DNA of 64,000 nucleotides, from the IMG/VR virus record IMGVR_UViG_3300042566_002057, positions 87,951 to 151,950 of that record. The stretch is one strand, 5' to 3'. The DNA is from a virus. The notes under the pieces are model-generated. The model was not told where the DNA came from. It saw only the letters and a list, made by a program, of their open reading frames with translations, and did no database searches. Shown in pieces: positions 1-64,000 of the stretch (position 1 is its first letter; the number at the start of each line of letters is the position of its first letter). The translations under genes were made by a program, and so were the position numbers.

Positions 1-259
1 GTACATATATTTTATTGAAGACTCTTCTAATTGATGGTAATATTAAATCAGATATATTATCTTCACCTTCATATAATTCACCAAGTAGTCCATCAACATT
101 GAATAGTTGTGACTTTTTTACTATTACATAATCAAGTAATTCTAAAAATTCCATTTGATGTCTAGTCTCAATTCCTTTACTTAAAACCGTGAACAATTCT
201 CTTTTGTAAAGTTCATCTTGAGCTATATCAAAAAATGAAATACTTTTAGATTTACGCAT
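1..259 (-). CDS. hypothetical protein, N-terminal part (runs off the window)
   Basis: An open frame starts at the ATG complementary to 257-259 and continues past the window edge. The visible 86 residues begin MRKSKSISFFDIAQ and show no motif I recognise. Its start overlaps the end of grpE in the arrangement ATGCGTAA, so the two are probably translationally coupled as the last known genes of the operon starting at 1230. The function is unknown, and the C-terminal part is outside the window. Confidence 0.6.
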   Translation of the reverse strand, partial: MRKSKSISFFDIAQDELYKRELFTVLSKGIETRHQMEFLELLDYVIVKKSQLFNVDGLLGELYEGEDNISDLILPSIRRVFNKIYV

Positions 260-740
260 TTCTACCCAATATAATTTTTGGATATCTGAAAGGTTTTCCA
301 TTTAGAGTATATCCTTTAGAAACAATATCAACTACTCTTTCTACTTCTGATGGCATGATACTGATAACTTCGTGTAAATCCTCATCATATACTTCAGTTT
401 GAATTTCTTCAATACCCTGTGACTTTAGAAAACTTTCTAATTTAGTTGAAATTAGTTTTAGACCTTCACTAGCTTCTGGATTTTTTATAGACTTGATAGC
501 AAAACAAAGGTCGTTATCCATATCTAAAATAGATGTTAACATCTTGACTTTAGTTGATACCATCAAATCTTCTTTATCTTTCTGAGTTCTTTTTTTATAA
601 TTATCAAACTCAGCATAAAGTCTTACATACTTTTCTTCTGATTCAGATAACAATTTAGATAATTCTTCTAATCTATCAGAGTTATCAGAAACTTGATTTT
701 CTTCTACCACGTTTTGTTCTTCTGTTTTGTTTTCTTTCAT
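252..740 (-). CDS. grpE: GrpE-type nucleotide exchange factor
   Basis: A 162-residue GrpE homologue, slightly shorter than typical cellular GrpE. GrpE releases ADP from DnaK, and this window also encodes DnaK at 7483. The N-terminus is acidic and disordered, followed by a long helix with the family pattern YVRLYAEFDNYKKRTQKD (about 37-55). The beta domain near the C-terminus carries VDIVSKGYTLNGKPFRYPKI, close to the usual GY.l..rvlRpa.V signature. It lies in a three-gene minus-strand operon (745-1230, grpE, 1-259). A phage-encoded GrpE/DnaK pair suggests chaperone-dependent folding or assembly of phage proteins. The family call is firm; the role in infection is inference. Confidence 0.93.
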   Translation of the reverse strand: MKENKTEEQNVVEENQVSDNSDRLEELSKLLSESEEKYVRLYAEFDNYKKRTQKDKEDLMVSTKVKMLTSILDMDNDLCFAIKSIKNPEASEGLKLISTKLESFLKSQGIEEIQTEVYDEDLHEVISIMPSEVERVVDIVSKGYTLNGKPFRYPKIILGRNA

Positions 741-744
741 AATA

Positions 745-1230
745 TTAATAATTGAATTTTAATAATTTTTTAATTGTATTAGAGTTATAAAATTCATAAG
801 TAACATTTTTATCTACAATCTTATGAATTTCTAATTTATCAACCTCAACTCGAATATCTTCAATATATTGAACGAGGTCTTTGAGAGCTTTTGTATAAGA
901 AGTATTTGGTTCCCAATAGTCAGGAAATTTATCCAAAAATTTCTCAACAGCAGTATCAAAAGTCTTTTTTCTAACTAGTAATAGTTCTTTTTCTTTTGCT
1001 GATTTATTTGTAAGTAGTTCAACTAAATAGGTATTGAACTTGAAAATAAGATTATCTGTTTCAATTACTTTTAGAAGTCCAATAACTAAAGCGTCTCTTT
1101 CTGTGAGTTCAACTTGACTGTTTTCTTTTAGAAGTTTCTCTGCTTCTTTGTCAGAACCTATAATGTAATAAACATAGTGATCCCACACACATCTACGTAC
1201 TAAGTCTTCTGGTGTTAATAGAATTTGCAT
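745..1230 (-). CDS. hypothetical protein, first gene of the grpE operon
   Basis: 161 residues, starting MQILLTPEDLVRRCVWDHYVY, largely helical and charged, with no J-domain HPD motif, so I do not call it DnaJ. It ends 4 nt before grpE and shares its promoter region. The end SNTIKKLLKFNY loosely resembles the C-terminal tag seen on many small proteins here, but is degenerate. The position suggests a link with the chaperone pair; the function is unknown. Confidence 0.6.
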   Translation of the reverse strand: MQILLTPEDLVRRCVWDHYVYYIIGSDKEAEKLLKENSQVELTERDALVIGLLKVIETDNLIFKFNTYLVELLTNKSAKEKELLLVRKKTFDTAVEKFLDKFPDYWEPNTSYTKALKDLVQYIEDIRVEVDKLEIHKIVDKNVTYEFYNSNTIKKLLKFNY

Positions 1231-1267
1231 TTGTTAAGTTTTTCTTTTTTATATGTCTAAACTCATT

Positions 1268-1308
1268 CAAAGTTTAGGTAAATAATTTTGTGAATTGATA
1301 TCACAAAA
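1268..1308 (-). promoter_or_regulatory. candidate grpE-operon promoter with upstream inverted repeat
   Basis: On the minus strand a TAAACTTTG 9-mer (1268-1276) lies 37 nt before the ATG at 1230. Just upstream is an 8-bp inverted repeat, TTTTGTGA and TCACAAAA around a 7-nt spacer (1286-1308). The dnaK gene has the same 9-mer about 42 nt before its start with another inverted repeat upstream, which suggests co-regulation. The 9-mer is not an exact TAnnTTTG box, so promoter activity is inferred. Confidence 0.4.
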
Positions 1309-1415
1309 AAAATTTATGAAAAAATATCTAAAAGTTGTAATTTTTTGTAAAAATCTCAATATATATGATACTTTTATTTTATTGAAATAAGAGATATAAA
1401 ATTAATATTAATGAA

Positions 1416-1631
1416 TTGAAAAACATCATTAACTCTGAAGTGGACACACCTGACGGAAAGGCCACAATCAAAGAACTTTACATTACCGAATTGGGTTATC
1501 TTATGGTAAAGCTTCACTATAAAAACCGCAGTGTTTATAAAAACTTTAAGATAGGTAATATTGAAGATTTACTTAAAAACGAAAGTATATTATTGAAAGA
1601 GTGTTGGTCAGAAAAAATTGAGTTAGTTTAA
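1416..1631 (+). CDS. small hypothetical protein
   Basis: 71 residues, start TTG (an upstream ATG at 1410 is followed at once by a stop). The sequence (MKNIINSEVDTPDGKATIKEL) suggests a small beta-rich domain: short strands, a DGK turn and LHYKNRSVY. It has its own terminator overlapping the stop codon, supporting an independent short transcript. The function is unknown. Confidence 0.55.
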   Translation: MKNIINSEVDTPDGKATIKELYITELGYLMVKLHYKNRSVYKNFKIGNIEDLLKNESILLKECWSEKIELV

Positions 1632-1646
1632 TCTAACTCTTTTTTG
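1620..1646 (+). terminator. intrinsic terminator after the 1416 gene
   Basis: Stem GAGTTAG (1620-1626) and CTAACTC (1633-1639) with a 6-nt loop, followed by a run of six T. The stem overlaps the last codons of the preceding gene. Confidence 0.75.
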
Positions 1647-1671
1647 TTTTAAATATTTTATTATATATTTG
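1644..1671 (+). promoter_or_regulatory. Bacteroidota-type promoter for the 1691 gene
   Basis: TTG at 1644-1646 and a TATATTTG -7 box at 1664-1671, 17 nt apart, with the ATG at 1691. The box matches TAnnTTTG; the spacer is slightly shorter than the 19 nt seen elsewhere here. Confidence 0.5.
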
Positions 1672-1690
1672 TAAAATCTAATTAAGTGAC

Positions 1691-1876
1691 ATGGAACTAA
1701 ACGAAAAAATTGAGTTAAACAAACAAATAAGACAATATAAAGGAGATAATTCTTTTGTTCTTTCTTTACAAAAACAACTTAAAACGAATAAGTTTTTAGA
1801 AAAAGTAGAAGTCGGAGGTCGTCAAGTAAAAATTTTAAGTGAGAAACAATATCAAGCGGCTAAGACTGCTTTCTAA
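1691..1876 (+). CDS. small basic hypothetical protein
   Basis: 61 residues, Lys/Gln-rich and mostly helical (MELNEKIELNKQIRQYKGD), ending in QYQAAKTAF. No family recognised. The acidic-basic helical N-terminus could mediate protein or nucleic-acid contact, but that is speculation. It has its own host-type promoter box 20 nt upstream, suggesting early expression. Confidence 0.55.
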   Translation: MELNEKIELNKQIRQYKGDNSFVLSLQKQLKTNKFLEKVEVGGRQVKILSEKQYQAAKTAF

Positions 1877-1894
1877 ATACTATTGATACTTGTT

Positions 1895-2305
1895 TTAATT
1901 CAATATCACCGGGTCAAATATGAAAGCTACACCTTCTATCTTATTATTATTGATAAACTCTTCATTATCTACATAGTTGATGAATTTATCATAACCACCT
2001 AAGCTCATAAATTCTTTAATTTTACTACTATATGGTCCATAAAAATGGACATGAATATTTGTTATCTCCCAATTATTTGAGCAAATGTAATCTTTTGCTC
2101 TTTCAAAATATTCCCTAACATCTGACCATTGGAATAAATTATCATTTGATACTTCTACACAAAACATATCAACTCCTTGTGGTCTCATATCAATATCAAC
2201 TTGATAACCAGAATCTTCAAGTTCAAGAAACATATCTTTAACATCTAATTCTAAATCATGATTGTATACGTTCTCAAATAAAATATACGGTTTTAAATGT
2301 TTCAT
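1895..2305 (-). CDS. hypothetical virion-type protein with N-terminal leader tag
   Basis: 136 residues starting MKHLKPYILFENVYNHD, an instance of the recurrent leader (MK-hydrophobic-K-aromatic, then [LI]-x-E) that resembles T4 capsid-targeting sequences; LFE followed by N would be the cleavage site. The remainder has an alternating strand/helix pattern including VDIDMRPQGVDMFCVEV and no known domain. Its ATG overlaps the stop of the HD protein (ATGA), so the two are coupled. Packaging into the head is inferred from the leader only. Confidence 0.55.
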   Translation of the reverse strand: MKHLKPYILFENVYNHDLELDVKDMFLELEDSGYQVDIDMRPQGVDMFCVEVSNDNLFQWSDVREYFERAKDYICSNNWEITNIHVHFYGPYSSKIKEFMSLGGYDKFINYVDNEEFINNNKIEGVAFIFDPVILN

Positions 2306-2892
2306 ATTTCATCAAATCTTTTTATCCTGAATATAGAACTTATGTTGTCAAGTTTAGCTTGTATATCACCTATTAATAATCGATGAATTCTATTAAACTG
2401 TCTGTTCTTCTGTATTTCTGTTAATATCTCAGATGTTTCTTGAAAATACTTATTTCTAAATCTTTCAGTAGCCGTAAAAGCATCAGATATATTTTGTAAT
2501 CTATCTGCTAATTTTATGATAAGAGCATCATCTGACATATGAATCATTTTATCGGTTAGATATTCTGTTTTACTACCATCATAACTATCATCAATTTCAT
2601 CGCCATCTGATGTTAGTTCCCAAACTAAATTACCTACTCTTGTTCCAAAAAGTTCTTTCAGTTCAACTAATCCAACTTCTGGATCCTCATAACAATCTTC
2701 TAAAGTATCGTGTAGTAAAGCCGCGCAAAGTAAGTCTTCGTCAGTTGTGTATTGTTTTACAATACCATTTACTTTAACAACATGTGCACCAAAGTAAGGT
2801 TTGTTTATGAATTTCCTTACCTGACCTTTATGTGCTTGTTTTGCGAAGTTCCAAGCTAGTTTTTCTTTTTCTGTAATTGGTCTATTTGCCAT
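2302..2892 (-). CDS. HD-domain phosphohydrolase, RelA/SpoT (MESH1-like) type
   Basis: 196 residues covering a single HD domain of the (p)ppGpp-hydrolase family without a synthetase domain. Seen residues: AHKGQVRK (20-27), H37, the H61-D62 pair in AALLHDTLED and D130 in IKLADRLQN, the expected metal ligands. Known small alarmone hydrolases have this layout, so removal of (p)ppGpp or a related nucleotide is the likely activity; substrate is inferred. A TATATATA octamer lies 6 nt before the ATG (2899-2906), the late-type box of this phage. It is translationally coupled to the downstream leader-tagged gene. Confidence 0.8.
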   Translation of the reverse strand: MANRPITEKEKLAWNFAKQAHKGQVRKFINKPYFGAHVVKVNGIVKQYTTDEDLLCAALLHDTLEDCYEDPEVGLVELKELFGTRVGNLVWELTSDGDEIDDSYDGSKTEYLTDKMIHMSDDALIIKLADRLQNISDAFTATERFRNKYFQETSEILTEIQKNRQFNRIHRLLIGDIQAKLDNISSIFRIKRFDEI

Positions 2893-2952
2893 ATCAACTA
2901 TATATAAACTTTCATAAATATAAACAATATAAATAAAAAATAAAATTAATAT

Positions 2953-3150
2953 ATGTCAAGAATTGATTATGATGTTGAAGAGGTAATGTCTGAAAGACCA
3001 AGTTACCGTTATGAGAACAAAGAATATCTTTTAGAAGTATTTATGAACCAATTAGGAATCACTGAGCAGGATTTAGAAAATGATCCTTCTTGGATGAGAG
3101 CTAAAGTTAGAGAAATGAATATCGATAAAGTATTGGATACTCAAAACTAA
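2953..3150 (+). CDS. small hypothetical protein
   Basis: 65 residues, acidic and helical (MSRIDYDVEEVMSERPSYRYE). The end VREMNIDKVLDTQN is a relaxed version of the C-terminal tag found on other small proteins in this window. An AT-rich stretch directly precedes the ATG. It is followed by the structured RNA candidate and a strong terminator. No function recognised. Confidence 0.55.
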   Translation: MSRIDYDVEEVMSERPSYRYENKEYLLEVFMNQLGITEQDLENDPSWMRAKVREMNIDKVLDTQN

Positions 3151-3318
3151 TTAATTAGTGTAGTGTAAATAGTCCTAGGTGACTGACCGGTATACAAATA
3201 GCACGTACTATTAGCCCTGGCAATAGAGGATACATCAAGCTTGTATCAGATAGTAGGTTGAGGTAATAACCGTTAATCCTCACACAAAAGTCAAACCTCA
3301 CTTCGGTGAGGTTTTTTT
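3151..3318 (+). ncRNA. structured RNA candidate ending in a strong terminator
   Basis: A gene-free stretch with several potential helices: AGTC/GACT (3171-3174 with 3181-3184), CTATT/AATAG (3208-3212 with 3222-3226), GATACA/TGTATC (3229-3234 with 3242-3247) and TGAGG/CCTCA (3259-3263 with 3278-3282), then a UUCG-capped terminator. It is less AT-biased than the surrounding genes. It could be an independent small RNA, a processed 3' UTR of the 2953 gene, or an attenuator before the 3374 gene. I recognise no Rfam class. Confidence 0.45.
3294..3318 (+). terminator. UUCG-capped intrinsic terminator
   Basis: Perfect 8-bp stem AACCTCAC/GTGAGGTT closed by a C(TTCG)G tetraloop and followed by a T tract. 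This is among the clearest terminators of the window. Confidence 0.9.
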
Positions 3319-3339
3319 ATAAATAAATCTACAATCTAG

Positions 3340-3369
3340 TTGAAATTTAAGGTTTTTTTCTTATATTTG
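3340..3369 (+). promoter_or_regulatory. Bacteroidota-type promoter, leaderless spacing
   Basis: TTG at 3340-3342, exactly 19 nt, then TATATTTG at 3362-3369. The ATG follows after only 4 nt (3374), so the transcript is probably leaderless. Confidence 0.75.
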
Positions 3370-3373
3370 TATT

Positions 3374-3790
3374 ATGATAAACGAGACAAAAATTAAGCAG
3401 GTACAGGATAAAATCAAAGCAGCAATTGCTCAGATTGAAAAAGATGAAAATGTTAAAATTGATTTTGGTTCAATTAGTTATACAAAAGCTTTTTATGGAG
3501 CTAAAATGACTGTTAAGACACTTGAAAAAACCGAAGCAGTTGTAGGTGTTTACGAAACAATTTGTAGACGACTTGGTTTCACACAAAATATCATTGGAAT
3601 GCAATTTTATGGAACAAATGGTGTCTATGAAATTGTTGATATTAAAACAAAAAATAGAACTTATCCAGTTATTGCTAAATCAGTATCTTCTGGAAAACAA
3701 TATAAATTTGCGGTAGAGCAAATCAAAAGATTAATCGGTGGTGATAAAATTATCAATCGAACCGCAAATCTCGACAAATTAATCAAATAG
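3374..3790 (+). CDS. hypothetical protein with C-terminal tag
   Basis: 138 residues. The first third is a charged helix; the middle contains VYETICRRLGFTQNIIGMQFYG, and the rest looks like a small beta-barrel (GVYEIVDIKTKNRTYPVIAKS). It ends TANLDKLIK, a relaxed form of the shared C-terminal tag. It is transcribed from a host-type promoter and directly abuts the 3791 gene. Similar short SH3-like proteins occur in large phages, but I cannot name a family. Confidence 0.6.
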   Translation: MINETKIKQVQDKIKAAIAQIEKDENVKIDFGSISYTKAFYGAKMTVKTLEKTEAVVGVYETICRRLGFTQNIIGMQFYGTNGVYEIVDIKTKNRTYPVIAKSVSSGKQYKFAVEQIKRLIGGDKIINRTANLDKLIK

Positions 3791-4186
3791 ATGAACTTAC
3801 ATATAGACGATAAAGAATTTAACTTTTATGAATTTCCTGAAAAGATATCTCAATTAAAAAAGAAAAATAAAATTGATTTTGATATCTCAGTCTATATTTA
3901 TGATAATCAAGTAAGACCAGTCAAAGATTTAGAATTTCTTAAAAATTTGACTGAACTTCCTGATATAATACATGTTTCTAAATCTAAATATTATTATTGG
4001 GTTTTTACTGGATGTAAATTATTGGACATATCAGTAAATCAAGATAAAGGTTTTAGAGATTATAAAGACAGAGATATAGAAAAATTTGATGCCATAATTT
4101 CAATGTCTTATGTAGATGTTTATGGTTCTAATAATAAAAATTTAGTTGATAGAGAAATTAAACTAAATCAACTTTTCGGAAATTAA
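3791..4186 (+). CDS. hypothetical protein with C-terminal tag
   Basis: 131 residues. An N-terminal NLHIDDKEFNFYEFPEKI segment is followed by an alternating alpha/beta region including YYYWVFTGCKLLDISV. The last residues DREIKLNQLFGN match the recurring C-terminal tag. Its ATG follows the previous stop without a gap, so both are one operon. No family recognised. Confidence 0.6.
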   Translation: MNLHIDDKEFNFYEFPEKISQLKKKNKIDFDISVYIYDNQVRPVKDLEFLKNLTELPDIIHVSKSKYYYWVFTGCKLLDISVNQDKGFRDYKDRDIEKFDAIISMSYVDVYGSNNKNLVDREIKLNQLFGN

Positions 4187-4208
4187 AATAATAAAAATAA
4201 AATGAAAT

Positions 4209-4628
4209 ATGAAGAAGGTAGGTTTTACTTGTTCTTGTTTTGACCTTTTTCACGCTGGTCATATAATGATGTTAAAAGAAGCTAAGTCAATTTGTGATTA
4301 TCTTATTGTTGGATTACAAACAGATCCTACAATTGATAGACCAGAAAAAAATAAACCTATACAAAGTGTATTTGAGAGATTTGTTCAATTAGAATCTTGT
4401 AAATATGTTGATGAAGTAGTTGTTTATGCAACTGAAAAAGATTTACTTGATATTCTACACTCTTATCCAATTAATGTTAGAGTTGTTGGTGATGAATACA
4501 AAGACAAAGATTTTACCGGTAAACATTTAGAACATATCGAAATTTATTACAATTCAAGAAAACACTCTTTCTCAACAACAGAACTCAGAAAAAGAGTTAT
4601 CGATAGATACAACAAAGATAATCAATAG
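4209..4628 (+). CDS. cytidylyltransferase-like nucleotidyltransferase (TagD/RfaE C-domain type)
   Basis: 139 residues forming one nucleotidyltransferase domain. H15-A-G-H18 in FDLFHAGH is the HxGH nucleotide-binding motif, and HSFSTTELRKRV near the end matches the ISTT..R signature. Family members transfer CMP or AMP to phosphorylated sugars or glycerol phosphate. The window also has a PfkB kinase of the heptose-kinase type (15228) and a sugar epimerase (28353), so a role in making an activated heptose-like sugar is plausible. The actual substrate cannot be read from the sequence. Confidence 0.82.
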   Translation: MKKVGFTCSCFDLFHAGHIMMLKEAKSICDYLIVGLQTDPTIDRPEKNKPIQSVFERFVQLESCKYVDEVVVYATEKDLLDILHSYPINVRVVGDEYKDKDFTGKHLEHIEIYYNSRKHSFSTTELRKRVIDRYNKDNQ

Positions 4629-4656
4629 TCTTCTTTTATATATAAGTAAATTTCCT

Positions 4657-4664
4657 TAAATTTG
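4657..4664 (+). promoter_or_regulatory. TAAATTTG box before the RNA ligase
   Basis: TAAATTTG matches TAnnTTTG and sits 5 nt before the ATG at 4670. No TTG lies at the expected upstream spacing. A TATATATA octamer (late-type box) lies further upstream at 4637-4644, so this gene may be read from two promoter types. Confidence 0.5.
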
Positions 4665-4669
4665 CTTTT

Positions 4670-5992
4670 ATGAAAATATTCAACTACATAGAATTCCTAA
4701 ACGAAAGTGTTTCACTTAATAAAATTCCTACTTATGAGGAATCAGTTGAAATGTGCTCTGGAGAAGATGCTACATTTTATGAGTCAAAATATGAAGTTGA
4801 AGGATTCCCAGTTTCTGTTTTTAACTATCGTTTAGCTCAATACAAAGACTTTGATATGCCTGTTCCATCAAAACCAGAATTAAAAGGTTTTGAGATGCGA
4901 GGTCTTACTTTTGTATTCAATAAAGATGGTTCTCTTTATAACAGATATGTACTACTTGAAAAGTTCTTTAACTTGAATCAAGTTCCTAACTCTATGTATT
5001 CTGTTGTTAAAGATTACAAAATCAGATATGTAAATAATAAAGAAGATGGTTCAATTGCTACTTTTGTGAAATTACCAAACGGTAAAGTAGTTGGTAAATC
5101 TAAAATGGGGTTTGATAACGATCAAGCGAATGGTATTAATAAGATATACAAAACTAATCCAGATGTTAAGTCATTTGTTGATTGGTCACTAAATAATAAT
5201 ATTGTTCCTATATTTGAGTATGTTGCTCCACATAATAGAATCGTTCTTAGGTATTTAGAAGAAGAGCTTATTCTTTTAAGACTTAGAGATAATAAGACTG
5301 GTAGACATATTGATATAAAAGAACATTTAGATAAGATTGGTTCTATCAAAATTTCTCCGTTTGAGGATGATAATACTTTAGATGATTTGATTGAAAAGTC
5401 AAAATCAGAAGTAGATAAAGAAGGATGGATTGTTCAGTTTGATAATGACCATATGGTTAAAATTAAAACTGATTGGTATTTCCAAAGACACGGTTTACTT
5501 ACAAATGATATTTACAGAGAACATGTTATCATTGGTTATATCTTAGATGATTTGATAGATGATGTTATTGCTCAAGTTCCAGAAGATGAAAAAGAAGCAC
5601 ACGAAAGAATTAATAAAATAATCTCAATCGTTAAAAAGGATTTAAGAGATAAGGTTGATGAAATTAATAAAGCTTATAAAGAATTTGTTAATTCTGGTAT
5701 GAGTAAAAGAGATTATGCTATAAATCATAGAGTTGGTAATCCTAACTTTGCTTTTGTTATGAATATGGACAAAGCAGAACAATTAAAGAAAATGTCTAAA
5801 GAAGAGATATTGGATATCTATGATGATATGGAATCCTATGAGTCCTCATTAAAAAGATGTGAACCATTTGAGATGGCTAAAGAATTTATTAGAAACCAAA
5901 CTAAGAGATTAGAAATTGCTAGAGAATGGTTAGAATCAAAAGATTCTACTCTATTTTTTAGAGACCCTGAAGAATCTGAAGATGATAATTAA
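4670..5992 (+). CDS. rnlA: T4 Rnl1-type RNA ligase with N-terminal leader tag
   Basis: 440 residues. Rnl1 joins 3'-OH and 5'-PO4 RNA ends through an enzyme-AMP intermediate and in T4 repairs cleaved tRNA. All nucleotidyltransferase motifs are visible: K124 in KEDGS (motif I), RGLTFVFN upstream, PIFEYVAPHNRIVLRY (motif III region), EGWIVQF (motif IV) and MVKIKTDWY (motif V). The C-terminal half is helical like the Rnl1 tRNA-specificity domain. It starts MKIFNYIEFLNES, a leader that looks like a capsid-targeting sequence with LNE before S as a prohead-protease site. Packaging of this enzyme is therefore possible. A strong terminator follows. Confidence 0.9.
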   Translation: MKIFNYIEFLNESVSLNKIPTYEESVEMCSGEDATFYESKYEVEGFPVSVFNYRLAQYKDFDMPVPSKPELKGFEMRGLTFVFNKDGSLYNRYVLLEKFFNLNQVPNSMYSVVKDYKIRYVNNKEDGSIATFVKLPNGKVVGKSKMGFDNDQANGINKIYKTNPDVKSFVDWSLNNNIVPIFEYVAPHNRIVLRYLEEELILLRLRDNKTGRHIDIKEHLDKIGSIKISPFEDDNTLDDLIEKSKSEVDKEGWIVQFDNDHMVKIKTDWYFQRHGLLTNDIYREHVIIGYILDDLIDDVIAQVPEDEKEAHERINKIISIVKKDLRDKVDEINKAYKEFVNSGMSKRDYAINHRVGNPNFAFVMNMDKAEQLKKMSKEEILDIYDDMESYESSLKRCEPFEMAKEFIRNQTKRLEIAREWLESKDSTLFFRDPEESEDDN

Positions 5993-6017
5993 AGAGAGTT
6001 TTTAACTCTCTTTTTTT
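5991..6017 (+). terminator. intrinsic terminator after the RNA ligase
   Basis: Stem AGAGAGTT/AACTCTCT with a 3-nt loop followed by seven T, overlapping the ligase stop codon. Confidence 0.85.
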
Positions 6018-6028
6018 ATATATAGTAA

Positions 6029-6826
6029 GTGAAATATCTAAAGTCTTATAAAATATTTGAGAGTTACAATACATTCGGAACTAAATCTATAACTGAAAAA
6101 GAGTTTGATCAGATTAGAAAAGAGAATTGTAAAAACTGGACTAAAGCTGAAACTGAAATATTCAGAGGTATGCCAAATTTAGGTGATTATTTGTTAGTAG
6201 ATCCACTAAAGGGTGACTTTAGAAGTTCAATTGAAGATACTAACATTCATTTAGACCTATTATCAAATCTACCAAGTTGGAAAGATTATCCTAAATATGA
6301 AAGATGTATTATAGGTGGAACTCGTGGATCAGCGACTGGTACTTATGGAGAAGCTGTCTATGAAATGATACCTTTTGATAATACAAAAATTGCGGTTTGT
6401 CCAGAATCAACTATTTGGGAATCATTTGGTAATGATTATGACAGATGGGGAGGTGACATCTATTTAGTTGAACATTTTTTAGACTCAATTGACTTAGATA
6501 CAAGTTGGAATCAGATTGGTGGTGGAACTATTGAGACTAAATTAAAATCTTTAGGTAATAGTTTTCACGGAAGTAAAATTTCAGAAATACCTAATAAAGA
6601 TCAAGAATCAGTAGATAATTTTTTAATGAGACATGCTGAATTTAGTTGGAAAAGACCAAATGAAATTACTGGTGAAGATTGTTTTAATTTTATAAACAAC
6701 AGTCTTTTTAATCCAAAAGTTAGAGGTTTTCAATTATTAAACTATGACCAAAACTTCAGTACAGAAAAAGGTAAACAAGTGTGGACAGAAGGTCCGGTAT
6801 TACTTATCAAATCACATTTAGTTTAG
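6029..6826 (+). CDS. hypothetical virion-type protein with N-terminal leader tag
   Basis: 265 residues, start GTG. It begins MKYLKSYKIFESYN, one of the clearest leader tags, with IFE before S as likely cleavage site. The body includes the segment RCIIGGTRGSATGTYGEAVYEMIPFD and many aromatic residues; it resembles no family I can name. A TATATATA octamer at 6017-6024 ends exactly 4 nt before the start codon, right behind the upstream terminator, so it appears to be an independent late transcript, probably leaderless. The 3' end overlaps the convergent gene at 6823. Confidence 0.6.
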   Translation: MKYLKSYKIFESYNTFGTKSITEKEFDQIRKENCKNWTKAETEIFRGMPNLGDYLLVDPLKGDFRSSIEDTNIHLDLLSNLPSWKDYPKYERCIIGGTRGSATGTYGEAVYEMIPFDNTKIAVCPESTIWESFGNDYDRWGGDIYLVEHFLDSIDLDTSWNQIGGGTIETKLKSLGNSFHGSKISEIPNKDQESVDNFLMRHAEFSWKRPNEITGEDCFNFINNSLFNPKVRGFQLLNYDQNFSTEKGKQVWTEGPVLLIKSHLV

Positions 6827-7107
6827 AAACTCTTGAAATCTTTTACACCACCGATGTTTTGTAAAATTGGTGCTGTGTTTTTTATACCAGTAACTGGTCT
6901 TACTGTCTGAACTTTATCTACATTTATAACTGAATTCATTTCATCGGGATATTCTGTAAAGTAATCAATAAGAAATTGCTCATTTTCCTCTTCTGATTTT
7001 TCATCATCCCACATACTACGAAGTTGAGTTTTATTTAACTCAACATAATCTCTCACCTTTTTATTTAAATCAGGATTCCATTCAGACCATTCTTTTATGA
7101 ACTTCAT
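6823..7107 (-). CDS. hypothetical protein, late-type promoter box
   Basis: 94 residues, acidic, beginning MKFIKEWSEWNPDLNKK, which resembles the leader tag but lacks the [LI]-x-E site. A TATATATT/AATATATA octamer (7112-7119) ends 4 nt before the ATG. The stop region overlaps the convergent 6029 gene by a few bases. No domain recognised. Confidence 0.55.
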   Translation of the reverse strand: MKFIKEWSEWNPDLNKKVRDYVELNKTQLRSMWDDEKSEEENEQFLIDYFTEYPDEMNSVINVDKVQTVRPVTGIKNTAPILQNIGGVKDFKSF

Positions 7108-7117
7108 TAATTATATA

Positions 7118-7348
7118 TTAATTACCTAATATCGATTTAATCTTTGAGTCTCTTATCTCTTGAACTACTAATTCTTTTAGAAATCTATATGAAGACCTTT
7201 TACCCGACTTATGATTGTAGTAAATTTTTATATGATTTCTATCATCTATATAACCACCGTATTCGCAATATAATGGAACAAAACCTTTTGTTCTCATATT
7301 ATTAAAATACCAACAAATACTTTCATCATTAATCATACTATTATACAA
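7118..7348 (-). CDS. small protein with C-terminal tag
   Basis: 76 residues with a compact aromatic-rich core (ICWYFNNMRTKGFVPLYCEYGG) and the end IRDSKIKSILGN, a near-consensus copy of the shared C-terminal tag. Basic residues around HKSGKRSSYRF may bind nucleic acid. Function unknown. It lies upstream of 6823 on the same strand with a 10-nt gap. Confidence 0.55.
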   Translation of the reverse strand: MYNSMINDESICWYFNNMRTKGFVPLYCEYGGYIDDRNHIKIYYNHKSGKRSSYRFLKELVVQEIRDSKIKSILGN

Positions 7349-7402
7349 TATTATTTTATTTTGTTAAACTTTTTTGGCATAAGAAAATATAAAATTAAGA
7401 AA

Positions 7403-7440
7403 GTCAGAAAAACTGACAATTTGTCATAAAATAAACTTTG
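7403..7440 (+). promoter_or_regulatory. candidate dnaK control region
   Basis: A GTCAG-AAAAA-CTGAC hairpin (7403-7417) overlaps a second palindrome TGACA-ATT-TGTCA (7414-7426), followed by TAAACTTTG (7432-7440), 42 nt before the dnaK ATG. The same 9-mer and a different inverted repeat precede the grpE operon. No CIRCE element is present. Confidence 0.4.
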
Positions 7441-7482
7441 GCAAATAAATTGATATAATCATTACTAAAAAATTAAAAATTT

Positions 7483-9369
7483 ATGAGTAAAAAAGATGTA
7501 ATAATCGGAATTGACTTAGGAACAACAAACTCCTGTGTCGCAGTCGTAGAGGGCGGTGAGCCAATCGTAATCACAAATGCTGAAGGTAAAAGAACAACAC
7601 CATCTGTTGTAGGTTTTACCGACAAAGATCGAAAAATCGGAGATCCTGCTAAGCGTCAAGCAGTTACTAATCCAAAGAAAACAGTTTATTCAATTAAACG
7701 ATTCATTGGTAAAGATTTTTCAGTATGTAAAGATGAGGTAGGTAGAGTACCTTATGAAGTTACAAACGCTGGTGGTAATGTACCAGGTGTGAAAATTGAC
7801 GATCGTGTTTATACACCTCAAGAAGTTTCAGCAATGATTTTGCAAAAAATGAAAAAGACAGCAGAAGATTATCTTGGTCACGAAGTGAATAGAGCAGTAA
7901 TCACAGTACCAGCTTACTTCGGTGATGCTGAAAGAACTGCAACTATTGAAGCTGGTGAAATCGCTGGTCTTAAAGTTGAAAGAATTATCAATGAACCTAC
8001 AGCAGCCGCTTTAGCTTATGGTCTTGATAAGAAAAATACAGATGCTAAAATCTTAGTATTTGACTGTGGTGGTGGTACTCATGACGTATCTGTACTCGAA
8101 ATCGGTGACGGTGTATTTGAAGTAAAATCTACTGATGGTGATACTCACTTAGGTGGTGACGACTTTGATAACGCAATCATCAACTGGATGGTTGAAGAAT
8201 TTAAGAGTGAGCACAATATGGATTTATCAAAAGATCCTATGGCTTTACAACGTCTTAAAGAGGCGGCTGAAAAAGCTAAAATTGAACTTTCTTCAACATC
8301 ACAAAGTGAAATTAATCTTCCGTATATCACAGCTCAGGATGGAATGCCACTTCACTTTGTTAAACAATTGACTCGTTCTAAATTCGACCAAATGACAGCC
8401 AAATTGGTTGAAAGAACTATCGGTTGTGCTAAAAGTGCTCTTAAGTCAGCTGGACTTAAACCGTCTGAGATTGACGAAGTAATTCTTGTTGGTGGCTCAA
8501 CTCGTATTCCAGCAGTTCAAGAAGCACTTGAATCTTACATTGGAAAGAAACCAAACAAATCTGTTAATCCAGATGAAGTGGTTGCTTTAGGAGCGGCTAT
8601 TCAAGGAGCTGTTCTTACTGGAGGAATCACTGATGTTCTTCTTTTAGATGTAACTCCACTTTCATTGGGTATTGAAACTATGGGAAGTGTAATGACAAAA
8701 TTGATTGAAGCTAACACAACAATTCCGACCCGTAAGTCTGAAACGTTCTCTACAGCGGCTGACAATCAATCATCTGTAGAAATTCATGTTCTACAAGGTG
8801 AGCGTCCTATGGCAAAAGATAACCGTTCTTTGGGTCGTTTCCACTTAGATGGAATCATGCCAGCACCGAGAGGAATTCCTCAAATCGAAGTAACATTTGA
8901 TATTGATGCAAATGGAATTCTTTCTGTATCTGCAAAAGATAAGGCTTCTGGTAAAGAGAATACAATTCGTATTGAAGGTGGTTCTCAATTGACTAAAGAA
9001 GAAATCGAAAGAATGAAAGCAGAAGCTGAGGCAAATGCTGAAGCTGACAAACTTGAAAAAGAAAAAGTTGACAAACTGAATATGGCTGATAGTTTGATTT
9101 TCCAAACGGAAAAACAAATGAAAGAATTCGGTGAGAAGTTAACTGAAGAAGATAAGTCAGCAATTAATGTGGACTTAGACGCACTCAAAAAAGCTCACTC
9201 TGATAAAGATGTTGAATCTATTGAGGAAACTTCTAAAAAGTTGAATGAGACTTGGTCTACAATCTCAACCAGATTGTATCAAGAGTCTTCTCAACCAGAA
9301 CCAACAAATGAGGATAACTCTAATCCGAATGATGAGGTTCAAGACGCAGACTTTGAAGAAGTAAAGTAA
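7483..9369 (+). CDS. dnaK: DnaK (Hsp70) chaperone
   Basis: 628 residues, full length. The ATPase domain opens with [19 protein letters not shown] and contains the conserved [39 protein letters not shown] and [11 protein letters not shown] segments. The substrate-binding domain (from about residue 390) and a helical lid follow, ending in an acidic disordered tail DADFEEVK like that of bacterial DnaK. A phage Hsp70 is unusual; with GrpE at 252 it forms a partial chaperone machine, and no J-domain protein is visible in the window. It likely assists assembly or survival under stress (inference). The phage copy could derive from a Bacteroidota host. Confidence 0.97.
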
Positions 9370-9380
9370 TATCTACTTTT

Positions 9381-9467
9381 AGGTCGTAAGTCAGGAGAAG
9401 GAACGGAGCAGAAACCTCTTAGAAATAAGGTAAGGAAACGAAAGCAAAAGAGCCTGATGTTTTGACC
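9381..9467 (+). ncRNA. structured RNA candidate between dnaK and its terminator
   Basis: A gene-free, purine-rich stretch. GGTC (9382-9385) can pair with GACC (9464-9467) and TCAGG (9391-9395) with CCTGA (9453-9457), closing a domain. Inside is a hairpin with a GAAA tetraloop, CTTA-GAAA-TAAG (9418-9429), plus A-rich single strands (GGAAACGAAAGC). This nested layout with a GNRA loop suggests a folded RNA rather than spacer. It could be a 3' UTR element of dnaK or a separate RNA. I do not recognise the family. Confidence 0.45.
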
Positions 9468-9494
9468 CCGTTCAAGTTAAAGATATGAAAAACT

Positions 9495-9525
9495 AAAAAA
9501 CCCAGTCAATATTGACTGGGTTTTT
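9495..9525. terminator. bidirectional terminator between dnaK and the 9529 gene
   Basis: A perfect palindrome CCCAGTCAAT/ATTGACTGGG (9501-9520) with A run on one side and T run on the other, so it can stop transcription from both converging directions. Confidence 0.88.
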
Positions 9526-9528
9526 CTT

Positions 9529-10764
9529 TTATAGTGAGTCGTAGTCTCCGCATGTACTTCTACATTCTCTGTCTAATCCAGAGTAATCAGAATCGTTTGT
9601 AATAACATTTTCATCTAAATTTAAGTAACTCATAGTATCCATATAAGGATAGTAATCCCAATCAACATCATCAGCGTGTACAACAATTCGACCTAATTTT
9701 CTATTTGTTCCATCTGTAATCTGTTCCCATTGTTCCATAGATTGAGAAGTTTTATACCACCATCCATTTTTCTCAGCAAATTGCTTAAACAGTTCTACAT
9801 CAGAATCGTGTGTGGTGTAGATTCTATCCATAAATTTAATAGGACTTCCCTCAAACTCAGCATCCCATAGAATTGCTCTACCTCTAATTTTGTCTGAAAC
9901 ATATTTATCACCAGTGATTGTGCCATTTTCTGAATAAAGAATGACCATAGATACTTGTTTATTGTTACAATAAATGTCAAAGTAAGATGAATTGACACTT
10001 GCCATACAAGAATTATTAAGAGTACCACCACCACTTTGATAATTATCTTCATCATACCAATTTGAAATATCATCACCTTTAACAACATCAAATTGTTTAA
10101 GAGCATCTTTAGCAAAATCGTAAGTTGCTTTATATTGATTAGTAAAATCTTCGATATCTTTGTCAGTGAATGCCACATTAGCACTTCTAAGTAAAGCTCT
10201 CACAAGTCTACCAATTTTCATATTGTTTCTTGAAGTTGACCAAACAGCTTTTATTTCTGGATCATTTACTTCTAAACAACTTTTATTTAATACAGTTAGT
10301 CTTGGATTTTCAACATCATACTCTTGAAATAGTACAAAAGTTTTTCCAGAAACTGAACTTATTGTTTCAGATAAAATAGTACCAAATATTCCAATATCAG
10401 GTGCCCAATTTGGTCTACCTTCTTTATTATAACCAAGTGCTTCAAATATTTTATTATTTTTATCACTATGAGTTAGATACTTACCTGATTCAACAACCAT
10501 CCAAGTTTCTGGTTTACCAGCGTAAAGCTCTTGAGCTTTTCTATCTGGTGTAAAACTAACAGCATCTTTCTCATCCGTTATGTCAATAAAGTTATATTGT
10601 ACTGGATAATCCTTTGAGTTTATTTTAATTAGTTCTGATGAAATCTTGTTACTATTAAACTTATTAATTAAGTTTATAAACTTTGATGAGAATACTACTT
10701 TAGATTCAAGTAGTAAATCATATATTTGGTTTTCTAATAAAAATTCGTTATATCTATTAATCAT
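9529..10764 (-). CDS. leader-tagged protein with PcfJ-like signature
   Basis: 411 residues. It starts MINRYNEFLLENQ, a leader variant with LLE before N. The C-terminal half has NNSCMASVNSSYFDIYCNN, RGRAILWDAEFEG and FMDRIYTTHDSDVELFKQFA, a set of motifs I associate with the C-terminal region of PcfJ-like mobile-element and phage proteins; the biochemical role of that region is not known to me. An AATATATA box lies about 23 nt upstream (10788-10795). The leader suggests it is packaged in the virion. The similarity is from memory of the motif pattern and should be tested. Confidence 0.5.
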   Translation of the reverse strand: MINRYNEFLLENQIYDLLLESKVVFSSKFINLINKFNSNKISSELIKINSKDYPVQYNFIDITDEKDAVSFTPDRKAQELYAGKPETWMVVESGKYLTHSDKNNKIFEALGYNKEGRPNWAPDIGIFGTILSETISSVSGKTFVLFQEYDVENPRLTVLNKSCLEVNDPEIKAVWSTSRNNMKIGRLVRALLRSANVAFTDKDIEDFTNQYKATYDFAKDALKQFDVVKGDDISNWYDEDNYQSGGGTLNNSCMASVNSSYFDIYCNNKQVSMVILYSENGTITGDKYVSDKIRGRAILWDAEFEGSPIKFMDRIYTTHDSDVELFKQFAEKNGWWYKTSQSMEQWEQITDGTNRKLGRIVVHADDVDWDYYPYMDTMSYLNLDENVITNDSDYSGLDRECRSTCGDYDSL

Positions 10765-10854
10765 AAAAAAATTATTTGTCTTAAAACTATATATTAATTA
10801 AGAATTTTCAATATTCAATTTTTTAACCAAAAATGTAAAATTATATATACCTAT

Positions 10855-11109
10855 GTGGAAGTTATTTTAGGAAAAATAATAAAGAAGAAAACTATCAAAA
10901 TAATCAAAACTATTGGTATTGATATTTTTGAGATTGTCATTAAAATGCCAATAAGTTTTATTGTATTTGACTCTATTGAATATGTAGAATCAACAGGTAA
11001 GATAATTCTTCACTATTGGGAAGAAGACTATGATATGAATTGTGATTTTGATGATTTAGAAAATGAAGATAAATTAAAAATCTATGAGATACTTTCTAAG
11101 TTCTTATAA
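10855..11109 (+). CDS. small hypothetical protein
   Basis: 84 residues from a GTG start, Ile/Lys-rich at the N-terminus (MEVILGKIIKKKTIKII), then acidic (HYWEEDYDMNCDFDDLEN). It ends EDKLKIYEILSKFL, only loosely like the C-terminal tag. It overlaps the convergent endolysin gene by six bases. Unknown function; the reading frame is plausible but weakly supported. Confidence 0.45.
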   Translation: MEVILGKIIKKKTIKIIKTIGIDIFEIVIKMPISFIVFDSIEYVESTGKIILHYWEEDYDMNCDFDDLENEDKLKIYEILSKFL

Positions 11110-12135
11110 ACTATTTAACATATCAATCAACTCTTTCTGTGGAAAGATGTCAAATTTATCTTTTCTAACTTGAGTATGGCTTCTTAGACCACCTAAACTA
11201 AACCACTTTTCATCATAGTTAAACCAGTCTTCATTATAAATTCCTTTTTCAATTTCAATTCCCCAACGGTTCTGTAAATAAGTAATTAGTTTAGATAAAG
11301 AGTCTAATTGTTTATCTGTATATTTTTCCCAATATTTATAACCTCTAAATGAATTAGAAAGTTCTACAACATCTTTTTCTGAGATTGTTTTATTAACATA
11401 GTTTAGAAATCTACCATCTCTACTCATCGTAAGAGGTCCATAGTTACAAAGTTCAATTGAAATTGATTTTGAGTTTAACTCTTCACTATTTTTGTGATTT
11501 ACTCCTAAATGATAACCCCAGTATCTATCATCTATAGCTCTTAATATTCTACCATCCCATAAAACTTCATTTGTTGAAGAAGATTTTCTTCCAATTACAT
11601 AATGAGTACCTACTCTTAATGGTTTAGGAACACCATTGGAATCTAAAACCGAATTTCCGTTAGAATCTTTTACATAATCTTTTTCCCAACCACCTATTGT
11701 CCAATCTGGTCTTGAACCACCAGCTGTATGATGTAACCAAATTGTATTTTTCTTTGTTTGTTTTTTAATGAACTCTTCTTCTTTTAATAAACAATCGTTA
11801 ATAACTAAACCATTGTCTCCGATATATGACACATCAAATGGAATATCTTTTACCGTAATAGGAACTTTATTCAATGATTCCATTTTAGAATTTTCAAGTT
11901 GAAGAGGTGTTGGATTTGGATTGTGATGTAAAATATGACTCCAAGTTTGTGGACCAACAACTCCATCAGGTCTTAAATCAACTCTTCTCTGAAAATTAGT
12001 AACTGCTAAAAGTGTATTTTGTCCAAAATATCCGTCAATTCTATCTTTAAATAAACCAAAATCTTTTAATTTGTTTTGTACAAATCTAACGTCATCTCCT
12101 GACATTCTTAACATTATAATTCTCTGCAGTTTCAT
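11104..12135 (-). CDS. endolysin: peptidoglycan-binding plus N-acetylmuramoyl-L-alanine amidase
   Basis: 343 residues. Residues about 8-70 form a PG_binding_1 domain (GDDVRFVQNKLKDFGLF, IDGYFGQNTLLAVTNFQ, PDGVVGPQTW). An amidase_2-type domain follows with H135-H136 in IWLHHTAGG, GTHYVIGR, SISIELCNYGP and the late SHTQVRKDKFDIFP segment (H320) expected to complete the zinc site. It would cut the bond between muramic acid and the stem peptide to lyse the host. No signal peptide is visible, so export needs a holin or other route. It is coupled to the upstream 12135 gene through an ATGA overlap. Confidence 0.9.
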   Translation of the reverse strand: MKLQRIIMLRMSGDDVRFVQNKLKDFGLFKDRIDGYFGQNTLLAVTNFQRRVDLRPDGVVGPQTWSHILHHNPNPTPLQLENSKMESLNKVPITVKDIPFDVSYIGDNGLVINDCLLKEEEFIKKQTKKNTIWLHHTAGGSRPDWTIGGWEKDYVKDSNGNSVLDSNGVPKPLRVGTHYVIGRKSSSTNEVLWDGRILRAIDDRYWGYHLGVNHKNSEELNSKSISIELCNYGPLTMSRDGRFLNYVNKTISEKDVVELSNSFRGYKYWEKYTDKQLDSLSKLITYLQNRWGIEIEKGIYNEDWFNYDEKWFSLGGLRSHTQVRKDKFDIFPQKELIDMLNSL

Positions 12136-12650
12136 TATGAAAAATTATTTTTATATCTTTCTTTTTGTTTCTTTTCTAAGTATGCTTTAACATCAGCATA
12201 TGTCACACTACCTGGATTGGTAAACACTTTTTCCGGATCTCCTTCTGAGACAGGCTCTAGTTTTCTAAGTTCTTCATTTTTCACTTTTTCTTCATACTTT
12301 AAATCAACATCTTTAAGTAAGAATCCAATATAGTGGTCAATTCCTTTTTCTTTTGTTAATTTTTTATCAAATGTGTAAAGAAATTCCTCAAAAGTATCTC
12401 CTGTATAAAGCGCAAATGTATCGTCTTTAATTAAGTGATCTACATAAAACTTTACGTCACCGACATTACCCTGAGCATAAATTGTAGTTTTATATTGATT
12501 CTGATAAAAGAATGCAAACTCATCCTTTCTATTCATATCTCTTCTACCACTTTTATCTACGGTAATAACAAGACCTAAATTTTGTCTAAAATATTTTGAA
12601 GTTTTAAAAACTTGTGCTACTTGATAAGAAGTAATTATATTGATTGCCAT
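12135..12650 (-). CDS. hypothetical protein coupled to the endolysin
   Basis: 171 residues, alpha/beta N-terminus (MAINIITSYQVAQVFKTSKYF), then YAQGNVGDVKFYVDHL, and a charged C-terminal part with PGSVTYADVKAYLEKKQKERY. It has no membrane segment, so it is not an obvious holin. Its stop overlaps the endolysin start, which suggests joint late expression. Function unknown. Confidence 0.55.
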   Translation of the reverse strand: MAINIITSYQVAQVFKTSKYFRQNLGLVITVDKSGRRDMNRKDEFAFFYQNQYKTTIYAQGNVGDVKFYVDHLIKDDTFALYTGDTFEEFLYTFDKKLTKEKGIDHYIGFLLKDVDLKYEEKVKNEELRKLEPVSEGDPEKVFTNPGSVTYADVKAYLEKKQKERYKNNFS

Positions 12651-12678
12651 ACATTATTTATTAAAAAAATGTACCTTC

Positions 12679-13242
12679 CTATTCAGTTTCTATCTTGAAT
12701 TCTTCATCATTATCATCAAATGTTTCATCTAACTCTAACTTTAAGTCAATAATTAAATCTTCAGAAATTTTCTTAATCTCTGTGTTTTTAGATATTTGAC
12801 CCATTATCTCAAAGTTAGCAGCGATATCATACTTTTTAAATTTGATATAACAATTTTTTATATCGTCTATTGTGAAATCTTTGTTTGGATCTTTTGGTAA
12901 AGCTTCTTTTAAGTCAATCATTATAATCATAGTGTACATAAAATCAGCATCTTGAAATGTTACACTTAACGAATCATATAACTTAGAGTATTTAGAAATT
13001 TCAGAGTTTTCTAATCTTAAACCTAAGTCTTTAAAAGACATCTTTGACTTATCTTTAGCGTCTTCTTTAGCTTTCTTTATTGATTTTGTTGTTTCTTCTT
13101 CTGGCTCTCTATCCGATCCTTCATACTCAAACATCTTATCAATCTTTCTTTTAAGTTGACTTAGTAAAGTAGAGATATAAGTTTCTGGAGTATCATTCAA
13201 TAATTCCTCTTTGATAAACTCTGTAAATTTAATAACTTTCAT
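12679..13242 (-). CDS. hypothetical virion-type protein with N-terminal leader tag
   Basis: 187 residues starting MKVIKFTEFIKEELLND, a leader with IKE as possible protease site. The remainder is charged and helical, rich in Lys/Glu/Asp (EPEEETTKSIKKAKEDAKDK), with an acidic tail. Such composition is typical of internal head or scaffold-like proteins but not diagnostic. The AATATATA octamer (13247-13254) ends exactly 4 nt before the ATG. It is the first gene of the minus-strand run that leads into the endolysin. Confidence 0.58.
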   Translation of the reverse strand: MKVIKFTEFIKEELLNDTPETYISTLLSQLKRKIDKMFEYEGSDREPEEETTKSIKKAKEDAKDKSKMSFKDLGLRLENSEISKYSKLYDSLSVTFQDADFMYTMIIMIDLKEALPKDPNKDFTIDDIKNCYIKFKKYDIAANFEIMGQISKNTEIKKISEDLIIDLKLELDETFDDNDEEFKIETE

Positions 13243-13243
13243 A

Positions 13244-13275
13244 TTGTATATATTAAATATTTATCCTTATATTTG
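13244..13275 (+). promoter_or_regulatory. Bacteroidota-type promoter for the UV endonuclease
   Basis: TTG (13244-13246), 21 nt, TATATTTG (13268-13275), and the ATG at 13281 after 5 nt. The upstream part overlaps the late-type box of the divergent 12679 gene. Confidence 0.65.
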
Positions 13276-13280
13276 TAACT

Positions 13281-14207
13281 ATGATGAAAAATATAGGGTA
13301 TTGTTGCATTCCAATGGGTTGTAATGTCGGTCTTAAAAAGAAAGAACAAATTACAGTAAACAGAGGAATGGTTCGTAAAACATTTGATGCTAAAGGATTA
13401 CCTTATGTGTCTGAGTTAGTTATTGAGAATCTTAAAGATACTCTCAAAGTATTAGACTATAATCTTAAAAATCATATCTACATCTATCGTTTGAGTTCAG
13501 ACTCTTTTCCTTGGATGTCTGAGTATGAGTTTTCTGACTTACCAAACTTTAATGTAATACAAAATCTTATGACTAAAATTGGTGATAAGATTAAATCAAA
13601 TGGTATTCGTTGCTCGTATCACCCAGGTCCTTTCAATGTTTTGGCAAGTGAGAACCCATCTGTTGTAGAAAAAACAATCAAAGAATTAAATAAACATGCT
13701 GAACTTATGGATATGATGGGTTTAGACCAAACTACATTCTATCCAATCAATATTCATATCAATACTACTCAACCAACGAGAGAAGAAGCGGCTCAACGAT
13801 TTGTTGATAGGTTTCCACTTCTTTCTGAGTCTTGTAAGAAAAGACTTACTCTTGAGAATGATGATTCACCAAATCAATACTCTGTAAAGATTTTACATGA
13901 TTTAGTTCATACTAAGATTGGTATTCCAATTGTGTTTGACCAACATCACTTTAATTATGGTCCACAAGACCAATCAATGGAAGAGGCTTTGAAATTGGCT
14001 CACTCTACTTGGTCTACAAGAGTAATGACACATATGAGTTCGCCAAAAACATTAGAAGATAATTCTGGTAAACAAACCGCACATGCTGACTACATCTATG
14101 AAGAAATTAAAACATTTGGTCTTGACTTTGATACAGAGATTGAAGCGAAAGCAAAAGACCTCGCAGTTATCAGATACAGACAACAATTTAAAGTTCTCAA
14201 AGGGTGA
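13281..14207 (+). CDS. uvsE: UvdE/UvsE-type UV damage endonuclease
   Basis: 308 residues of a TIM-barrel UV damage endonuclease, which nicks DNA 5' of UV photoproducts. Family features include the start IGYCCIPMGCN, YRLSSDSFPW, RCSYHPGPFNVLAS, the LTLENDDSPNQYS segment and IPIVFDQHHFNYG, carrying the His/Glu/Asp metal ligands, plus THMSSPK near the end. It gives the phage direct DNA repair independent of host excision genes. It has its own host-type promoter with only 5 nt before ATG. The end overlaps the next frame widely (see 14083). Confidence 0.92.
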   Translation: MMKNIGYCCIPMGCNVGLKKKEQITVNRGMVRKTFDAKGLPYVSELVIENLKDTLKVLDYNLKNHIYIYRLSSDSFPWMSEYEFSDLPNFNVIQNLMTKIGDKIKSNGIRCSYHPGPFNVLASENPSVVEKTIKELNKHAELMDMMGLDQTTFYPINIHINTTQPTREEAAQRFVDRFPLLSESCKKRLTLENDDSPNQYSVKILHDLVHTKIGIPIVFDQHHFNYGPQDQSMEEALKLAHSTWSTRVMTHMSSPKTLEDNSGKQTAHADYIYEEIKTFGLDFDTEIEAKAKDLAVIRYRQQFKVLKG

Positions 14208-14409
14208 TTTTGTTAGAATATTTACTGAACCTGATGGTATCTGGTCGGTTTCATTTACTGGTAAAATAATCGACTACGAATCTGGGTTAAAAGAACCTGT
14301 TTACATAGTTGAGACTTATTCATCTAATCTTAGGTTTCCGGAATCGGCGTTAAAACATAACAATCCAGATGATGAAAGAGATTGGAAACTTAAACAATTA
14401 TTAAAATGA
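14083..14409 (+). CDS. small SH3-like protein with C-terminal tag, overlapping uvsE
   Basis: Only the part from about 14180 onward looks like a folded domain: FSKGDFVRIFTEPDG, then beta strands to YIVETYSSNLRFPESAL, and the tag ERDWKLKQLLK at the end. The in-frame ATG codons (14083, 14098) lie inside uvsE, giving a 125-nt overlap, and the intervening residues look like out-of-frame uvsE. The true start is therefore uncertain: a non-ATG start near the uvsE end, or a +1 shift at GGG-TGA that would fuse it to UvsE. Related SH3-like tagged proteins lie at 14406, 40059 and 42120. Confidence 0.5.
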   Translation: MLTTSMKKLKHLVLTLIQRLKRKQKTSQLSDTDNNLKFSKGDFVRIFTEPDGIWSVSFTGKIIDYESGLKEPVYIVETYSSNLRFPESALKHNNPDDERDWKLKQLLK

Positions 14410-14723
14410 TAAAAAGACTATTATCTATATTCAAGAAAAATAAAGTAGAAAATAACTATGGTTATATCAAATTTGATAAAGGTGACGAAGTTAAAGTAAC
14501 TATCTACTCAGAGATACCAGAATTTTGGTATGTTGGTGAAGTATTAGATATTAATGCTAGATATGTTATACCTTCAATTGAATCAAGTTGGCAAGTAGAA
14601 TATTATGTTGTTTTTATTAATAGTATGAATGACAAAGTGACCGAATGGTTCTCAGAATCACAGTTGATGAAATACTCTTTACAAGAAGAACGTAACTCAC
14701 GAATAGAACAGATATTAAACTAA
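14406..14723 (+). CDS. SH3-like small protein with C-terminal tag
   Basis: 105 residues. A basic N-terminus (MIKRLLSIFKKNKVEN) precedes a beta-barrel-like domain with KFDKGDEVKV and EYYVVFINSMND, ending ERNSRIEQILN, a close match to the shared C-terminal tag. It overlaps the previous gene by ATGA and is closed by a bidirectional terminator, so uvsE and two tagged proteins form one operon. Function unknown. Confidence 0.6.
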   Translation: MIKRLLSIFKKNKVENNYGYIKFDKGDEVKVTIYSEIPEFWYVGEVLDINARYVIPSIESSWQVEYYVVFINSMNDKVTEWFSESQLMKYSLQEERNSRIEQILN

Positions 14724-14752
14724 AAAAGAGAGTCATTGACTCTCTTTTTTTT
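14722..14752. terminator. bidirectional terminator
   Basis: GAGAGTC-ATT-GACTCTC stem flanked by A6 and T8 runs, between the convergent 14406 gene and the thioesterase gene. Confidence 0.88.
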
Positions 14753-15197
14753 ACACGTTTTCCTTTTCTAATTCTTCTGGGTGTAGTAGACCTCTTCGAT
14801 ATTTTTTGAATCTTTCTTCATATCGAGTTTTAACTCTATCTGATATTGGAATAGGAAGACCCTCTTCATCTAACTTAACAAAAACCATTTTTGTTGAGCA
14901 AACTAGATTTTGCCTTCCGGTGTGGACATTGTGTTTTCTAGCCTCTAGATTAATCGTAATTGAAGTTTTACCAAACTTATCAACAGATGCGTATATCTTT
15001 AATAGGTTTCCTACTTTAACTGGGCTTTGGAAAACCACCTCTTCTATCTTTTTAGTTACCATTTTTGCTGAATCACAGATCTGACAAGCGTAAGCAGCGG
15101 CAGCCTCATCTAAAAAAGACATCATATTTCCACCAAACAGATTTCCGTGTACTCCTAAGTCTAATGCCATACAAATTTTTGTTGTAACAAGTTCCAT
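14751..15197 (-). CDS. acyl-CoA thioesterase (hotdog fold, YciA/BACH type)
   Basis: 148 residues matching a single hotdog acyl-CoA hydrolase. NLFGGNMMSFLDEAAAAYA carries the N-x-x-GG-x-x-x-x-x-x-D pattern on the catalytic helix and EVVFQSPVKVGNLLKIYA the following strands; LEARKHNVHTGRQNLVCST is also typical. Such enzymes cleave acyl-CoA to free acid and CoA. Its reason in a phage is unclear; membrane or CoA-pool remodelling is possible. It is the last gene of the long minus-strand block, 30 nt after the sugar kinase. Confidence 0.88.
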   Translation of the reverse strand: MELVTTKICMALDLGVHGNLFGGNMMSFLDEAAAAYACQICDSAKMVTKKIEEVVFQSPVKVGNLLKIYASVDKFGKTSITINLEARKHNVHTGRQNLVCSTKMVFVKLDEEGLPIPISDRVKTRYEERFKKYRRGLLHPEELEKENV

Positions 15198-15227
15198 ATT
15201 AATTATATAGATTATTGGAAATTAAGT

Positions 15228-15956
15228 TTAGAATGGAGTCGCTACCCCTCTTTTAGAAACAACAATTGCAGACATTTTATTTGCAAAAATTATTGATTCT
15301 TCAATATTCTGAGTTTGATAGAATTTTAGAATAAATGAAGATGTAAAAGTATCACCAGCTCCACTAACATCTATAGTTTCCTGTGGATTGTCACTTGAGT
15401 ATATTTTAGAATTAAACATAGAACCTTTACTTCCTAAAGTCACTATGATATTATCAGATGATATATCTTGATTAGAATTATATTCAGACTCATTTAACTT
15501 AACAAATGTAAAGTCAGAAGTAACATTTGATTTTAGTTTTCTTTTAGAATCTAATATAGATAATTTAGATTTTTTAGATATTGTAATTAAATCATCATCA
15601 CTTAAGAATCCTTTGTTATAATCACTAACAATGATAATATCAAAAGTATCAAACTCAATTATGTCTTCAAATTTAGATATAAATTGATCACCCTCATCTA
15701 ATCTTATGAACATATGATTAGACTTTTTTTCAATAAACCTGGACTTATTTATTATTTCTCTTTGATGTATATGAGTTATATTTATTTCAGAACTAATTGA
15801 TTTGAGATTTCTCACGACGTTTCCTGACATACCTTCATTCTCAATTATTTCAATTGGTCTTAGAATAGGGACTGGTGCCTCCGGGCAAAATCTTGGGACT
15901 TCGCAGTAAACAAATTTATCACTGCATGTTTCACCTATCACTAAAATTTTTATCAT
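15228..15956 (-). CDS. PfkB-family sugar kinase, heptose-7-phosphate kinase-like
   Basis: 242 residues, shorter than the usual ~310. The N-terminus VIGETCSDKFVYCEVPRFCPEAPVPILRP is characteristic of the RfaE/HldE kinase domain, and the anion-hole signature appears as DVSGAGDTFTSSF near the end with the catalytic Asp. Members phosphorylate D-glycero-D-manno-heptose 7-phosphate or similar sugars with ATP. A matching nucleotidyltransferase domain is encoded separately at 4209. It overlaps the 15956 gene at one base, so they are coupled. The substrate is inferred. Confidence 0.82.
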   Translation of the reverse strand: MIKILVIGETCSDKFVYCEVPRFCPEAPVPILRPIEIIENEGMSGNVVRNLKSISSEINITHIHQREIINKSRFIEKKSNHMFIRLDEGDQFISKFEDIIEFDTFDIIIVSDYNKGFLSDDDLITISKKSKLSILDSKRKLKSNVTSDFTFVKLNESEYNSNQDISSDNIIVTLGSKGSMFNSKIYSSDNPQETIDVSGAGDTFTSSFILKFYQTQNIEESIIFANKMSAIVVSKRGVATPF

Positions 15957-16654
15957 TATTTTATTTTATAATATTTGAATGGTAAAGTTGATTCTTCCCA
16001 GGTTGGTTCAAGTTCTACAATATCATCAGGAGTCAACTGGTTATCAGCAATTGAAACTAAATGTGTTCCAGGTTTTAACTGACTAACGATATATTCAACA
16101 TCAGATTCATCAAAAAGTAAATCATTTACAAATACAAATGTTGCATCAGAAAAATCTATGTTTCTAATATCATCATTAATAAATTGTATATTATCATTAC
16201 TATTAACTTGATTTTGTATAAACTTTGAGTATAAATATCTGACTTTGTCTATTTCAACACCGACATATTTTCCAAAATTAGATATAAGTGATAAGTGTAA
16301 AACTATTTTACCATTACCTGATCCAATATCATAGAAAACCGATTTCTCATTTATATCAATTTTTGTTTTTATAAAATTGTAAAGAGAATCAACACCTACC
16401 TTTTTCAATTCACCATAAGTAGTTTTAAGGTCTTTTAGTTGTGAAATATAATCCCAAGCTTTTTCTGTCTCTAAATATTTTAGAGTTTCCTCTCTTTTTC
16501 TACCTTTAACTCTATTGTATTCATCAATTTCTTCTTGTGTCAGATATTGCCAGTAATCATAGTTATTTGCAATATCATCTATCTCAAATAAATTAAATGA
16601 GTAAAGACTTTTTATTAAGTCAAAATTCTGTATTCTTTTTATAAAATCATCCAT
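15956..16654 (-). CDS. class I SAM methyltransferase, DOT1-like
   Basis: 232 residues. A helical N-terminal half with TTYGELKKVGVDSLYNFI leads into the SAM-binding motif FYDIGSGNGKIVLHLSL (motif I), VGVEIDKVRYLYSKF (motif II acidic loop) and NDDIRNIDF. The YGEL plus DxGSGxG pair is the layout of DOT1-type lysine methyltransferases, rather than of nucleic-acid enzymes. The target cannot be deduced. It overlaps the dCMP deaminase by 8 nt. Confidence 0.72.
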   Translation of the reverse strand: MDDFIKRIQNFDLIKSLYSFNLFEIDDIANNYDYWQYLTQEEIDEYNRVKGRKREETLKYLETEKAWDYISQLKDLKTTYGELKKVGVDSLYNFIKTKIDINEKSVFYDIGSGNGKIVLHLSLISNFGKYVGVEIDKVRYLYSKFIQNQVNSNDNIQFINDDIRNIDFSDATFVFVNDLLFDESDVEYIVSQLKPGTHLVSIADNQLTPDDIVELEPTWEESTLPFKYYKIK

Positions 16655-17060
16655 ATTGAATTACTTCTAATCCCGCACTTTCAAGAAAATCAATTCCTGA
16701 TGTGTCTTTATATTTTTCTATATAAACTAATCTTTTTATTCCAGATTGTAGAATCAATTTAGAACAATCTTTACAAGGTGAATGTGTTTGATATAAAGTA
16801 CCACCTTCACAAGAATGCCCGTGTTTAGCACATTTCAGAATAGCATTAGCCTCTCCATGAATAACATACCAGTTAGTATCACCATCTAAATTCTCACAAC
16901 AATTATCAAAACCAGTTGGTGTCCCATTATATCCATCAGATATAATCATACCATTTTTAACTATTAAGGCACCTACTTGTTTTCTTGTACAATGTGAAAG
17001 TTTAGACCACTCTGTAGCCATACTCAAATAAGTTCTATCATATCTTTCCTGTTTAGTCAT
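16647..17060 (-). CDS. cd: dCMP deaminase
   Basis: 137 residues of the zinc-dependent deoxycytidylate deaminase family, which converts dCMP to dUMP for dTMP synthesis. Zinc and catalytic residues: H68-G-E70 in VIHGEANAIL and C96-K-D-C99 in SPCKDCS. Conserved ARKQVGALIV-like and GYNGTPTGFDN segments are present. T4 encodes the same enzyme as gene cd. It lies in an operon with overlapping neighbours on both sides. Confidence 0.95.
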   Translation of the reverse strand: MTKQERYDRTYLSMATEWSKLSHCTRKQVGALIVKNGMIISDGYNGTPTGFDNCCENLDGDTNWYVIHGEANAILKCAKHGHSCEGGTLYQTHSPCKDCSKLILQSGIKRLVYIEKYKDTSGIDFLESAGLEVIQYG

Positions 17061-17253
17061 TGAATATTTTTTTAATTTTTCTTTGTCTTAAAAGAGGTTT
17101 ACTCAGTCTCTGTAGATCCTTAATCAATTCTCTATCAATACTTTTAGCCAATTCTTCAGATAGAATTTTAGTAAGTTCTGACTCTATGTCTGTTCCGTAT
17201 GGACTAATACTATTGTCCTGTACTTCAATACCTTTAACTTTATACTTTTTCAC
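17053..17253 (-). CDS. small protein with C-terminal tag
   Basis: 66 residues (MKKYKVKGIEVQDNSISPYG), helical in the second half, ending LLRQRKIKKIFND, a near-consensus copy of the shared C-terminal tag. It overlaps both the deaminase (8 nt) and the 17240 gene (14 nt), showing tight translational coupling. Function unknown. Confidence 0.6.
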   Translation of the reverse strand: MKKYKVKGIEVQDNSISPYGTDIESELTKILSEELAKSIDRELIKDLQRLSKPLLRQRKIKKIFND

Positions 17254-17428
17254 CGAATAATCTATTAACTTTTTCTTTTCTAAAATTGACCTTTTGTTTA
17301 TTATAAACTTCCTGTATCATATCACCAACTGATGGTGATGTAACTACATAATTTGCACTTCCTCTTAAAGATGATTTATGAATAGTTTCTGATACTTTTA
17401 ATAATTTATCAATTAAGTCTTTACTCAT
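17240..17428 (-). CDS. small protein with C-terminal tag
   Basis: 62 residues: an N-terminal amphipathic helix (MSKDLIDKLLKVSETIHKSS), a short GSANYVVTSPSVGDMIQEVY segment and the end FRKEKVNRLFGEKV, an extended variant of the C-terminal tag. It overlaps the HNH gene by 4 nt and the 17053 gene by 14 nt. Similar small proteins with VTSPSVGD-type cores could be DNA-binding, but this is only a guess. Confidence 0.58.
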   Translation of the reverse strand: MSKDLIDKLLKVSETIHKSSLRGSANYVVTSPSVGDMIQEVYNKQKVNFRKEKVNRLFGEKV

Positions 17429-18192
17429 ATTATATTTTTAACATTCCAATTTTCCGGTAAATACTTAGCCTTAGTATTTTCAATAAAATGAAGTCTCCAC
17501 ATCTCAATAAATTGTTGAATATTTTCTAAATTTTCTACTACAATCTGACCGTGACTTTTATTAATTTTCTTAGACCTCATAGTTGATATTCTTTCAAGTC
17601 TGGATTTAGTAAGATGTTTGTAATTGAAATATTCTCTTAATGTCTTTTTCATCATAACTACTCTTTCTTTAGGTATTTTTGATAAATCCTTATTGAGAAG
17701 AGTTGTTGAGATTTTAGCCAATTTAATCAACTCACTATTGTATTCGTACTCTCCAGTTATTGGAGCATAATAATCAATCGAAAGTTTTTGTTTAAGTTCA
17801 TCAGCTTTTCTTTCATAAGTGTCGTGACAATCAACACACATAAGAAGTACATCATGAAAATTATGAGACTTTAGTTTTAGTGGAAACCACTTTCTATAAC
17901 AAGTAGGTATTACGTGGTGTCTAGTAAGATAATTTTCAGTATTACAAACAACACAATGATTTTTCATCTGTGAAAGTCCAAAGTTTCTTTCGTGATTACC
18001 TAAACCATTAGGTCTGAAATTTAGTCTTATTGTGTTTTCATCAATATAGTTGGCTAAGTTTCTTTTAATATACCAGTTGATGCGTTTTTCATCACATCGA
18101 AACATCAATATACCATCAGGTGATTCAACTTGATAGTTACCATACACCCTTCTGTTTTGACCAACACCGAATGATTTTACCAGTCTACTCAA
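17425..18192 (-). CDS. HNH endonuclease-like protein
   Basis: 255 residues from a TTG start. A zinc-type HNH core is visible: C80-VV-C83, LTRHHVIP (H92, H93), C119-VD-C122 and the following H. A long helical C-terminal region follows. HNH proteins in phages are either homing endonucleases or parts of packaging and defence systems; this gene is not within another gene, so homing is not indicated. It sits 10 nt after nusG in the same operon and overlaps the 17240 gene. Confidence 0.78.
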   Translation of the reverse strand: MSRLVKSFGVGQNRRVYGNYQVESPDGILMFRCDEKRINWYIKRNLANYIDENTIRLNFRPNGLGNHERNFGLSQMKNHCVVCNTENYLTRHHVIPTCYRKWFPLKLKSHNFHDVLLMCVDCHDTYERKADELKQKLSIDYYAPITGEYEYNSELIKLAKISTTLLNKDLSKIPKERVVMMKKTLREYFNYKHLTKSRLERISTMRSKKINKSHGQIVVENLENIQQFIEMWRLHFIENTKAKYLPENWNVKNII

Positions 18193-18201
18193 TGTAAATG
18201 A

Positions 18202-18750
18202 TTACATTTTGTCAATTTGCATCATATCCAATTCTACAGGAGTTTTACGTCCAAAAATTGATACTGAAACTTTAACTTTTTGACCACTGATAGATTCAAT
18301 TGTTCCTACCATAGAAGAGAAAGGTCCATCCATAATTTTAACTTCCTCGTTAACAACAAAAGGATTTTCTAATTCAACTTCTTCTGCCTCTGCTTGTTGT
18401 CCAATCATTTTATTAACTTCGTTTAGTGATAAAGGTTTAATCTCACCTGATTTGTTTGTAAGAAATCCGGTAGCGCCGTTACATCCTTTAAGGAAGTATT
18501 TTAATTCACCGATTGCTGATGTCTCAACAAATATGTATCCTGGGTAAAGAACTTTTTCTCTTTTTACTTTTTTTCCACCTTTCACATAGAAAGATTTCTC
18601 CATCGGTACAAGAACTTGAGAAACTTTTCCGATAAGTTCACCTTTTTCTACTTCTTTAAGAATTTTTTCGGTTACACTTCTTTCGCGGTTAGATTGAGTT
18701 CTTACTACGTACCAATTTGTTTTTGTTGATTTTTCTAAAATTTGTTCCAT
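18202..18750 (-). CDS. nusG: NusG-like transcription factor
   Basis: 182 residues with the NusG layout. The NGN domain (about 8-115) has NWYVVRTQSNRERSV, SQVLVPMEKSF and REKVLYPGYIFVE; the KOW domain (about 128-182) has NEEVKIMDGPFSSMVGTIES. NusG binds the RNA polymerase clamp and can suppress pausing or termination, and UpxY/RfaH-like paralogues act on selected operons. A phage-borne copy may remodel host RNA polymerase or antiterminate late operons (inference). It lies between a possible clamp-loader-like gene and the HNH gene, with a 30-nt upstream gap. Confidence 0.92.
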   Translation of the reverse strand: MEQILEKSTKTNWYVVRTQSNRERSVTEKILKEVEKGELIGKVSQVLVPMEKSFYVKGGKKVKREKVLYPGYIFVETSAIGELKYFLKGCNGATGFLTNKSGEIKPLSLNEVNKMIGQQAEAEEVELENPFVVNEEVKIMDGPFSSMVGTIESISGQKVKVSVSIFGRKTPVELDMMQIDKM

Positions 18751-18780
18751 TTAAATTTATAGTTTTGTTTATTTTTATAT

Positions 18781-19170
18781 TTATTGTTTATCAAGTTGTT
18801 TATAATACTTTAGCTCTTCTTTTATAAAATCAGGAAAATTATTTACTAAGTAAGTAATATCCGAGTCTTTTAATTTAAGTCTTAGCATTAAAAGTTTGAA
18901 ATCCTTTTCAGGTATTTCTGGTTTATCAGTAGGTGACTTTGACCAAAACCACTGAGGATAAGGTTTGCCTTTCATAAAATAAAACCACAAATCCATTCCA
19001 TCTGATTTATTTGTGGTCTTCATATTAAGTAAATGACTTTTCTCTGGATATTTTTTACTAAAATATCGATTGAATATAAAAAACAACTTTTCTTTATCAT
19101 CATCAGTAATTTTTTCCCAATCACTTCTATTTCTAAACATCGCATTTGCGACATCAATTAATTCCGCCAT
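18781..19170 (-). CDS. hypothetical protein, possible clamp-loader small subunit
   Basis: 129 residues. The central FFIFNRYFSKKYP and FYFMKGKPYPQWFW segments recall the NR-x-x-S...W layout of T4-like gp62 clamp-loader small subunits in other phages, and it is coupled to the RNase H-type nuclease gene by a 17-nt overlap, as expected for replication genes. The likeness is weak and from memory, so I leave it unnamed. It is a soluble helical protein. Confidence 0.5.
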   Translation of the reverse strand: MAELIDVANAMFRNRSDWEKITDDDKEKLFFIFNRYFSKKYPEKSHLLNMKTTNKSDGMDLWFYFMKGKPYPQWFWSKSPTDKPEIPEKDFKLLMLRLKLKDSDITYLVNNFPDFIKEELKYYKQLDKQ

Positions 19171-20128
19171 AAACTGTTTTCATTTTACTAACAATATCTT
19201 CAGGAAGATTGTCAATTCTTAAGTCAATTAACTTAACATTGTCTTGTATATTCTCAACTATAGATTCTATTTGTGTTTTACTTAACTTTTTCTTTTCACA
19301 AATTAAATCAGCAATGTTTTCATAAAGATCTGGATCAAGTAAATTAACTTCACCAAATTCAGAAAGATAATTGTCATAGATTGACTTAGCTCCTTTAGCT
19401 CCTATACCTCTTTTCTTACCATTCTTTACTTGAGACCAAACTGAAGATATGTTATCACTCTGATCACCTGATATGATTTTAATTACTAAAGATTCCATAG
19501 AATCAATTTCATTTACATCATACTTAGTTAAAAATCTATTTAGAAGTAAAAGAAATTCACTATTATCATTTAGATTAAAGATATCATCATTTGGTAAAGT
19601 AGATACTTTGTCCACAAATATTTGATAGTTCTTTGGTAAGAATAGTTTCTCTTTATTATACATTTCATTAGTCATTATGTTAATGAATAATGGTTCTAAT
19701 CCATAAGATACAATCTGTTTGATATCGTAATCATTTGATACGATAATTGCAGAACGACCTTCTTCATTTGATTTATCACAAAGAAAAGATATCCAGTCAT
19801 CTCCTTCGATAGTTGGAGCTTCAAGGACTTTTATTGTAGATTTCATTGATTGCTTAAACTCATCGTAAGCAGTGTAAACAAAAGACCAATCAATATCGTT
19901 ATCTTTCTTTCTGTTACTTTTATAAGTTTTTGTTAATTGTTTTCTCCAAGACTTTTCTTTAGAGTCTGATACTAAATATACATTTGCAAAAGGATACCAT
20001 TTTCTATAATTTGATACCGTATTTTCTAATGATTTATGTAGAGCACCGTAGAGTAAATTATTTTTATGAAGTGTAAAAACTAATCTACTCAAAATATAGT
20101 TTCCGTCGATTATTAAATCACATAACAT
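19154..20128 (-). CDS. rnh: 5'-3' exonuclease / RNase H (FEN family, T4 rnh-like)
   Basis: 324 residues of the flap-endonuclease family that removes RNA primers in phage replication. Acidic metal ligands appear in LIIDGNYILSR (D8), EGDDWISFLC, SNDYDIKQ and SGDQSDNISS, followed by the helix-hairpin-helix-like KKRGIGAKGAKSIYDNY. A basic KTYKSNRKKD arch region is also present. Length and order match T4 RNase H. An overlap with 18781 links it to the same operon. Confidence 0.9.
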   Translation of the reverse strand: MLCDLIIDGNYILSRLVFTLHKNNLLYGALHKSLENTVSNYRKWYPFANVYLVSDSKEKSWRKQLTKTYKSNRKKDNDIDWSFVYTAYDEFKQSMKSTIKVLEAPTIEGDDWISFLCDKSNEEGRSAIIVSNDYDIKQIVSYGLEPLFINIMTNEMYNKEKLFLPKNYQIFVDKVSTLPNDDIFNLNDNSEFLLLLNRFLTKYDVNEIDSMESLVIKIISGDQSDNISSVWSQVKNGKKRGIGAKGAKSIYDNYLSEFGEVNLLDPDLYENIADLICEKKKLSKTQIESIVENIQDNVKLIDLRIDNLPEDIVSKMKTVYGGIN

Positions 20129-20181
20129 TAATATTTTGATTATTTTTTATTTATAGTGATTTATAAAATGTAAGTTTATGT

Positions 20182-20559
20182 TTAATCTGGTAATAATGAT
20201 TCTAATTTCTCATCTCTGTCATATATCTTAAGCCTCTTCTCAATAAAATTTTCTAAATCATCATCAAATTTTATATTCTGTTTTTTTAGTTCTTCCCAGA
20301 AAGGTCTTTTCAATACATTGAGAGTTGCTATTACAATTGATAAGTTAGGATCTGTATAAGTACTTTTGACTTCATAGTCTTCTCCTAAAATGTGATATGT
20401 TGATTTGTATGTTGATATACTAAAGGCACCTGTTCCGGCAGAATAAACTAAGTTATTACCAGTTGTCGTAATTGTTGTGTTAGAGTTAGTTCCTAGAATG
20501 ATACAACCTGAACTACTAGAAGATGTTCCACTACTGTGTATATTTATAGAACCTATCAT
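20182..20559 (-). CDS. small Gly/Ser/Thr-rich protein, probably virion-associated
   Basis: 125 residues. The first 50 are Ser/Thr/Asn/Gly-rich (SSGTSSSSSGCIILGTNSN) like phage tail-fibre or collagen-type structural proteins here; the rest is a short alpha/beta part with KRPFWEELKKQNIKFDDDL and an acidic end. A TATATAAATCGAT-like AT stretch precedes the ATG. The composition supports a structural rather than enzymatic role; no family recognised. Confidence 0.5.
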   Translation of the reverse strand: MIGSINIHSSGTSSSSSGCIILGTNSNTTITTTGNNLVYSAGTGAFSISTYKSTYHILGEDYEVKSTYTDPNLSIVIATLNVLKRPFWEELKKQNIKFDDDLENFIEKRLKIYDRDEKLESLLPD

Positions 20560-20590
20560 ATCGATTTATATAAAATCGAATTAAAAAAGT

Positions 20591-22132
20591 TTACTTAACT
20601 ACTAAGTGTGGAGATGACCAAAGTGATTCTGACTTTGCAAATTTTACAATTGTAGAAACAAATCTATTTCTGGTGATTGAACTTTGTGTGAGCAACCAAT
20701 CTAAAACTAAGTAAGATTGTAATCTTGAGTTTATTTCTTGAGTTTTAGTTTCCGATTCTAAATCAACACTAACACACTGAGCTATCTCTGGTGAAGTAAA
20801 ATTGTGTGTAGACAAAATCTCTCTGATTTTTTCCATATCTTTTTCTCTTCTGACTTTCTCAATCAAATTGTACCATTGATTAGGAACTATTGTTGAAAGT
20901 AACGAACCAGCTTTTCCAGACATATGTTGTGCTTTTTTAGAACCTTTCACCTCAACTGAAATAGCAGATACTGGACTAGTATCAAATGTTCTAAGTTGTA
21001 ACTCACCGTCTCTATAAAACTTAGAGTTCTTAGAGAACTTATATCCGAATTTTATAACAACAGTTTTTATTTTATTATTTGATTTATAACCTAAAAACTG
21101 GTGTTGAACATCATCTTCTTTCATATTAACAGTTCTCACTCTGTTTTCACCAGTTTGTTGTTGTTTTAAAGATACACCAACTATACCATTTCTTTTTTCA
21201 ATACATGCATAAAGGTAATTGTTCAATTCGTCTAAATCATTAATATTGGTATCATACCACTTAGTATTGTAAATTGGTTCTTTACCATCTTTAAATGCTA
21301 TCCAAATATCACTTGGATTCCATTTAGATATATTTACAGTATCAGGAAACTCATAAATAGATTTTTCTTTGTCATAAGGATCTAAATTTCTATACATTTC
21401 TATCTCTTCATCTAAGTAACTTTTAGCCATTTGAGCAATTAAAAGGTTAGTTGAATTTTTATAAATTGCTTCTACATTAAATATATTCTTATCGATGAAT
21501 GTTATTAATTCCTTAGACTGACGAATCATTGAGTTATACAAACCTTTATTTGCTATAAACTCCTCAAATCTTCTTCTAAAATCACCTCTCTCATTGTCTG
21601 AAATTATAGCAAATCTTTTTTCACTATCTTCTTCGCTGTATAAATAATCCATTTCAATTTTTCCTCTATTAGAGTAAATATCGACTTTGTGACCAGTTAA
21701 TTCCCATATTGTTGATGCAAAAATAATAATGAATGCTGTTTCTCTAAAATGCTCAGCTCTTTTTGTAACACCTTGTCTACCTTTTTGTCTTAGTATAGTA
21801 GTTCTAATTCCTTTCTTTACTATAGCGAATGGGTATTTTCTTGATGTTGTTTCATAAACCATAATTTTACTAAAAGCAGATTCATTATCAAAGTCTAATA
21901 ACTTCTTTAAGTCTTTAAATTCAAGTGATTTCACCGAAGATGGTCTTATGTGTAGAATTTCAACATCATCATTTGGTAAATAATCTATAGGAACAAAGGT
22001 CAAGTTTTGACTTATTTCAAATCTTTTAGCATATGTTTGACCGTCTCTGGAGAACTCATATTCAATACCAGATTTACTATCATCGATAGTAGCTTCATTA
22101 ATAGAAATGTAATTATTGAATTTATTTATCAC
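20591..22132 (-). CDS. large leader-tagged protein, possible nuclease-like core
   Basis: 513 residues from a GTG start. It begins MINKFNNYISINEATID; INE before A is an exact match to the [LI]-x-E/[AGS] site of T4 prohead protease, so the leader fits a packaged head protein. In the middle, KWNPSDIWIAFKDG and GIVGVSLKQQQTG are spaced like the D...SxK core of PD-(D/E)xK nucleases, but this is only a pattern likeness. KGSKKAQHMSGKAGSLLS is another conserved-looking segment. A TATATATA octamer (22137-22144) ends 4 nt before the start. It might be injected with the DNA. Confidence 0.6.
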   Translation of the reverse strand: MINKFNNYISINEATIDDSKSGIEYEFSRDGQTYAKRFEISQNLTFVPIDYLPNDDVEILHIRPSSVKSLEFKDLKKLLDFDNESAFSKIMVYETTSRKYPFAIVKKGIRTTILRQKGRQGVTKRAEHFRETAFIIIFASTIWELTGHKVDIYSNRGKIEMDYLYSEEDSEKRFAIISDNERGDFRRRFEEFIANKGLYNSMIRQSKELITFIDKNIFNVEAIYKNSTNLLIAQMAKSYLDEEIEMYRNLDPYDKEKSIYEFPDTVNISKWNPSDIWIAFKDGKEPIYNTKWYDTNINDLDELNNYLYACIEKRNGIVGVSLKQQQTGENRVRTVNMKEDDVQHQFLGYKSNNKIKTVVIKFGYKFSKNSKFYRDGELQLRTFDTSPVSAISVEVKGSKKAQHMSGKAGSLLSTIVPNQWYNLIEKVRREKDMEKIREILSTHNFTSPEIAQCVSVDLESETKTQEINSRLQSYLVLDWLLTQSSITRNRFVSTIVKFAKSESLWSSPHLVVK

Positions 22133-22161
22133 ATACTATATATAAAATTTGTGTTATTAAA

Positions 22162-22689
22162 TTACAAAATTTTGCTGATTATTATTTCTCTGTATAAAGT
22201 TCTGAACTCTTCTCTTATTTCCTCGTTGTATCTATATGTTGATTTATTCGAATAGTAATCATAGTCTTGATGATTTACTTTCTTTAACATATACTCATAA
22301 TTCTCCTTAACCAAATTAAAACAGTTTTCTTTTTCAGTCCATTTGATTAGATTATAAATCAAATCAAAATTTATTTTTCTAAATCCATTAAAGAACTCTT
22401 TTTTAGAATAAGAGTGTAGATAATGAAGTACAGTAGTATCATTTAAATTTTCAACTCCTTCTGGATTTGAAAATTCAGGTATTGTAAAATAGAACTCAAC
22501 GCCTTTATCAACTAATAAAGAAGTTAATTTAAGAACTTGTTTATAGATTCTAACGTCTAAAAAAACATAAACGATATTATCATTGGATATAAAGCAGGTC
22601 GGTATGTTCTGAATCTTCTTAAACATTAAGAAGTCATTCTTAACAGACCAATTAGATGAATTGTCTGGTATTAAATCACTTAATTCCAT
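22162..22689 (-). CDS. hypothetical protein
   Basis: 175 residues of mixed alpha/beta sequence beginning MELSDLIPDNSSNWSVK, with NIVYVFLDVRIYKQVLKL and a long aromatic-rich C-terminal helix. The end REIIISKIL only faintly recalls the C-terminal tag. It overlaps the 22676 gene start region by 14 nt. No family recognised. Confidence 0.55.
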   Translation of the reverse strand: MELSDLIPDNSSNWSVKNDFLMFKKIQNIPTCFISNDNIVYVFLDVRIYKQVLKLTSLLVDKGVEFYFTIPEFSNPEGVENLNDTTVLHYLHSYSKKEFFNGFRKINFDLIYNLIKWTEKENCFNLVKENYEYMLKKVNHQDYDYYSNKSTYRYNEEIREEFRTLYREIIISKIL

Positions 22690-23008
22690 TATCTCTTAGT
22701 ATTTTAAGAAATTCTAATTTTGATTCTTCTCTTGTGTTTGTACCACCTTTATATCTATAAGGATGTTTACATTTGTTTGGAGAATATTTTGTCTTATACC
22801 TAGTGTCGTATCTTTTTGTAGTATGTGTCTTAAAGGTAAAATAATCTGTAGAACCTATGTAATCAGATAAAAATGGATGGTGATGTTTAATTCCATTGGC
22901 ATCTTCAAATCCTCTCCAATACCATCTTGCAGTGCACATTTTATTGTTTAGTCTACGAATGACTATCCTTTCTTCTGTATATCTTCTCCAAGCGCGGTCT
23001 CTGCACAT
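22676..23008 (-). CDS. small basic protein, host-type promoter
   Basis: 110 residues, strongly basic and aromatic (MCRDRAWRRYTEERIVIRR; later KHPYRYKGG), with Cys at 2, 25 and near 84. Such Arg-rich small proteins of unknown function recur in Bacteroidota phages. TATCTTTG on the minus strand (23013-23020) ends 4 nt before the ATG, so the gene can be transcribed alone and leaderless. Nucleic-acid binding is likely from composition only. Confidence 0.55.
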   Translation of the reverse strand: MCRDRAWRRYTEERIVIRRLNNKMCTARWYWRGFEDANGIKHHHPFLSDYIGSTDYFTFKTHTTKRYDTRYKTKYSPNKCKHPYRYKGGTNTREESKLEFLKILRDNGIK

Positions 23009-23012
23009 GGTA

Positions 23013-23020
23013 CAAAGATA
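23013..23020 (-). promoter_or_regulatory. TATCTTTG box before the 22676 gene
   Basis: Minus-strand TATCTTTG, 4 nt before the ATG at 23008. No TTG lies 19 nt upstream, so it is a weaker call than the boxes at 3340 or 42448. Confidence 0.5.
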
Positions 23021-23024
23021 CGAA

Positions 23025-23267
23025 TTAATTTATAATTTGTGAAATTTTATCATCTCTATCTAATTGTAAAGTATCAATTTCAAACAATGGAAATCCATCA
23101 ATTCTTGAAGGATTTAAGTATTTAACCCAAACTAATTTTCCTTCATATTTATCATAGTTAAATACCATACCAAACTCTACGCTATCAATAACTCTCATTT
23201 TAGAAAAGTCTAATATAATTATCTGATTATTATGTTCTAACTCCTCTGATTTTATTGTAAATTTCAT
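23025..23267 (-). CDS. small protein with C-terminal tag
   Basis: 80 residues that look like a small beta domain (MKFTIKSEELEHNNQIIIL, FSKMRVIDSVEFGMVFNYD, GKLVWVKYLNP) and a tail TLQLDRDDKISQIIN, one of the best copies of the shared C-terminal tag. Its start overlaps the topoisomerase stop by 4 nt, so it is expressed with it. Function unknown. Confidence 0.6.
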   Translation of the reverse strand: MKFTIKSEELEHNNQIIILDFSKMRVIDSVEFGMVFNYDKYEGKLVWVKYLNPSRIDGFPLFEIDTLQLDRDDKISQIIN

Positions 23268-25108
23268 TTTAATAATTCCGTTTTTCTCAAATCAGAACTC
23301 TTACCAAACCAAATATCTAATGACTTATCAGAAACATCATCTTTTGTAATTAAGGTAAGTTTTGGACTATTGATAATATCTTGGTACTCATCATCAACAA
23401 GTGCTGCTAAACCTTTTTTGTATTTAATATCCCATTGTTTTAAGTCTGTCTTGGATTCCCATTGATTATACTCATCCTGTGAGTAAAAAAGAACCTTCTT
23501 CTTAGTTTTAGATTTGGGAATAGCAACAACAATTGGTGTTTCTACTTTGTAAATCATTCTTCTATCAAACATATCTGGCCAGTACTTATGAAAAAAGTTT
23601 ATTAAAAGACCAGCGATTGAATTACCGTCAACATCAGCATCGACATAAAAAAGAATACGACCATATCTTAAGTCTTTAAGATCAATCTTTTGACCTAATT
23701 TTAATCCAATTGAAGCCATAAGATTTACTACTTCTGAGTTTTGAACTAATTTCTGATTAGTCATTTCAGATACATTAACAAATTTACCTTTAAGAGCAAA
23801 GGCTCCCATTACTTGAGGATCTCTATACTTTCTAAAGGCTGAAATAGCTGAGTCACCCTCGAACAAACCAATTGAATACTTCCATCTTTCCTTACCCTTT
23901 GCGTCAATTAATTTTTCAACTTTAATCTTATCAAGTTTTTTATTTAATTCTCTTTGTAGTTTAGAATCTTCTGCTGATTTCTTTTGTTGAATCCAATCAA
24001 GAATTGAATTAACAATTTCAGACTTAAGTATTTGTTGTATCAGTTTCTGAGATACCTCAAATGTAGAACCAAAGTCTTTAATCTCTGTAATTAACTTTTC
24101 TTTAGTTTGAGATGAGAAAGATGGATTAATTACAGTAGAGTCTAAGAATAAAAACATATGTTGTTTTAATTCAGAAGGTTTGACATCTACTTTATGTTTC
24201 TTAGTAAAGAACTCTCTTAATTGTGATATGATTTGATTCATAACATAATCAACGTGAGTACCACCATCGTAAGTATCTGTCGAGTTGGCAAAACTCACTT
24301 GTTGAAATCCATTCTCAGAGAGAGCAACTCCAATAGACCAAGTTTTATCTTTCTTTGATTCGTAGAAATAATTTGTATTATAAAGTTTGATATAATCCTC
24401 AAATGATTTGAAGTTAATTAGTTTACCATTGAAGTAGATTTTAAGACCAGTGTTACATGCCGCTATATCATACACTCTCTTTTCAATCATACGATAGTGT
24501 TCATTATCGATACCGGTAAGACCAAATTTATCAAAGTCTACTAAGTAGTTAATTTCAGTATGATTCTTCGTGGACTTTTTAACTTTAGGTGCCGTTCTTT
24601 TTCTCATATTATCAGAGAAAGTTTGAGTGAAGTGATTTTTACCATCACAAGTAGTAACGGTAAACTTTTTAGAATAGATATTAGTCAATGTTGATCCAAC
24701 ACCATTTGTACCAGCCCATGATCTTGATTCAGTGTCATCAAAGTTAGAACCAGCTTTTAAGTTAGAAAAAATCATTTCTGGAATCCACTCTTTGTGTTGT
24801 GTGTGTTTAACAACAGGAATTCCACCATTGTCCCAGATATTAATGTATCCAGTAGATTGGTCAATAGTTACTTTGATTGTATTTAGTTTAGAACCTTCTC
24901 TTTTACTTTCGTCTACTGAGTTAGTAACAATCTCATCAAATATTTTGAGAAAACCTGGATTATAAGTAATCTCTGATTGAGACATTTTGTTTTCATTGAG
25001 TAACCATTTATTTGATTTGTGTGGTTTGATTGAACCAATATACATTCCCGGTCTGAGAATAACGTGGTCTATATCATCTAATTTCTTGAATTTCTTATCA
25101 ACTGACAT
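23264..25108 (-). CDS. 39: type II DNA topoisomerase, ATPase/TOPRIM subunit (gp39+gp60 type)
   Basis: 614 residues. The GHKL ATPase is clear: FDEIVTNSVDES (E59, N63), WDNGGIP and GTNGVGS. The TOPRIM part has E417 in LFEGDSA and D490-A-D492-V-D494 in VDADVDG for Mg2+ binding. In T4 this function is split into gp39 and gp60 by an intervening segment; here it is one continuous chain. With the 26711 subunit it would form the phage topoisomerase that relieves DNA supercoils during replication. It heads a small operon with the tagged 23025 gene; the octamer-like ATATATAA lies further upstream. Confidence 0.95.
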   Translation of the reverse strand: MSVDKKFKKLDDIDHVILRPGMYIGSIKPHKSNKWLLNENKMSQSEITYNPGFLKIFDEIVTNSVDESKREGSKLNTIKVTIDQSTGYINIWDNGGIPVVKHTQHKEWIPEMIFSNLKAGSNFDDTESRSWAGTNGVGSTLTNIYSKKFTVTTCDGKNHFTQTFSDNMRKRTAPKVKKSTKNHTEINYLVDFDKFGLTGIDNEHYRMIEKRVYDIAACNTGLKIYFNGKLINFKSFEDYIKLYNTNYFYESKKDKTWSIGVALSENGFQQVSFANSTDTYDGGTHVDYVMNQIISQLREFFTKKHKVDVKPSELKQHMFLFLDSTVINPSFSSQTKEKLITEIKDFGSTFEVSQKLIQQILKSEIVNSILDWIQQKKSAEDSKLQRELNKKLDKIKVEKLIDAKGKERWKYSIGLFEGDSAISAFRKYRDPQVMGAFALKGKFVNVSEMTNQKLVQNSEVVNLMASIGLKLGQKIDLKDLRYGRILFYVDADVDGNSIAGLLINFFHKYWPDMFDRRMIYKVETPIVVAIPKSKTKKKVLFYSQDEYNQWESKTDLKQWDIKYKKGLAALVDDEYQDIINSPKLTLITKDDVSDKSLDIWFGKSSDLRKTELLK

Positions 25109-25167
25109 TTAATCTAAAAATAAATTTTAGTTATATATCGTCAATCTTATAGTTTGTTTATAACTTA

Positions 25168-25833
25168 TTACTTTAAGGGAATTTCCGGATCAATCGAAAA
25201 CCTATCATTTAAGTAAGCTTTAAGTTCATTTTCAATATAATTATCGGGAACTTCTTGGTCTAAGTTTTCAAGAGCCATTTTTTCAGAAAGATATAGTGAA
25301 AATTGTTGTAACACTTCTGGTTTGATTGCTTCAACAATCCTATCAGATACAACAAATGCTCTAGTGAATCTATCTTTTTCATGTGTAAAATCACCTTCAG
25401 CAACTGACATAGTTGCGTCAATTACCTTCTTTAAGAAGGCTGGATAATCATTACCTGGATCAGCTAATATTGGAGCAATCACTTTATTAAATGCTCTTGA
25501 TGAGCCAAGAATATAACCTATAATTGCTACAATCGGAAAGAAAGGAGCTAAAGCCATTGGTATAATTCTATGAACCGCTTTTATGATTCCGGTTTTAATA
25601 TCGGTTCTTCTTTTAGCATCTCTAGCATCATGAAAAAGAGCATTTAACATTCCAAATGTAAATCTTCTACCAGTATCTTGTAAGTATTTAGCTAAACTAC
25701 CACGGTGAGCATGATAAAGATGTCTATTGATTTCATCTTCATCAGTAACTCCCAATCTTAACAACTCAGCTCTAATGTTATCGTCAAATTTTTCTAAAAT
25801 CATAAATTCTTGATAACTCTTTACACGTTCCAT
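25168..25833 (-). CDS. leader-tagged protein with hydrophobic segment
   Basis: 221 residues starting MERVKSYQEFMILEKFDD; ILE before K is the likely leader end. A hydrophobic stretch PMALAPFFPIVAIIGYIL about residues 94-115 could be a membrane or core helix, flanked by helical charged regions. The AATATATA octamer (25838-25845) ends exactly 4 nt before the ATG. I recognise no family. A head-interior or membrane-associated injected protein is a possible role. Confidence 0.58.
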   Translation of the reverse strand: MERVKSYQEFMILEKFDDNIRAELLRLGVTDEDEINRHLYHAHRGSLAKYLQDTGRRFTFGMLNALFHDARDAKRRTDIKTGIIKAVHRIIPMALAPFFPIVAIIGYILGSSRAFNKVIAPILADPGNDYPAFLKKVIDATMSVAEGDFTHEKDRFTRAFVVSDRIVEAIKPEVLQQFSLYLSEKMALENLDQEVPDNYIENELKAYLNDRFSIDPEIPLK

Positions 25834-25939
25834 AGTGTATATATTAATTTACAAACATTTAATATTAAGTTAATATCCCCACTATAAAAAACCAGACAAT
25901 TCTTATCAATTTTATTTAATAAAAAAATAAATAGATAAG

Positions 25940-26671
25940 ATGAAAATAAAAACATTATTCATTTCCGATGTTCACTTAGGCACATCAAAATGTCAAGCTG
26001 ACAAACTTCTTCAGGTACTTAAAGACTATGAATATGAGAAGTTAATAATCGTAGGAGACTTTATAGATTTAACATCACTTAAAAGAAAGTTTTTCTGGAA
26101 ACCAGATCATTCTACAGTAATACAAAAAATTCTAAGGTCTTCTAGAAAAGGTACAGAAGTTGTTTATATTTTAGGTAATCACGATTTTTATTTAAGAGGT
26201 CTTATAGATGATGGTGATATAAATATTGGTGATATTTTACTTTGTGATGAATACTACCACACAACAGTTTCTGGTGAAAGAATTTATATATGTCACGGTG
26301 ACCAATTTGACGGATTCATAAGATTACATCCATTTTTGTATGTATTGGGTGATTGGGCGTATGAAATGAGTTTTAAGATAAATAAATGGTATAATGTGAT
26401 GAGGAGATTTTTTGGTTTACAATACTGGTCTCTTTCTCAATATCTTAAACATAAAGTTAAAAATGCTATTGCTTTTATCAATGACTTTAAGATATTATCT
26501 ATGAGAAAATTAGATGAAGTGAAATGTGACTCTATAATGATAGGACACATACACACACCTGCTGTTGAAAAGATTGGAGATAAACATTACTACAACACTG
26601 GAGACTTTTGTGAAAGTTGTTCATTCTTATATGAAGATATCAATGGTGAAATAAAACTGGTAGTATTGTGA
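25940..26671 (+). CDS. metallophosphoesterase, LpxH-like
   Basis: 243 residues of the calcineurin-like phosphoesterase family closest to UDP-2,3-diacylglucosamine hydrolases (LpxH). Metal motifs in order: FISDVHLG (D10, H12), IIVGDFIDL, LGNHDFY, CHGDQFDGF, MIGHIHTP. LpxH-type enzymes act in lipid A synthesis; other members cut different phosphoesters, so the substrate is uncertain. No leader tag. It precedes the topoisomerase subunit by 39 nt on the same strand. Confidence 0.82.
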   Translation: MKIKTLFISDVHLGTSKCQADKLLQVLKDYEYEKLIIVGDFIDLTSLKRKFFWKPDHSTVIQKILRSSRKGTEVVYILGNHDFYLRGLIDDGDINIGDILLCDEYYHTTVSGERIYICHGDQFDGFIRLHPFLYVLGDWAYEMSFKINKWYNVMRRFFGLQYWSLSQYLKHKVKNAIAFINDFKILSMRKLDEVKCDSIMIGHIHTPAVEKIGDKHYYNTGDFCESCSFLYEDINGEIKLVVL

Positions 26672-26710
26672 TAAAAACAAAAAAAGATTTTTCTCATATA
26701 TATCATTATT

Positions 26711-28051
26711 ATGAGAGAAACTTCAATTACTAACTTTCTAGCAAAAGAATATAAAGAGTTTGCAATGTACTCGATTGAGGGTAGAGCTATACCTTCTATT
26801 GTTGATGGTTTTAAACCTACCCAAAGAAAAATTATTCACGTTTCAAGTCAGATTTGGAAGACCGGAAATGAAAAAACTCTTAAAGTATTTCAGTTAGGTG
26901 GTAAAGTTGCATCTGATGCTTTTTATCATCACGGAAACGCTTCATTAGAAAATGCCATTATTACGATGGCTCAGAGATTCAAGAATAACGCACCTCTATT
27001 AGAAGAAGAAGGACAGTTTGGTTCATTAAGATCCCCACAAGCTGGTGCTCCTCGTTATATCGGAACTAAACTCACAGAGAACTATAGATTACTTTACAAA
27101 GACTTTGAGTTATTAGAATATAAACAAGAAGAAGGTGAATCAATTGAACCAAAATTCTTTTTACCTATTATTCCAACTGTACTTATTAACGGTTCATCTG
27201 GAATTGCCGTAGGATTCGCATCAAACATTCTAAACAGAGATGTTAAAAGTATAATCGAATGTTGTCAAAAGATTTTAACAGATAAAAAAATATCTGAAGT
27301 TAAACCATCTTTAACAGGATTCACTGGTGAGTTCATACAGGATAAAGAAAATCCAAAAAGATGGATTATTAGAGGTAAGTTTGTAAGAGCAAACACTTCA
27401 ACTGTTAAAATATCAGAACTCCCACCATCAATGACTTATGAAAAATACGAAGAGATTTTAGACAAACTTGTTGATGACAAATTAATTGTTTCTTATGATG
27501 ACAACTGTAAGGATAACATAGATTATACAATAAAGTTTACACGTTCTGATTTAGAGAAATTAGATGACGAGAAACTAATTAAGTTATTGAAATTAGAAGA
27601 ATCATCTACCGAAATATTCTCAACACTAGATGAGACTGGTAAATTAATGATATTTGAGTCGACATCAGATATGATCACTTACTTTGTTAATTTCAGATTG
27701 ACATATTATCATAAGAGAAAACAATTCTTATTAGATAAATTAAACAGAGAACTAAAAATACTTTCTAATCGTGGTCGATTTATTAAAGCAATAATTGATG
27801 GTAAATTAAAAGTTAACAATGTTGCTAAGTCTCAAATCATCGAAGGAATTGAAGCGATGGGTTTAGATAAGATAGATGACTCATACGATTATCTTTTAAG
27901 AATGCCTATCTACTCCTTAACAAAAGAGATGTATGAAAAGTTAAAAGAAGACTTTAAATTGAAAAAAGAAGAGATTACAAAATTAGAAGCAACCGATCCA
28001 AAAGATATGTATATAGATGATCTTAATGAGTTAAAAAAGAAATTTAAATAA
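26711..28051 (+). CDS. 52: type II DNA topoisomerase, DNA cleavage subunit (gp52-like)
   Basis: 446 residues, matching the breakage-reunion (GyrA/ParC-like) domain. GRAIPSIVDGFKPTQRKI leads into HHGNASLENAIITMAQRF and the active-site Tyr116 in GAPRYIGTK, followed by IPTVLINGSSGIAVGFAS. It partners the ATPase subunit at 23264. The length resembles T4 gp52, without the extra C-terminal GyrA domain. TATATAT lies about 7 nt before the ATG. It is coupled to the 28051 gene. Confidence 0.95.
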   Translation: MRETSITNFLAKEYKEFAMYSIEGRAIPSIVDGFKPTQRKIIHVSSQIWKTGNEKTLKVFQLGGKVASDAFYHHGNASLENAIITMAQRFKNNAPLLEEEGQFGSLRSPQAGAPRYIGTKLTENYRLLYKDFELLEYKQEEGESIEPKFFLPIIPTVLINGSSGIAVGFASNILNRDVKSIIECCQKILTDKKISEVKPSLTGFTGEFIQDKENPKRWIIRGKFVRANTSTVKISELPPSMTYEKYEEILDKLVDDKLIVSYDDNCKDNIDYTIKFTRSDLEKLDDEKLIKLLKLEESSTEIFSTLDETGKLMIFESTSDMITYFVNFRLTYYHKRKQFLLDKLNRELKILSNRGRFIKAIIDGKLKVNNVAKSQIIEGIEAMGLDKIDDSYDYLLRMPIYSLTKEMYEKLKEDFKLKKEEITKLEATDPKDMYIDDLNELKKKFK

Positions 28052-28353
28052 TGGAAAGAATGAAAAGATATGAGGATTTCAAGAATGAAAGTAATGATAC
28101 TGACTACCTCACTAAAGAAGAACTTGAAAAAGTAAAGTGGACTAGATATAAAATTATAGTTCCGACTCAAGAAGATAAAGAAGAATTAGAGAAAGCGTTT
28201 GAGCACATTCACTATTCTGATATTGATACAGATAATATTGCTGTTAATCAATTAGCACATGAATATCTAACTGAAGAAGTAACAGGTGATACTCAAACCA
28301 AAAATAATATTATAGTTGACGAAGAACTATATAATAAATTAAATAAAAACTAA
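28051..28353 (+). CDS. small leader-tagged protein
   Basis: 100 residues beginning MERMKRYEDFKNESND, a leader variant (KNE before S). The rest is acidic and includes HYSDIDTDNIAVNQLAHEYL and a disordered tail. The ATG overlaps the topoisomerase stop (TAATG) and its own stop abuts the epimerase start, so the three genes form an operon. Function unknown; a packaged minor protein is suggested only by the leader. Confidence 0.55.
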   Translation: MERMKRYEDFKNESNDTDYLTKEELEKVKWTRYKIIVPTQEDKEELEKAFEHIHYSDIDTDNIAVNQLAHEYLTEEVTGDTQTKNNIIVDEELYNKLNKN

Positions 28354-29231
28354 TGAAAAGTTTAGTAACAGGAGGTCTTGGATTTGTTGGATCAAATTTG
28401 GTTGATATGTTAGTATCAATGGGTGATGAAGTTTGGGTTATTGACGACCTCTCATCAGAGTCTTCATCATTAGATTATAAGAATTCAGAAGCTAACTATG
28501 TAATTGATAAAGTTGAAAATATTAGATCACACTCTAATGAAAGATTTGATAGAATTTTTCACTTAGCAGCAAAGGCTAGAATACAACCATCATTTGATAA
28601 TCCTACTGAATATTTTAATTCCAATGCTTATGGTACATCAGAGTTGATGGAATTTGCGAGAACATCAAATTCTGGAATTGTTGTCTATGCCACTACATCA
28701 TCTAAAAATCATGGTTCGCCTTATATCACACCATACACATACTATAAAGTTGTTGGTGAAGGTATTCTCAAAACTTACGCGAATTGTTTTAATCAAAAAT
28801 GTGCAATGGCTACTTTCTACAACGTATATGGTCCGAGAGAACCAAAAGTGGGTGAGTGGGCAACTGTCGTTGCAAAGTTTGGTAGACAATGGCAAGATGG
28901 TGAACAACTTACTATCGTTGGTACTGGTGAACAAACCAGAGATTTTACACACGTTGATGATATTTGTAAAGGACTTATTCGTATAAGTGAAGATAATTGG
29001 TATGGTGAAAACTTTGATTTAGGAAGAGGTGTACCAGTTTCTATTTTAGAACTATCTAAACTTTGGTGTGATAATGAGAGTAGAATATCTTTTGTTCCTT
29101 TAAGAAAAAATGAAGGTCTTCATACAGAATCTGATTATGAAAAAACCTATGGGATGATAGGTTGGAGAGCTCAAGTAAATCTAAAAGATTATATTATTAA
29201 GGTAAAAAATAAAACTGAGGTTTTGTCATAA
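28353..29231 (+). CDS. NAD-dependent sugar epimerase/dehydratase (extended SDR)
   Basis: 292 residues. A Rossmann motif TGGLGFVGSN at 6-15 and the catalytic Y128-x-x-x-K132 (PYTYYKVVGE) are seen, with NVYGPREP and RDFTHVDDICKGL typical of UDP-glucose 4-epimerase and dTDP-glucose dehydratase-like enzymes. Members interconvert nucleotide sugars. Together with the kinase (15228), nucleotidyltransferase (4209) and glycosyltransferase (49171) it suggests the phage makes or alters a host or virion sugar. The exact substrate is unknown. Confidence 0.87.
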   Translation: MKSLVTGGLGFVGSNLVDMLVSMGDEVWVIDDLSSESSSLDYKNSEANYVIDKVENIRSHSNERFDRIFHLAAKARIQPSFDNPTEYFNSNAYGTSELMEFARTSNSGIVVYATTSSKNHGSPYITPYTYYKVVGEGILKTYANCFNQKCAMATFYNVYGPREPKVGEWATVVAKFGRQWQDGEQLTIVGTGEQTRDFTHVDDICKGLIRISEDNWYGENFDLGRGVPVSILELSKLWCDNESRISFVPLRKNEGLHTESDYEKTYGMIGWRAQVNLKDYIIKVKNKTEVLS

Positions 29232-29252
29232 TTAATTTAATTACTATATTTG
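29223..29252 (+). promoter_or_regulatory. Bacteroidota-type promoter for the RlaP-like gene
   Basis: TTG (29223-29225), 19 nt, TATATTTG (29245-29252), ATG after 6 nt at 29259. It overlaps the end of the epimerase gene. Confidence 0.7.
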
Positions 29253-29258
29253 TCAGTA

Positions 29259-30380
29259 ATGAAACAAGAACTATTTAACCTTATTGAACAAAAATCACCA
29301 GGAGCAAGACCTTTATATCTTGTTATTCGTGGTTCACATGCTTACGGAACTAATATTGAAAGTTCTGATACTGACTATGCTGGTGTATTTATTCAATCAA
29401 TGGATGACATCTTTGGATTTAATTACAAAGAGCAAATTAATGATGATAAGAATGATACTGTGATTTATGAAGTTCGTAGATTTCTTCAACTTCTTGCTAG
29501 TAATAATCCAACTGTATTAGAATTACTTAACACTCCACAAGATTGTGTTATCTATAAAGACCCTATCTTCGACTTGATTCTAAATGACCGTGATAAGTTT
29601 ATCACTAAAGTTTGTGCTAAGTCTTTTGGTGGTTATGCTAAACAACAAATTTCTAAAGCAAAAGGACAAGATAAAAAACAAAACTGGGAGAAAGACAAAG
29701 TAACTCGTAAAACTCCTTTAGATTTCTGTTATATTCATCGTGGTGAAAAATCAATTTCACTTGTGAATTTTATGGAAGAAAAAGGCATGGACCAAAGATT
29801 TTGTGGTTTATCTAATATTCCACATAGTAGAGATACTTACGCACTTTTCTATGACTTTAAGGAAGAAGAAACCAATGGTGAAATTAAAAATTTAGGATTT
29901 AAGGGTATTGCTTTTGAGGATTCTAATCAAGTTAGACTATCATCTATTCCGGTAGATGTTCCTAAAAACTATTTTATTGGACACATTTCTTACAATAAAG
30001 ATGGATACTCACAACATTGTAAAGATTATCTTTCTTATCAAGAATGGTTAGAAAAAAGAAATGAATCACGTTGGGTAGATGTTCAATCACACGGTCAAAA
30101 AATTGACGGTAAGAACATGATGCACTGCATGAGACTTATTCAAATGTCGAGAGAGATTGCTGAAGGTAAAGGTATTATTGTAAAAAGACCAAACGCTTCT
30201 GAGTTAATTTCTATTCGTAAAGGTGAAGTGGATTTACAGACTTTAATTGATAATGTTGAAAATGAAATCTTAGAGATTGATAATCTTTTTGATAATTCTA
30301 ATTTACCTAACTCAGTAGACTCGGATTTTGTTCACAATCTTTTAGTCAAAATTAGAAATCAAGTATATAATATAAATTAA
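29259..30380 (+). CDS. RlaP-like nucleotidyltransferase (pol-beta superfamily)
   Basis: 373 residues using the ATG at 29259; an upstream in-frame TTG at 29250 lies inside the promoter box, so I reject it as start. The polymerase-beta core reads VIRGSHAYGTNIESSDTDYAGV with G25-S26 and D37-x-D39, matching the PF10127 (RlaP) family associated with RNA repair operons. Helical regions with FGGYAKQQISKAKGQ, KTPLDFCYIHRG and GKNMMHCMRLIQM are also seen. It is not a tRNA CCA enzyme; the target is unknown. Confidence 0.82.
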   Translation: MKQELFNLIEQKSPGARPLYLVIRGSHAYGTNIESSDTDYAGVFIQSMDDIFGFNYKEQINDDKNDTVIYEVRRFLQLLASNNPTVLELLNTPQDCVIYKDPIFDLILNDRDKFITKVCAKSFGGYAKQQISKAKGQDKKQNWEKDKVTRKTPLDFCYIHRGEKSISLVNFMEEKGMDQRFCGLSNIPHSRDTYALFYDFKEEETNGEIKNLGFKGIAFEDSNQVRLSSIPVDVPKNYFIGHISYNKDGYSQHCKDYLSYQEWLEKRNESRWVDVQSHGQKIDGKNMMHCMRLIQMSREIAEGKGIIVKRPNASELISIRKGEVDLQTLIDNVENEILEIDNLFDNSNLPNSVDSDFVHNLLVKIRNQVYNIN

Positions 30381-30390
30381 TATATAGTTT

Positions 30391-31002
30391 ATGACGTTTT
30401 TTATTTCACTTATGATAATTATGATGGTGTTTGCTTTGGGTATGAAAGCTCAAAATACCATTTATAAATACAGTTCAGACACTGAGCAAAAGAAGAAAAT
30501 TTCAGAAAAGAATCAAGAGTTTTCTGAAATTTTACAAAATATTCATAGTTGTATATTTAGAAGTAGAGTAAATACAACTGTTTACATACAAACTAAATCA
30601 TCAAAACACGGTGATGTTGATATTATTTACTTGATGGACAAACCGGATATTGCAATATTCAAAGGTGATTCCTGTATTTACACATCTGATTCGGTTGACG
30701 AAGAAATTATTACTAAAATTATTGAGTCAATAAATATTAAGTTTAGAAGTAAAATTAATGATGTTGTAGAAGTATTAGGTTTTACTTTTTACAGAGAAGA
30801 TTTTGAGAAAACCTTTGGTGGTAAATTCAAGAATATGAATTTTGACTCACTAATCCAAGAAGACGAACTTGGTTCTATAATTAAAGAAAACTCAAAGAAA
30901 TTTGACTTAGATGAAATATTAGATAAAATTTCTGAGTTTGGTGTTAACTCTCTAACATTAGAGGAAAGATTGTTCCTCGATAAGTATGGAAAGAAAGATT
31001 AA
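30391..31002 (+). CDS. membrane-anchored protein with C-terminal helix-pair motif
   Basis: 203 residues. The first 18 residues (MTFFISLMIIMMVFALG) form a membrane anchor or signal, then a soluble alpha/beta part follows. The last 40 residues, FDLDEILDKISEFGVNSLT and EERLFLDKYGKK, closely match the end of the 38370 protein and the DUF6576-type tail I know from Bacteroidota membrane proteins. An AATATATA octamer (30379-30386) ends 4 nt before the ATG. Function unknown. Confidence 0.6.
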   Translation: MTFFISLMIIMMVFALGMKAQNTIYKYSSDTEQKKKISEKNQEFSEILQNIHSCIFRSRVNTTVYIQTKSSKHGDVDIIYLMDKPDIAIFKGDSCIYTSDSVDEEIITKIIESINIKFRSKINDVVEVLGFTFYREDFEKTFGGKFKNMNFDSLIQEDELGSIIKENSKKFDLDEILDKISEFGVNSLTLEERLFLDKYGKKD

Positions 31003-31360
31003 TTTAGAAAATATAATTTCTTCTATTGAGTTCTATGATTATACATCATTGAATAAAATGGTCAATTTAATTATTGAATCAAATAATACTTATTATTTTA
31101 TTGAGGATGAATTAGAAAAAGTTATAGATGTGACTCAAATGCCATCCTATATTCAATTAGATTGGTTTAAGTATAACAAAAAAGAATTAACTTTATCTAT
31201 AGTTAACAAACATATCAAGTATTTAAAAGACTCAATAGAAGATTTATATACAAAAAATATGTCAATTCAAAAAAATATTGAAGTTGAACAACAAATACAA
31301 CAAGTACTTGAAAAAGTATTTTTAATTAGACGAGACCTTATTATTAACGGAATACTATAA
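30986..31360 (+). CDS. hypothetical helical protein
   Basis: 124 residues, mostly helical (MERKINLENIISSIEFYDY; later EQQIQQVLEKVFLIRRDL). The ATG lies inside the last codons of the 30391 gene (17-nt overlap), implying coupled translation. No recognised domain. Confidence 0.55.
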   Translation: MERKINLENIISSIEFYDYTSLNKMVNLIIESNNTYYFIEDELEKVIDVTQMPSYIQLDWFKYNKKELTLSIVNKHIKYLKDSIEDLYTKNMSIQKNIEVEQQIQQVLEKVFLIRRDLIINGIL

Positions 31361-31362
31361 AA

Positions 31363-31530
31363 ATGAAAAAACAGATTGCTAAAAAAACAGACACATTTGC
31401 TCATTATGCTCCAGTAGGCAAAGCCTTTTGTGAAAGTAAATGTGATAGAAAAGTTATTATGACTAAAGACGGACCTGTCATTGTTTGCAACGGTTGTATG
31501 AGAATTGTTATGGACAACAGAGAAAACTAA
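31363..31530 (+). CDS. small Cys-rich zinc-ribbon-like protein
   Basis: 55 residues (MKKQIAKKTDTFAHYAP...), with two Cys pairs: C-ESK-C at 23-27 and C-NG-C at about 42-45, a likely zinc knuckle, followed by MRIVMDNREN. It sits 2 nt after the previous stop in the same operon. Small zinc proteins of this kind can bind nucleic acid or polymerase. It is short but the frame is clean and the spacing is operon-like. Confidence 0.5.
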   Translation: MKKQIAKKTDTFAHYAPVGKAFCESKCDRKVIMTKDGPVIVCNGCMRIVMDNREN

Positions 31531-31593
31531 TAGTAATTTTTATCGTATAACTAATTAATAAAATTATATTTTACAAAACAATATATAAAAATT

Positions 31594-33816
31594 ATGAAGA
31601 AAGCTTTACTAACACTAATCAGTACAATAGCCTTAGTCAATACACTATTCTCTCAGTATTGTCCATTTCTAGGCCCAGATCAATTTTTACCGTGTGGTGT
31701 GACATCAACAACACTCACTGCTGACTTAAGTCAATGTGGACCAGGTGGTGCAAATCCAAACCAAACAACTAACTATGGTGTTACTCAAATTCCTTATGTT
31801 TCTCAAACAAATACAGGTACTTTAGTCAATTTGTCGGATGACTCACAATCAGGTCCTTTCAATATTGGATTTACTTTTTGTTACTTTGGTCAAACCTACA
31901 CACAATTTTATATTGGATCAAATGGTTGGATATCATTTAGTGCTGGTCAATCAACCACATTTACCTCAACTCCAATTCCAAACGTTGCTGCTACAACTCC
32001 CAAAAACTGTATTATGGGACCGTGGCAAGATTGGAATCCTGGAATAGGTGGTCAAATAAGATACCAAGTTCAAGGAACAGCACCGTGTCGTAAATTAGTC
32101 GTGAGTTGGGTAAATGTGCCAATGTTTTCTTGTACGAATTTATTGGGAACTTTTCATATTGTAATTTATGAATCAACTAACGTAATCGAAAATCACATAC
32201 AGAATAAACCAAATTGTCTACAATGGGCTGGTGGAACAGCAGTACAAGGTATTCATAACTTACCAGGTACTACAGCAATATCTGTTCCTGGTAGAAATTC
32301 ATCACAATGGACCACACAAAATGATGCAAGAAGATGGACACCATCTGGACCAGTTGTTACTCCAACACTAACTTGGTTTCAAGTTGGAAATCCAAATCCA
32401 ATAGGAACAGGACCTACTATTACAGTAACCCCACCACCAGCTGGTGCTAACTACACTTGTCAATTTGTTTATCCAATTTGTAATACTGGGTGGTCTAATT
32501 GTAATTTAGCAGGTGGTGGATTAGGACCAGACACAGTTTTTGTTCAACCAGGTCCACCTCAATTACCTAACCCAACTGTAGTTTTTCAAGATCCTTTATG
32601 TAATGGTGATTGTAACGGAACAATTGATGTCACACCCAATGGTGGTACCGGAGTTATTACAATTTCTTGGACAACACCAAATAATGGATTTAATCTAACT
32701 AGCTTATGTGCTGGAAACTACAACTATAACTTAATAGATGCTGCTGGATGTACTTACAATGGTTCAGTGACTCTCAATAATCCACCGGTAGTCATAGTGA
32801 GTACTATAACAGGATCTGATACTGTATGTATTAGTTCTAATAATGAATTATATTCGGTAGTTAATCAACCTGGTTATACTTACATTTGGCAGACAATTGG
32901 TAATATAACCTCTGGTCAAAATACAAATACAATTACAGTTGACTGGAGTTCACAACCTTCTGGATTTATCCCTGGTTCAGTTCAAGTTACAGCTTATAAC
33001 CAAAACAATTGTCCAAGTCTTCCTTCCGTATTCGATTTAACAGTTTTCTCGGTAAGTCCTTTAATAACTCAAATTGGTCCTTTCTGTACTTATGATGAAT
33101 GTGAATTATTGACAGCTCAACCAATAGGTGGATTATTTACTATAAATGGTAACAACAACACACAGTTTTGCCCTCAATCAAATTCATCTTTTGATACGGT
33201 TGTCTACACTTATGTACAAAGTGGTTGTATCTTTTATGATACAGCATCTTTTGTAGTAAATCCACAACCTAATATTCTAAGCATCTCACCGGATAACTCT
33301 TTTCTAGAGCTCTGTGAAGGTGATTCAGTACAAATAGATTTTAGTATTCAATCTACATTAAATGGAATTGTTAGTTGGAATATCAATAATCAACAAATTA
33401 ATAGTATTAGCTCTATTTCAACTACTTGGAATTCATTTGGAACCTTTATAATAGATGCTTTTGTAACAACACCTGAAGGTTGTGTCTCACCTGAAATATC
33501 AACATCATTAACTATTCAAGAGTGTCCAAATACTTTAATTTATATACCAAACTCTTTTACACCTGATGGTGATGAGCATAACAACAAATGGTTACCAGTC
33601 TTCACAAGTGGGTTCGATCCTTTTGACGTAGATATATTTGTTTTTAATAGATGGGGTGAACTTGTATGGGAATCTCATAATGTTAGTTTTGGTTGGGATG
33701 GTACTTACCAGGGTACGATGTGTCCAGTTGGGGTTTATGTTTACAAAATCACTTATGGTAATGTTAAAAATGATTCCAGAAGTATTATTATTGGTCACTT
33801 AACTTTATTGAAATAA
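31594..33816 (+). CDS. secreted protein with SprB-like repeats and type IX secretion C-terminal domain
   Basis: 740 residues. A classical signal peptide (MKKALLTLISTIALVNTLFS) precedes a beta-rich body with many paired Cys. Residues about 330-400 hold an SprB-like repeat (LCNGDCNGTIDVTPNGGTG). The last ~95 residues (from IYIPNSFTPDGD) match the gliding-motility-associated C-terminal domain (VDIFVFNRWGELVWES, CPVGVYVYKITY), the type-B sorting signal for the Bacteroidota type IX secretion system. A phage protein exported and surface-attached by the host is unusual; it may alter the host surface or exclude other phages (inference). An AATATATA octamer lies 6 nt before the ATG. Confidence 0.9.
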   Translation: MKKALLTLISTIALVNTLFSQYCPFLGPDQFLPCGVTSTTLTADLSQCGPGGANPNQTTNYGVTQIPYVSQTNTGTLVNLSDDSQSGPFNIGFTFCYFGQTYTQFYIGSNGWISFSAGQSTTFTSTPIPNVAATTPKNCIMGPWQDWNPGIGGQIRYQVQGTAPCRKLVVSWVNVPMFSCTNLLGTFHIVIYESTNVIENHIQNKPNCLQWAGGTAVQGIHNLPGTTAISVPGRNSSQWTTQNDARRWTPSGPVVTPTLTWFQVGNPNPIGTGPTITVTPPPAGANYTCQFVYPICNTGWSNCNLAGGGLGPDTVFVQPGPPQLPNPTVVFQDPLCNGDCNGTIDVTPNGGTGVITISWTTPNNGFNLTSLCAGNYNYNLIDAAGCTYNGSVTLNNPPVVIVSTITGSDTVCISSNNELYSVVNQPGYTYIWQTIGNITSGQNTNTITVDWSSQPSGFIPGSVQVTAYNQNNCPSLPSVFDLTVFSVSPLITQIGPFCTYDECELLTAQPIGGLFTINGNNNTQFCPQSNSSFDTVVYTYVQSGCIFYDTASFVVNPQPNILSISPDNSFLELCEGDSVQIDFSIQSTLNGIVSWNINNQQINSISSISTTWNSFGTFIIDAFVTTPEGCVSPEISTSLTIQECPNTLIYIPNSFTPDGDEHNNKWLPVFTSGFDPFDVDIFVFNRWGELVWESHNVSFGWDGTYQGTMCPVGVYVYKITYGNVKNDSRSIIIGHLTLLK

Positions 33817-33840
33817 TTATTTCTTATCATATTTTTTTAT

Positions 33841-33848
33841 TATATTTG
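33841..33848 (+). promoter_or_regulatory. TATATTTG box before the 33854 gene
   Basis: TATATTTG 5 nt before the ATG at 33854. No well-spaced TTG is visible, so this is a partial promoter call. Confidence 0.5.
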
Positions 33849-33853
33849 TAATT

Positions 33854-34228
33854 ATGAAAAAAGAAGGAATTGAAAGTATGGTAGATAAAGTAGTTTTAGA
33901 ATCTCTAAATGAGGGTTATTCTATTAAGAATACTCAATTAAAACTACAAGAGAGAATAATTAAATTCAGAAACATACTTATCAGAGATAATGTTGATTTA
34001 GAACAAACTGTACTTACTGCAAATGAAGATTGGCAAAAAATAACCAATACTCGACATAGATTTGCCGCATATTATATTTGTTTTTGTTGTAAACGTATAG
34101 TAGACTTAGAATGGTTCTCAAATAAGAAACTTACCTTCTATAATTTATCAAATAGTAAAATGTTAAGTTTACTAAAGTTTAGAGATAAGTTATCAAAAGA
34201 AAACGCTGTAGAAAATTCACCTTTTTGA
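33854..34228 (+). CDS. hypothetical helical protein
   Basis: 124 residues, helical and mildly basic (MKKEGIESMVDKVVLESLN). It contains YYICFCCKRIVDLEW with three close Cys and ends acidic/neutral. Host-type box 5 nt upstream suggests an early leaderless gene. Its end overlaps the promoter of 34252. No family recognised. Confidence 0.55.
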   Translation: MKKEGIESMVDKVVLESLNEGYSIKNTQLKLQERIIKFRNILIRDNVDLEQTVLTANEDWQKITNTRHRFAAYYICFCCKRIVDLEWFSNKKLTFYNLSNSKMLSLLKFRDKLSKENAVENSPF

Positions 34229-34238
34229 TTATTTTTTG

Positions 34239-34246
34239 TATCTTTG
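34239..34246 (+). promoter_or_regulatory. TATCTTTG box before the 34252 gene
   Basis: TATCTTTG 5 nt before ATG 34252; this argues against the in-frame upstream start codon at 34225. Confidence 0.5.
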
Positions 34247-34251
34247 TATTA

Positions 34252-34485
34252 ATGAAATTAAGTAATCAAACAAAATTTATTCTCTGGTTAATATTAGACA
34301 AATATGATGGTCATAGAGACTATCTACCGTTTTGTGATTCATTATCTAGAATAATTCAAGAAAGGCCAAAAGGATGTGATTTATTAATTGTTTACAATCA
34401 TTTAAGAAAAATAGACAGGTCTGATAAAATAGGAATTGATTATTCTATTGGTCCACATATTGAGTATAATTTGTTTGCAATCTAA
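34252..34485 (+). CDS. small hypothetical protein
   Basis: 77 residues (MKLSNQTKFILWLILDKYDG). The start at 34252 is chosen because the TATCTTTG box ends 5 nt before it. The body has PFCDSLSRIIQERPKGCDLL and a short C-terminal beta part. A weak hairpin follows at 34537. Function unknown. Confidence 0.5.
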   Translation: MKLSNQTKFILWLILDKYDGHRDYLPFCDSLSRIIQERPKGCDLLIVYNHLRKIDRSDKIGIDYSIGPHIEYNLFAI

Positions 34486-34536
34486 ATTTTCATGCAACAT
34501 CATGATCCATATCTAATATAAATTCGTCGGTTTTTT

Positions 34537-34562
34537 ACAGTATTTAACACTGTGGATTTTTT
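34537..34562 (+). terminator. weak terminator-like hairpin between convergent genes
   Basis: ACAGT-ATTTAAC-ACTGT hairpin followed by GGATTTTTT. It fits the plus-strand 34252 gene only; the stem is short. Confidence 0.4.
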
Positions 34563-34944
34563 ACTGAAACGATGATGGTAAAGTATATTTCTCAGCCTTA
34601 AGAAATTTTATCAAAAGAAATATAATACTGGCTCCTGGTATTAATGTGAGTACAGTAAGACTAATTGTCTTAAATATATCTTTTAATTGGTCATAAATCT
34701 TTTTTCTTTGTTCTTTATTTAATTCTATTTCATCTTTACTAGCTCTTACGACTAGATTAAAAGCTTCTTTTGTTTCTTTACTTTCATTTTTAATGCTATC
34801 AATAAATTTAAAAAAATTCTTTTTCATTTCTTTATAAAAGTCAGAATAAATATCACCCATCTTAGCGATTGGATCAACCGGCATAAACATCATATCCATT
34901 GTCTCATTGATGTTAAAATTCTCAAATGTTTTAAGGTGTTTCAT
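34561..34944 (-). CDS. leader-tagged protein with LETM1-like hydrophobic C-terminus
   Basis: 127 residues starting MKHLKTFENFNINETMD; INE before T is a probable leader end. The C-terminal part is a helix plus a membrane-type segment (VLTLIPGASIIFLLIKFL) reminiscent of LETM1-like proteins, a likeness I cannot confirm. It starts 3 nt after the flavodoxin-like gene in one operon. A packaged membrane-active protein is conceivable. Confidence 0.55.
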   Translation of the reverse strand: MKHLKTFENFNINETMDMMFMPVDPIAKMGDIYSDFYKEMKKNFFKFIDSIKNESKETKEAFNLVVRASKDEIELNKEQRKKIYDQLKDIFKTISLTVLTLIPGASIIFLLIKFLKAEKYTLPSSFQ

Positions 34945-34946
34945 AT

Positions 34947-35693
34947 TTATTTTATGTTTTTAATCCAGTTTGTGAATTTGACAATTGATTCCTGTAATGT
35001 TTCTACGAAATTAAATTCTTTAAGAAACTCACCGAATTCAGCAACATATCCTTCTTTAGATTCATCATTAGCATTTTTTAAGAATTGCCAGTTAAATGAA
35101 AGTTGACTCGGTGTCTTAAACCCAAAGAAACCTAAAACTTCTTTTTCTAATTTAACAGATTCTTCTCCATTCCAGTTATGACCAACTGATACAACTCCTA
35201 CTTCTTTATCTTTTAGTAAGTTTGACTCACCTAAAGTTGTATGTCTGTTTTCTAACCAAGTAAGTCTTTCTATAAGTGATGTGTAGATTGCGTTCATTTT
35301 ACCCCAACGAATTGAACCAAAGAATATTACAATATCAGCGTCAAAGATAGCGTTTGCTACTTTATACATTTCATCTGATTTGTTATTTAGAGAAGCCCAA
35401 CATCTGATATGACCGGTTGGATTTTTTTCTTTATCATTTAACTTAGCGTCTTTAAGACCACAAGTATTTCCTCTTTTGGTAGAAACATTACCTTCACAAG
35501 GAAAAATTTTAAGTTTAGCAACATTTATTATTTGACATCTATCACCACCTAACTTTTTCATTAGTTCCTCAGCTATAATTGAAGATTTAGGAAGTTCTTT
35601 ATCACCACTCCACCTATTAGAAGTCGTAAGGAAAAGAATTTTTTTCTTTTGATTCTTTTTAAGATAATTATATAATCTCTTCAATTTGTCCAT
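34947..35693 (-). CDS. flavodoxin-like NAD(P)H/FMN oxidoreductase
   Basis: 248 residues. An N-terminal KKILFLTTSNRWSGDKELPKSS nucleotide-binding strand-loop, FPCEGNVSTKRGNTCGLKD with Cys residues, DIVIFFGSIRWGKMNAIYTSLIERL (flavin-binding region) and EVGVVSVGHNWNG are typical of NADPH-dependent FMN reductases. It would reduce quinones or other acceptors using FMN; the role in infection is unknown. An AATATATA octamer (35698-35705) ends 4 nt before the ATG, so it heads a late-type operon. Confidence 0.78.
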   Translation of the reverse strand: MDKLKRLYNYLKKNQKKKILFLTTSNRWSGDKELPKSSIIAEELMKKLGGDRCQIINVAKLKIFPCEGNVSTKRGNTCGLKDAKLNDKEKNPTGHIRCWASLNNKSDEMYKVANAIFDADIVIFFGSIRWGKMNAIYTSLIERLTWLENRHTTLGESNLLKDKEVGVVSVGHNWNGEESVKLEKEVLGFFGFKTPSQLSFNWQFLKNANDESKEGYVAEFGEFLKEFNFVETLQESIVKFTNWIKNIK

Positions 35694-35743
35694 AAAGTAT
35701 ATATTAATTATTATGACTTGAATATTGATTATAGTTTAAAAAT

Positions 35744-35770
35744 AAAAAAGTGAGAATTAATTCTCACTTT
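35744..35770 (-). terminator. intrinsic terminator of the coiled-coil gene
   Basis: Perfect palindrome AGTGAGAATT/AATTCTCACT flanked by A and T tracts; on the minus strand it follows the 35775-36668 gene. Confidence 0.85.
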
Positions 35771-35774
35771 TTTT

Positions 35775-36668
35775 TTATTCTTCAATTGCTGAAGGAGGTT
35801 TTGTCATCCTTTGTAACTTCCAGTGTAAATTCTCCCAGTCAGATATTTCTTGACTTAACTTTCTATTATCTTCTTCAATAATCTTAAACTCTTCAAGTCT
35901 TATTTCAAAGTCTCTGATTTTATCATTAATATCAGATTCCCTTTTCTCTAAATCAGATTCTCTTTTACTAATATCTTTTGATTTTACTTCTAAATCTTTT
36001 TCTTTCTGAGTTACTAACTCTAAATCAGAATCAATTTTTTTCTGTAGGTCAGCGTACTTAGTATCCAATTCAGCAGCGGATTGTAAAACACTTCTATCAA
36101 AATTTCTTTCTTTTTCATTTAAGTCTTGTGTTTTGTCCTCTAAATCTATTTGTTTTTCTGTTAGAATCTTATTTCTTTCTCTTAACTCGTCTTCTTTTTT
36201 ATCTAATAACTTTAAATCTTCTTTATAAGATTCTTCTCTTTTCTCAACTCTACTGATTCTGATTTCAATTTCTTCTTCTTTGTCTTTGATTCTGAGTTCT
36301 CTGTTATTGAGATCCTTTTCTTTTCTTTCTAACTCTTTAATCTGGTATTCATCAACTACTTGACCTTGTGGTTGTGATTGAGAGATTGAAGAAAGAATCA
36401 TTTCTTCAATGAATGGAATAATTTTTTTACCAAGTTGAGCTGGTTGTGGAAGTTTTTCCGATCTCATATAAGATAAGAGTTCTGCTTTCCAATCAATTAC
36501 CTCGAAAAATTCTGGATTATTATCAATGATGTCTTTATCGATTGGTATAATATCAGTTTTGACTCTATAATTATATTCTTCTAAAATAGTTCCTATTTTT
36601 AGGATAAATATCTTCTTATCAGGACTCAAATACTGAAACTCTTTAATTACTTTATGTTTTATTTTCAT
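35775..36668 (-). CDS. long coiled-coil protein
   Basis: 297 residues. The first ~100 residues form a folded N-terminal part (IKHKVIKEFQYLSPDKK, FILKIGTILEEYNY); the rest is a nearly continuous heptad coiled coil rich in Glu/Lys/Asp/Arg (RKEKDLNNRELRIKDKEEEI). It ends MTKPPSAIEE. Coiled coils of this size occur in tail, scaffold or membrane-associated phage proteins. No leader or C-terminal tag. No family identified. Confidence 0.6.
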   Translation of the reverse strand: MKIKHKVIKEFQYLSPDKKIFILKIGTILEEYNYRVKTDIIPIDKDIIDNNPEFFEVIDWKAELLSYMRSEKLPQPAQLGKKIIPFIEEMILSSISQSQPQGQVVDEYQIKELERKEKDLNNRELRIKDKEEEIEIRISRVEKREESYKEDLKLLDKKEDELRERNKILTEKQIDLEDKTQDLNEKERNFDRSVLQSAAELDTKYADLQKKIDSDLELVTQKEKDLEVKSKDISKRESDLEKRESDINDKIRDFEIRLEEFKIIEEDNRKLSQEISDWENLHWKLQRMTKPPSAIEE

Positions 36669-36706
36669 AAGAAAAAGATATATTTTAAGTTATATATAAA
36701 AAACCT

Positions 36707-36735
36707 TTGTTTTTGTTTTATTTTTCGTATATTTG
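36707..36735 (+). promoter_or_regulatory. Bacteroidota-type promoter for the 36743 gene
   Basis: TTG (36707-36709), 18 nt, TATATTTG (36728-36735), ATG after 7 nt at 36743. Confidence 0.65.
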
Positions 36736-36742
36736 CCTAACT

Positions 36743-37213
36743 ATGTCTCAGATCGATGTAAATCTAAATAAAATAATGAATCTTATTAGATTCAATGCCA
36801 ATCTATCAAGATATGTTGATGTAGGTGAATTAGTTCGACAATCACCTGATTACATATTAGAAAAATATAACCATTGGATTTCATTCAATCCAGTTATTGA
36901 TGAACCAATTTACACACCTGACGATTGTGAGCAACTTATTCATCAATACTCCAAAATCTGGGGTAGATTTCCAACACAGAAAGTAACAAGACATCTTTTT
37001 TATTTACAACAAACTAATAGTATGAAACTATTAAATATGGTGGAAAAGTTTGAGGTGTATTTCGGACCTATTGAGTTGATTAGTAGTGAAGAAAAAAATG
37101 GACTACACTTTATTTTAGAAAGAGATTTTGTTAGTAAAGTTGTAGAATATAACGAAGAGGCACTCACAATCATTCTAAGAGATTTGAAATTAAAAAAATT
37201 AGTAAACAATTAA
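36743..37213 (+). CDS. hypothetical protein
   Basis: 156 residues using the ATG at 36743; an in-frame ATT-like upstream extension would place the start inside the promoter, so I reject it. The body is helical (MSQIDVNLNKIMNLIRF; IHQYSKIWGRFPTQKV) with a C-terminal strand region. No known domain. It opens the long early-type plus-strand block of small genes. Confidence 0.5.
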   Translation: MSQIDVNLNKIMNLIRFNANLSRYVDVGELVRQSPDYILEKYNHWISFNPVIDEPIYTPDDCEQLIHQYSKIWGRFPTQKVTRHLFYLQQTNSMKLLNMVEKFEVYFGPIELISSEEKNGLHFILERDFVSKVVEYNEEALTIILRDLKLKKLVNN

Positions 37214-37226
37214 AAACAAAATAAAG

Positions 37227-37697
37227 ATGAAAACAATTAAATTTTTTATGTTGGCTCTTGTAGCAACAATGTTCTTAACTTCGTGTAGTGAGAACTATTC
37301 TAATGGTGAAAGAATTGGTATGATTACCAAATTCTCTCAAAAAGGACTTATTTGGAACTCTTGGGAAGGTTCGTTGAACACGACACAAACTGGTATGAAT
37401 AGTGCGACTCCGTTTGAGTTCTCTGTTGATAATGATGTCAATGACCCTAAAGTAATTGCTACTTTGGATAGTGCGGCTACTGAAGGTTGGAAAGTTAAGA
37501 TTAAATACCACGAAACATTTGGTAAGAACTGGTTCTCTAATAGAGGTGAGACCAATTACTTTGTTAAAGAAGTTGAAGTTTTAGATAGAGATCCAATGGG
37601 AAGTGTATTTGGAAATAAAAGTGATAATAACACTGGTGGTAGAGTAGTTGATACAGTATATGTAGTTATTGTACCAAAAGAAAAAGTAATTAAATAA
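37227..37697 (+). CDS. lipoprotein of a Bacteroidota-wide family
   Basis: 156 residues. The N-terminus MKTIKFFMLALVATMFLTSCS is a signal peptide with lipobox LTSC; the mature protein would be lipid-anchored. It has the conserved GERIGMITKFSQKGLIWNSWEGSL block that I associate with a small lipoprotein family common in Bacteroidota and their phages, followed by a C-terminal VDTVYVVIVPKEK. Function unknown. Its presence implies membrane surface action during infection. Confidence 0.75.
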   Translation: MKTIKFFMLALVATMFLTSCSENYSNGERIGMITKFSQKGLIWNSWEGSLNTTQTGMNSATPFEFSVDNDVNDPKVIATLDSAATEGWKVKIKYHETFGKNWFSNRGETNYFVKEVEVLDRDPMGSVFGNKSDNNTGGRVVDTVYVVIVPKEKVIK

Positions 37698-37701
37698 AAC
37701 T

Positions 37702-37917
37702 ATGAAAAAGGAAGACATTCTTATTTGTCAAGAAACAATTAAAAATACATTTGGGTGGATTCTATTTGAATCTGGTAAAGAGTATAAAGTGTTAAATATT
37801 GATGATGAAGAAGTCTTCCTTAACCACACTCTTTATGCGAATGAGTATAATTCATTTCCTATCAATTGGGTATTAGAAAAATTTAAACTTAAAGATAATG
37901 TTAAAAGAAAAGATTGA
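37702..37917 (+). CDS. small hypothetical protein
   Basis: 71 residues (MKKEDILICQETIKNTFGWIL), a small alpha/beta protein with basic end. It starts 4 nt after the lipoprotein and overlaps the 37898 gene by 20 nt. No family. Confidence 0.5.
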   Translation: MKKEDILICQETIKNTFGWILFESGKEYKVLNIDDEEVFLNHTLYANEYNSFPINWVLEKFKLKDNVKRKD

Positions 37918-38332
37918 ACTTATTATTGACACACTTGTTAAAACCACCGAGTCAGGAAATCTAATCTGGGAAGAAGATTCATCTTCATATGATAGAAGGT
38001 ATAAAAGAAAAATGCAATCTGTTGGTGAAGATTCATCAATATATGAATTAGAGATTGAATATAAGTTAGTTAATGAAAAATTCATATTAGACAATCAACC
38101 ATCTTTATGGATTAGAAATCCTAAACTACCAAATGGTATGTTTTACATCTATGGTGGGAAATATGATATTATAAAACTAAGAGACCTTATTTTGAGTAAA
38201 TTCTTATCAAACTTTACCCCATCACTTGGTGACTTAGAAGATACATTAGATGAAATAGCAAAAGGAGTTAATGTGTCTGAATTTAGAGAAGGAAAAATTA
38301 ATAAGATTCTAGGCTTTCTTAAAATAAACTAA
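37898..38332 (+). CDS. protein with C-terminal tag
   Basis: 144 residues. The N-terminus MLKEKIELIIDTLVKTTES is helical, followed by strands (FILDNQPSLWIRNPKLPN) and a C-terminal FREGKINKILGFLKIN, a tag extended by a few residues. Unrecognised. It overlaps the previous gene and is followed by a gap of 37 nt. Confidence 0.55.
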   Translation: MLKEKIELIIDTLVKTTESGNLIWEEDSSSYDRRYKRKMQSVGEDSSIYELEIEYKLVNEKFILDNQPSLWIRNPKLPNGMFYIYGGKYDIIKLRDLILSKFLSNFTPSLGDLEDTLDEIAKGVNVSEFREGKINKILGFLKIN

Positions 38333-38369
38333 AATTTATATTTTACATAAAATAAAAAAAACTACTGAT

Positions 38370-38960
38370 ATGTATATAATTGACGCTGATATTGAAGATG
38401 TTTACAAAGAATTTCCATTCATCAATGATTGGATTTCCACAATTTGTAACAGTATACTGAATAAATCTTCTGACGAATGTAAAGTTCACATGTTTTATCA
38501 CTATGGATTCTTTAATCCAAAAGTTACTGACAAAGAAGAATACTACTTGAGACAATATGAGAAGTGTAGTAAGATGAAGTATGATGAAAGACTTGATTAT
38601 GAAATTTCAAGAACCAGAGTCAACGTGACTGTAAAGATTGATAACTTTATGATGACTAATAGATTAGAAAAGGGTTTGGTACCATCAACAATTGAAAGCA
38701 TTGTTAAAGAAATTACAAAATATAAAATGTTAATTGAGTCTGATTATCATAATGACAAAGATATAAAAGATTCAATTCCACCTATTGATAGTACAATAGT
38801 ATCAGTTGATTTAATAAAAAGTTTAGTTTCTGGAACAGATGAAGTAGATGAAACGGAATTTGATTTAGATGAAATTTTAGAAAAGATATCCACAGATGGA
38901 ATTGAATCACTTACTGATAAAGAAAAAGAATTCTTAGATAAGAAAAGTAAAGAAATGTAA
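38370..38960 (+). CDS. hypothetical protein with DUF6576-like C-terminal motif
   Basis: 196 residues. The N-terminal 130 are alpha/beta with no known domain (MYIIDADIEDVYKEFPFIN). The last 40 residues (EFDLDEILEKISTDGIESL, then EKEFLDKKSKEM) match those of the 30391 protein and resemble the DUF6576 tail of Bacteroidota. Its stop overlaps the methyltransferase start, so they are coupled. Confidence 0.55.
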   Translation: MYIIDADIEDVYKEFPFINDWISTICNSILNKSSDECKVHMFYHYGFFNPKVTDKEEYYLRQYEKCSKMKYDERLDYEISRTRVNVTVKIDNFMMTNRLEKGLVPSTIESIVKEITKYKMLIESDYHNDKDIKDSIPPIDSTIVSVDLIKSLVSGTDEVDETEFDLDEILEKISTDGIESLTDKEKEFLDKKSKEM

Positions 38961-39763
38961 TGGATATTAATCAGATATATCAAGGTGACTCATTAGAGTT
39001 ACTTAAAAAATTACCAGACAACTCGGTTGACTTGGTGATAACATCACCACCATATGCCGACTTAAAGGTTTATATTGATAATCCTGGTGTACTTGCTGGT
39101 AAATATGTTGAGTGGCTTTTACCTATCTGTAACGAAATTTGTCGTGTTATAAAACCAACTGGATCTTTCATTCTAAACATAAATGATAAAGTAGAGGATG
39201 GATTTAGACATCCTTATGTTTATGACTTAATATCAGAGATTCATAAAAGAACTGATTTAAAGATGTTTGAGAGATTGTTTTGGAATAAACTTAAAAGTTT
39301 ACCCAATCGTTCTAGATTTGGTGACCGTGTTGAATATCTCTTTTGGTTCGCCAAAGAAAGGGGATTTCAGTTTTACATTGATGAAATGAGAACTGAATAT
39401 TCAGAGAAGTCAATTAAAAGAATGACTAAACCTCTAAAGAAAAGATTCGCTAGAACTGAAGGTGATGATGATATAGAGTATAAAGATTGGGCTCCGAATC
39501 CAAAAGGTGCTCTTCCAACGACTCTGATAAATATATCATCCGAGTCTAAAAGAATTGCTGATACTCACGTTGCTGTTTACCCGGTTGAACTTGTGAAATA
39601 CTTTATCAAAGGCTCTACGAAAGAAGGTGATGTTGTTTTAGATCCGTTTATGGGAACTGGAACCACTGGAGTTGCTTGTAAACAATTAGGAAGAAATTAT
39701 ATTGGATTTGACTTACAACAAGACTATATTGACGTTGCTAATAAAAGAATTGAAGAATGTTAA
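38960..39763 (+). CDS. DNA (N4/N6) methyltransferase, beta type
   Basis: 267 residues of a beta-class amino-methyltransferase. Motif IV is TSPPYADL (S29-P30-P31-Y32) and motif I is D228-PFMGTGTTG near the end, followed by FDLQQDYIDVA, so the order is IV then I. The TSPPY form is typical of N4-cytosine and some N6-adenine enzymes. No restriction partner is adjacent, so it is an orphan that probably shields phage DNA from host restriction or alters gene expression. Specificity is unknown. Confidence 0.85.
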   Translation: MDINQIYQGDSLELLKKLPDNSVDLVITSPPYADLKVYIDNPGVLAGKYVEWLLPICNEICRVIKPTGSFILNINDKVEDGFRHPYVYDLISEIHKRTDLKMFERLFWNKLKSLPNRSRFGDRVEYLFWFAKERGFQFYIDEMRTEYSEKSIKRMTKPLKKRFARTEGDDDIEYKDWAPNPKGALPTTLINISSESKRIADTHVAVYPVELVKYFIKGSTKEGDVVLDPFMGTGTTGVACKQLGRNYIGFDLQQDYIDVANKRIEEC

Positions 39764-40053
39764 GAATATCTAAAGATACCAATAAAATAGTTTCTATAAA
39801 ATGGTTTACTAAGGAAGAAGTAGAAACTGGATACAATGGAAACGACATAGATAGTATTGCTATTATACCAGGTGTAACACAATACCAACACATCTATACT
39901 AAAGGTAATTGGATAGTTTTTGATAGTCGTACAAGTTATGTTGGTGTCGAATTTAATTCAGAATCTGATTTAGAAAGATTCTTCGTTCAGTTAATGAGAG
40001 ATATAAAACTTAATCAAATCACAAATGTGACTGTTGATACAAAAACTAATTGA
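39757..40053 (+). CDS. small protein with internal tag-like segment
   Basis: 98 residues, beta-rich (ISKDTNKIVSIKWFTKE; GNWIVFDSRTSYVGVEF), with QLMRDIKLNQITN near the end, a tag-like run followed by ten more residues. It overlaps the methyltransferase stop by 7 nt. Function unknown. Confidence 0.5.
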   Translation: MLRISKDTNKIVSIKWFTKEEVETGYNGNDIDSIAIIPGVTQYQHIYTKGNWIVFDSRTSYVGVEFNSESDLERFFVQLMRDIKLNQITNVTVDTKTN

Positions 40054-40058
40054 TATGA

Positions 40059-40340
40059 GTGAAAGTTTATTGCAAAAGAACATATTTAACACAAAACACA
40101 AACACTTATCAAATTCTTGGTAAAAGTTATGGTGAGAGTTACGCAGTTTGGGAAAAAGGTAAGTTCTATCAATTTAGACAACCAAAAGACTATGAAAAAG
40201 AAGTTGGTGTTTATTATTTAATAGAGTCTGAAAGAGAATCTTTCTGGAATCCAATAAAAGAAAAAGAATTCAAAAAACATTTTATAGATGTTGATGAATT
40301 AAGACAAAATAAAATTAACGAAATACTTAAAAATGGTTAA
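40059..40340 (+). CDS. SH3-like small protein with C-terminal tag
   Basis: 93 residues from GTG; the ATG at 40055 is out of frame. A compact beta domain (KGKFYQFRQPKDYEKEVGVYYL) is followed by DVDELRQNKINEILKNG, a close relative of the ends of 42120 and 14406. The SH3-like fold is inferred from composition. It overlaps the hydroxylase gene by 8 nt. Confidence 0.55.
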   Translation: MKVYCKRTYLTQNTNTYQILGKSYGESYAVWEKGKFYQFRQPKDYEKEVGVYYLIESERESFWNPIKEKEFKKHFIDVDELRQNKINEILKNG

Positions 40341-40821
40341 CGAATATCCTAAATTTTTAACAGAGGAAGAGTGTATCAGACTGATAGGCTTAGGTGAGTC
40401 AGGTGAATTGAATCCCGGTAAGATAAAAAGTCAAGGCTCTGGTTACAGAAAAGCCAAAGTTAGATGGATGAAAGAAGGTGAGTTAATAGATAAAGTAAGA
40501 AAAGAAGTTTCATTACTATCTGGATATCCAATTGAAAACCAAGAGAGTTTTCACTTTGTAAAATACTCTCAGGATGGTGAATACAAACCGCACTATGATG
40601 GTGAGAAAAGAGCTAAAACAGCACTTATTTACCTTAATGATGGATTTGTCGGGGGTGAAACTTTATTTATAAACATAGATAGAACTATTAAACCAGAGAC
40701 TGGTAAGTTGGTTATTTGGGATAATATTAATGAGTCAGGTAAAGACCCTGATAGTTTTCACGCAGGACTACCTGTGGAATTTGGAACAAAGTATATAGCA
40801 GTAATTTGGATAAAAAAATAA
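40333..40821 (+). CDS. prolyl-4-hydroxylase-like 2-oxoglutarate/Fe(II) dioxygenase
   Basis: 162 residues, a single double-stranded beta-helix oxygenase. Iron ligands H87-x-D89 (YKPHYDGEK) and H143 (SFHAGL) are present, with K153 as 2-oxoglutarate binder; GGETLF and GKLVIWDN are typical P4H motifs. Members hydroxylate proline or other residues. The tail proteins here contain Gly/Ser-rich collagen-like repeats, but these lack many prolines, so the target is unknown. It is coupled to flanking tagged genes. Confidence 0.85.
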   Translation: MVNEYPKFLTEEECIRLIGLGESGELNPGKIKSQGSGYRKAKVRWMKEGELIDKVRKEVSLLSGYPIENQESFHFVKYSQDGEYKPHYDGEKRAKTALIYLNDGFVGGETLFINIDRTIKPETGKLVIWDNINESGKDPDSFHAGLPVEFGTKYIAVIWIKK

Positions 40822-40823
40822 AT

Positions 40824-41582
40824 ATGAGATACTTATTAGATAGTGAGATTCTTAAATGGAATCAAAGATTAGAGAAAACACCTTACATGGTTTATCCTAA
40901 GTCTAGTTTACAGAGTTCACACGTGCACATTAGTTTTAGACAGAAATCCAGTAATCGATTCGGGTCACATCCATATAGTACAAGTGATTTTGTAGAAACA
41001 ATTGACCCACATATTAATAACTATCAATTTGTTTTTTCAGTTGCTAAGAATCGAGTTGATAACTTCTTTGATATTTTTGATAGACTCAGAGAAGAAGAAT
41101 TTGGTACAACTACTTGTTATACAAATACAAATAATGATAATAAAGTCGGTGAAATTAAGGTTACTGATGATATAGTTGTAAAGAAAGATTCACAGGTACA
41201 TAGTATTTTAGAAAAAGAATATGTTAGATTTTCTTATACTTTTACTGGAAAACTTTCACAGATTATGGGTTATGTTTTTTATTTAGAAGACGCAATTGAA
41301 TTCTTTAGTAGTATATGGGGTTATAATGAAGATGGTACTGAAGAACACTTAATTAAATATCCGATTGGTACTCTTGTCAGTGATGTAAAAGACAAGTCTA
41401 AAGACTATTTAATTTTAGATTATCAATATAGAAAGATTGACAAAAACTATTACATCGACTATGAATTAACAGAAGTATTAGGTGGATACTCGTCGGTTAT
41501 AAAATATGGTGATGTTAAAATTCTTAAAGAAAGTGAAATTTGTTTCAGTCGAAACGGAAGAATTGATGATATTTTAAATTAA
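40824..41582 (+). CDS. protein with C-terminal tag
   Basis: 252 residues using ATG 40824; an upstream in-frame TTG at 40806 lies within the oxygenase gene. The body is alpha/beta with VSDVKDKSKDYLILDYQ and no recognised domain; it ends FSRNGRIDDILN, a good match to the shared C-terminal tag. It lies 2 nt after the oxygenase. Function unknown. Confidence 0.55.
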   Translation: MRYLLDSEILKWNQRLEKTPYMVYPKSSLQSSHVHISFRQKSSNRFGSHPYSTSDFVETIDPHINNYQFVFSVAKNRVDNFFDIFDRLREEEFGTTTCYTNTNNDNKVGEIKVTDDIVVKKDSQVHSILEKEYVRFSYTFTGKLSQIMGYVFYLEDAIEFFSSIWGYNEDGTEEHLIKYPIGTLVSDVKDKSKDYLILDYQYRKIDKNYYIDYELTEVLGGYSSVIKYGDVKILKESEICFSRNGRIDDILN

Positions 41583-41587
41583 TTCCT

Positions 41588-41595
41588 TATCTTTG
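41588..41595 (+). promoter_or_regulatory. TATCTTTG box before the 41611 gene
   Basis: TATCTTTG about 15 nt before the TTG start at 41611; a TTG lies 22 nt further upstream (41563-41565), which is somewhat loose. Confidence 0.45.
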
Positions 41596-41610
41596 TAAAA
41601 ATTAAGTACT

Positions 41611-42123
41611 TTGGACAAGTGGACTCAAAATCAATTCACAGACTTTCTCGAAGTGGAAAGAACAAATTGTTATTGGTTTTGGTTTAAAGGTAAAATCACA
41701 AGAAGAAGGAATAGAGATACTGGAGAAATCTATGAACAAAATCTATCTTCAACTTGTGAATGGAACGGAATGAGACTCGAAAATGGTTTCTATAACTGTT
41801 ATGATATTTTAATTGAAAGATATATGAGAGGATTAAAAGAAGGAAAATATAATGGTCAAACTAAGGCTGAGTTTGAGAAGAATAAACTAAGGGTTAGTGA
41901 TATATGGACTAAATCAGATGGTGATGTAGAAAAGGCAATATCACTTGCAAAAACACAAGCGAATAGAATCACTGACGAATGGAAAGCAATAAATCGAGCC
42001 ATGAGTGCTAAAGAAATGGGATATGAGGAAATATTTGAGGTTTTCTTCCAAAGAGCATACGAATTAGGTTCAGTTTCTAAATTAGAATACCGTGAGTATA
42101 AATTAGAAAAGCTTGGTATATGA
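41611..42123 (+). CDS. hypothetical protein
   Basis: 170 residues from a TTG start (no nearby ATG in frame before codon 54). Aromatic/basic N-terminus (NCYWFWFKGKITRRRNRDTGE), then EQNLSSTCEWNGMRLENG and a helical C-terminal half (KAISLAKTQANRITDEWKA). It overlaps the 42120 gene by 4 nt. No known domain. Confidence 0.5.
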   Translation: MDKWTQNQFTDFLEVERTNCYWFWFKGKITRRRNRDTGEIYEQNLSSTCEWNGMRLENGFYNCYDILIERYMRGLKEGKYNGQTKAEFEKNKLRVSDIWTKSDGDVEKAISLAKTQANRITDEWKAINRAMSAKEMGYEEIFEVFFQRAYELGSVSKLEYREYKLEKLGI

Positions 42124-42434
42124 TCGTAAAATCTAAATTTCTCTGTAAGAGTGGATGTAAAACTGCGCCTTCTCGTGGTTACTCTGGTAAGCATAAACTA
42201 AATTGGACTGATTTATTTATTGAAGGTAAATGGTATGACGGGGAATATGAAACTTGGTCTCAACAACTTTATAAATTAAATAACGGTTGGAGAAGATACT
42301 GGGTTGTCAATGAAAAAGGTGAAAAAGAAGAAATGAATAGAATCAGAATGTCAACTATTTTCCAATTAGATGTTGAGGAATTAAGAGACGAAAAGATAAA
42401 TCAAATAATTGATGGAGATATGTCAAATTATTAA
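42120..42434 (+). CDS. SH3-like small protein with C-terminal tag
   Basis: 104 residues with a Cys-containing basic N-terminus (MIVKSKFLCKSGCKTAPSRGY), a beta domain around FIEGKWYDGEYE and GWRRYWVV, and the tail VEELRDEKINQIIDGDMSNY, where the tag is followed by several residues. Closely parallels 40059. Its function is unknown. Confidence 0.55.
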   Translation: MIVKSKFLCKSGCKTAPSRGYSGKHKLNWTDLFIEGKWYDGEYETWSQQLYKLNNGWRRYWVVNEKGEKEEMNRIRMSTIFQLDVEELRDEKINQIIDGDMSNY

Positions 42435-42447
42435 ACTGATTATCTCA

Positions 42448-42477
42448 TTGATATTAAAATAAATTTCCTTACCTTTG
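42448..42477 (+). promoter_or_regulatory. Bacteroidota-type promoter for RNase HI
   Basis: TTG (42448-42450), 19 nt, TACCTTTG (42470-42477), ATG after 4 nt at 42482. Confidence 0.72.
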
Positions 42478-42481
42478 TAAA

Positions 42482-42910
42482 ATGAGTAAGTTACTAATAT
42501 ACACTGATGGTAGTTCAAGAGGCAATCCTGGTCCAGGTGGATGGGGAGTTGTCATGAAGTTTAATGATAAAACTAAAGAACTATCTGGTGGTGAAAAGTT
42601 TACTACTAATAATAGAATGGAACTAATGGCTGTTATACAAGCGTTAGAAGCCGTTAAAACCACCAAGCATCCAGTTGAGGTTTACTCAGACTCTAAATAT
42701 GTAATTGATTCTGTTGAGAAAGGTTGGGTATTTAATTGGGTCAAGAAAACAGACTTTGGTGGTAAAAAGAATGAAGACCTTTGGAGAAGATTCTTAAAGT
42801 CTTACAATAACTTTAACATAACCTTTCATTGGGTTAAAGGACATAACGGACATCCAGAGAATGAAAGATGTGATCACTTAGCAACAACTGAAGCAATTAA
42901 ATTTTTATAA
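42482..42910 (+). CDS. rnhA: ribonuclease HI
   Basis: 142 residues with the full RNase HI signature. D9 (IYTDGSSRGN), E47 (MELMA), D70 (YSDSKYV), H121 (VKGHNG) and D131 (CDHLA) are the catalytic and metal-binding residues. It degrades the RNA strand of RNA-DNA hybrids. It is distinct from the FEN-type RNase H at 19154. It has a clean leaderless-type promoter and precedes a small gene by 2 nt. Confidence 0.95.
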   Translation: MSKLLIYTDGSSRGNPGPGGWGVVMKFNDKTKELSGGEKFTTNNRMELMAVIQALEAVKTTKHPVEVYSDSKYVIDSVEKGWVFNWVKKTDFGGKKNEDLWRRFLKSYNNFNITFHWVKGHNGHPENERCDHLATTEAIKFL

Positions 42911-42911
42911 T

Positions 42912-43160
42912 ATGGCAACAGAATACACCGGAAATAAGAGTAGTTTAGATACGGGTTATGTTTTTGCTCCTTATATACCAATGACAACATCAGCGAACAT
43001 AGTTGAATATGGTTCTAAGAAAATAAGTAGAAAAAGAAAGATTAATAAGATATTTGATTTAGGATTAAGTATCGATGATGAATTCTCAAGAACTATGAGT
43101 AAATACTCAAAAAAAACTATAATTGCTAATTACTACAAAACAATAAAAATTACACAATGA
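42912..43160 (+). CDS. small protein with capsid-like N-terminus and tag-like segment
   Basis: 82 residues. TGYVFAPYIPMTTSANI near the start resembles the C-terminal strand of some T4-like major capsid proteins, but this is a likeness from memory and the fragment is too short to fold as capsid. Then RKRKINKIFDLGLSI contains a copy of the C-terminal tag in the middle, not the end. Could be a decoy, assembly factor or simply unrelated. It is coupled to the ABC exporter by a 4-nt overlap. Confidence 0.5.
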   Translation: MATEYTGNKSSLDTGYVFAPYIPMTTSANIVEYGSKKISRKRKINKIFDLGLSIDDEFSRTMSKYSKKTIIANYYKTIKITQ

Positions 43161-44953
43161 CAAATATCAAATTAATAAAAAGTATATTAGATTTCTCTAA
43201 ACCATTTAGAACAGAATTACTTCTGGTCTTTTTATGTGTTTTTCTAACTTCAGCGATTGAGGCAGTAACAACATACTTACTTGGTGAGATTTTTAATATC
43301 GCGCAAAAACATTCAACAGAACAAAGTTATTTAGAACCAGCAATTTATCTTGTTGTTTTTGCACTTGTAACTTATCTTATTAAGACATTTATTGTTACTT
43401 ACCAACAAAGACTTGAAGTGCGTAAGTTAGATGTCGCTGTTGCAAATCACTTAAATCATGCTTCAATTTCAAGATACTTTAAGTTCTCGAACGGTCAACA
43501 TATAAATGAACACTCTGGTGTTAAACAAAATATCATCACAACCGGATTTACATCAGTTCAGAATCAAATGAATATGTTTATCTACCAGTTCTTTCCGTCA
43601 CTATCAAACTTTATTGTTTCATTAGTTGTACTTTTCTCTATTAGTCTTACAATAGGTTTTACTTACTTAGGAGTAACTATTTTATTTATCTACTCAATGT
43701 ACTACTTCAATAAAATGATGCAACCTAAAATTCGTGAGGTTCGAGATGCTAGAAATGAGACTTCAAGAACTATTAGTGAACTTTATCGTTATGTTTTTTT
43801 AATTAAGAATGAAGTAGCTGAAAAGAAATCAATTGATGATTTAGATAATGTACAAAGTTTACACCAAAAGTCTTATTCATCTGCTTGGATAGTAGGTATT
43901 AATTGGTTAACTGCAATTAAAATAGGTACATCTTTATTTAGATACTTAACAATTGGAATTGGAGTTTATTTATTATTCTCTGGTCAGATTACTGCAGGTA
44001 GTATCTTCTTAATATTTACTTGGTCGAATCATTTTATAAACTCTCTTTGGATGATTACTGATATGCAAAAACAGTTTATCACTGACAAGATTAACATTGA
44101 AAAGTATTTTGAGATTTTACAAATTGAACCAGATGTAAAAGAGGTTGAACAACCAATTGAAAATGATTTTGCTGGTGATATTGAATTTAATAATGTTAAA
44201 TTTAAGTATCCTGGTAGAAAAAGTTCACACGACTCTGACGAAGTAACTGAGAATGACTGGGTATTAAAAGGAGTTACATTTAATATTAAACAGGGTCAGA
44301 AAGTTGCTTTTGTTGGTGAGTCTGGTTCTGGAAAATCCACAATCGCTAATTTAGTAAGAAGAGCATTTGATCCACAAGAAGGTGAAATCAAAATTAACAA
44401 TCACCTTCTTAAAGAAATATCACTTTCACACTTTTTACAAAAGATTGGATCTGTGGACCAAGAAGTAATTCTGTTCGATAAAAGTTTAAGAGAAAACATT
44501 TCTTTTGGTACTAATAGACTTCTGACAGATGAAGAACTTAATAAGATTGCAAAATTAAGTAGAATAGATTCTTTCTATCCTAAGTTAGAACACGGTTGGG
44601 ACACGATTGTTGGTGAGAAAGGTTCTAAGATATCAGGTGGTGAAAAACAAAGAATTGGTATTGCTAGAGCTTTGGCTAAGAATCCAGAAATTCTTATCTT
44701 TGACGAAGCAACTTCTGCTTTAGACACGGTGTCTGAAAAAGTAGTTCAAAGATCGATTGATGTTTCTTGTAAAGGAAAGACATCTATTATAATTGCACAT
44801 CGTCTTTCGACTGTTAAAAACTGTGATAAGATATTTGTTCTTAGAAACGGTGAAATAATTGGAGAAGGAACACACCAGGAATTACTGGAGAGCTGTGAAT
44901 ATTATGCAGATTTGATTAAGAATCAATTATCACATAAATTAGAAAAAGTATAA
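43157..44953 (+). CDS. ABC exporter (fused transmembrane and ATPase domains)
   Basis: 598 residues. Six hydrophobic segments in the first ~310 residues form an exporter transmembrane domain. The nucleotide-binding domain has Walker A GESGSGKST (about 386-394), Q-loop-like SVDQEVILF, signature ISGGEKQRIGIARAL, Walker B ILIFDEATSALD and the H-loop IIAHRLST. Such exporters move lipids, peptides or drugs. They are rare in phages; the operon context (RNase HI, small tagged genes) gives no substrate. A half-transporter of this kind would dimerise. Confidence 0.93.
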   Translation: MTNIKLIKSILDFSKPFRTELLLVFLCVFLTSAIEAVTTYLLGEIFNIAQKHSTEQSYLEPAIYLVVFALVTYLIKTFIVTYQQRLEVRKLDVAVANHLNHASISRYFKFSNGQHINEHSGVKQNIITTGFTSVQNQMNMFIYQFFPSLSNFIVSLVVLFSISLTIGFTYLGVTILFIYSMYYFNKMMQPKIREVRDARNETSRTISELYRYVFLIKNEVAEKKSIDDLDNVQSLHQKSYSSAWIVGINWLTAIKIGTSLFRYLTIGIGVYLLFSGQITAGSIFLIFTWSNHFINSLWMITDMQKQFITDKINIEKYFEILQIEPDVKEVEQPIENDFAGDIEFNNVKFKYPGRKSSHDSDEVTENDWVLKGVTFNIKQGQKVAFVGESGSGKSTIANLVRRAFDPQEGEIKINNHLLKEISLSHFLQKIGSVDQEVILFDKSLRENISFGTNRLLTDEELNKIAKLSRIDSFYPKLEHGWDTIVGEKGSKISGGEKQRIGIARALAKNPEILIFDEATSALDTVSEKVVQRSIDVSCKGKTSIIIAHRLSTVKNCDKIFVLRNGEIIGEGTHQELLESCEYYADLIKNQLSHKLEKV

Positions 44954-44956
44954 AAA

Positions 44957-45343
44957 ATGGAAGAAAAAAAAGTAATTGTAAGTAAAGAGTTCATTGATAT
45001 TTTCAAGAACTTCAATGTTGTAAATAAAGTTGATGAAATGAAATTAATTTCTGAAAAAGAACTTTATTTATTATTAACTGTTTGTTTAGATAAACACGAT
45101 GATAGTCAACCTACCGTTGTTTATAATTTCCAACCATTTAGAGATAAAGTGATGGAGATATTTGATGTACAGGATGACAAAGAAACTAAAAATGAACTTA
45201 TCAATGAACTCATTTTAGAAACTGGAGATAAATACATTGAAACTGACTGTATAGTTGATGATATGGGTAATGGATTACCAAATCCACTAACTAAAGAAGA
45301 AGTTAGAGATGCAAAAATTTCTATTATTAACAGTGATAATTAA
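44957..45343 (+). CDS. small acidic protein with C-terminal tag
   Basis: 128 residues, acidic and helical (MEEKKVIVSKEFIDIFKNF), with VVYNFQPFRDKVMEIF and the tail EEVRDAKISIINSDN, an imperfect tag. It starts 3 nt after the ABC exporter. Unknown. Confidence 0.52.
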   Translation: MEEKKVIVSKEFIDIFKNFNVVNKVDEMKLISEKELYLLLTVCLDKHDDSQPTVVYNFQPFRDKVMEIFDVQDDKETKNELINELILETGDKYIETDCIVDDMGNGLPNPLTKEEVRDAKISIINSDN

Positions 45344-45355
45344 AAAATAAAATAC

Positions 45356-45363
45356 TATCTTTG
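45356..45363 (+). promoter_or_regulatory. TATCTTTG box before the 45377 gene
   Basis: TATCTTTG 13 nt before ATG 45377, without a well-spaced TTG. Confidence 0.45.
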
Positions 45364-45376
45364 TAAAAAAATTATT

Positions 45377-47149
45377 ATGCAAGAAAACCAAAATACCGAG
45401 GAATTAAAAGAACCAGTTGTTGGAAACTTTAAACCTAAAAGAAAATTCTTAAACTTTGTTTCAGCTGTAAACGGAGCGCGTATTCGATTCATACGAGACG
45501 TGGCTTTTCTAAAAGGTGAAAAACTATCTGGGTTCTTAGAAAATGTCATCTTCAAAATCACTATTTGTGAAGAAGGAACTATTAAGTTTGAGGAACAAGA
45601 TGGAACTAATCTTTCTGACGAGAATATGATTAATCGTTTAATCGATGAAATTGATGCGATGGAAGTGACTGGATACGCTCAAAAGTTTGTTGTTAGTGGT
45701 TTAGAGTTTGCTGATGTCAATGGTGACCGATGTTATCTTGAAGTTGAACATCAAAAACCAATCGATAAATTAAAATCTATTTTTGATGATGAAGAAAAGG
45801 TAGAGATTTCTGAAAAAAGTTTGAGTTTAATTGATGATTTATTTGGATCTTCTGATGATGAGTTTGATGAAGATCACGCACTATCTGAGGTGTTAAATAA
45901 TATGGTGATGGAACTTTCGGAAGAAGATGCTAAAACTCTTGTAGAAACAATTGAAAATCCACCAGCTCCTAACGAAAAACTTAAAGAAGCGGCTGAGTCA
46001 TATATGGAAAAACAATTCCGTAAAATGAATGAGGAAAAGGTTATGGAATTGGAGTACCGTATTGAAGAAACTCAGAAAGAAATCATTCGTTATAAAAGTG
46101 ATGTAAAAATGGCTCAGAAAAAGATGGATGAAAAATCAGAGTCTCTAAAAGTACTTGAAAGTAGATTAGAAAGTATGAAACCAGGTGACGAACCAAACGG
46201 ATATGTGTTCTATGTTTCAGAAGAGATTAAAGATATGGAAGGTCTGGATGAAACAGAAGCAAAAGTTGCGGCTAAGATTGCAGACATTATGAAATTAAAA
46301 ATTGATGTCTTAACTGAAATGTTGACTGGTGGTTACTACAAAATCAAAATTGCTAAGAAAGATGATATCACTAATCAAGAGTTTGAGTTAGAAAAAGAAG
46401 TCTATCAAAAAATTGCATCTTTGGATGTAGAAGGTAAACTTTCTATTGTTGATGGTGAGTTTCAGTATCGTGGTAAAATGACTTGGCATCAAATCGTTGG
46501 TAAAATGATTCGTATGGGATTTGAACAAGAACCAGAGTTTGATAAATTGTGTCAGTCTAATTCTTATGACTCTCACGAAGAAGATAAGTCAACTGAAATG
46601 GATCTAGGTAATGGTATGGTTGACTCTGTATCTGAAACTTCAGTTTCTACAAAGCCAACTTCAACAGAGATTAAATCCAAAACTCTTAAAACCTTCAGTG
46701 AAGAAACTACATTAGTAGTTATGGGTACAATTGACCACGATGATAACCGTGATGTTGAGATTACTGATGATTTTACTGGATTTGGAGTGTGTGTTGGTGA
46801 TAAAATGATGAAATCATCTTATGAGTCTGATGGATTTATCTCAATTATGACTTTACCAGAGTTTAAGATGTGGCAATCACAATACCCAGATGCTATGACT
46901 GATGGTGGTGGAATAGGTTCATTTTTACTACCTAACTTCAAGGGAACTATTGGTGTAACTGCTATGATTGATGATGAATTCACAGCTGACTTTGATTTAA
47001 GTGATTTCATTCAACATCAATATGGAATGGAAGAGGCTGAAGTGTTTTTAACATTACCAGAAGGAACTGAGATTGTGAAAATGGGTGATTATCACCAAGT
47101 TCCAGTTGCAGCAATGAGAGATATCAAAATTGATAAAATTATTGAATAA
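45377..47149 (+). CDS. large acidic coiled-coil protein with C-terminal tag
   Basis: 590 residues. A folded N-terminal part (NFVSAVNGARIRFIRDVAFL) precedes an acidic region, a coiled coil at about 215-280 (EYRIEETQKEIIRYKSDVK), and beta-rich domains, ending AMRDIKIDKIIE, a near-perfect C-terminal tag. It is the largest tagged protein. No known domain, and no ATPase motif although it precedes the VWA gene. The gene is coupled to 47149 by one shared base. Confidence 0.6.
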   Translation: MQENQNTEELKEPVVGNFKPKRKFLNFVSAVNGARIRFIRDVAFLKGEKLSGFLENVIFKITICEEGTIKFEEQDGTNLSDENMINRLIDEIDAMEVTGYAQKFVVSGLEFADVNGDRCYLEVEHQKPIDKLKSIFDDEEKVEISEKSLSLIDDLFGSSDDEFDEDHALSEVLNNMVMELSEEDAKTLVETIENPPAPNEKLKEAAESYMEKQFRKMNEEKVMELEYRIEETQKEIIRYKSDVKMAQKKMDEKSESLKVLESRLESMKPGDEPNGYVFYVSEEIKDMEGLDETEAKVAAKIADIMKLKIDVLTEMLTGGYYKIKIAKKDDITNQEFELEKEVYQKIASLDVEGKLSIVDGEFQYRGKMTWHQIVGKMIRMGFEQEPEFDKLCQSNSYDSHEEDKSTEMDLGNGMVDSVSETSVSTKPTSTEIKSKTLKTFSEETTLVVMGTIDHDDNRDVEITDDFTGFGVCVGDKMMKSSYESDGFISIMTLPEFKMWQSQYPDAMTDGGGIGSFLLPNFKGTIGVTAMIDDEFTADFDLSDFIQHQYGMEEAEVFLTLPEGTEIVKMGDYHQVPVAAMRDIKIDKIIE

Positions 47150-47532
47150 TGGGTTTTACAAGATACTGGGAATTTAGTGGTTTAGATGAAGAGAAGTTTA
47201 GTGACTTCTCTTCTGTCTGTAAGGTATTGGTAGATAGTATAAACATACCACTTGAAGATATTACTATAAATGAAAGACAAGTCAGATTCAACGGTGTCGA
47301 TGAAGATGGTCACGAAACTTTTTATTTTAGTCTAGATAAATCAGGTTTTAACTTTTGTAAAACAAATATAAAACCTTATGATGAAGTCGTTTGTGGGTGT
47401 TTATATATTGCTAAGGTTATTTTTGGTGAAGATATTCGTATAAACCAAGACTGTGACCAAGGTGATGAACATATCGTACAAAAAGTAAAAAGTATACTGA
47501 GAGAAAATAAATTAGATAAAATATTAAATTAG
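47149..47532 (+). CDS. small protein with C-terminal tag
   Basis: 127 residues (MGFTRYWEFSGLDEEKFSD), alpha/beta with EVVCGCLYIAKVIFGED and the tail SILRENKLDKILN, a near-consensus tag. The pair 45377/47149 may act together as both end in the tag and are translationally coupled. Confidence 0.58.
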   Translation: MGFTRYWEFSGLDEEKFSDFSSVCKVLVDSINIPLEDITINERQVRFNGVDEDGHETFYFSLDKSGFNFCKTNIKPYDEVVCGCLYIAKVIFGEDIRINQDCDQGDEHIVQKVKSILRENKLDKILN

Positions 47533-47534
47533 GT

Positions 47535-47564
47535 TTGACAATTGAGAATTTATTCATATCTTTG
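47535..47564 (+). promoter_or_regulatory. Bacteroidota-type promoter for the VWA gene
   Basis: TTG (47535-47537, as TTGACA), 19 nt, TATCTTTG (47557-47564), ATG at 47584 after 19 nt. Confidence 0.65.
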
Positions 47565-47583
47565 TTAAAATAAATAGTAGAAG

Positions 47584-49125
47584 ATGATAATTAAAAACAT
47601 ACACGAAAAACTTTTGTCTGGTATTCAGACAATGTTGATTGACACGAAAGTCAACCTTCCTTATTATGGTGAGTTCAACCTACACGTAAACTTCCACGAA
47701 CAAGACTCTATTGGTACTTGTGCAGTGAACGTAACTAGTAAAGGTATGAACTTTTTCTATTCACCAAAGTTCTTAGAAGATCTTTCTCAAAAAGAAGTAA
47801 ACTTTATTACTCTTCATGAAGACTTCCACTTACTCTTCAATCACCCACGAAGAACTGTGACTGGTCAATACGACCACAAACTTTCTAATATCGCTCAAGA
47901 CATGATTATCAATCACGTTATTTGGGAAGATATTCCACACGCTTTTGTTGAAATTCCAAAGAACAAAGATGGTAAGAACATGGCACTTTTTGTTCCTAAA
48001 GAGTACCAAGGTAAACTTATCTTTGAGGAACTATATGAGTGGTTGAAAGAAGAAAAAGATAAATGGCAGAAAGAGCAAAAACAAAACTCACAATGTCAGT
48101 CTTGTAACGGTTCCGGTAAGAAAGAACAAGGTCAACAAGGTCAAGGACAGAAAGACCAAAAACAAAAAGGTCAAAGTCAACAACCTGGTGATGGTCAAGG
48201 TCAGGGTGAAGGTGAGAAACAAGAAGGTCAAGGACAGGGTCAACAACCTGGTGATGGCCAAGGTCAAGGACAGAGTCAACAACCTGGTGATGGTCAAGGA
48301 AAAGGCGAGTCTTGTCCAGATTGTCAGGGAACTGGTAATGAAGGTGGTAAAGACTCTAGTGGAAAACCATCTTATGGTCCTTATGGTAAAAATCCATCTA
48401 AAGATGGTGAGTCATTAGATACTTGGTCTAAAGAACAAATCTTCCAAGATATGGAAAATGGTTCTGGTGAGTATATGGACAAACACATCGGTGATGATGT
48501 ACCGGAAGAAATGAGAGATGCGATGGTGAAAGATGTTATGGAGCGACTTGCGGCTCGTGGTCTTTCAGCAGGTAACATCGAACAAACTCTTAACAAACTT
48601 CGTAAGAAGCGTAAAGATTACTTGAAAGAGATTAAAAGAGCGGTATCAAATATGATTTTTGGTACTGTGAAACAAAAGACTATTGTTAAACCTAACCGTC
48701 GTCAAATCTCTGGATTGAAGGGTAATCGTAAAGTAAAAACCAAAATCAACTGTATCTTAGATACATCTGGTTCAATGGGTGGTACTTTTGAGAGAGTTCT
48801 TTCTTATGTTTATCGAAATGACATCGAAATCAATTTGATTGAGGCTGATACCGAAGTTAAATGGATTGAGAACATCAAGAACAAACGTAAGTTAGAGACA
48901 ATGGTGATTAAAGGTCTTGGTGGTACAATTCTACAACCAGCGATTGATTTAGTTGCTGACCAATTCAACGAGTACAACACTGTTGTGTTAACTGATGGTT
49001 ACTGTGATTCACTTGACCTTACTAAGATTAAAGGTAAAGTTCTACTAATCTCAATTGGTGTGAAAGTTCCAATTAGTCGAAGTAACGGTAAAGTTAAACA
49101 GATTATGGTTGAAAAAGAGAACTAA
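47584..49125 (+). CDS. VWA protein with metallopeptidase-like N-terminus and DnaJ-type Cys motifs
   Basis: 513 residues. H78-E-D-F-H82 in LHEDFHLLFNH is a HExxH zinc-peptidase motif typical of the DUF2201-like N-terminal domain. A Gln/Gly-rich linker (about 178-240) is flanked by C171-QS-CNGSG and C244-PD-CQGTG, two CxxCxGxG motifs as in the DnaJ zinc centre, so the linker may be looped out by zinc binding. The C-terminal VWA domain has D393-T-S-G-S-M in LDTSGSMGG (MIDAS). Known VWA partners are MoxR ATPases, but none is adjacent. Role unknown; folding or proteolysis with DnaK/GrpE is speculation. Confidence 0.85.
   Translation: MIIKNIHEKLLSGIQTMLIDTKVNLPYYGEFNLHVNFHEQDSIGTCAVNVTSKGMNFFYSPKFLEDLSQKEVNFITLHEDFHLLFNHPRRTVTGQYDHKLSNIAQDMIINHVIWEDIPHAFVEIPKNKDGKNMALFVPKEYQGKLIFEELYEWLKEEKDKWQKEQKQNSQCQSCNGSGKKEQGQQGQGQKDQKQKGQSQQPGDGQGQGEGEKQEGQGQGQQPGDGQGQGQSQQPGDGQGKGESCPDCQGTGNEGGKDSSGKPSYGPYGKNPSKDGESLDTWSKEQIFQDMENGSGEYMDKHIGDDVPEEMRDAMVKDVMERLAARGLSAGNIEQTLNKLRKKRKDYLKEIKRAVSNMIFGTVKQKTIVKPNRRQISGLKGNRKVKTKINCILDTSGSMGGTFERVLSYVYRNDIEINLIEADTEVKWIENIKNKRKLETMVIKGLGGTILQPAIDLVADQFNEYNTVVLTDGYCDSLDLTKIKGKVLLISIGVKVPISRSNGKVKQIMVEKEN
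48121..48303 (+). repeat. Gln/Gly-rich coding repeat in the VWA protein
   Basis: Imperfect tandem copies of CAACCTGGTGATGGTCAAGG-like units (protein QQPGDGQG) appear at about 48178, 48240 and 48276, joined by GQGQ segments. Low complexity of this kind can expand or contract. Confidence 0.8.
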
Positions 49126-49127
49126 AA

Positions 49128-49158
49128 AGTGAGAGAGTTAAACTCTCTCTTTTTTTTT
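49128..49158 (+). terminator. intrinsic terminator after the VWA gene
   Basis: GAGAGAGTT-AAACTCTCTC-type stem followed by nine T. A GTG at 49129 lies in the stem, which argues against it being the next gene's start. Confidence 0.87.
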
Positions 49159-49170
49159 CATATCATTATT

Positions 49171-49971
49171 ATGATATCTATTTTTTCATTAGTAAGGAAA
49201 CCATTCAATTTTGATACTTGGTTAGATTACCATATTAGTATTGGAGTTGATTACTTCTTCTTAAAAGTAGAAGACACACCTGAGTTAAAAGAACTATTAC
49301 AAAAATATCCTAATGTATTTCCAATATATGATGATGAAAGTAGTAAGTTAAACAATTACTGGACTCTTATAGATAGACAAAAAGATTTTTTTAATTCAAT
49401 TAAGTCTCAATTGGTAAATTTAAATATTGATTGGATTTTTCACATAGATTCTGATGAATTACTTTGTGTTGAAAATATAAAATCATTTTTATCAGAAGTA
49501 GATAACAAATATAACACTTTACATTTCAGTAACTATGAAGCTGTTTATGATAAAGACGACTTAGAAAATCCATTCATAAGTTGTAACAGATTTAGATTTC
49601 GTAAACTACTTGCTTATGCTAATGGAAAACCCGGTGCTAAAGTAATTGACGAATTAAGTTGGTCTGGTCCACATAGATTCAATGGAAACTGTTATGAGGT
49701 ACCACCAAAAAAAGCAGTTATATTACACTTTGAGTCACCAACTTTTACACAGTGGTATGAAAAGTTTAATACAAATTCTAATATAGAAAATGATTCACTT
49801 CAAAAGATACCATTCAACTTCTATAGAAAATCCATAGAAGTTATAAGAAGTGGTGATATTGAAATGTGTAAAGATTTTTATCGTAAAAATAAAATAGATG
49901 TTAGTGATAATATAATTAAAATATTCTGGACTCCTATGTTAAATAGTAAAAATATAAATTGGTCCTTATAG
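49171..49971 (+). CDS. glycosyltransferase, family 2/92-like
   Basis: 266 residues from the ATG at 49171; the upstream GTG is in the terminator. IDWIFHIDSDEL supplies a DxD motif, and GKPGAKV, WSGPHRFNGN, AVILHFESPTFTQWYEKF are typical of GT2/GT92 proteins that act on surface glycans. No signal or membrane anchor. It would transfer a sugar to a host or virion acceptor, consistent with the sugar enzymes elsewhere in the window. Confidence 0.78.
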   Translation: MISIFSLVRKPFNFDTWLDYHISIGVDYFFLKVEDTPELKELLQKYPNVFPIYDDESSKLNNYWTLIDRQKDFFNSIKSQLVNLNIDWIFHIDSDELLCVENIKSFLSEVDNKYNTLHFSNYEAVYDKDDLENPFISCNRFRFRKLLAYANGKPGAKVIDELSWSGPHRFNGNCYEVPPKKAVILHFESPTFTQWYEKFNTNSNIENDSLQKIPFNFYRKSIEVIRSGDIEMCKDFYRKNKIDVSDNIIKIFWTPMLNSKNINWSL

Positions 49972-49988
49972 AATTTTATCTAACTTTG
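49959..49988 (+). promoter_or_regulatory. Bacteroidota-type promoter for the HAD gene
   Basis: TTG (49959-49961), 19 nt, TAACTTTG (49981-49988), ATG at 50005 after 16 nt. It overlaps the glycosyltransferase end. Confidence 0.65.
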
Positions 49989-50004
49989 CAAAAATATATA
50001 AATT

Positions 50005-50547
50005 ATGAAAGTAATATTTTTAGATCACGATGGTGTTGTTTGTTTGTCTACTGAATGGGGTGGTCGAAGTAAAAAGAAATTGAAATATCTGAAAGAATAT
50101 CCAGGTACTGAAAAAGTTCCTGTTGAGTTTAGATTAGACAACTTTAATAAAAAAGCAGTCGATATACTGAATGATATCTTAAAACAAACCGGCGCTGAAA
50201 TTATTGTTTCTTCTGATTGGAAAGGACATGCTACTTTAGAAGAATTAAAAGAAATGTATATTAAATATGGTGTTATTAAATCACCAATTGATGTTACTCC
50301 AAATCACTATTTTGGTAGATATGAATTAGAAATGACTAGATGTTCAGAGATTAAAGATTGGTTAGAAGAACATCCAGAGGTTACTCATTGGGTTGCTGTA
50401 GATGATTTAGATTTAAGTGAAAAGTTTGGTGCTATTTCCGGTAACTCGAATGGTGGATTAAAGAACTTTGTCCTAACACCAAAATCATCAGAGGGTATTA
50501 AACAATCCGGTATAAAAGAAAAAATACTTAAATTCCTAAATGATTAA
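50005..50547 (+). CDS. HAD-like phosphatase domain (RNA-repair type)
   Basis: 180 residues with the HAD core: D7-x-D9 in FLDHDGVVC, IVSSDWKGHATL (motif II Ser) and VAVDDLDLSE (acidic motif IV). It resembles the HAD domain found in Swiss-army-knife RNA repair proteins. It might remove a phosphate from RNA ends or nucleotides. The 62950 2H protein is another such domain. It ends KEKILKFLND, a loose tag, and is coupled to 50540. Confidence 0.78.
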   Translation: MKVIFLDHDGVVCLSTEWGGRSKKKLKYLKEYPGTEKVPVEFRLDNFNKKAVDILNDILKQTGAEIIVSSDWKGHATLEELKEMYIKYGVIKSPIDVTPNHYFGRYELEMTRCSEIKDWLEEHPEVTHWVAVDDLDLSEKFGAISGNSNGGLKNFVLTPKSSEGIKQSGIKEKILKFLND

Positions 50548-51046
50548 TGTTTTAGAATTTGACCATTTACACGAATATAAACACGCTTGGAATATGTCAG
50601 CCCGAGCGTGTTATTATATTTTTGAAAATTTGAATCGTTGTTTAATACTTTATCGATACAAATTGTCAGATGGTTTTATTTGGCAAAGATTTGGTGTTAC
50701 CGAACCATCTAAAATTAAACTTGATAAGATAAGTAGTGATAGTTTATTTATTTTCCATTTAGACATCTATAAAGAATCCACAGAAGATTTATCTAAACTA
50801 TTAGACTTTTGTTTGGAGAATAATATTGATGTTTATATTCCAATTAAAAGTAATAACTCACCGGTAAAAGATGGGTATGATTACTCACATATTGATAAGA
50901 TACGAGAGACATTAGAACGATATGAAACGACAAGATATGACCTTACTAATATTTCTTATAATAATTCTAAAGAAATCGAAAAGTCTATTAATGAAGCTAC
51001 AAAGCCAATAATCAGAGATATAAATATTAAAAGACTATTAGATTAG
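50540..51046 (+). CDS. protein with C-terminal tag
   Basis: 168 residues (MINVLEFDHLHEYKHAWNM), alpha/beta with FIWQRFGVTEP and a tail KPIIRDINIKRLLD, a good copy of the C-terminal tag. No family. It overlaps the HAD gene by 8 nt and ends against the convergent 51043 gene. Confidence 0.57.
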   Translation: MINVLEFDHLHEYKHAWNMSARACYYIFENLNRCLILYRYKLSDGFIWQRFGVTEPSKIKLDKISSDSLFIFHLDIYKESTEDLSKLLDFCLENNIDVYIPIKSNNSPVKDGYDYSHIDKIRETLERYETTRYDLTNISYNNSKEIEKSINEATKPIIRDINIKRLLD

Positions 51047-51294
51047 TATTCAATCTTTTTAACGTCTTGTAGATCTACTGTATATTCTTTTCCATCAATA
51101 TCAACGGTGATTAAACCATCTTCATCCATATCGACTGGTCTTACACCATCAGTTGGATTATCCGGTAGATTGTGAACTATATCTGTATAAATTAGTCCAC
51201 CTTTTTTTATACAATTTATAACATCATCTTGTGTGATGAGAGTTCCTTCATCATTATTTTTCTTAAAGTCCTCAAATAAAAGTAATTTCCTCAT
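51043..51294 (-). CDS. small leader-tagged protein
   Basis: 83 residues when started at the ATG complementary to 51292-51294: MRKLLLFEDFKKNNDEG, a short leader with LFE. A longer in-frame extension up to 51348 is a hydrophobic stretch within the AT-box region and is rejected. The rest (TQDDVINCIKKGGLIYTDIV) looks like a small SH3-like domain. It lies opposite the tail-fibre gene. Confidence 0.5.
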   Translation of the reverse strand: MRKLLLFEDFKKNNDEGTLITQDDVINCIKKGGLIYTDIVHNLPDNPTDGVRPVDMDEDGLITVDIDGKEYTVDLQDVKKIEY

Positions 51295-51310
51295 CAAATT
51301 GCAAATGATT

Positions 51311-51323
51311 TTTAATATATATA
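51311..51323. promoter_or_regulatory. AT octamer shared by divergent genes
   Basis: TTTAATATATATA lies between the divergent 51294 (-) and 51342 (+) starts, about 17-19 nt from each; the octamer is palindromic enough to work in both directions. Confidence 0.4.
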
Positions 51324-51341
51324 AAAAAATTATAATTACAA

Positions 51342-53084
51342 ATGACATTAGACTGGAAAGGTGGTTGGTCAGGACCTTCTACAAGTTTGATTACCTATTA
51401 TACAAATGACTTAGTCTCATATAATAATATAATTTACATAGTAAAATCTAATGTGATTTCTGTGCCTATTGGTTCATCAAGTCCAGACCTGGATATGAGT
51501 AATTGGGAGGTCTTCGTATCTGGTGGTGTCGCTGGTTCATCAGGTTCATCAGGTACGTCTGGTAGTGGTGGAGGTGGCACCAGTAGTGGTGGGACCATAG
51601 GTCCTGCGGAAGATGGTGACTATACTGATGGTATTTTCACAGACTTTACCTCATCAACGCCTATCGGCACAGCAATAGATAGATTTAATGAAGTATTATT
51701 ACTTTTAGCACCTACACCTCCTTCTGACTGGAACAACTCTATAACAAGTATAGGTTTTTCAAGTACCTCTTACACTTCAAGATCATTAACCAGTGGTTCA
51801 ACAGTAACAATCTACACGGATACTACACCTGATCTAACAAACTCAGATAATGTCAGTACTCAAGCAAATGCTAAAGTTGATACCTCAGGTCTTACTTTTT
51901 CATTAGTTGATCAAGGACTTACAATAGAAACTGTTACGTTAGCAGGGACAGCAACTCCGTTGAAGAGTTCAGGTAACATCAGACACAGCACATCTGGGGA
52001 TCCTTATACTGGGGTATCCGGCAAATCTGGATTCTGGACCGGTATAACTGACTTTTCTTTGGCTGGTAGTTTACCAACAATAACACCATCATCTAATCAG
52101 AGGACGATTCAGTTATTTCACCCAGGTAACGACTCACCAGAAACTTTTACATATTATATTGATACACCTCTAACACCTTCGATAACTTCACTAACTTGTA
52201 GTATACCTTCAATGACGGGTTATGTATCAGGTGTACCAACTTTGGCATCTGGTCAGTCAATTACAAATGTCTCGTTTAGTATTCCAAATGTATCAAGTTA
52301 TTTCTACTCATCAAGTCCAGTTTGGTTGGTTACACAAAACTTAGTAAACTCAAGCTCTGGTGATGTTGATTCAATTCCGACATCTTATGGACAAACTGGA
52401 TCAGTGACCGAGAAAACATTGACTATTAGAAGTGGTGTATTTAGTGACTTAAGTTTTTCTTTTGTTGTAACACCAAGAAACTCTATCTCAAGTAGTGGAA
52501 CTACTGGTACTCTTACTTCTAACTCTCATAGAGTTGATACGACATCTAGTGAGACCTCAAGAAAAACATCTGGTTCTGGTAGTTATCCAGCATCTGGATA
52601 CAACGGTGTCTATGACTCAACGGAGTCTTTAGTTGGTAATTATACAACTGAATTACAACTTAGAAATGGTATATATGTTTATCCGTCTATTAATTACACA
52701 TCCGTAGATGGACCTGATTATTCATCCGCGACTGGTACGAGATGGGCTACTTTTAACTTAGGCACATTTACAAATAATAGTTCATTTACTTTGACTATAA
52801 ACGGTTCTTCAGGGATAACATCAATTGGTCAGGCTAATTTATTGATAGAGGTGAAAATTGAAGGAGCTACTTACTGGGTAGATGGGGATGCGGCATATTC
52901 TGGTGTTGGAAACCCTGGTTCCACTACTGACGGTGTTGCTGCGGTAATATCAGCATCATCAACAGCAACTTCAAGAAGAATTACTTTTGGTGCGGTAACT
53001 TATTCAGGTTCTATAATAGTGAGAATTGGTTTTACTAGCACTGGTTTACAATTTACGAGTCTAAGTGCAGGATCGATAGTATAA
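51342..53084 (+). CDS. tail fibre/adhesin-like protein
   Basis: 580 residues. An N-terminal module DWKGGWSGPSTSLITYYTND, then NLVSYNNIIYIVKS and NWEVFVSGG resembles a W-rich carbohydrate-binding-type module found on phage fibres and again inside the 53106 protein. A short Gly/Ser-rich linker (GSSGSSGTSGSGGGG) is followed by long Ser/Thr-rich beta sequences up to the end. No enzyme motif. It likely contributes to host-surface recognition. It is the first gene of the late tail block. Confidence 0.7.
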   Translation: MTLDWKGGWSGPSTSLITYYTNDLVSYNNIIYIVKSNVISVPIGSSSPDLDMSNWEVFVSGGVAGSSGSSGTSGSGGGGTSSGGTIGPAEDGDYTDGIFTDFTSSTPIGTAIDRFNEVLLLLAPTPPSDWNNSITSIGFSSTSYTSRSLTSGSTVTIYTDTTPDLTNSDNVSTQANAKVDTSGLTFSLVDQGLTIETVTLAGTATPLKSSGNIRHSTSGDPYTGVSGKSGFWTGITDFSLAGSLPTITPSSNQRTIQLFHPGNDSPETFTYYIDTPLTPSITSLTCSIPSMTGYVSGVPTLASGQSITNVSFSIPNVSSYFYSSSPVWLVTQNLVNSSSGDVDSIPTSYGQTGSVTEKTLTIRSGVFSDLSFSFVVTPRNSISSSGTTGTLTSNSHRVDTTSSETSRKTSGSGSYPASGYNGVYDSTESLVGNYTTELQLRNGIYVYPSINYTSVDGPDYSSATGTRWATFNLGTFTNNSSFTLTINGSSGITSIGQANLLIEVKIEGATYWVDGDAAYSGVGNPGSTTDGVAAVISASSTATSRRITFGAVTYSGSIIVRIGFTSTGLQFTSLSAGSIV

Positions 53085-53105
53085 AAAAATTATTAATAAA
53101 AAAGA

Positions 53106-54983
53106 ATGGCATTAACATCATCACAAATAGCAAGTAGATTATTTAAGAAATCTCTTAATGCAGGTGAGACACTTGTTACAAGACAGTTCTTTGAGGAGCC
53201 AAGATTGGGAGGACCATTTATTTTTTCAGACCAAATATGGGCTGAATCTGGTTCGATACCAAGTACAGCTCCAGTCTTAAGTAATGGAGCATCACAGGGT
53301 GTTGTTCGGTATTTTGAGAAGTTATCTTTAGATCATGTCGCTGGTTCTAACAACTTAGCTTATTATAGTGCAAATTTAGTTGATTCTATTCCGTTTAACT
53401 ATGGTACAAGTGGTACTTATAACTATCAACTTTACAAAAGTGATGGATCGACTGCTATTGCTTTTGGTGAAGGAGATTGGTTGATAGATAACTCTGCTGG
53501 TCTTTTGACTTTTTACGGTACACTACCTTCATCTGTATCGTCGGCTGCTCCTCCAAAAGTATCTTTTTATAAATACATAGGATCTAAAGGTATTTCAGGT
53601 GTATCGGGTACAGGAAGTGGTACTCCTGGTTCCAGTGGATCATCTGGAACATCTGGATCATCTGGTTCCAGTGGATCATCTGGAACATCTGGATCATCTG
53701 GAACATCTGGATCATCTGGTTCCAGTGGATCATCTGGAACATCTGGATCATCTGGAACATCTGGATCATCTGGTTCCAGTGGATCATCTGGAACATCTGG
53801 ATCATCTGGTTCCAGTGGATCATCTGGAACATCTGGATCATCTGGTTCCAGTGGATCATCTGGAACATCTGGTGTATCCGGTGGTGGTTCACAATCTTTA
53901 GAACAAACTTTATCAATTGGTAACTACGTTGGTACTTATCAAATAATTGGAAATCCAACTACTAGTAGGTATTCTATTTTAGACCTAAATTCATCTGGTT
54001 TCGCCAATGGTTTTAGACTGAGAGTGTCTGCTACAACATCTAATCCACCACCTGCTTATATGTTAAATAGTTTGAGTAGTCAACCGTATTCAGCTATATC
54101 TGGTGAAAGTGATGGTAATACGACATACTTAGATATAGCAGCTGTTGGTACTTCATCAAATGCTTACATATCGTTAAATCAAGACAGGGCTTTAATTTCT
54201 TATAAAACCTTAAGTGGAAGTCCACAACCACAAATTTTGATAACATCAACTAGTTCAAGAATTACAGGAACTTCAGGATTTATTAACAACGCTGTTTTTC
54301 AAGATGCCATCATAATAACAGGAATAACAAATTCAATATTATCCACTGATGATAACGGAAGGATTGTGGCTACATCTTCTTCAGCTGGTTCTTCTGGAAC
54401 AAGCGGAACCTCCTTCAATTGGGAAAGTACTTGGTCTAATTTAACAACTTATCAACAAAATGATGTGGTTAGTTATAATGGTTCTGTATACATATGTCTA
54501 AATTCTGTTGGACCAACTGCTTCTAATCCATCTTCGGATGTTACAAATTGGGAGTTGATGGTTACTTCTGGATCTTCTGGAAGCTCAGGTACATCAGGTG
54601 GTGGAGGTGGAACTGGAAGTGGAGGTTCAACTACAGGAAATATAGTATTGACACTTGATGGACAAGGTGGTGTTGTTTCTATTGGTCAAAAAGGTTACAC
54701 TCAAATACAATATAGTGGTACAATTACTGGATATAGTATAATAGCAAGTCCTACTGGTTCTGTAAGTTTTGATGTATGGAGAAGAAGTGGGAGTTTACCA
54801 ACCTCTTCTGATTCTATAGTTAGTAATAATTATCCAGGTCTGACTGGTGGTTCTACATTTTCTACAACAAATCTTACAGGATGGACAACATCATTTTCAT
54901 CAGGTGACTATTTTGGGTGGAATGTTAGAAGTTCCGCAACATCAAGTTTTGTAAGATTAGAATTAACTACACTTAAAAATTAA
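53106..54983 (+). CDS. tail fibre protein with collagen-like Gly-Ser/Thr-Ser repeats
   Basis: 625 residues. An N-terminal domain (ALTSSQIASRLFKKSLN) of about 160 residues is followed by ~80 residues of GSSGTSG tripeptide repeats (53628-53873), then beta-rich regions, a second W-rich module (FNWESTWSNLTTYQQND) and another Gly/Ser stretch. The repeat resembles collagen-like tail-fibre shafts in which every third residue is Gly. No AT octamer in front, so it is probably cotranscribed with 51342. Confidence 0.78.
   Translation: MALTSSQIASRLFKKSLNAGETLVTRQFFEEPRLGGPFIFSDQIWAESGSIPSTAPVLSNGASQGVVRYFEKLSLDHVAGSNNLAYYSANLVDSIPFNYGTSGTYNYQLYKSDGSTAIAFGEGDWLIDNSAGLLTFYGTLPSSVSSAAPPKVSFYKYIGSKGISGVSGTGSGTPGSSGSSGTSGSSGSSGSSGTSGSSGTSGSSGSSGSSGTSGSSGTSGSSGSSGSSGTSGSSGSSGSSGTSGSSGSSGSSGTSGVSGGGSQSLEQTLSIGNYVGTYQIIGNPTTSRYSILDLNSSGFANGFRLRVSATTSNPPPAYMLNSLSSQPYSAISGESDGNTTYLDIAAVGTSSNAYISLNQDRALISYKTLSGSPQPQILITSTSSRITGTSGFINNAVFQDAIIITGITNSILSTDDNGRIVATSSSAGSSGTSGTSFNWESTWSNLTTYQQNDVVSYNGSVYICLNSVGPTASNPSSDVTNWELMVTSGSSGSSGTSGGGGGTGSGGSTTGNIVLTLDGQGGVVSIGQKGYTQIQYSGTITGYSIIASPTGSVSFDVWRRSGSLPTSSDSIVSNNYPGLTGGSTFSTTNLTGWTTSFSSGDYFGWNVRSSATSSFVRLELTTLKN
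53628..53873 (+). repeat. GSS/GTS tandem coding repeat
   Basis: About 27 copies of a 9-nt unit, alternating GGATCATCT, GGAACATCT and GGTTCCAGT, encoding (GSS/GTS)n. Near-identical units in direct repeat suggest expansion or recombination. Confidence 0.9.
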
Positions 54984-54994
54984 TATTTAGTAAG

Positions 54995-55237
54995 ATGACT
55001 TATAGTATAATTTCAGAAAGGAAAGAGGAAAGATATATTGATGTGGAGATTGATTGGATTGATAATGAAACTCCTGTTATTGAAACTCAATATCAGTTTA
55101 CAACTTGGACTTTAGTTGAATTTGATTTTGATGGAGTGAAAAAGATAGTAGATATACCACATTTTATGACTGAAGATTCTACTAAGATAAATCAGAATAT
55201 AGAGGGAAGATCAATCTCTGAAATAAATAGTTTATAA
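54995..55237 (+). CDS. small protein between fibre genes
   Basis: 80 residues (MTYSIISERKEERYIDVEID), acidic, aromatic, with FTTWTLVEFDFDGVKKIVD; no recognised domain. It lies 11 nt after the fibre gene and 4 nt before the giant adhesin, so it may be a fibre chaperone or connector, but that is positional inference. Confidence 0.5.
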   Translation: MTYSIISERKEERYIDVEIDWIDNETPVIETQYQFTTWTLVEFDFDGVKKIVDIPHFMTEDSTKINQNIEGRSISEINSL

Positions 55238-55241
55238 TAAT

Positions 55242-58200
55242 ATGGCGGTTAAAACAGTATCAAATACAGGAGGAAATTGGAACTCAGCTGCTACCTGGTC
55301 ACCTAGTGGTGTTCCTTCTACAACAGCGGATAACGTTGTTTTTACTTCAACTTCAGGTCCACTGACCATTTCAGCAACTGCTACTATAGAGAATATCAAC
55401 TTTTCTAACTATCAAAATACAGTTACATTCAACTGGCCACTACAAGTCACTGGAGCATTCAATCTTGGAACTGAAAGTTATACAATGAGTTTTGATTCTA
55501 CTTTAGATGCATCAGGAAGACCCAGAGGTAGAATAAGACATACAGATACAGCAACAATTACAACTAATAATAGACCTTGGCAAACGCCTTGGCAATTTTA
55601 TGGCACAACAGAAACGGTTACTCTTTCTGGTAATTTGATTTTAGAACAAAATTTTTATCTTTCTCATACCGGAACTCTAACACTTAGTGGTGGTAGTATA
55701 ATAACTAGAAAAAATTTAATAGTGGATTCAACTGGTGGTATAACAACAGGAGGTGCTACTATATCAATGTCGCCTACAATTTATGGCACTTGGTCAAGTT
55801 CTGGTGGTGTTTTAAGAAATAATTTAATATTAGAACCAGCTACCGCATCTGCTTACATATATATAGGAAAAGATGTTTACTATGGTCAAAGAACTATATA
55901 CAGTGGAAATACTACTACTTTTACAACAACTGGACCAGAGTATCTTTATTCTGATAATATCATAGCGGATAACAGCACACTTCACTTAGAAACTTCTTGT
56001 GCTATGAATAATGGGGTGTATTGGAATAAAGTTTTAGTTGATAATGCATCTGTTACACTAAGACTTTGGAATACCTTCAGAATTTCTGGAACATTGAGTG
56101 TAGAAGCTACTGGATTTTCACTAACAGCTAGCTCCTTTACTGGTAGTGGTATGTTATATTATGATGGAGACACCTCATTTGGAGATAGAAATGGTCAAAT
56201 TAGTGGTGATTTGGTAATTGCTCCAGTAACAGCTGCTATAACTTTTACTCAGTTGTGGGCTGGTACTGAAAATCTCTTTAATCCAGGATTGTATGTTAGA
56301 GATGCTTTTATTGGTAGTGATGCTGGATTTAACTCAACAGTTAACAGAGGTAATATATATGTTCTTAGAAATCTAATTATAAGTAATCCTACATATGATA
56401 GTGCTCAAATAATAAGTGGAACGACTCAATTTGTTTTGACTGGTACTCAGTCTGGGTGTATACATTCTTTTTATAAACCATCATTGGGATATGGTGGACC
56501 AACCTATCCTACTCTAAGAAACAACATCACTATACAAAAGTTTGGAGGAACTTTATACTTAGGAGAACTTCTTTATCAAACTGGTACAATTACCTATACA
56601 GCCGGAACTCTTGTAAATGGTGTGACATTTTCTAATGTTGGATTATCTGGTTTTTTTATTTCTTATTCTAAACAAAGACTAATCATAAATAACACAGCAG
56701 CAACAATTAATGTCAATGGTCATAACTGGGATATTATTCAGTTAGGATATAGATGGAATGAGCCTGCTAATATGTCAAGAAACTTAACATATGACTGGAT
56801 TACTAATGAGCTTTGGTGGGGTCCTGTGTCTTACATAGAGTTATCTGGTACATATTCTATGTATGTTAGAAGAAGACTGGTTGGTGGTGATTATGATGTT
56901 GCTGATTATTCATTAACTCAGCTAACTGGTTCGGCTTCAATCTATTTAGGTGATAAGGATTCTATATCTTCAAGTGATATTGAAATCGGTACTAAGTATG
57001 GATATGGTACATATAGCGGTAGTCCTATAATGAATGCCTTCGTTAGTAATCCAATAACAATCAATACAACTGGAAAATTAAAAATGTACACTAGTAGTAC
57101 TAATTTTGGACATTTTAGGTATTATAAAAATACGTCTATAAGTAATAGTGGAAACTTCAGATGTTTATCAGGAACTACTAACTTTAGATCATTAGATTTA
57201 TTTGAAATATACTCAGATTCTTTTACTAGTAATGTAAATCTTACACCTAATTCACTAACTTTTAGTAGTTTATTAATTTATGCAACTGGTAGTAATGATT
57301 TAAATCTTTATTTAGGTTCTTCTCTTACAGCAAGTTCAATTACTTTTGAACCATATGAAAGTAGAACTTTAGTCTCTGGTCTTGGCTCTATATCCTCTTC
57401 AGCAGATATAAATATTATAGCCACTGGATCTACTATATATGCTGACACAATTAACTTTGAAAGTCCTGGAACTGTTACTTATACAGACTCAACTATTACT
57501 GATGAGAAACTAATATGTAGAGATTTAAAATTCACAAGCCCTGTTTACCTGTATAATACAATAGATGATATATCTCTGTCTGATGTTGGTGCTGCGTCTA
57601 GTACTATTACTCATCCGACTATATTTATGTCTAATGGTACTTACAGTGTTGAAACTAATTGTAAAATATCAGGAACTACATATGTTTTAGGTGATTCAAC
57701 ACTTTACTGGAGACCTGGTAATATAGGACTTCAAAGTGGTACACTGCATATAGGCAGTACTACCTCTTCAGATACTACATATTTCAAAGGAGATATAAGA
57801 GCATCAGGAACATGGAGATTTACTAATAAAATAACAACAGGAGGAACTGTTAGTTTTGGAACTTCTAGTTTTTATCTCTATGATGATATCAGTTATTTTT
57901 GGTATTTAACTGATAAAATAAGATTTAATAATTTTTATTTTGTTGGTAATCTATATAGTAATTCATCACTTACATATACATCTATATTATCGCCATATTA
58001 TGGTACCTTTAGTGCTAATAATTTTACACTATCTCCAAGATATTTTACAAAAGCTCTTGAATTAGGTACTAATACTGTATTAGATTCTGTTTTCACAATA
58101 GGAACACTTTCATTTGCCACTTCATCTGGTTTCACATTGGGTGTTGTTAGATATAGAAATATACCTAATACCATAGATTATTCTACTAGTCTTTATATAG

Positions 58201-58475
58201 ATAACTATTTCGGTTCTGATTCCTCTTCATCTAATTATTACTCTACTATTACAATATCAAGTACATGGTCATCATCAAATAGTCCAGTTATCAAAACAAG
58301 TAAAATTATATTGAATAATAATGCTGTTCAAGATTTACAGTATGTAAATGCAGAAAGAATAGATAGTTCTGAAGGAGCAACAGTTTGGACATATAAAGGT
58401 AACATAACTAATAGTTACAATTGGAATCAACTTCCAACTCAACCAAGAACAATTTCTTATTCATCTTCTAGTTAA
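55242..58475 (+). CDS. very large beta-helix-type tail/adhesin protein
   Basis: 1077 residues of repetitive Ser/Thr/Asn-rich beta sequence. The N-terminus VSNTGGNWNSAATWSPSG is a common start of secreted beta-helical adhesins, followed by many short strands (SGNLILEQNFYLSHTGTL) typical of right-handed beta-helices. No catalytic motif is visible. It could be the receptor-binding spike or a distal tail fibre. A gap of 40 nt separates it from the tandem paralogues. Confidence 0.7.
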   Translation: MAVKTVSNTGGNWNSAATWSPSGVPSTTADNVVFTSTSGPLTISATATIENINFSNYQNTVTFNWPLQVTGAFNLGTESYTMSFDSTLDASGRPRGRIRHTDTATITTNNRPWQTPWQFYGTTETVTLSGNLILEQNFYLSHTGTLTLSGGSIITRKNLIVDSTGGITTGGATISMSPTIYGTWSSSGGVLRNNLILEPATASAYIYIGKDVYYGQRTIYSGNTTTFTTTGPEYLYSDNIIADNSTLHLETSCAMNNGVYWNKVLVDNASVTLRLWNTFRISGTLSVEATGFSLTASSFTGSGMLYYDGDTSFGDRNGQISGDLVIAPVTAAITFTQLWAGTENLFNPGLYVRDAFIGSDAGFNSTVNRGNIYVLRNLIISNPTYDSAQIISGTTQFVLTGTQSGCIHSFYKPSLGYGGPTYPTLRNNITIQKFGGTLYLGELLYQTGTITYTAGTLVNGVTFSNVGLSGFFISYSKQRLIINNTAATINVNGHNWDIIQLGYRWNEPANMSRNLTYDWITNELWWGPVSYIELSGTYSMYVRRRLVGGDYDVADYSLTQLTGSASIYLGDKDSISSSDIEIGTKYGYGTYSGSPIMNAFVSNPITINTTGKLKMYTSSTNFGHFRYYKNTSISNSGNFRCLSGTTNFRSLDLFEIYSDSFTSNVNLTPNSLTFSSLLIYATGSNDLNLYLGSSLTASSITFEPYESRTLVSGLGSISSSADINIIATGSTIYADTINFESPGTVTYTDSTITDEKLICRDLKFTSPVYLYNTIDDISLSDVGAASSTITHPTIFMSNGTYSVETNCKISGTTYVLGDSTLYWRPGNIGLQSGTLHIGSTTSSDTTYFKGDIRASGTWRFTNKITTGGTVSFGTSSFYLYDDISYFWYLTDKIRFNNFYFVGNLYSNSSLTYTSILSPYYGTFSANNFTLSPRYFTKALELGTNTVLDSVFTIGTLSFATSSGFTLGVVRYRNIPNTIDYSTSLYIDNYFGSDSSSSNYYSTITISSTWSSSNSPVIKTSKIILNNNAVQDLQYVNAERIDSSEGATVWTYKGNITNSYNWNQLPTQPRTISYSSSS

Positions 58476-58499
58476 AATTACATTTTAGAATTCATAATT

Positions 58500-58509
58500 T
58501 TAATATATA
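58500..58509 (+). promoter_or_regulatory. AT octamer before the paralogue array
   Basis: TTAATATATA ends 6 nt before the ATG at 58516 and is the only such box before the four-gene array. Confidence 0.55.
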
Positions 58510-58515
58510 ATAAGT

Positions 58516-59331
58516 ATGAAATATCTTAAATCATTTAATGAAGAGCTAAATCCACAAACTTACAGAAATGCAAGTAGTAAACTTTCTTACTATGGTAAAC
58601 AAAAAAGTTCTGATGCTCTTTATGATTTTGCTGATGAAAAACAATATGGTTTTTACAACGCAGTAGTTTGTAAAGGACAAAGTATGCCTACTAAAGATGC
58701 TAAGCTAACACAACCTGAACTAAGTGGAATTTATTCCGGAAACAAAGCTAAAGATGGAAATGACAACTTGTTAAAATGGGGTAAAGACATCGAAAATGAA
58801 TTGAACATTTTAGTTGAAAAATGGAAAGCAGGTGATTCTAATTTGAGTTTACAATTTGAGTTCTCTTTTAGAGCTACTCGACAAACAAAAAATGTAGCTA
58901 AGTCATTAGAACAAATGTATATAATACCATTTATTATCTTAGAAGTCAGACTTAGTGAATTTGAATATGGTATTGAAGAATGGGACGCAGAGGCTAGTTG
59001 GGAAAATGAGGAATTCACCCCATCAACACTTTCTGAGATGTTTGAGTATTCTAAAGAGTTTTCAGTTTATACACAAAGACCAATAAGTGATTTAACTTAT
59101 GGTTTATTCAATGATAGACAATCAGCACAAAAATTTAAATCATTTGTAAATTCAATAGTAGATGAGAAAATGAAACCACATATCATGGAAGTATTAAGTA
59201 TTGTTGGTGGAACATCTCAAGATTTAGAGAATATTTTAAATTCAATTAGAAATATTAGAATACACGGTCTTTATCAATCAGATGTTACTGGTTACGAGAC
59301 TATTAAAAATTTATATGATAAACAATTATGA
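58516..59331 (+). CDS. leader-tagged paralogue 1, candidate internal head protein
   Basis: 271 residues starting MKYLKSFNEELNPQTY. Like the next three genes it has the leader, then a YRNASSKLSYYG... helical signature and a late LFNDRQSAQKFKSF motif. A further helical C-terminal part follows. The array layout (one octamer, four overlapping genes) resembles the T4 internal-protein cluster. No enzyme domain. Packaging is inferred from the leader. Confidence 0.65.
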   Translation: MKYLKSFNEELNPQTYRNASSKLSYYGKQKSSDALYDFADEKQYGFYNAVVCKGQSMPTKDAKLTQPELSGIYSGNKAKDGNDNLLKWGKDIENELNILVEKWKAGDSNLSLQFEFSFRATRQTKNVAKSLEQMYIIPFIILEVRLSEFEYGIEEWDAEASWENEEFTPSTLSEMFEYSKEFSVYTQRPISDLTYGLFNDRQSAQKFKSFVNSIVDEKMKPHIMEVLSIVGGTSQDLENILNSIRNIRIHGLYQSDVTGYETIKNLYDKQL

Positions 59332-60053
59332 GATACTTAAAAAAATTTAATGAAGAGTTAAGACCTATGACATATATGTCAGCTGCTAGAAAGTTAGATA
59401 AAATGGGTCACCATGATAGAGCTACTGTACTTAAAGACTGGGCTGGAGAAATGGAAAAGAAAGAAGAAATGCTCAAATGGAAAGACCGTATTCAGGACTA
59501 TGCCCCATTTGGTACATTTAATCTGACTGTAAAAAATCCAGAGACTGGTAAAAAGTTAGTAGGTGATTTCCATTTAGATATTAATTTTGATGATTTAAGT
59601 TTTTCTGATGAACCAGAAAACGGAATAGGTTTATTTATAGGTTTAATTCCTTCATCTGAAGAACTGATTTATCAGTATATGGAATTGTGTGCTGATCATG
59701 ACTTTGGAAACGGTTTCTTCTGGGGTAAAATATTCCACATGAACTATAAATTAACAGATAAAGTAGAATTTACTAAGTGGAATCTCTGGGATTATGATAG
59801 TGAAATGAATGGTGAAGTAGCTTTTTCTGACAGAGCTTCTGCTAATAAATTTAAGAATCTACTTATTAAAATATTTACTGATCCTAATTTAGGATATCCA
59901 TCTGGTTATAATGATGTTGAGTATATGTATCAAAAATTACAAGCATCAATATTAATTGAAAATTCCTTCTCATCAGAGTATGGATTAGAACTAGAACACA
60001 TAGCTGATTATATCAAAACAATATCTCCAAACGTACTTTATAAAGCTCTATGA
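59328..60053 (+). CDS. leader-tagged paralogue 2, candidate internal head protein
   Basis: 241 residues starting MRYLKKFNEELRPMTY, followed by MSAARKLDKMGHHDRATVL and AFSDRASANKFKNLL. Overlaps paralogue 1 by ATGA. Paralogues 2-4 share YxxAxKLxxMGHxxR more clearly than paralogue 1. Confidence 0.65.
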   Translation: MRYLKKFNEELRPMTYMSAARKLDKMGHHDRATVLKDWAGEMEKKEEMLKWKDRIQDYAPFGTFNLTVKNPETGKKLVGDFHLDINFDDLSFSDEPENGIGLFIGLIPSSEELIYQYMELCADHDFGNGFFWGKIFHMNYKLTDKVEFTKWNLWDYDSEMNGEVAFSDRASANKFKNLLIKIFTDPNLGYPSGYNDVEYMYQKLQASILIENSFSSEYGLELEHIADYIKTISPNVLYKAL

Positions 60054-60922
60054 AACACTTAAAGTCATATAATTTATTTGAGGAACTTAAATCAGATACC
60101 TATAAACAGGCTGGTGATAAGTTAAAGAATATGGGTCATATAAGAAGAGGTACCGAATTATTAACTTATGCAGAAGAAATAAAGTTAAGAGAAGAAAAAG
60201 CTAAACATCAACAAAAATTTGACAGTCTAGAAAAATGGGGAATTTTTGACCTTTCAATATATCGAGGAAGATGGGACTCAACAATTAAAAGTACAACGTT
60301 TTCTGATCCAAAAATTTCAGGAAAGTTTCTTATAGAATGTGTTTTTGACGGTAGTTGGTTTTCGGATATGATAGACAATTGGTTAGATGAAGATAAACAA
60401 TACAATCTTAGTTTTCCAATAGAAGTATCTTTAATGCCATATGATGATGAGACTTTAATTAAATTCAAAGAACTTGTTGAAAAAGATGAATTCAGTAGAG
60501 AAACTTATAATGGACTTCTACCATCTTCAAGAGTTTGGATAACAATTATTAGAGGAGGACAAGTTAATATTTCAAATAATGGACCAGTATTCTGGGAGGC
60601 TGTTGAAAGTGATTATGTCTTTTTCAATAATAGATCAGAAGCTATGAAGTTTAAATCACTTTTAGTTTCTGCAATCAGTGGTCAAAATGATTACTGTTCT
60701 AGTCCATACTCAAAAGGATTACATAAGGACATCATTGAGTTTATCGAACGAGAAGAAAAAGTTCAACAAGAAATAGAAGAAGGAAAAGAAAGAGAAGAAT
60801 GTTCTGATAGATATAAATACAACAGAATTAAAGAACATGGTCCTGTAGTTAAAATGGAAGATTTTCCTAAGATTGTAAGTTCAGTAAAGTCATTCTCACT
60901 AAATCAATTATATAAAGACTAA
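60050..60922 (+). CDS. leader-tagged paralogue 3, candidate internal head protein
   Basis: 290 residues starting MKHLKSYNLFEELKSDTY; LFE before E is the likely leader end. KQAGDKLKNMGHIRRGTEL and FFNNRSEAMKFKSLL are the family motifs. It carries an extra charged C-terminal part (QQEIEEGKEREECSD) not seen in the others. Confidence 0.65.
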   Translation: MKHLKSYNLFEELKSDTYKQAGDKLKNMGHIRRGTELLTYAEEIKLREEKAKHQQKFDSLEKWGIFDLSIYRGRWDSTIKSTTFSDPKISGKFLIECVFDGSWFSDMIDNWLDEDKQYNLSFPIEVSLMPYDDETLIKFKELVEKDEFSRETYNGLLPSSRVWITIIRGGQVNISNNGPVFWEAVESDYVFFNNRSEAMKFKSLLVSAISGQNDYCSSPYSKGLHKDIIEFIEREEKVQQEIEEGKEREECSDRYKYNRIKEHGPVVKMEDFPKIVSSVKSFSLNQLYKD

Positions 60923-61713
60923 TGAAAAAATTATCAACATATAATAAGTTCAATGAAGAGTTAAAATCTTCTACCTATTTAAGTGCTGCTCAAAAACTTC
61001 AGAAAATGGGTCATAGTAGAAGACCAGAAGTTCTTAAAGCTTGGGCTGAAGAAGTTAGACAAAGAGAAACTGATAGAATAACTAAGAAGAATCTAGAAGA
61101 ATCTGAAAAGTTAGGTCTTTATCAAATAAAAATCAAAACTAATAAAAGACATTTTGATGCCAATGTTTATATTTCTTTATCTTGGATTGACGACACATTT
61201 AGTGATTCAGTATACGATTTTAAGAATGATGAAAGTAGCGGTTTATACCTACAGTTTAGTTTTGGATTAATTCCAGCTGATGCTGAAACTCTTGATAACT
61301 TTAATGAATGTCTAAATGACTTTTTAAGTCCAAGTTATGGAATTTGGTGGTTACAAGATATGTGGTTATGTGTAAGTAAATCAATGTCATCAGTAACTGA
61401 ACAGGATATTAAAATGTATCCTGACTTAGATCCTGATAAAGATTTGATACCAAGTCCAAATTGTAGCTTTGAGGGCATTGAAATATCAACAGCTTATTTT
61501 AGCAACAGACAAAGTGCTATGAAATTTAAGCAAACTCTTTATAACATATTTAGCTCCAATTTAATATACAGACAAAGTTCAGAAAATCCAGGAGGAATGG
61601 CTGAAAAAATCAGAGAAGAAATCGTTGGTGAACACGGATTTGGATTCGATGAATACTTGAGATTTGTTGAAGGTATTAAATTAATTAGAATCAATTCTTT
61701 ATATAGAGATTAA
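60922..61713 (+). CDS. leader-tagged paralogue 4, candidate internal head protein
   Basis: 263 residues starting MKKLSTYNKFNEELKSSTY, with LSAAQKLQKMGHSRRPEVL and YFSNRQSAMKFKQTL. It is nearest to paralogue 2 in motif pattern. Overlaps paralogue 3 (TAATG). The four genes differ strongly outside these motifs, as expected for old duplications under fast divergence. Confidence 0.65.
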   Translation: MKKLSTYNKFNEELKSSTYLSAAQKLQKMGHSRRPEVLKAWAEEVRQRETDRITKKNLEESEKLGLYQIKIKTNKRHFDANVYISLSWIDDTFSDSVYDFKNDESSGLYLQFSFGLIPADAETLDNFNECLNDFLSPSYGIWWLQDMWLCVSKSMSSVTEQDIKMYPDLDPDKDLIPSPNCSFEGIEISTAYFSNRQSAMKFKQTLYNIFSSNLIYRQSSENPGGMAEKIREEIVGEHGFGFDEYLRFVEGIKLIRINSLYRD

Positions 61714-61720
61714 ATTTTAT

Positions 61721-61728
61721 TATCTTTG
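61721..61728 (+). promoter_or_regulatory. TATCTTTG box before the CCA-like enzyme
   Basis: TATCTTTG 15 nt before ATG 61744; an AATATATA octamer (61732-61739) also ends 4 nt before the ATG. Two promoter types in front of one leader-tagged enzyme, as at the RNA ligase. Confidence 0.5.
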
Positions 61729-61743
61729 TTTAATATATAACTA

Positions 61744-62916
61744 ATGAAAATTAAAAAATACCAACAATTTTTAGAATCTCAAAGTTCTGATATGTGGAAT
61801 ATAATTCCTCAATCAGTTAAAGATTTACAATTACTTTTCAAATCAAAGGGAAAGAAACTGTATATAGTTGGTGGTGCCGTTAGAGATTTTCTCACTGGTG
61901 ATAAACCAAAAGACTTTGACTTAGCAACTGATGCACTTCCAGATGAAGTATTAGAAATAATCGGAAAAGATTATAGAACTAACTTACAAGGTAAAGCATT
62001 CGGTGTAGTAGTTGTTTATACCGACGATGAACCAGAAGGAATGGAAATTGCAACATTCAGAGAAGATGTTAGTAAAGGTAGAAATCCTGAGGTTAAATTA
62101 GGAGCTACAATTGAAGACGATGTTAAACGAAGAGATTTAACATACAATGCGCTTTTCTATGATTTAGATTCTAAAGATATTGTTGATTTAACTGGAGGAC
62201 GTGAGCATTTAGCAAAAGGAATAACTCAAATGGTTGGTGATCCTACTGAAAGATTTGACGAAGATTCTCTAAGAATTCTTAGAGCGTTTAGATTCGCTTC
62301 AAGATATGGACATCCTTTACATAAAGATACTGAAAAGGCAATTGAGAAAAGAAAACAATTGGAAAACATTGATCCTGAAACTGGTGAAATGAAAAGAATT
62401 AGTCAAGAAAGAGTTTGGGAGGAGATGAAAAAAGCTTGGAAACAAGCAAGAGATTATAGAAACTATCTTAACTTCTTTACTAAATTTGATATGTGGCAGG
62501 AAGTCTTTCCGGAAGCTAACATAAATACATCATTAGTTGATAGTAAAGATTTTACAATTGTAATTGCAAATCTATTTAAGAATGAATCTTTAGATGGTTT
62601 AGAAAAGAAATTAGTTCAAGATTATAAAATTGAGTCTGAATTGGTAAATAAAGTAGTTTTCCTAATATCACTTTTAGATTTTAGAGTAGAGAATGTATTT
62701 GATGTCTACAAAAAAAGACAACAGTGTGGTATCTCAGATTCTACTATTTTAGAGTGGATAAAAGTTGAAGGTATATCTAACGATAACTTAGTTAAGTTCG
62801 TTGACTACAAACCATCTATATCAGCTCAGGAGTTAATGTCAAAGGGGTTTAAGGGTAAAGAACTCGGTGATGAAATAAAAAGATTAGAAGTTGAAAAATT
62901 TAAATCAATGTTATAA
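61744..62916 (+). CDS. leader-tagged polynucleotide nucleotidyltransferase, CCA-adding/PAP type
   Basis: 390 residues of the class II tRNA nucleotidyltransferase/poly(A) polymerase family. G43-GAVRD, D57-x-D59 in KDFDLATDA, RRDLTYNALFYDL and DEDSLRILRAFRFASRYG are the head and neck signatures. Such enzymes add CCA to tRNA or A tails. It starts MKIKKYQQFLESQ, a leader with FLE before S, so it may be packaged like the RNA ligase. Substrate (CCA or poly(A)) cannot be fixed by eye. Confidence 0.87.
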   Translation: MKIKKYQQFLESQSSDMWNIIPQSVKDLQLLFKSKGKKLYIVGGAVRDFLTGDKPKDFDLATDALPDEVLEIIGKDYRTNLQGKAFGVVVVYTDDEPEGMEIATFREDVSKGRNPEVKLGATIEDDVKRRDLTYNALFYDLDSKDIVDLTGGREHLAKGITQMVGDPTERFDEDSLRILRAFRFASRYGHPLHKDTEKAIEKRKQLENIDPETGEMKRISQERVWEEMKKAWKQARDYRNYLNFFTKFDMWQEVFPEANINTSLVDSKDFTIVIANLFKNESLDGLEKKLVQDYKIESELVNKVVFLISLLDFRVENVFDVYKKRQQCGISDSTILEWIKVEGISNDNLVKFVDYKPSISAQELMSKGFKGKELGDEIKRLEVEKFKSML

Positions 62917-62949
62917 ACTTTTTATTTATAATTTCAATATATACCCATT

Positions 62950-63696
62950 ATGGAATATTTTATTACACATCTAAAAGACTCAACTGGTATAAACAATTAT
63001 TTAGGAATTAATTTTCCTCATGGTATTGTTGAACCATATCTGAATGAATTAAAAGAACACCTAAGTGATCTAGACTTTGAGGAATATACAAAGAATCAAC
63101 AAGTTAGAGATAAGGGTCATTATCACATCACAGTTATCAATGTAATGGACTACAACCGTTTAATGAAGGATATCGGAATGGACGAATTTATTAACTCATT
63201 AGACACTATCTTGAAATATGAGATTGATGATTTAAAAATGTTTGGTGTTGGTACCGCTGAGAAATCTGGTAATCGTGCCTTTTTTGTAGTTTGTCAAAGT
63301 GATAAATTAGATGCAATTAGAACTAGATTTGATTTACCTAAACAAGATTTTCATATCACTTTAGGATTTAAAGATAAAGATGTACACGGTGTTAGAAAAA
63401 ATGAAGTCTTAAAAAAAGGACTTAAATTTTTACAACTTTTAAAGTCAAACTTTTATAAGTATAATAATTGGGAATTTGTTAAGGAAATCAGAAACTTTGA
63501 TTTAGACAAACAAACAGATTTGATACCTATCGAAATCACAGAAACCTCAATTAAATTAAGATGTGGTGGTCACTATATAGTGGTTGGATATCTTGAAGAA
63601 GGACAAAAATTCTGGATTTTATCAAAGTATCCTGTTAATGAGGATCTACCAAGATTACCAGAAACCGAAATAGCAAAAATACTTAACAAAAAATAA
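62950..63696 (+). CDS. 2H phosphoesterase (RNA-repair type)
   Basis: 248 residues with the two H-x-T motifs of the 2H superfamily: H59-I-T61 in GHYHITVIN and H135-I-T137 in DFHITLGFK. Such proteins open cyclic phosphates or act on RNA ends. The C-terminal third is a different alpha/beta region. AATATATA (62936-62943) ends 6 nt before the ATG. With the HAD gene and RNA ligase it suggests an RNA end-healing set. Confidence 0.8.
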   Translation: MEYFITHLKDSTGINNYLGINFPHGIVEPYLNELKEHLSDLDFEEYTKNQQVRDKGHYHITVINVMDYNRLMKDIGMDEFINSLDTILKYEIDDLKMFGVGTAEKSGNRAFFVVCQSDKLDAIRTRFDLPKQDFHITLGFKDKDVHGVRKNEVLKKGLKFLQLLKSNFYKYNNWEFVKEIRNFDLDKQTDLIPIEITETSIKLRCGGHYIVVGYLEEGQKFWILSKYPVNEDLPRLPETEIAKILNKK

Positions 63697-63700
63697 AAAT

Positions 63701-64000
63701 ATGGAAGAAACAATGGAACTTTTTAATTACTACAGTTTAGATGAGTGTCTTAACAGAAAAAAAGTCTTAAACATACTAAAATCTTTTAAGTCTGAAGGTA
63801 AAATCGAATACACTTTAGATCAAGAAATTCTTAAAATCAGAGATTTAGATTTAGAAGAAGAAGAAATTTCTGAAATCTGTGAAATGTTTGATAAGAATGA
63901 TGTATTTCCTTATTTAGACAAAGAAGATGAAGATGATTTCTATGGAGGTTATGAAGACTATGATAATGAAGACGACTTCGGTGACGATGATGAGTACTAA
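63701..64000 (+). CDS. small acidic protein
   Basis: 99 residues, complete (the stop is the last codon of the window). The N-terminus (MEETMELFNYYSLDECLNR) is helical and the last ~30 residues are nearly all Asp/Glu/Tyr. Starts 4 nt after the 2H gene. Acidic tails of this kind can mimic DNA or bind basic proteins; function unknown. Confidence 0.55.
   Translation: MEETMELFNYYSLDECLNRKKVLNILKSFKSEGKIEYTLDQEILKIRDLDLEEEEISEICEMFDKNDVFPYLDKEDEDDFYGGYEDYDNEDDFGDDDEY

Follow-up and report, generated by a model that had tools for sequence, protein, structure and literature searches.

A predicted zinc site in two halves brackets a hypervariable linker loop in a metallopeptidase–VWA protein of huge phages

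Group 2.2 jumbo phages encode a MoxR AAA+ ATPase together with a vWA cochaperone that is fused to an N-terminal metallopeptidase, and the pair has been proposed to take part in building the virion, where it would process structural proteins (Iyer et al., 2021; PMC7824862). Homologs of equal architecture, with an ATPase gene upstream, are present in phage G and Xanthomonas XaC1. A second point of comparison is NorQ/NorD, whose target is nitric oxide reductase. In two reports (PMC13036017, PMC9976466), NorD is composed of an N-domain, a disordered linker of about 100–150 aa that is essential for remodelling, and a C-terminal VWA domain with a VWA finger. According to PMC13036017, the tested deletions in this linker gave inactive enzyme, and the distance that it spans differs between states of the NorQD complex.

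The DNA analysed here, referred to as the window, is a stretch of 64,000 nucleotides (positions 87,951 to 151,950 of the viral record IMGVR_UViG_3300042566_002057). It encodes a 513-aa protein which, like the jumbo-phage cochaperone, has an N-terminal metallopeptidase fused to a vWA domain and, like NorD, has a disordered linker between the two. Judged from its sequence, this protein is the protease-plus-adaptor half of the known MoxR/VWA chaperone–cochaperone pair of jumbo phages, a context that the preliminary description of the locus had left out. The phage G and XaC1 type of homolog has a shorter linker and no Cys pair, whereas the window family carries a putative split zinc module around a loop of 25–184 residues. 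NorD also differs from the 513-aa protein, in that the available text of the two reports neither describes its N-domain as a peptidase nor mentions a zinc clasp. The relevant features are as follows, in window coordinates unless stated otherwise.

Record 86280–87347, − strand: DnaJ, 0.6 kb before the window start (TIGR02349, PF00226, PF00684, PF01556)
252–740, − strand: GrpE (named from sequence)
7483–9369, + strand: DnaK (named from sequence)
44957–45343, + strand: small conserved neighbour, 128 aa (conserved gene order)
45377–47149, + strand: conserved upstream neighbour, 590 aa, with a coiled-coil-like centre and no confident family (conserved gene order)
47584–49125, + strand: metallopeptidase–VWA protein, 513 aa, DUF2201_N + putative split zinc module + DUF2201 (ORF, Pfam)
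47659–48090, + strand: zincin-type metallopeptidase domain, residues about 26–169, ending at the helix that precedes motif 1 (PF13203)
47815–47829, + strand: HExxH motif HEDFH, residues 78–82 (alignment of 37 homologs)
48094–48117, + strand: putative zinc half-motif 1, CQSCNGSG, residues 171–178 (motif search, clade spacing)
48118–48312, + strand: QG-rich repeat of 65 aa, proposed to be looped out (composition, DNA repeat, low pLDDT)
48313–48336, + strand: putative zinc half-motif 2, CPDCQGTG, residues 244–251 (motif search, clade spacing)
48505–48735, + strand: helices and a conserved basic stretch (KTIVKPNRRQISGLKG), candidate MoxR contact (conservation; role inferred)
48736–49122, + strand: VWA domain with MIDAS DTSGS (393–397), T448, and D471 (PF09967, VIA-align)
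48760–48774, + strand: MIDAS DTSGS, residues 393–397 (motif)

The preliminary description had placed two CxxCxGxG motifs around a QG-rich repeat, between a HExxH domain and a MIDAS VWA domain, and the ORF, the motif positions, and the Pfam matches confirmed that all of these parts are real. The N-terminal part matched PF13203 (DUF2201_N, putative metallopeptidase) above the cutoff (E = 7.3e-19), with the match extending into the QG repeat as far as residue 227, and the C-terminal part matched PF09967 (DUF2201, VWA-like) with E = 6e-6 and 26.9 bits against a cutoff of 26.4. A first scan found 50 viral loci with relatives of the protein, and both Pfam families were matched by all 37 homologs scanned. 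The NCBIfam scan assigned the 513-aa protein to no family. In the alignment of 37 homologs, H78, E79, H82, H87, and D106 were invariant, as were the MIDAS/VWA residues D393, S395, S397, T448, and D471; D106 may be the third metal ligand. The KTIVKPNRRQISGLKG stretch preceding the VWA domain was strongly conserved, yet had low pLDDT at residues 360–384, and it is a candidate contact for MoxR.

Members of this DUF2201_N + DUF2201 family carry the label "HNH endonuclease" in PHROG 1314 (phrog_1314) and in many GenBank phage records (H6–H38). Since the members match DUF2201_N and DUF2201, and the Pfam families listed for the 37 scanned homologs include no HNH model, the name is probably a misannotation that is spreading.

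Two viral-contig scans, GenBank phages, and two bacterial genome loci together yielded 66 distinct homologs. Between protease and VWA, exactly two CxxC motifs were found in 52 of them, four in one (L068), and none in 12, and the remaining homolog, L006 from the 735-kb phage LR756501, had a Cys-rich segment of a different kind with a single CxxC. Counting L068, which is paired twice over, paired Cys motifs were thus present in 53 of the 66. The pair was of the CxxCxGxG type at both positions in 31 homologs and of the CPxCG type in 22, with the sister clade spelling it CPxCG/CPxCGHE where the window clade has CxxCxGxG/CxxCxGxG. When the 513-aa protein was shuffled, at least one CxxCxGxG arose in only 21 of 20,000 shuffles; this, together with the retention of both motifs in nearly all of the clade, shows that they are not due to chance. 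None of the nine bacterial genome loci found had the zinc pair.

In a tree built without the loop, the DnaJ-type and ribbon-type homologs formed separate clades. Both motifs were kept in 31 of the 33 members of the DnaJ-type clade, and the other two, L037 and L098, had lost both jointly. The motif changed state about five times on the tree, and because these independent evolutionary events are few, no strong statistics are claimed. The Pfam zinc-ribbon models PF13240 and PF13248 recognized part of the CPxCG-type members (best E = 1.9e-4 among the 37 scanned), although, in contrast to zinc ribbons, the knuckles of the sister clade are 33–184 residues apart, and L068 has four copies.

The distances around the motifs differed greatly in their constancy. 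Within the DnaJ-type clade, 93.1 ± 1.7 residues separated HExxH from motif 1 and 148.8 ± 1.3 separated motif 2 from MIDAS, whereas the start-to-start distance between the motifs was 55.7 ± 20.1 residues (range 25–90); the corresponding span in the ribbon-type clade was 33–184. The only strongly length-variable segment was therefore the one bracketed by the motifs, with both flanks nearly fixed. In the window protein, the 65-residue segment that separates the motifs consists of 35% Q and 31% G and lacks hydrophobic residues, and the underlying DNA contains a 36-bp repeat unit in 2.1 copies with a 95% match.

Several homologs depart from this pattern. L068 (7881–10016) carries its four motifs, spelled CGKCG, within 64-aa tandem repeats, so that knuckle and loop are duplicated as one unit. 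The 719-aa homolog L005 (5947–8106, from LR756504) and L065 have a long insert at the linker site with no zinc motifs, and the insert of the former has an OmpA-like match below the cutoff (PF00691, E = 0.0015).

AlphaFold2 modelled the full 513-aa protein with moderate confidence (pLDDT 70.8) and a clear VWA domain, which VIA-align matched to known VWA domains, at best to one of collagen VII with a Z of 12.6 and an rmsd of 2.4 over 130 residues. Since residues 174–253 had pLDDT below 50 in this model, with the motif region disordered and no confident zinc site, residues 1–254 of an ortholog with a short loop were modelled (pLDDT 85.4). Nearly all of the top PDB matches of this N-domain were zincin metallopeptidases, with modest scores (selecase, Foldseek E = 0.007; BlaR1, Z 5.7; SPRTN, Z 5.2). 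In the short-loop model, DSSP marked isolated bridge residues at 178 and 194, right after motif 1 and right before motif 2, in a region with pLDDT of about 50–70 (about 66–69 around the motifs). If they pair with each other, as we assume, this is what would be expected for meeting motifs. The PDB match lists contained no zinc-finger match to the short-loop model, the part being so small that such lists scarcely test it. A sequence search for solved relatives yielded only two matches, both weak and both linking the low-complexity part to histone chaperones.

Because the two Cys motifs come and go together, the two half-motifs probably hold a single zinc ion between them and pinch off the loop. 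The preliminary description had anticipated a single zinc centre from which the repeat loops out, and this predicted arrangement is supported by the paired presence and loss of the motifs, their joint change of type, the constant flanks, and the bridge residues of the ortholog model. Paired inheritance, constant flanks, and bridge residues together favour it. With a dozen homologs lacking the site and L006 having one CxxC, the paired Cys site is not needed for the core function. Among the open-access papers searched, none was found to describe paired zinc half-sites that enclose a hypervariable loop.

MoxR-type ATPase genes were found within 0–7 kb of many homologs, directly adjoining in LR756501, and MoxR is also encoded by the ~640-kb relatives LR745206, LR756502, and LR756504, in the first of them around 523,010–524,086. 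While the MoxR gene of the jumbo-phage pair lies in the neighbourhood, in the nearest relatives of the window protein it is 8–21 kb off; eight contigs of the window's own clade have it at this distance downstream and in the same orientation. No MoxR was found in the 152-kb record that holds the window, which is a fragment; its AAA_5/AAA_3 matches belonged instead to a ClpB/ClpC-like protein with two AAA domains and to an ABC transporter. Two relatives, G003 and G011, also had no MoxR match, each with at least 24 kb of downstream sequence. The gene order past the VWA gene is common to the window and its nearest relative, in which the counterpart of the window's last ORF lies about 5 kb before MoxR. 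Based on this synteny, the MoxR gene of the window phage is probably located about 5 kb beyond the end of the contig. In the homolog L102 (7971–9383), HNNYH replaces HExxH with loss of the catalytic Glu, there are no zinc motifs, and a MoxR gene adjoins; it is likely an inactive protease that still keeps its partner.

On the upstream side, a homolog of the 590-aa neighbour preceded the VWA gene in 27 of 31 DnaJ-type loci, and the 590-aa protein is a possible partner or substrate of the 513-aa protein. A homolog of the 128-aa neighbour occurred in 18 of the 31. An ABC transporter-like ORF comprising a membrane part and an ATPase (43157–44953), an unusual phage cargo, had no counterpart close to the gene at any of these 31 loci. 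Elsewhere in the window, four consecutive ORFs (58516–61713) form a tandem paralog family whose homologs cross-match one another.

Taking these results together, we consider it reasonably probable that the protein is a MoxR AAA+/VWA adaptor-protease with a zinc-clasped linker, which is pulled by MoxR and clips a structural protein. This joint explanation is based on the architecture, the invariant catalytic and MIDAS residues, the paired conservation and loss of the motifs, the constant flanks, and the MoxR genes of relatives; zinc binding, the four-Cys site, MoxR binding, force transmission, proteolysis, and the substrate are what we infer. An N-terminal zincin metallopeptidase would be joined by a long linker to a C-terminal MIDAS VWA domain, and the two CxxC half-sites of the linker would meet around one zinc ion and pinch off the hypervariable, hydrophilic loop. 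The MoxR ring would grip the VWA domain and, powered by ATP, twist or pull it with respect to the protease domain, by which a phage structural protein would be remodelled and clipped during virion assembly. The zinc clasp would hold the effective length of the tether between the two domains steady as the loop gains or loses residues, for which slippage of the repeat is the probable cause. In analogy to NorD, whose linker is essential, we propose that such a clasp may fix the protease–VWA tether in a MoxR-driven machine.

A further reading, which we regard as unlikely, would make the clasp a mechanical element in an AAA+-pulled linker. It would either be set by strain, opening under MoxR force to release 25–184 residues of slack, or serve as a length gauge, in which slippage would vary an exposed loop, one that could bind substrate or act as a decoy, and leave the protease–VWA tether unchanged. 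In this reading each of two huge-phage clades would have its own form of the predicted clasp, one built from DnaJ-like knuckles and the other from ribbon knuckles.

The spelling of the motifs invites a different explanation, in which they form a zinc chaperone part that replaces DnaJ and works with the DnaK and GrpE of the phage. In DnaJ, two CxxCxGxG motifs make one zinc centre, and the 513-aa protein shares these motifs with the DnaJ zinc-finger domain (PF00684). The preliminary description had suggested such a substitute on the grounds that DnaK and GrpE are present with no visible DnaJ. The window does encode both, but the lack of DnaJ holds for the window only. The search for an HPD motif elsewhere in the genome, for which that description had called, found a canonical DnaJ, close to GrpE, with a J domain containing HPD, four CxxCxGxG motifs, and a C-terminal domain (TIGR02349, E = 4e-112). 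J-domain proteins were also present in all five relatives checked. The 513-aa protein has no Pfam J domain at E up to 1, no HPD in its ORF, and no C-terminal domain of DnaJ; it has two motifs instead of the four of the DnaJ central domain, with a low-complexity loop between them, and the only PF00684 match in the record was the real DnaJ. Moreover, since the sister clade has ordinary zinc-ribbon-type CPxCG motifs at the same place, the DnaJ-like spelling carries no DnaK-specific message. The idea of a DnaJ substitute is consequently abandoned as extremely improbable. Besides DnaJ, the genomes LR756501, LR756502, and LR756504 each contain several more weak PF00684-like loci, and these huge phages may be unusually rich in CxxCxGxG fingers.

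Two further accounts leave the Cys pairs in the linker with a role of another kind. They could act as a redox switch, with disulfides formed on oxidation opening or closing the loop and so regulating the protease. CxxC pairs are capable of redox activity, and PMC13036017 reports that a disulfide at the ATP site inhibits NorQ; but both CxxCxGxG and CPxCG are characteristic of zinc knuckles, Pfam zinc-ribbon models recognize ribbon-type members, and no thioredoxin-like context happened to be noticed. We regard a switch as quite improbable. Somewhat unlikely, in our judgement, is a passive structural zinc knuckle that guards the disordered linker from degradation or aggregation and has no role in tether length or force. 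Such a knuckle could be dispensed with, as seen from its loss in L037 and L098 and its absence in other clades, and the linker of L037 remains hydrophilic without the cysteines. Against it stand two motif types maintained at one place and flanks that are nearly constant around a strongly variable loop. These two observations suggest that the way in which both ends are kept together is constrained.

MoxR/VWA machines are widespread, but how they work is little understood; at the heart of the published NorQD model is the stretching of the linker that joins the N-domain to the VWA domain. A natural family in which a predicted paired zinc site brackets this linker, the loop varies freely, and some relatives have no clasp would allow a direct test of the role of tether length. 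The zinc-clasped adaptor-protease would also give a concrete hypothesis of function for a protein that is common across huge phages and often annotated as an "HNH endonuclease".
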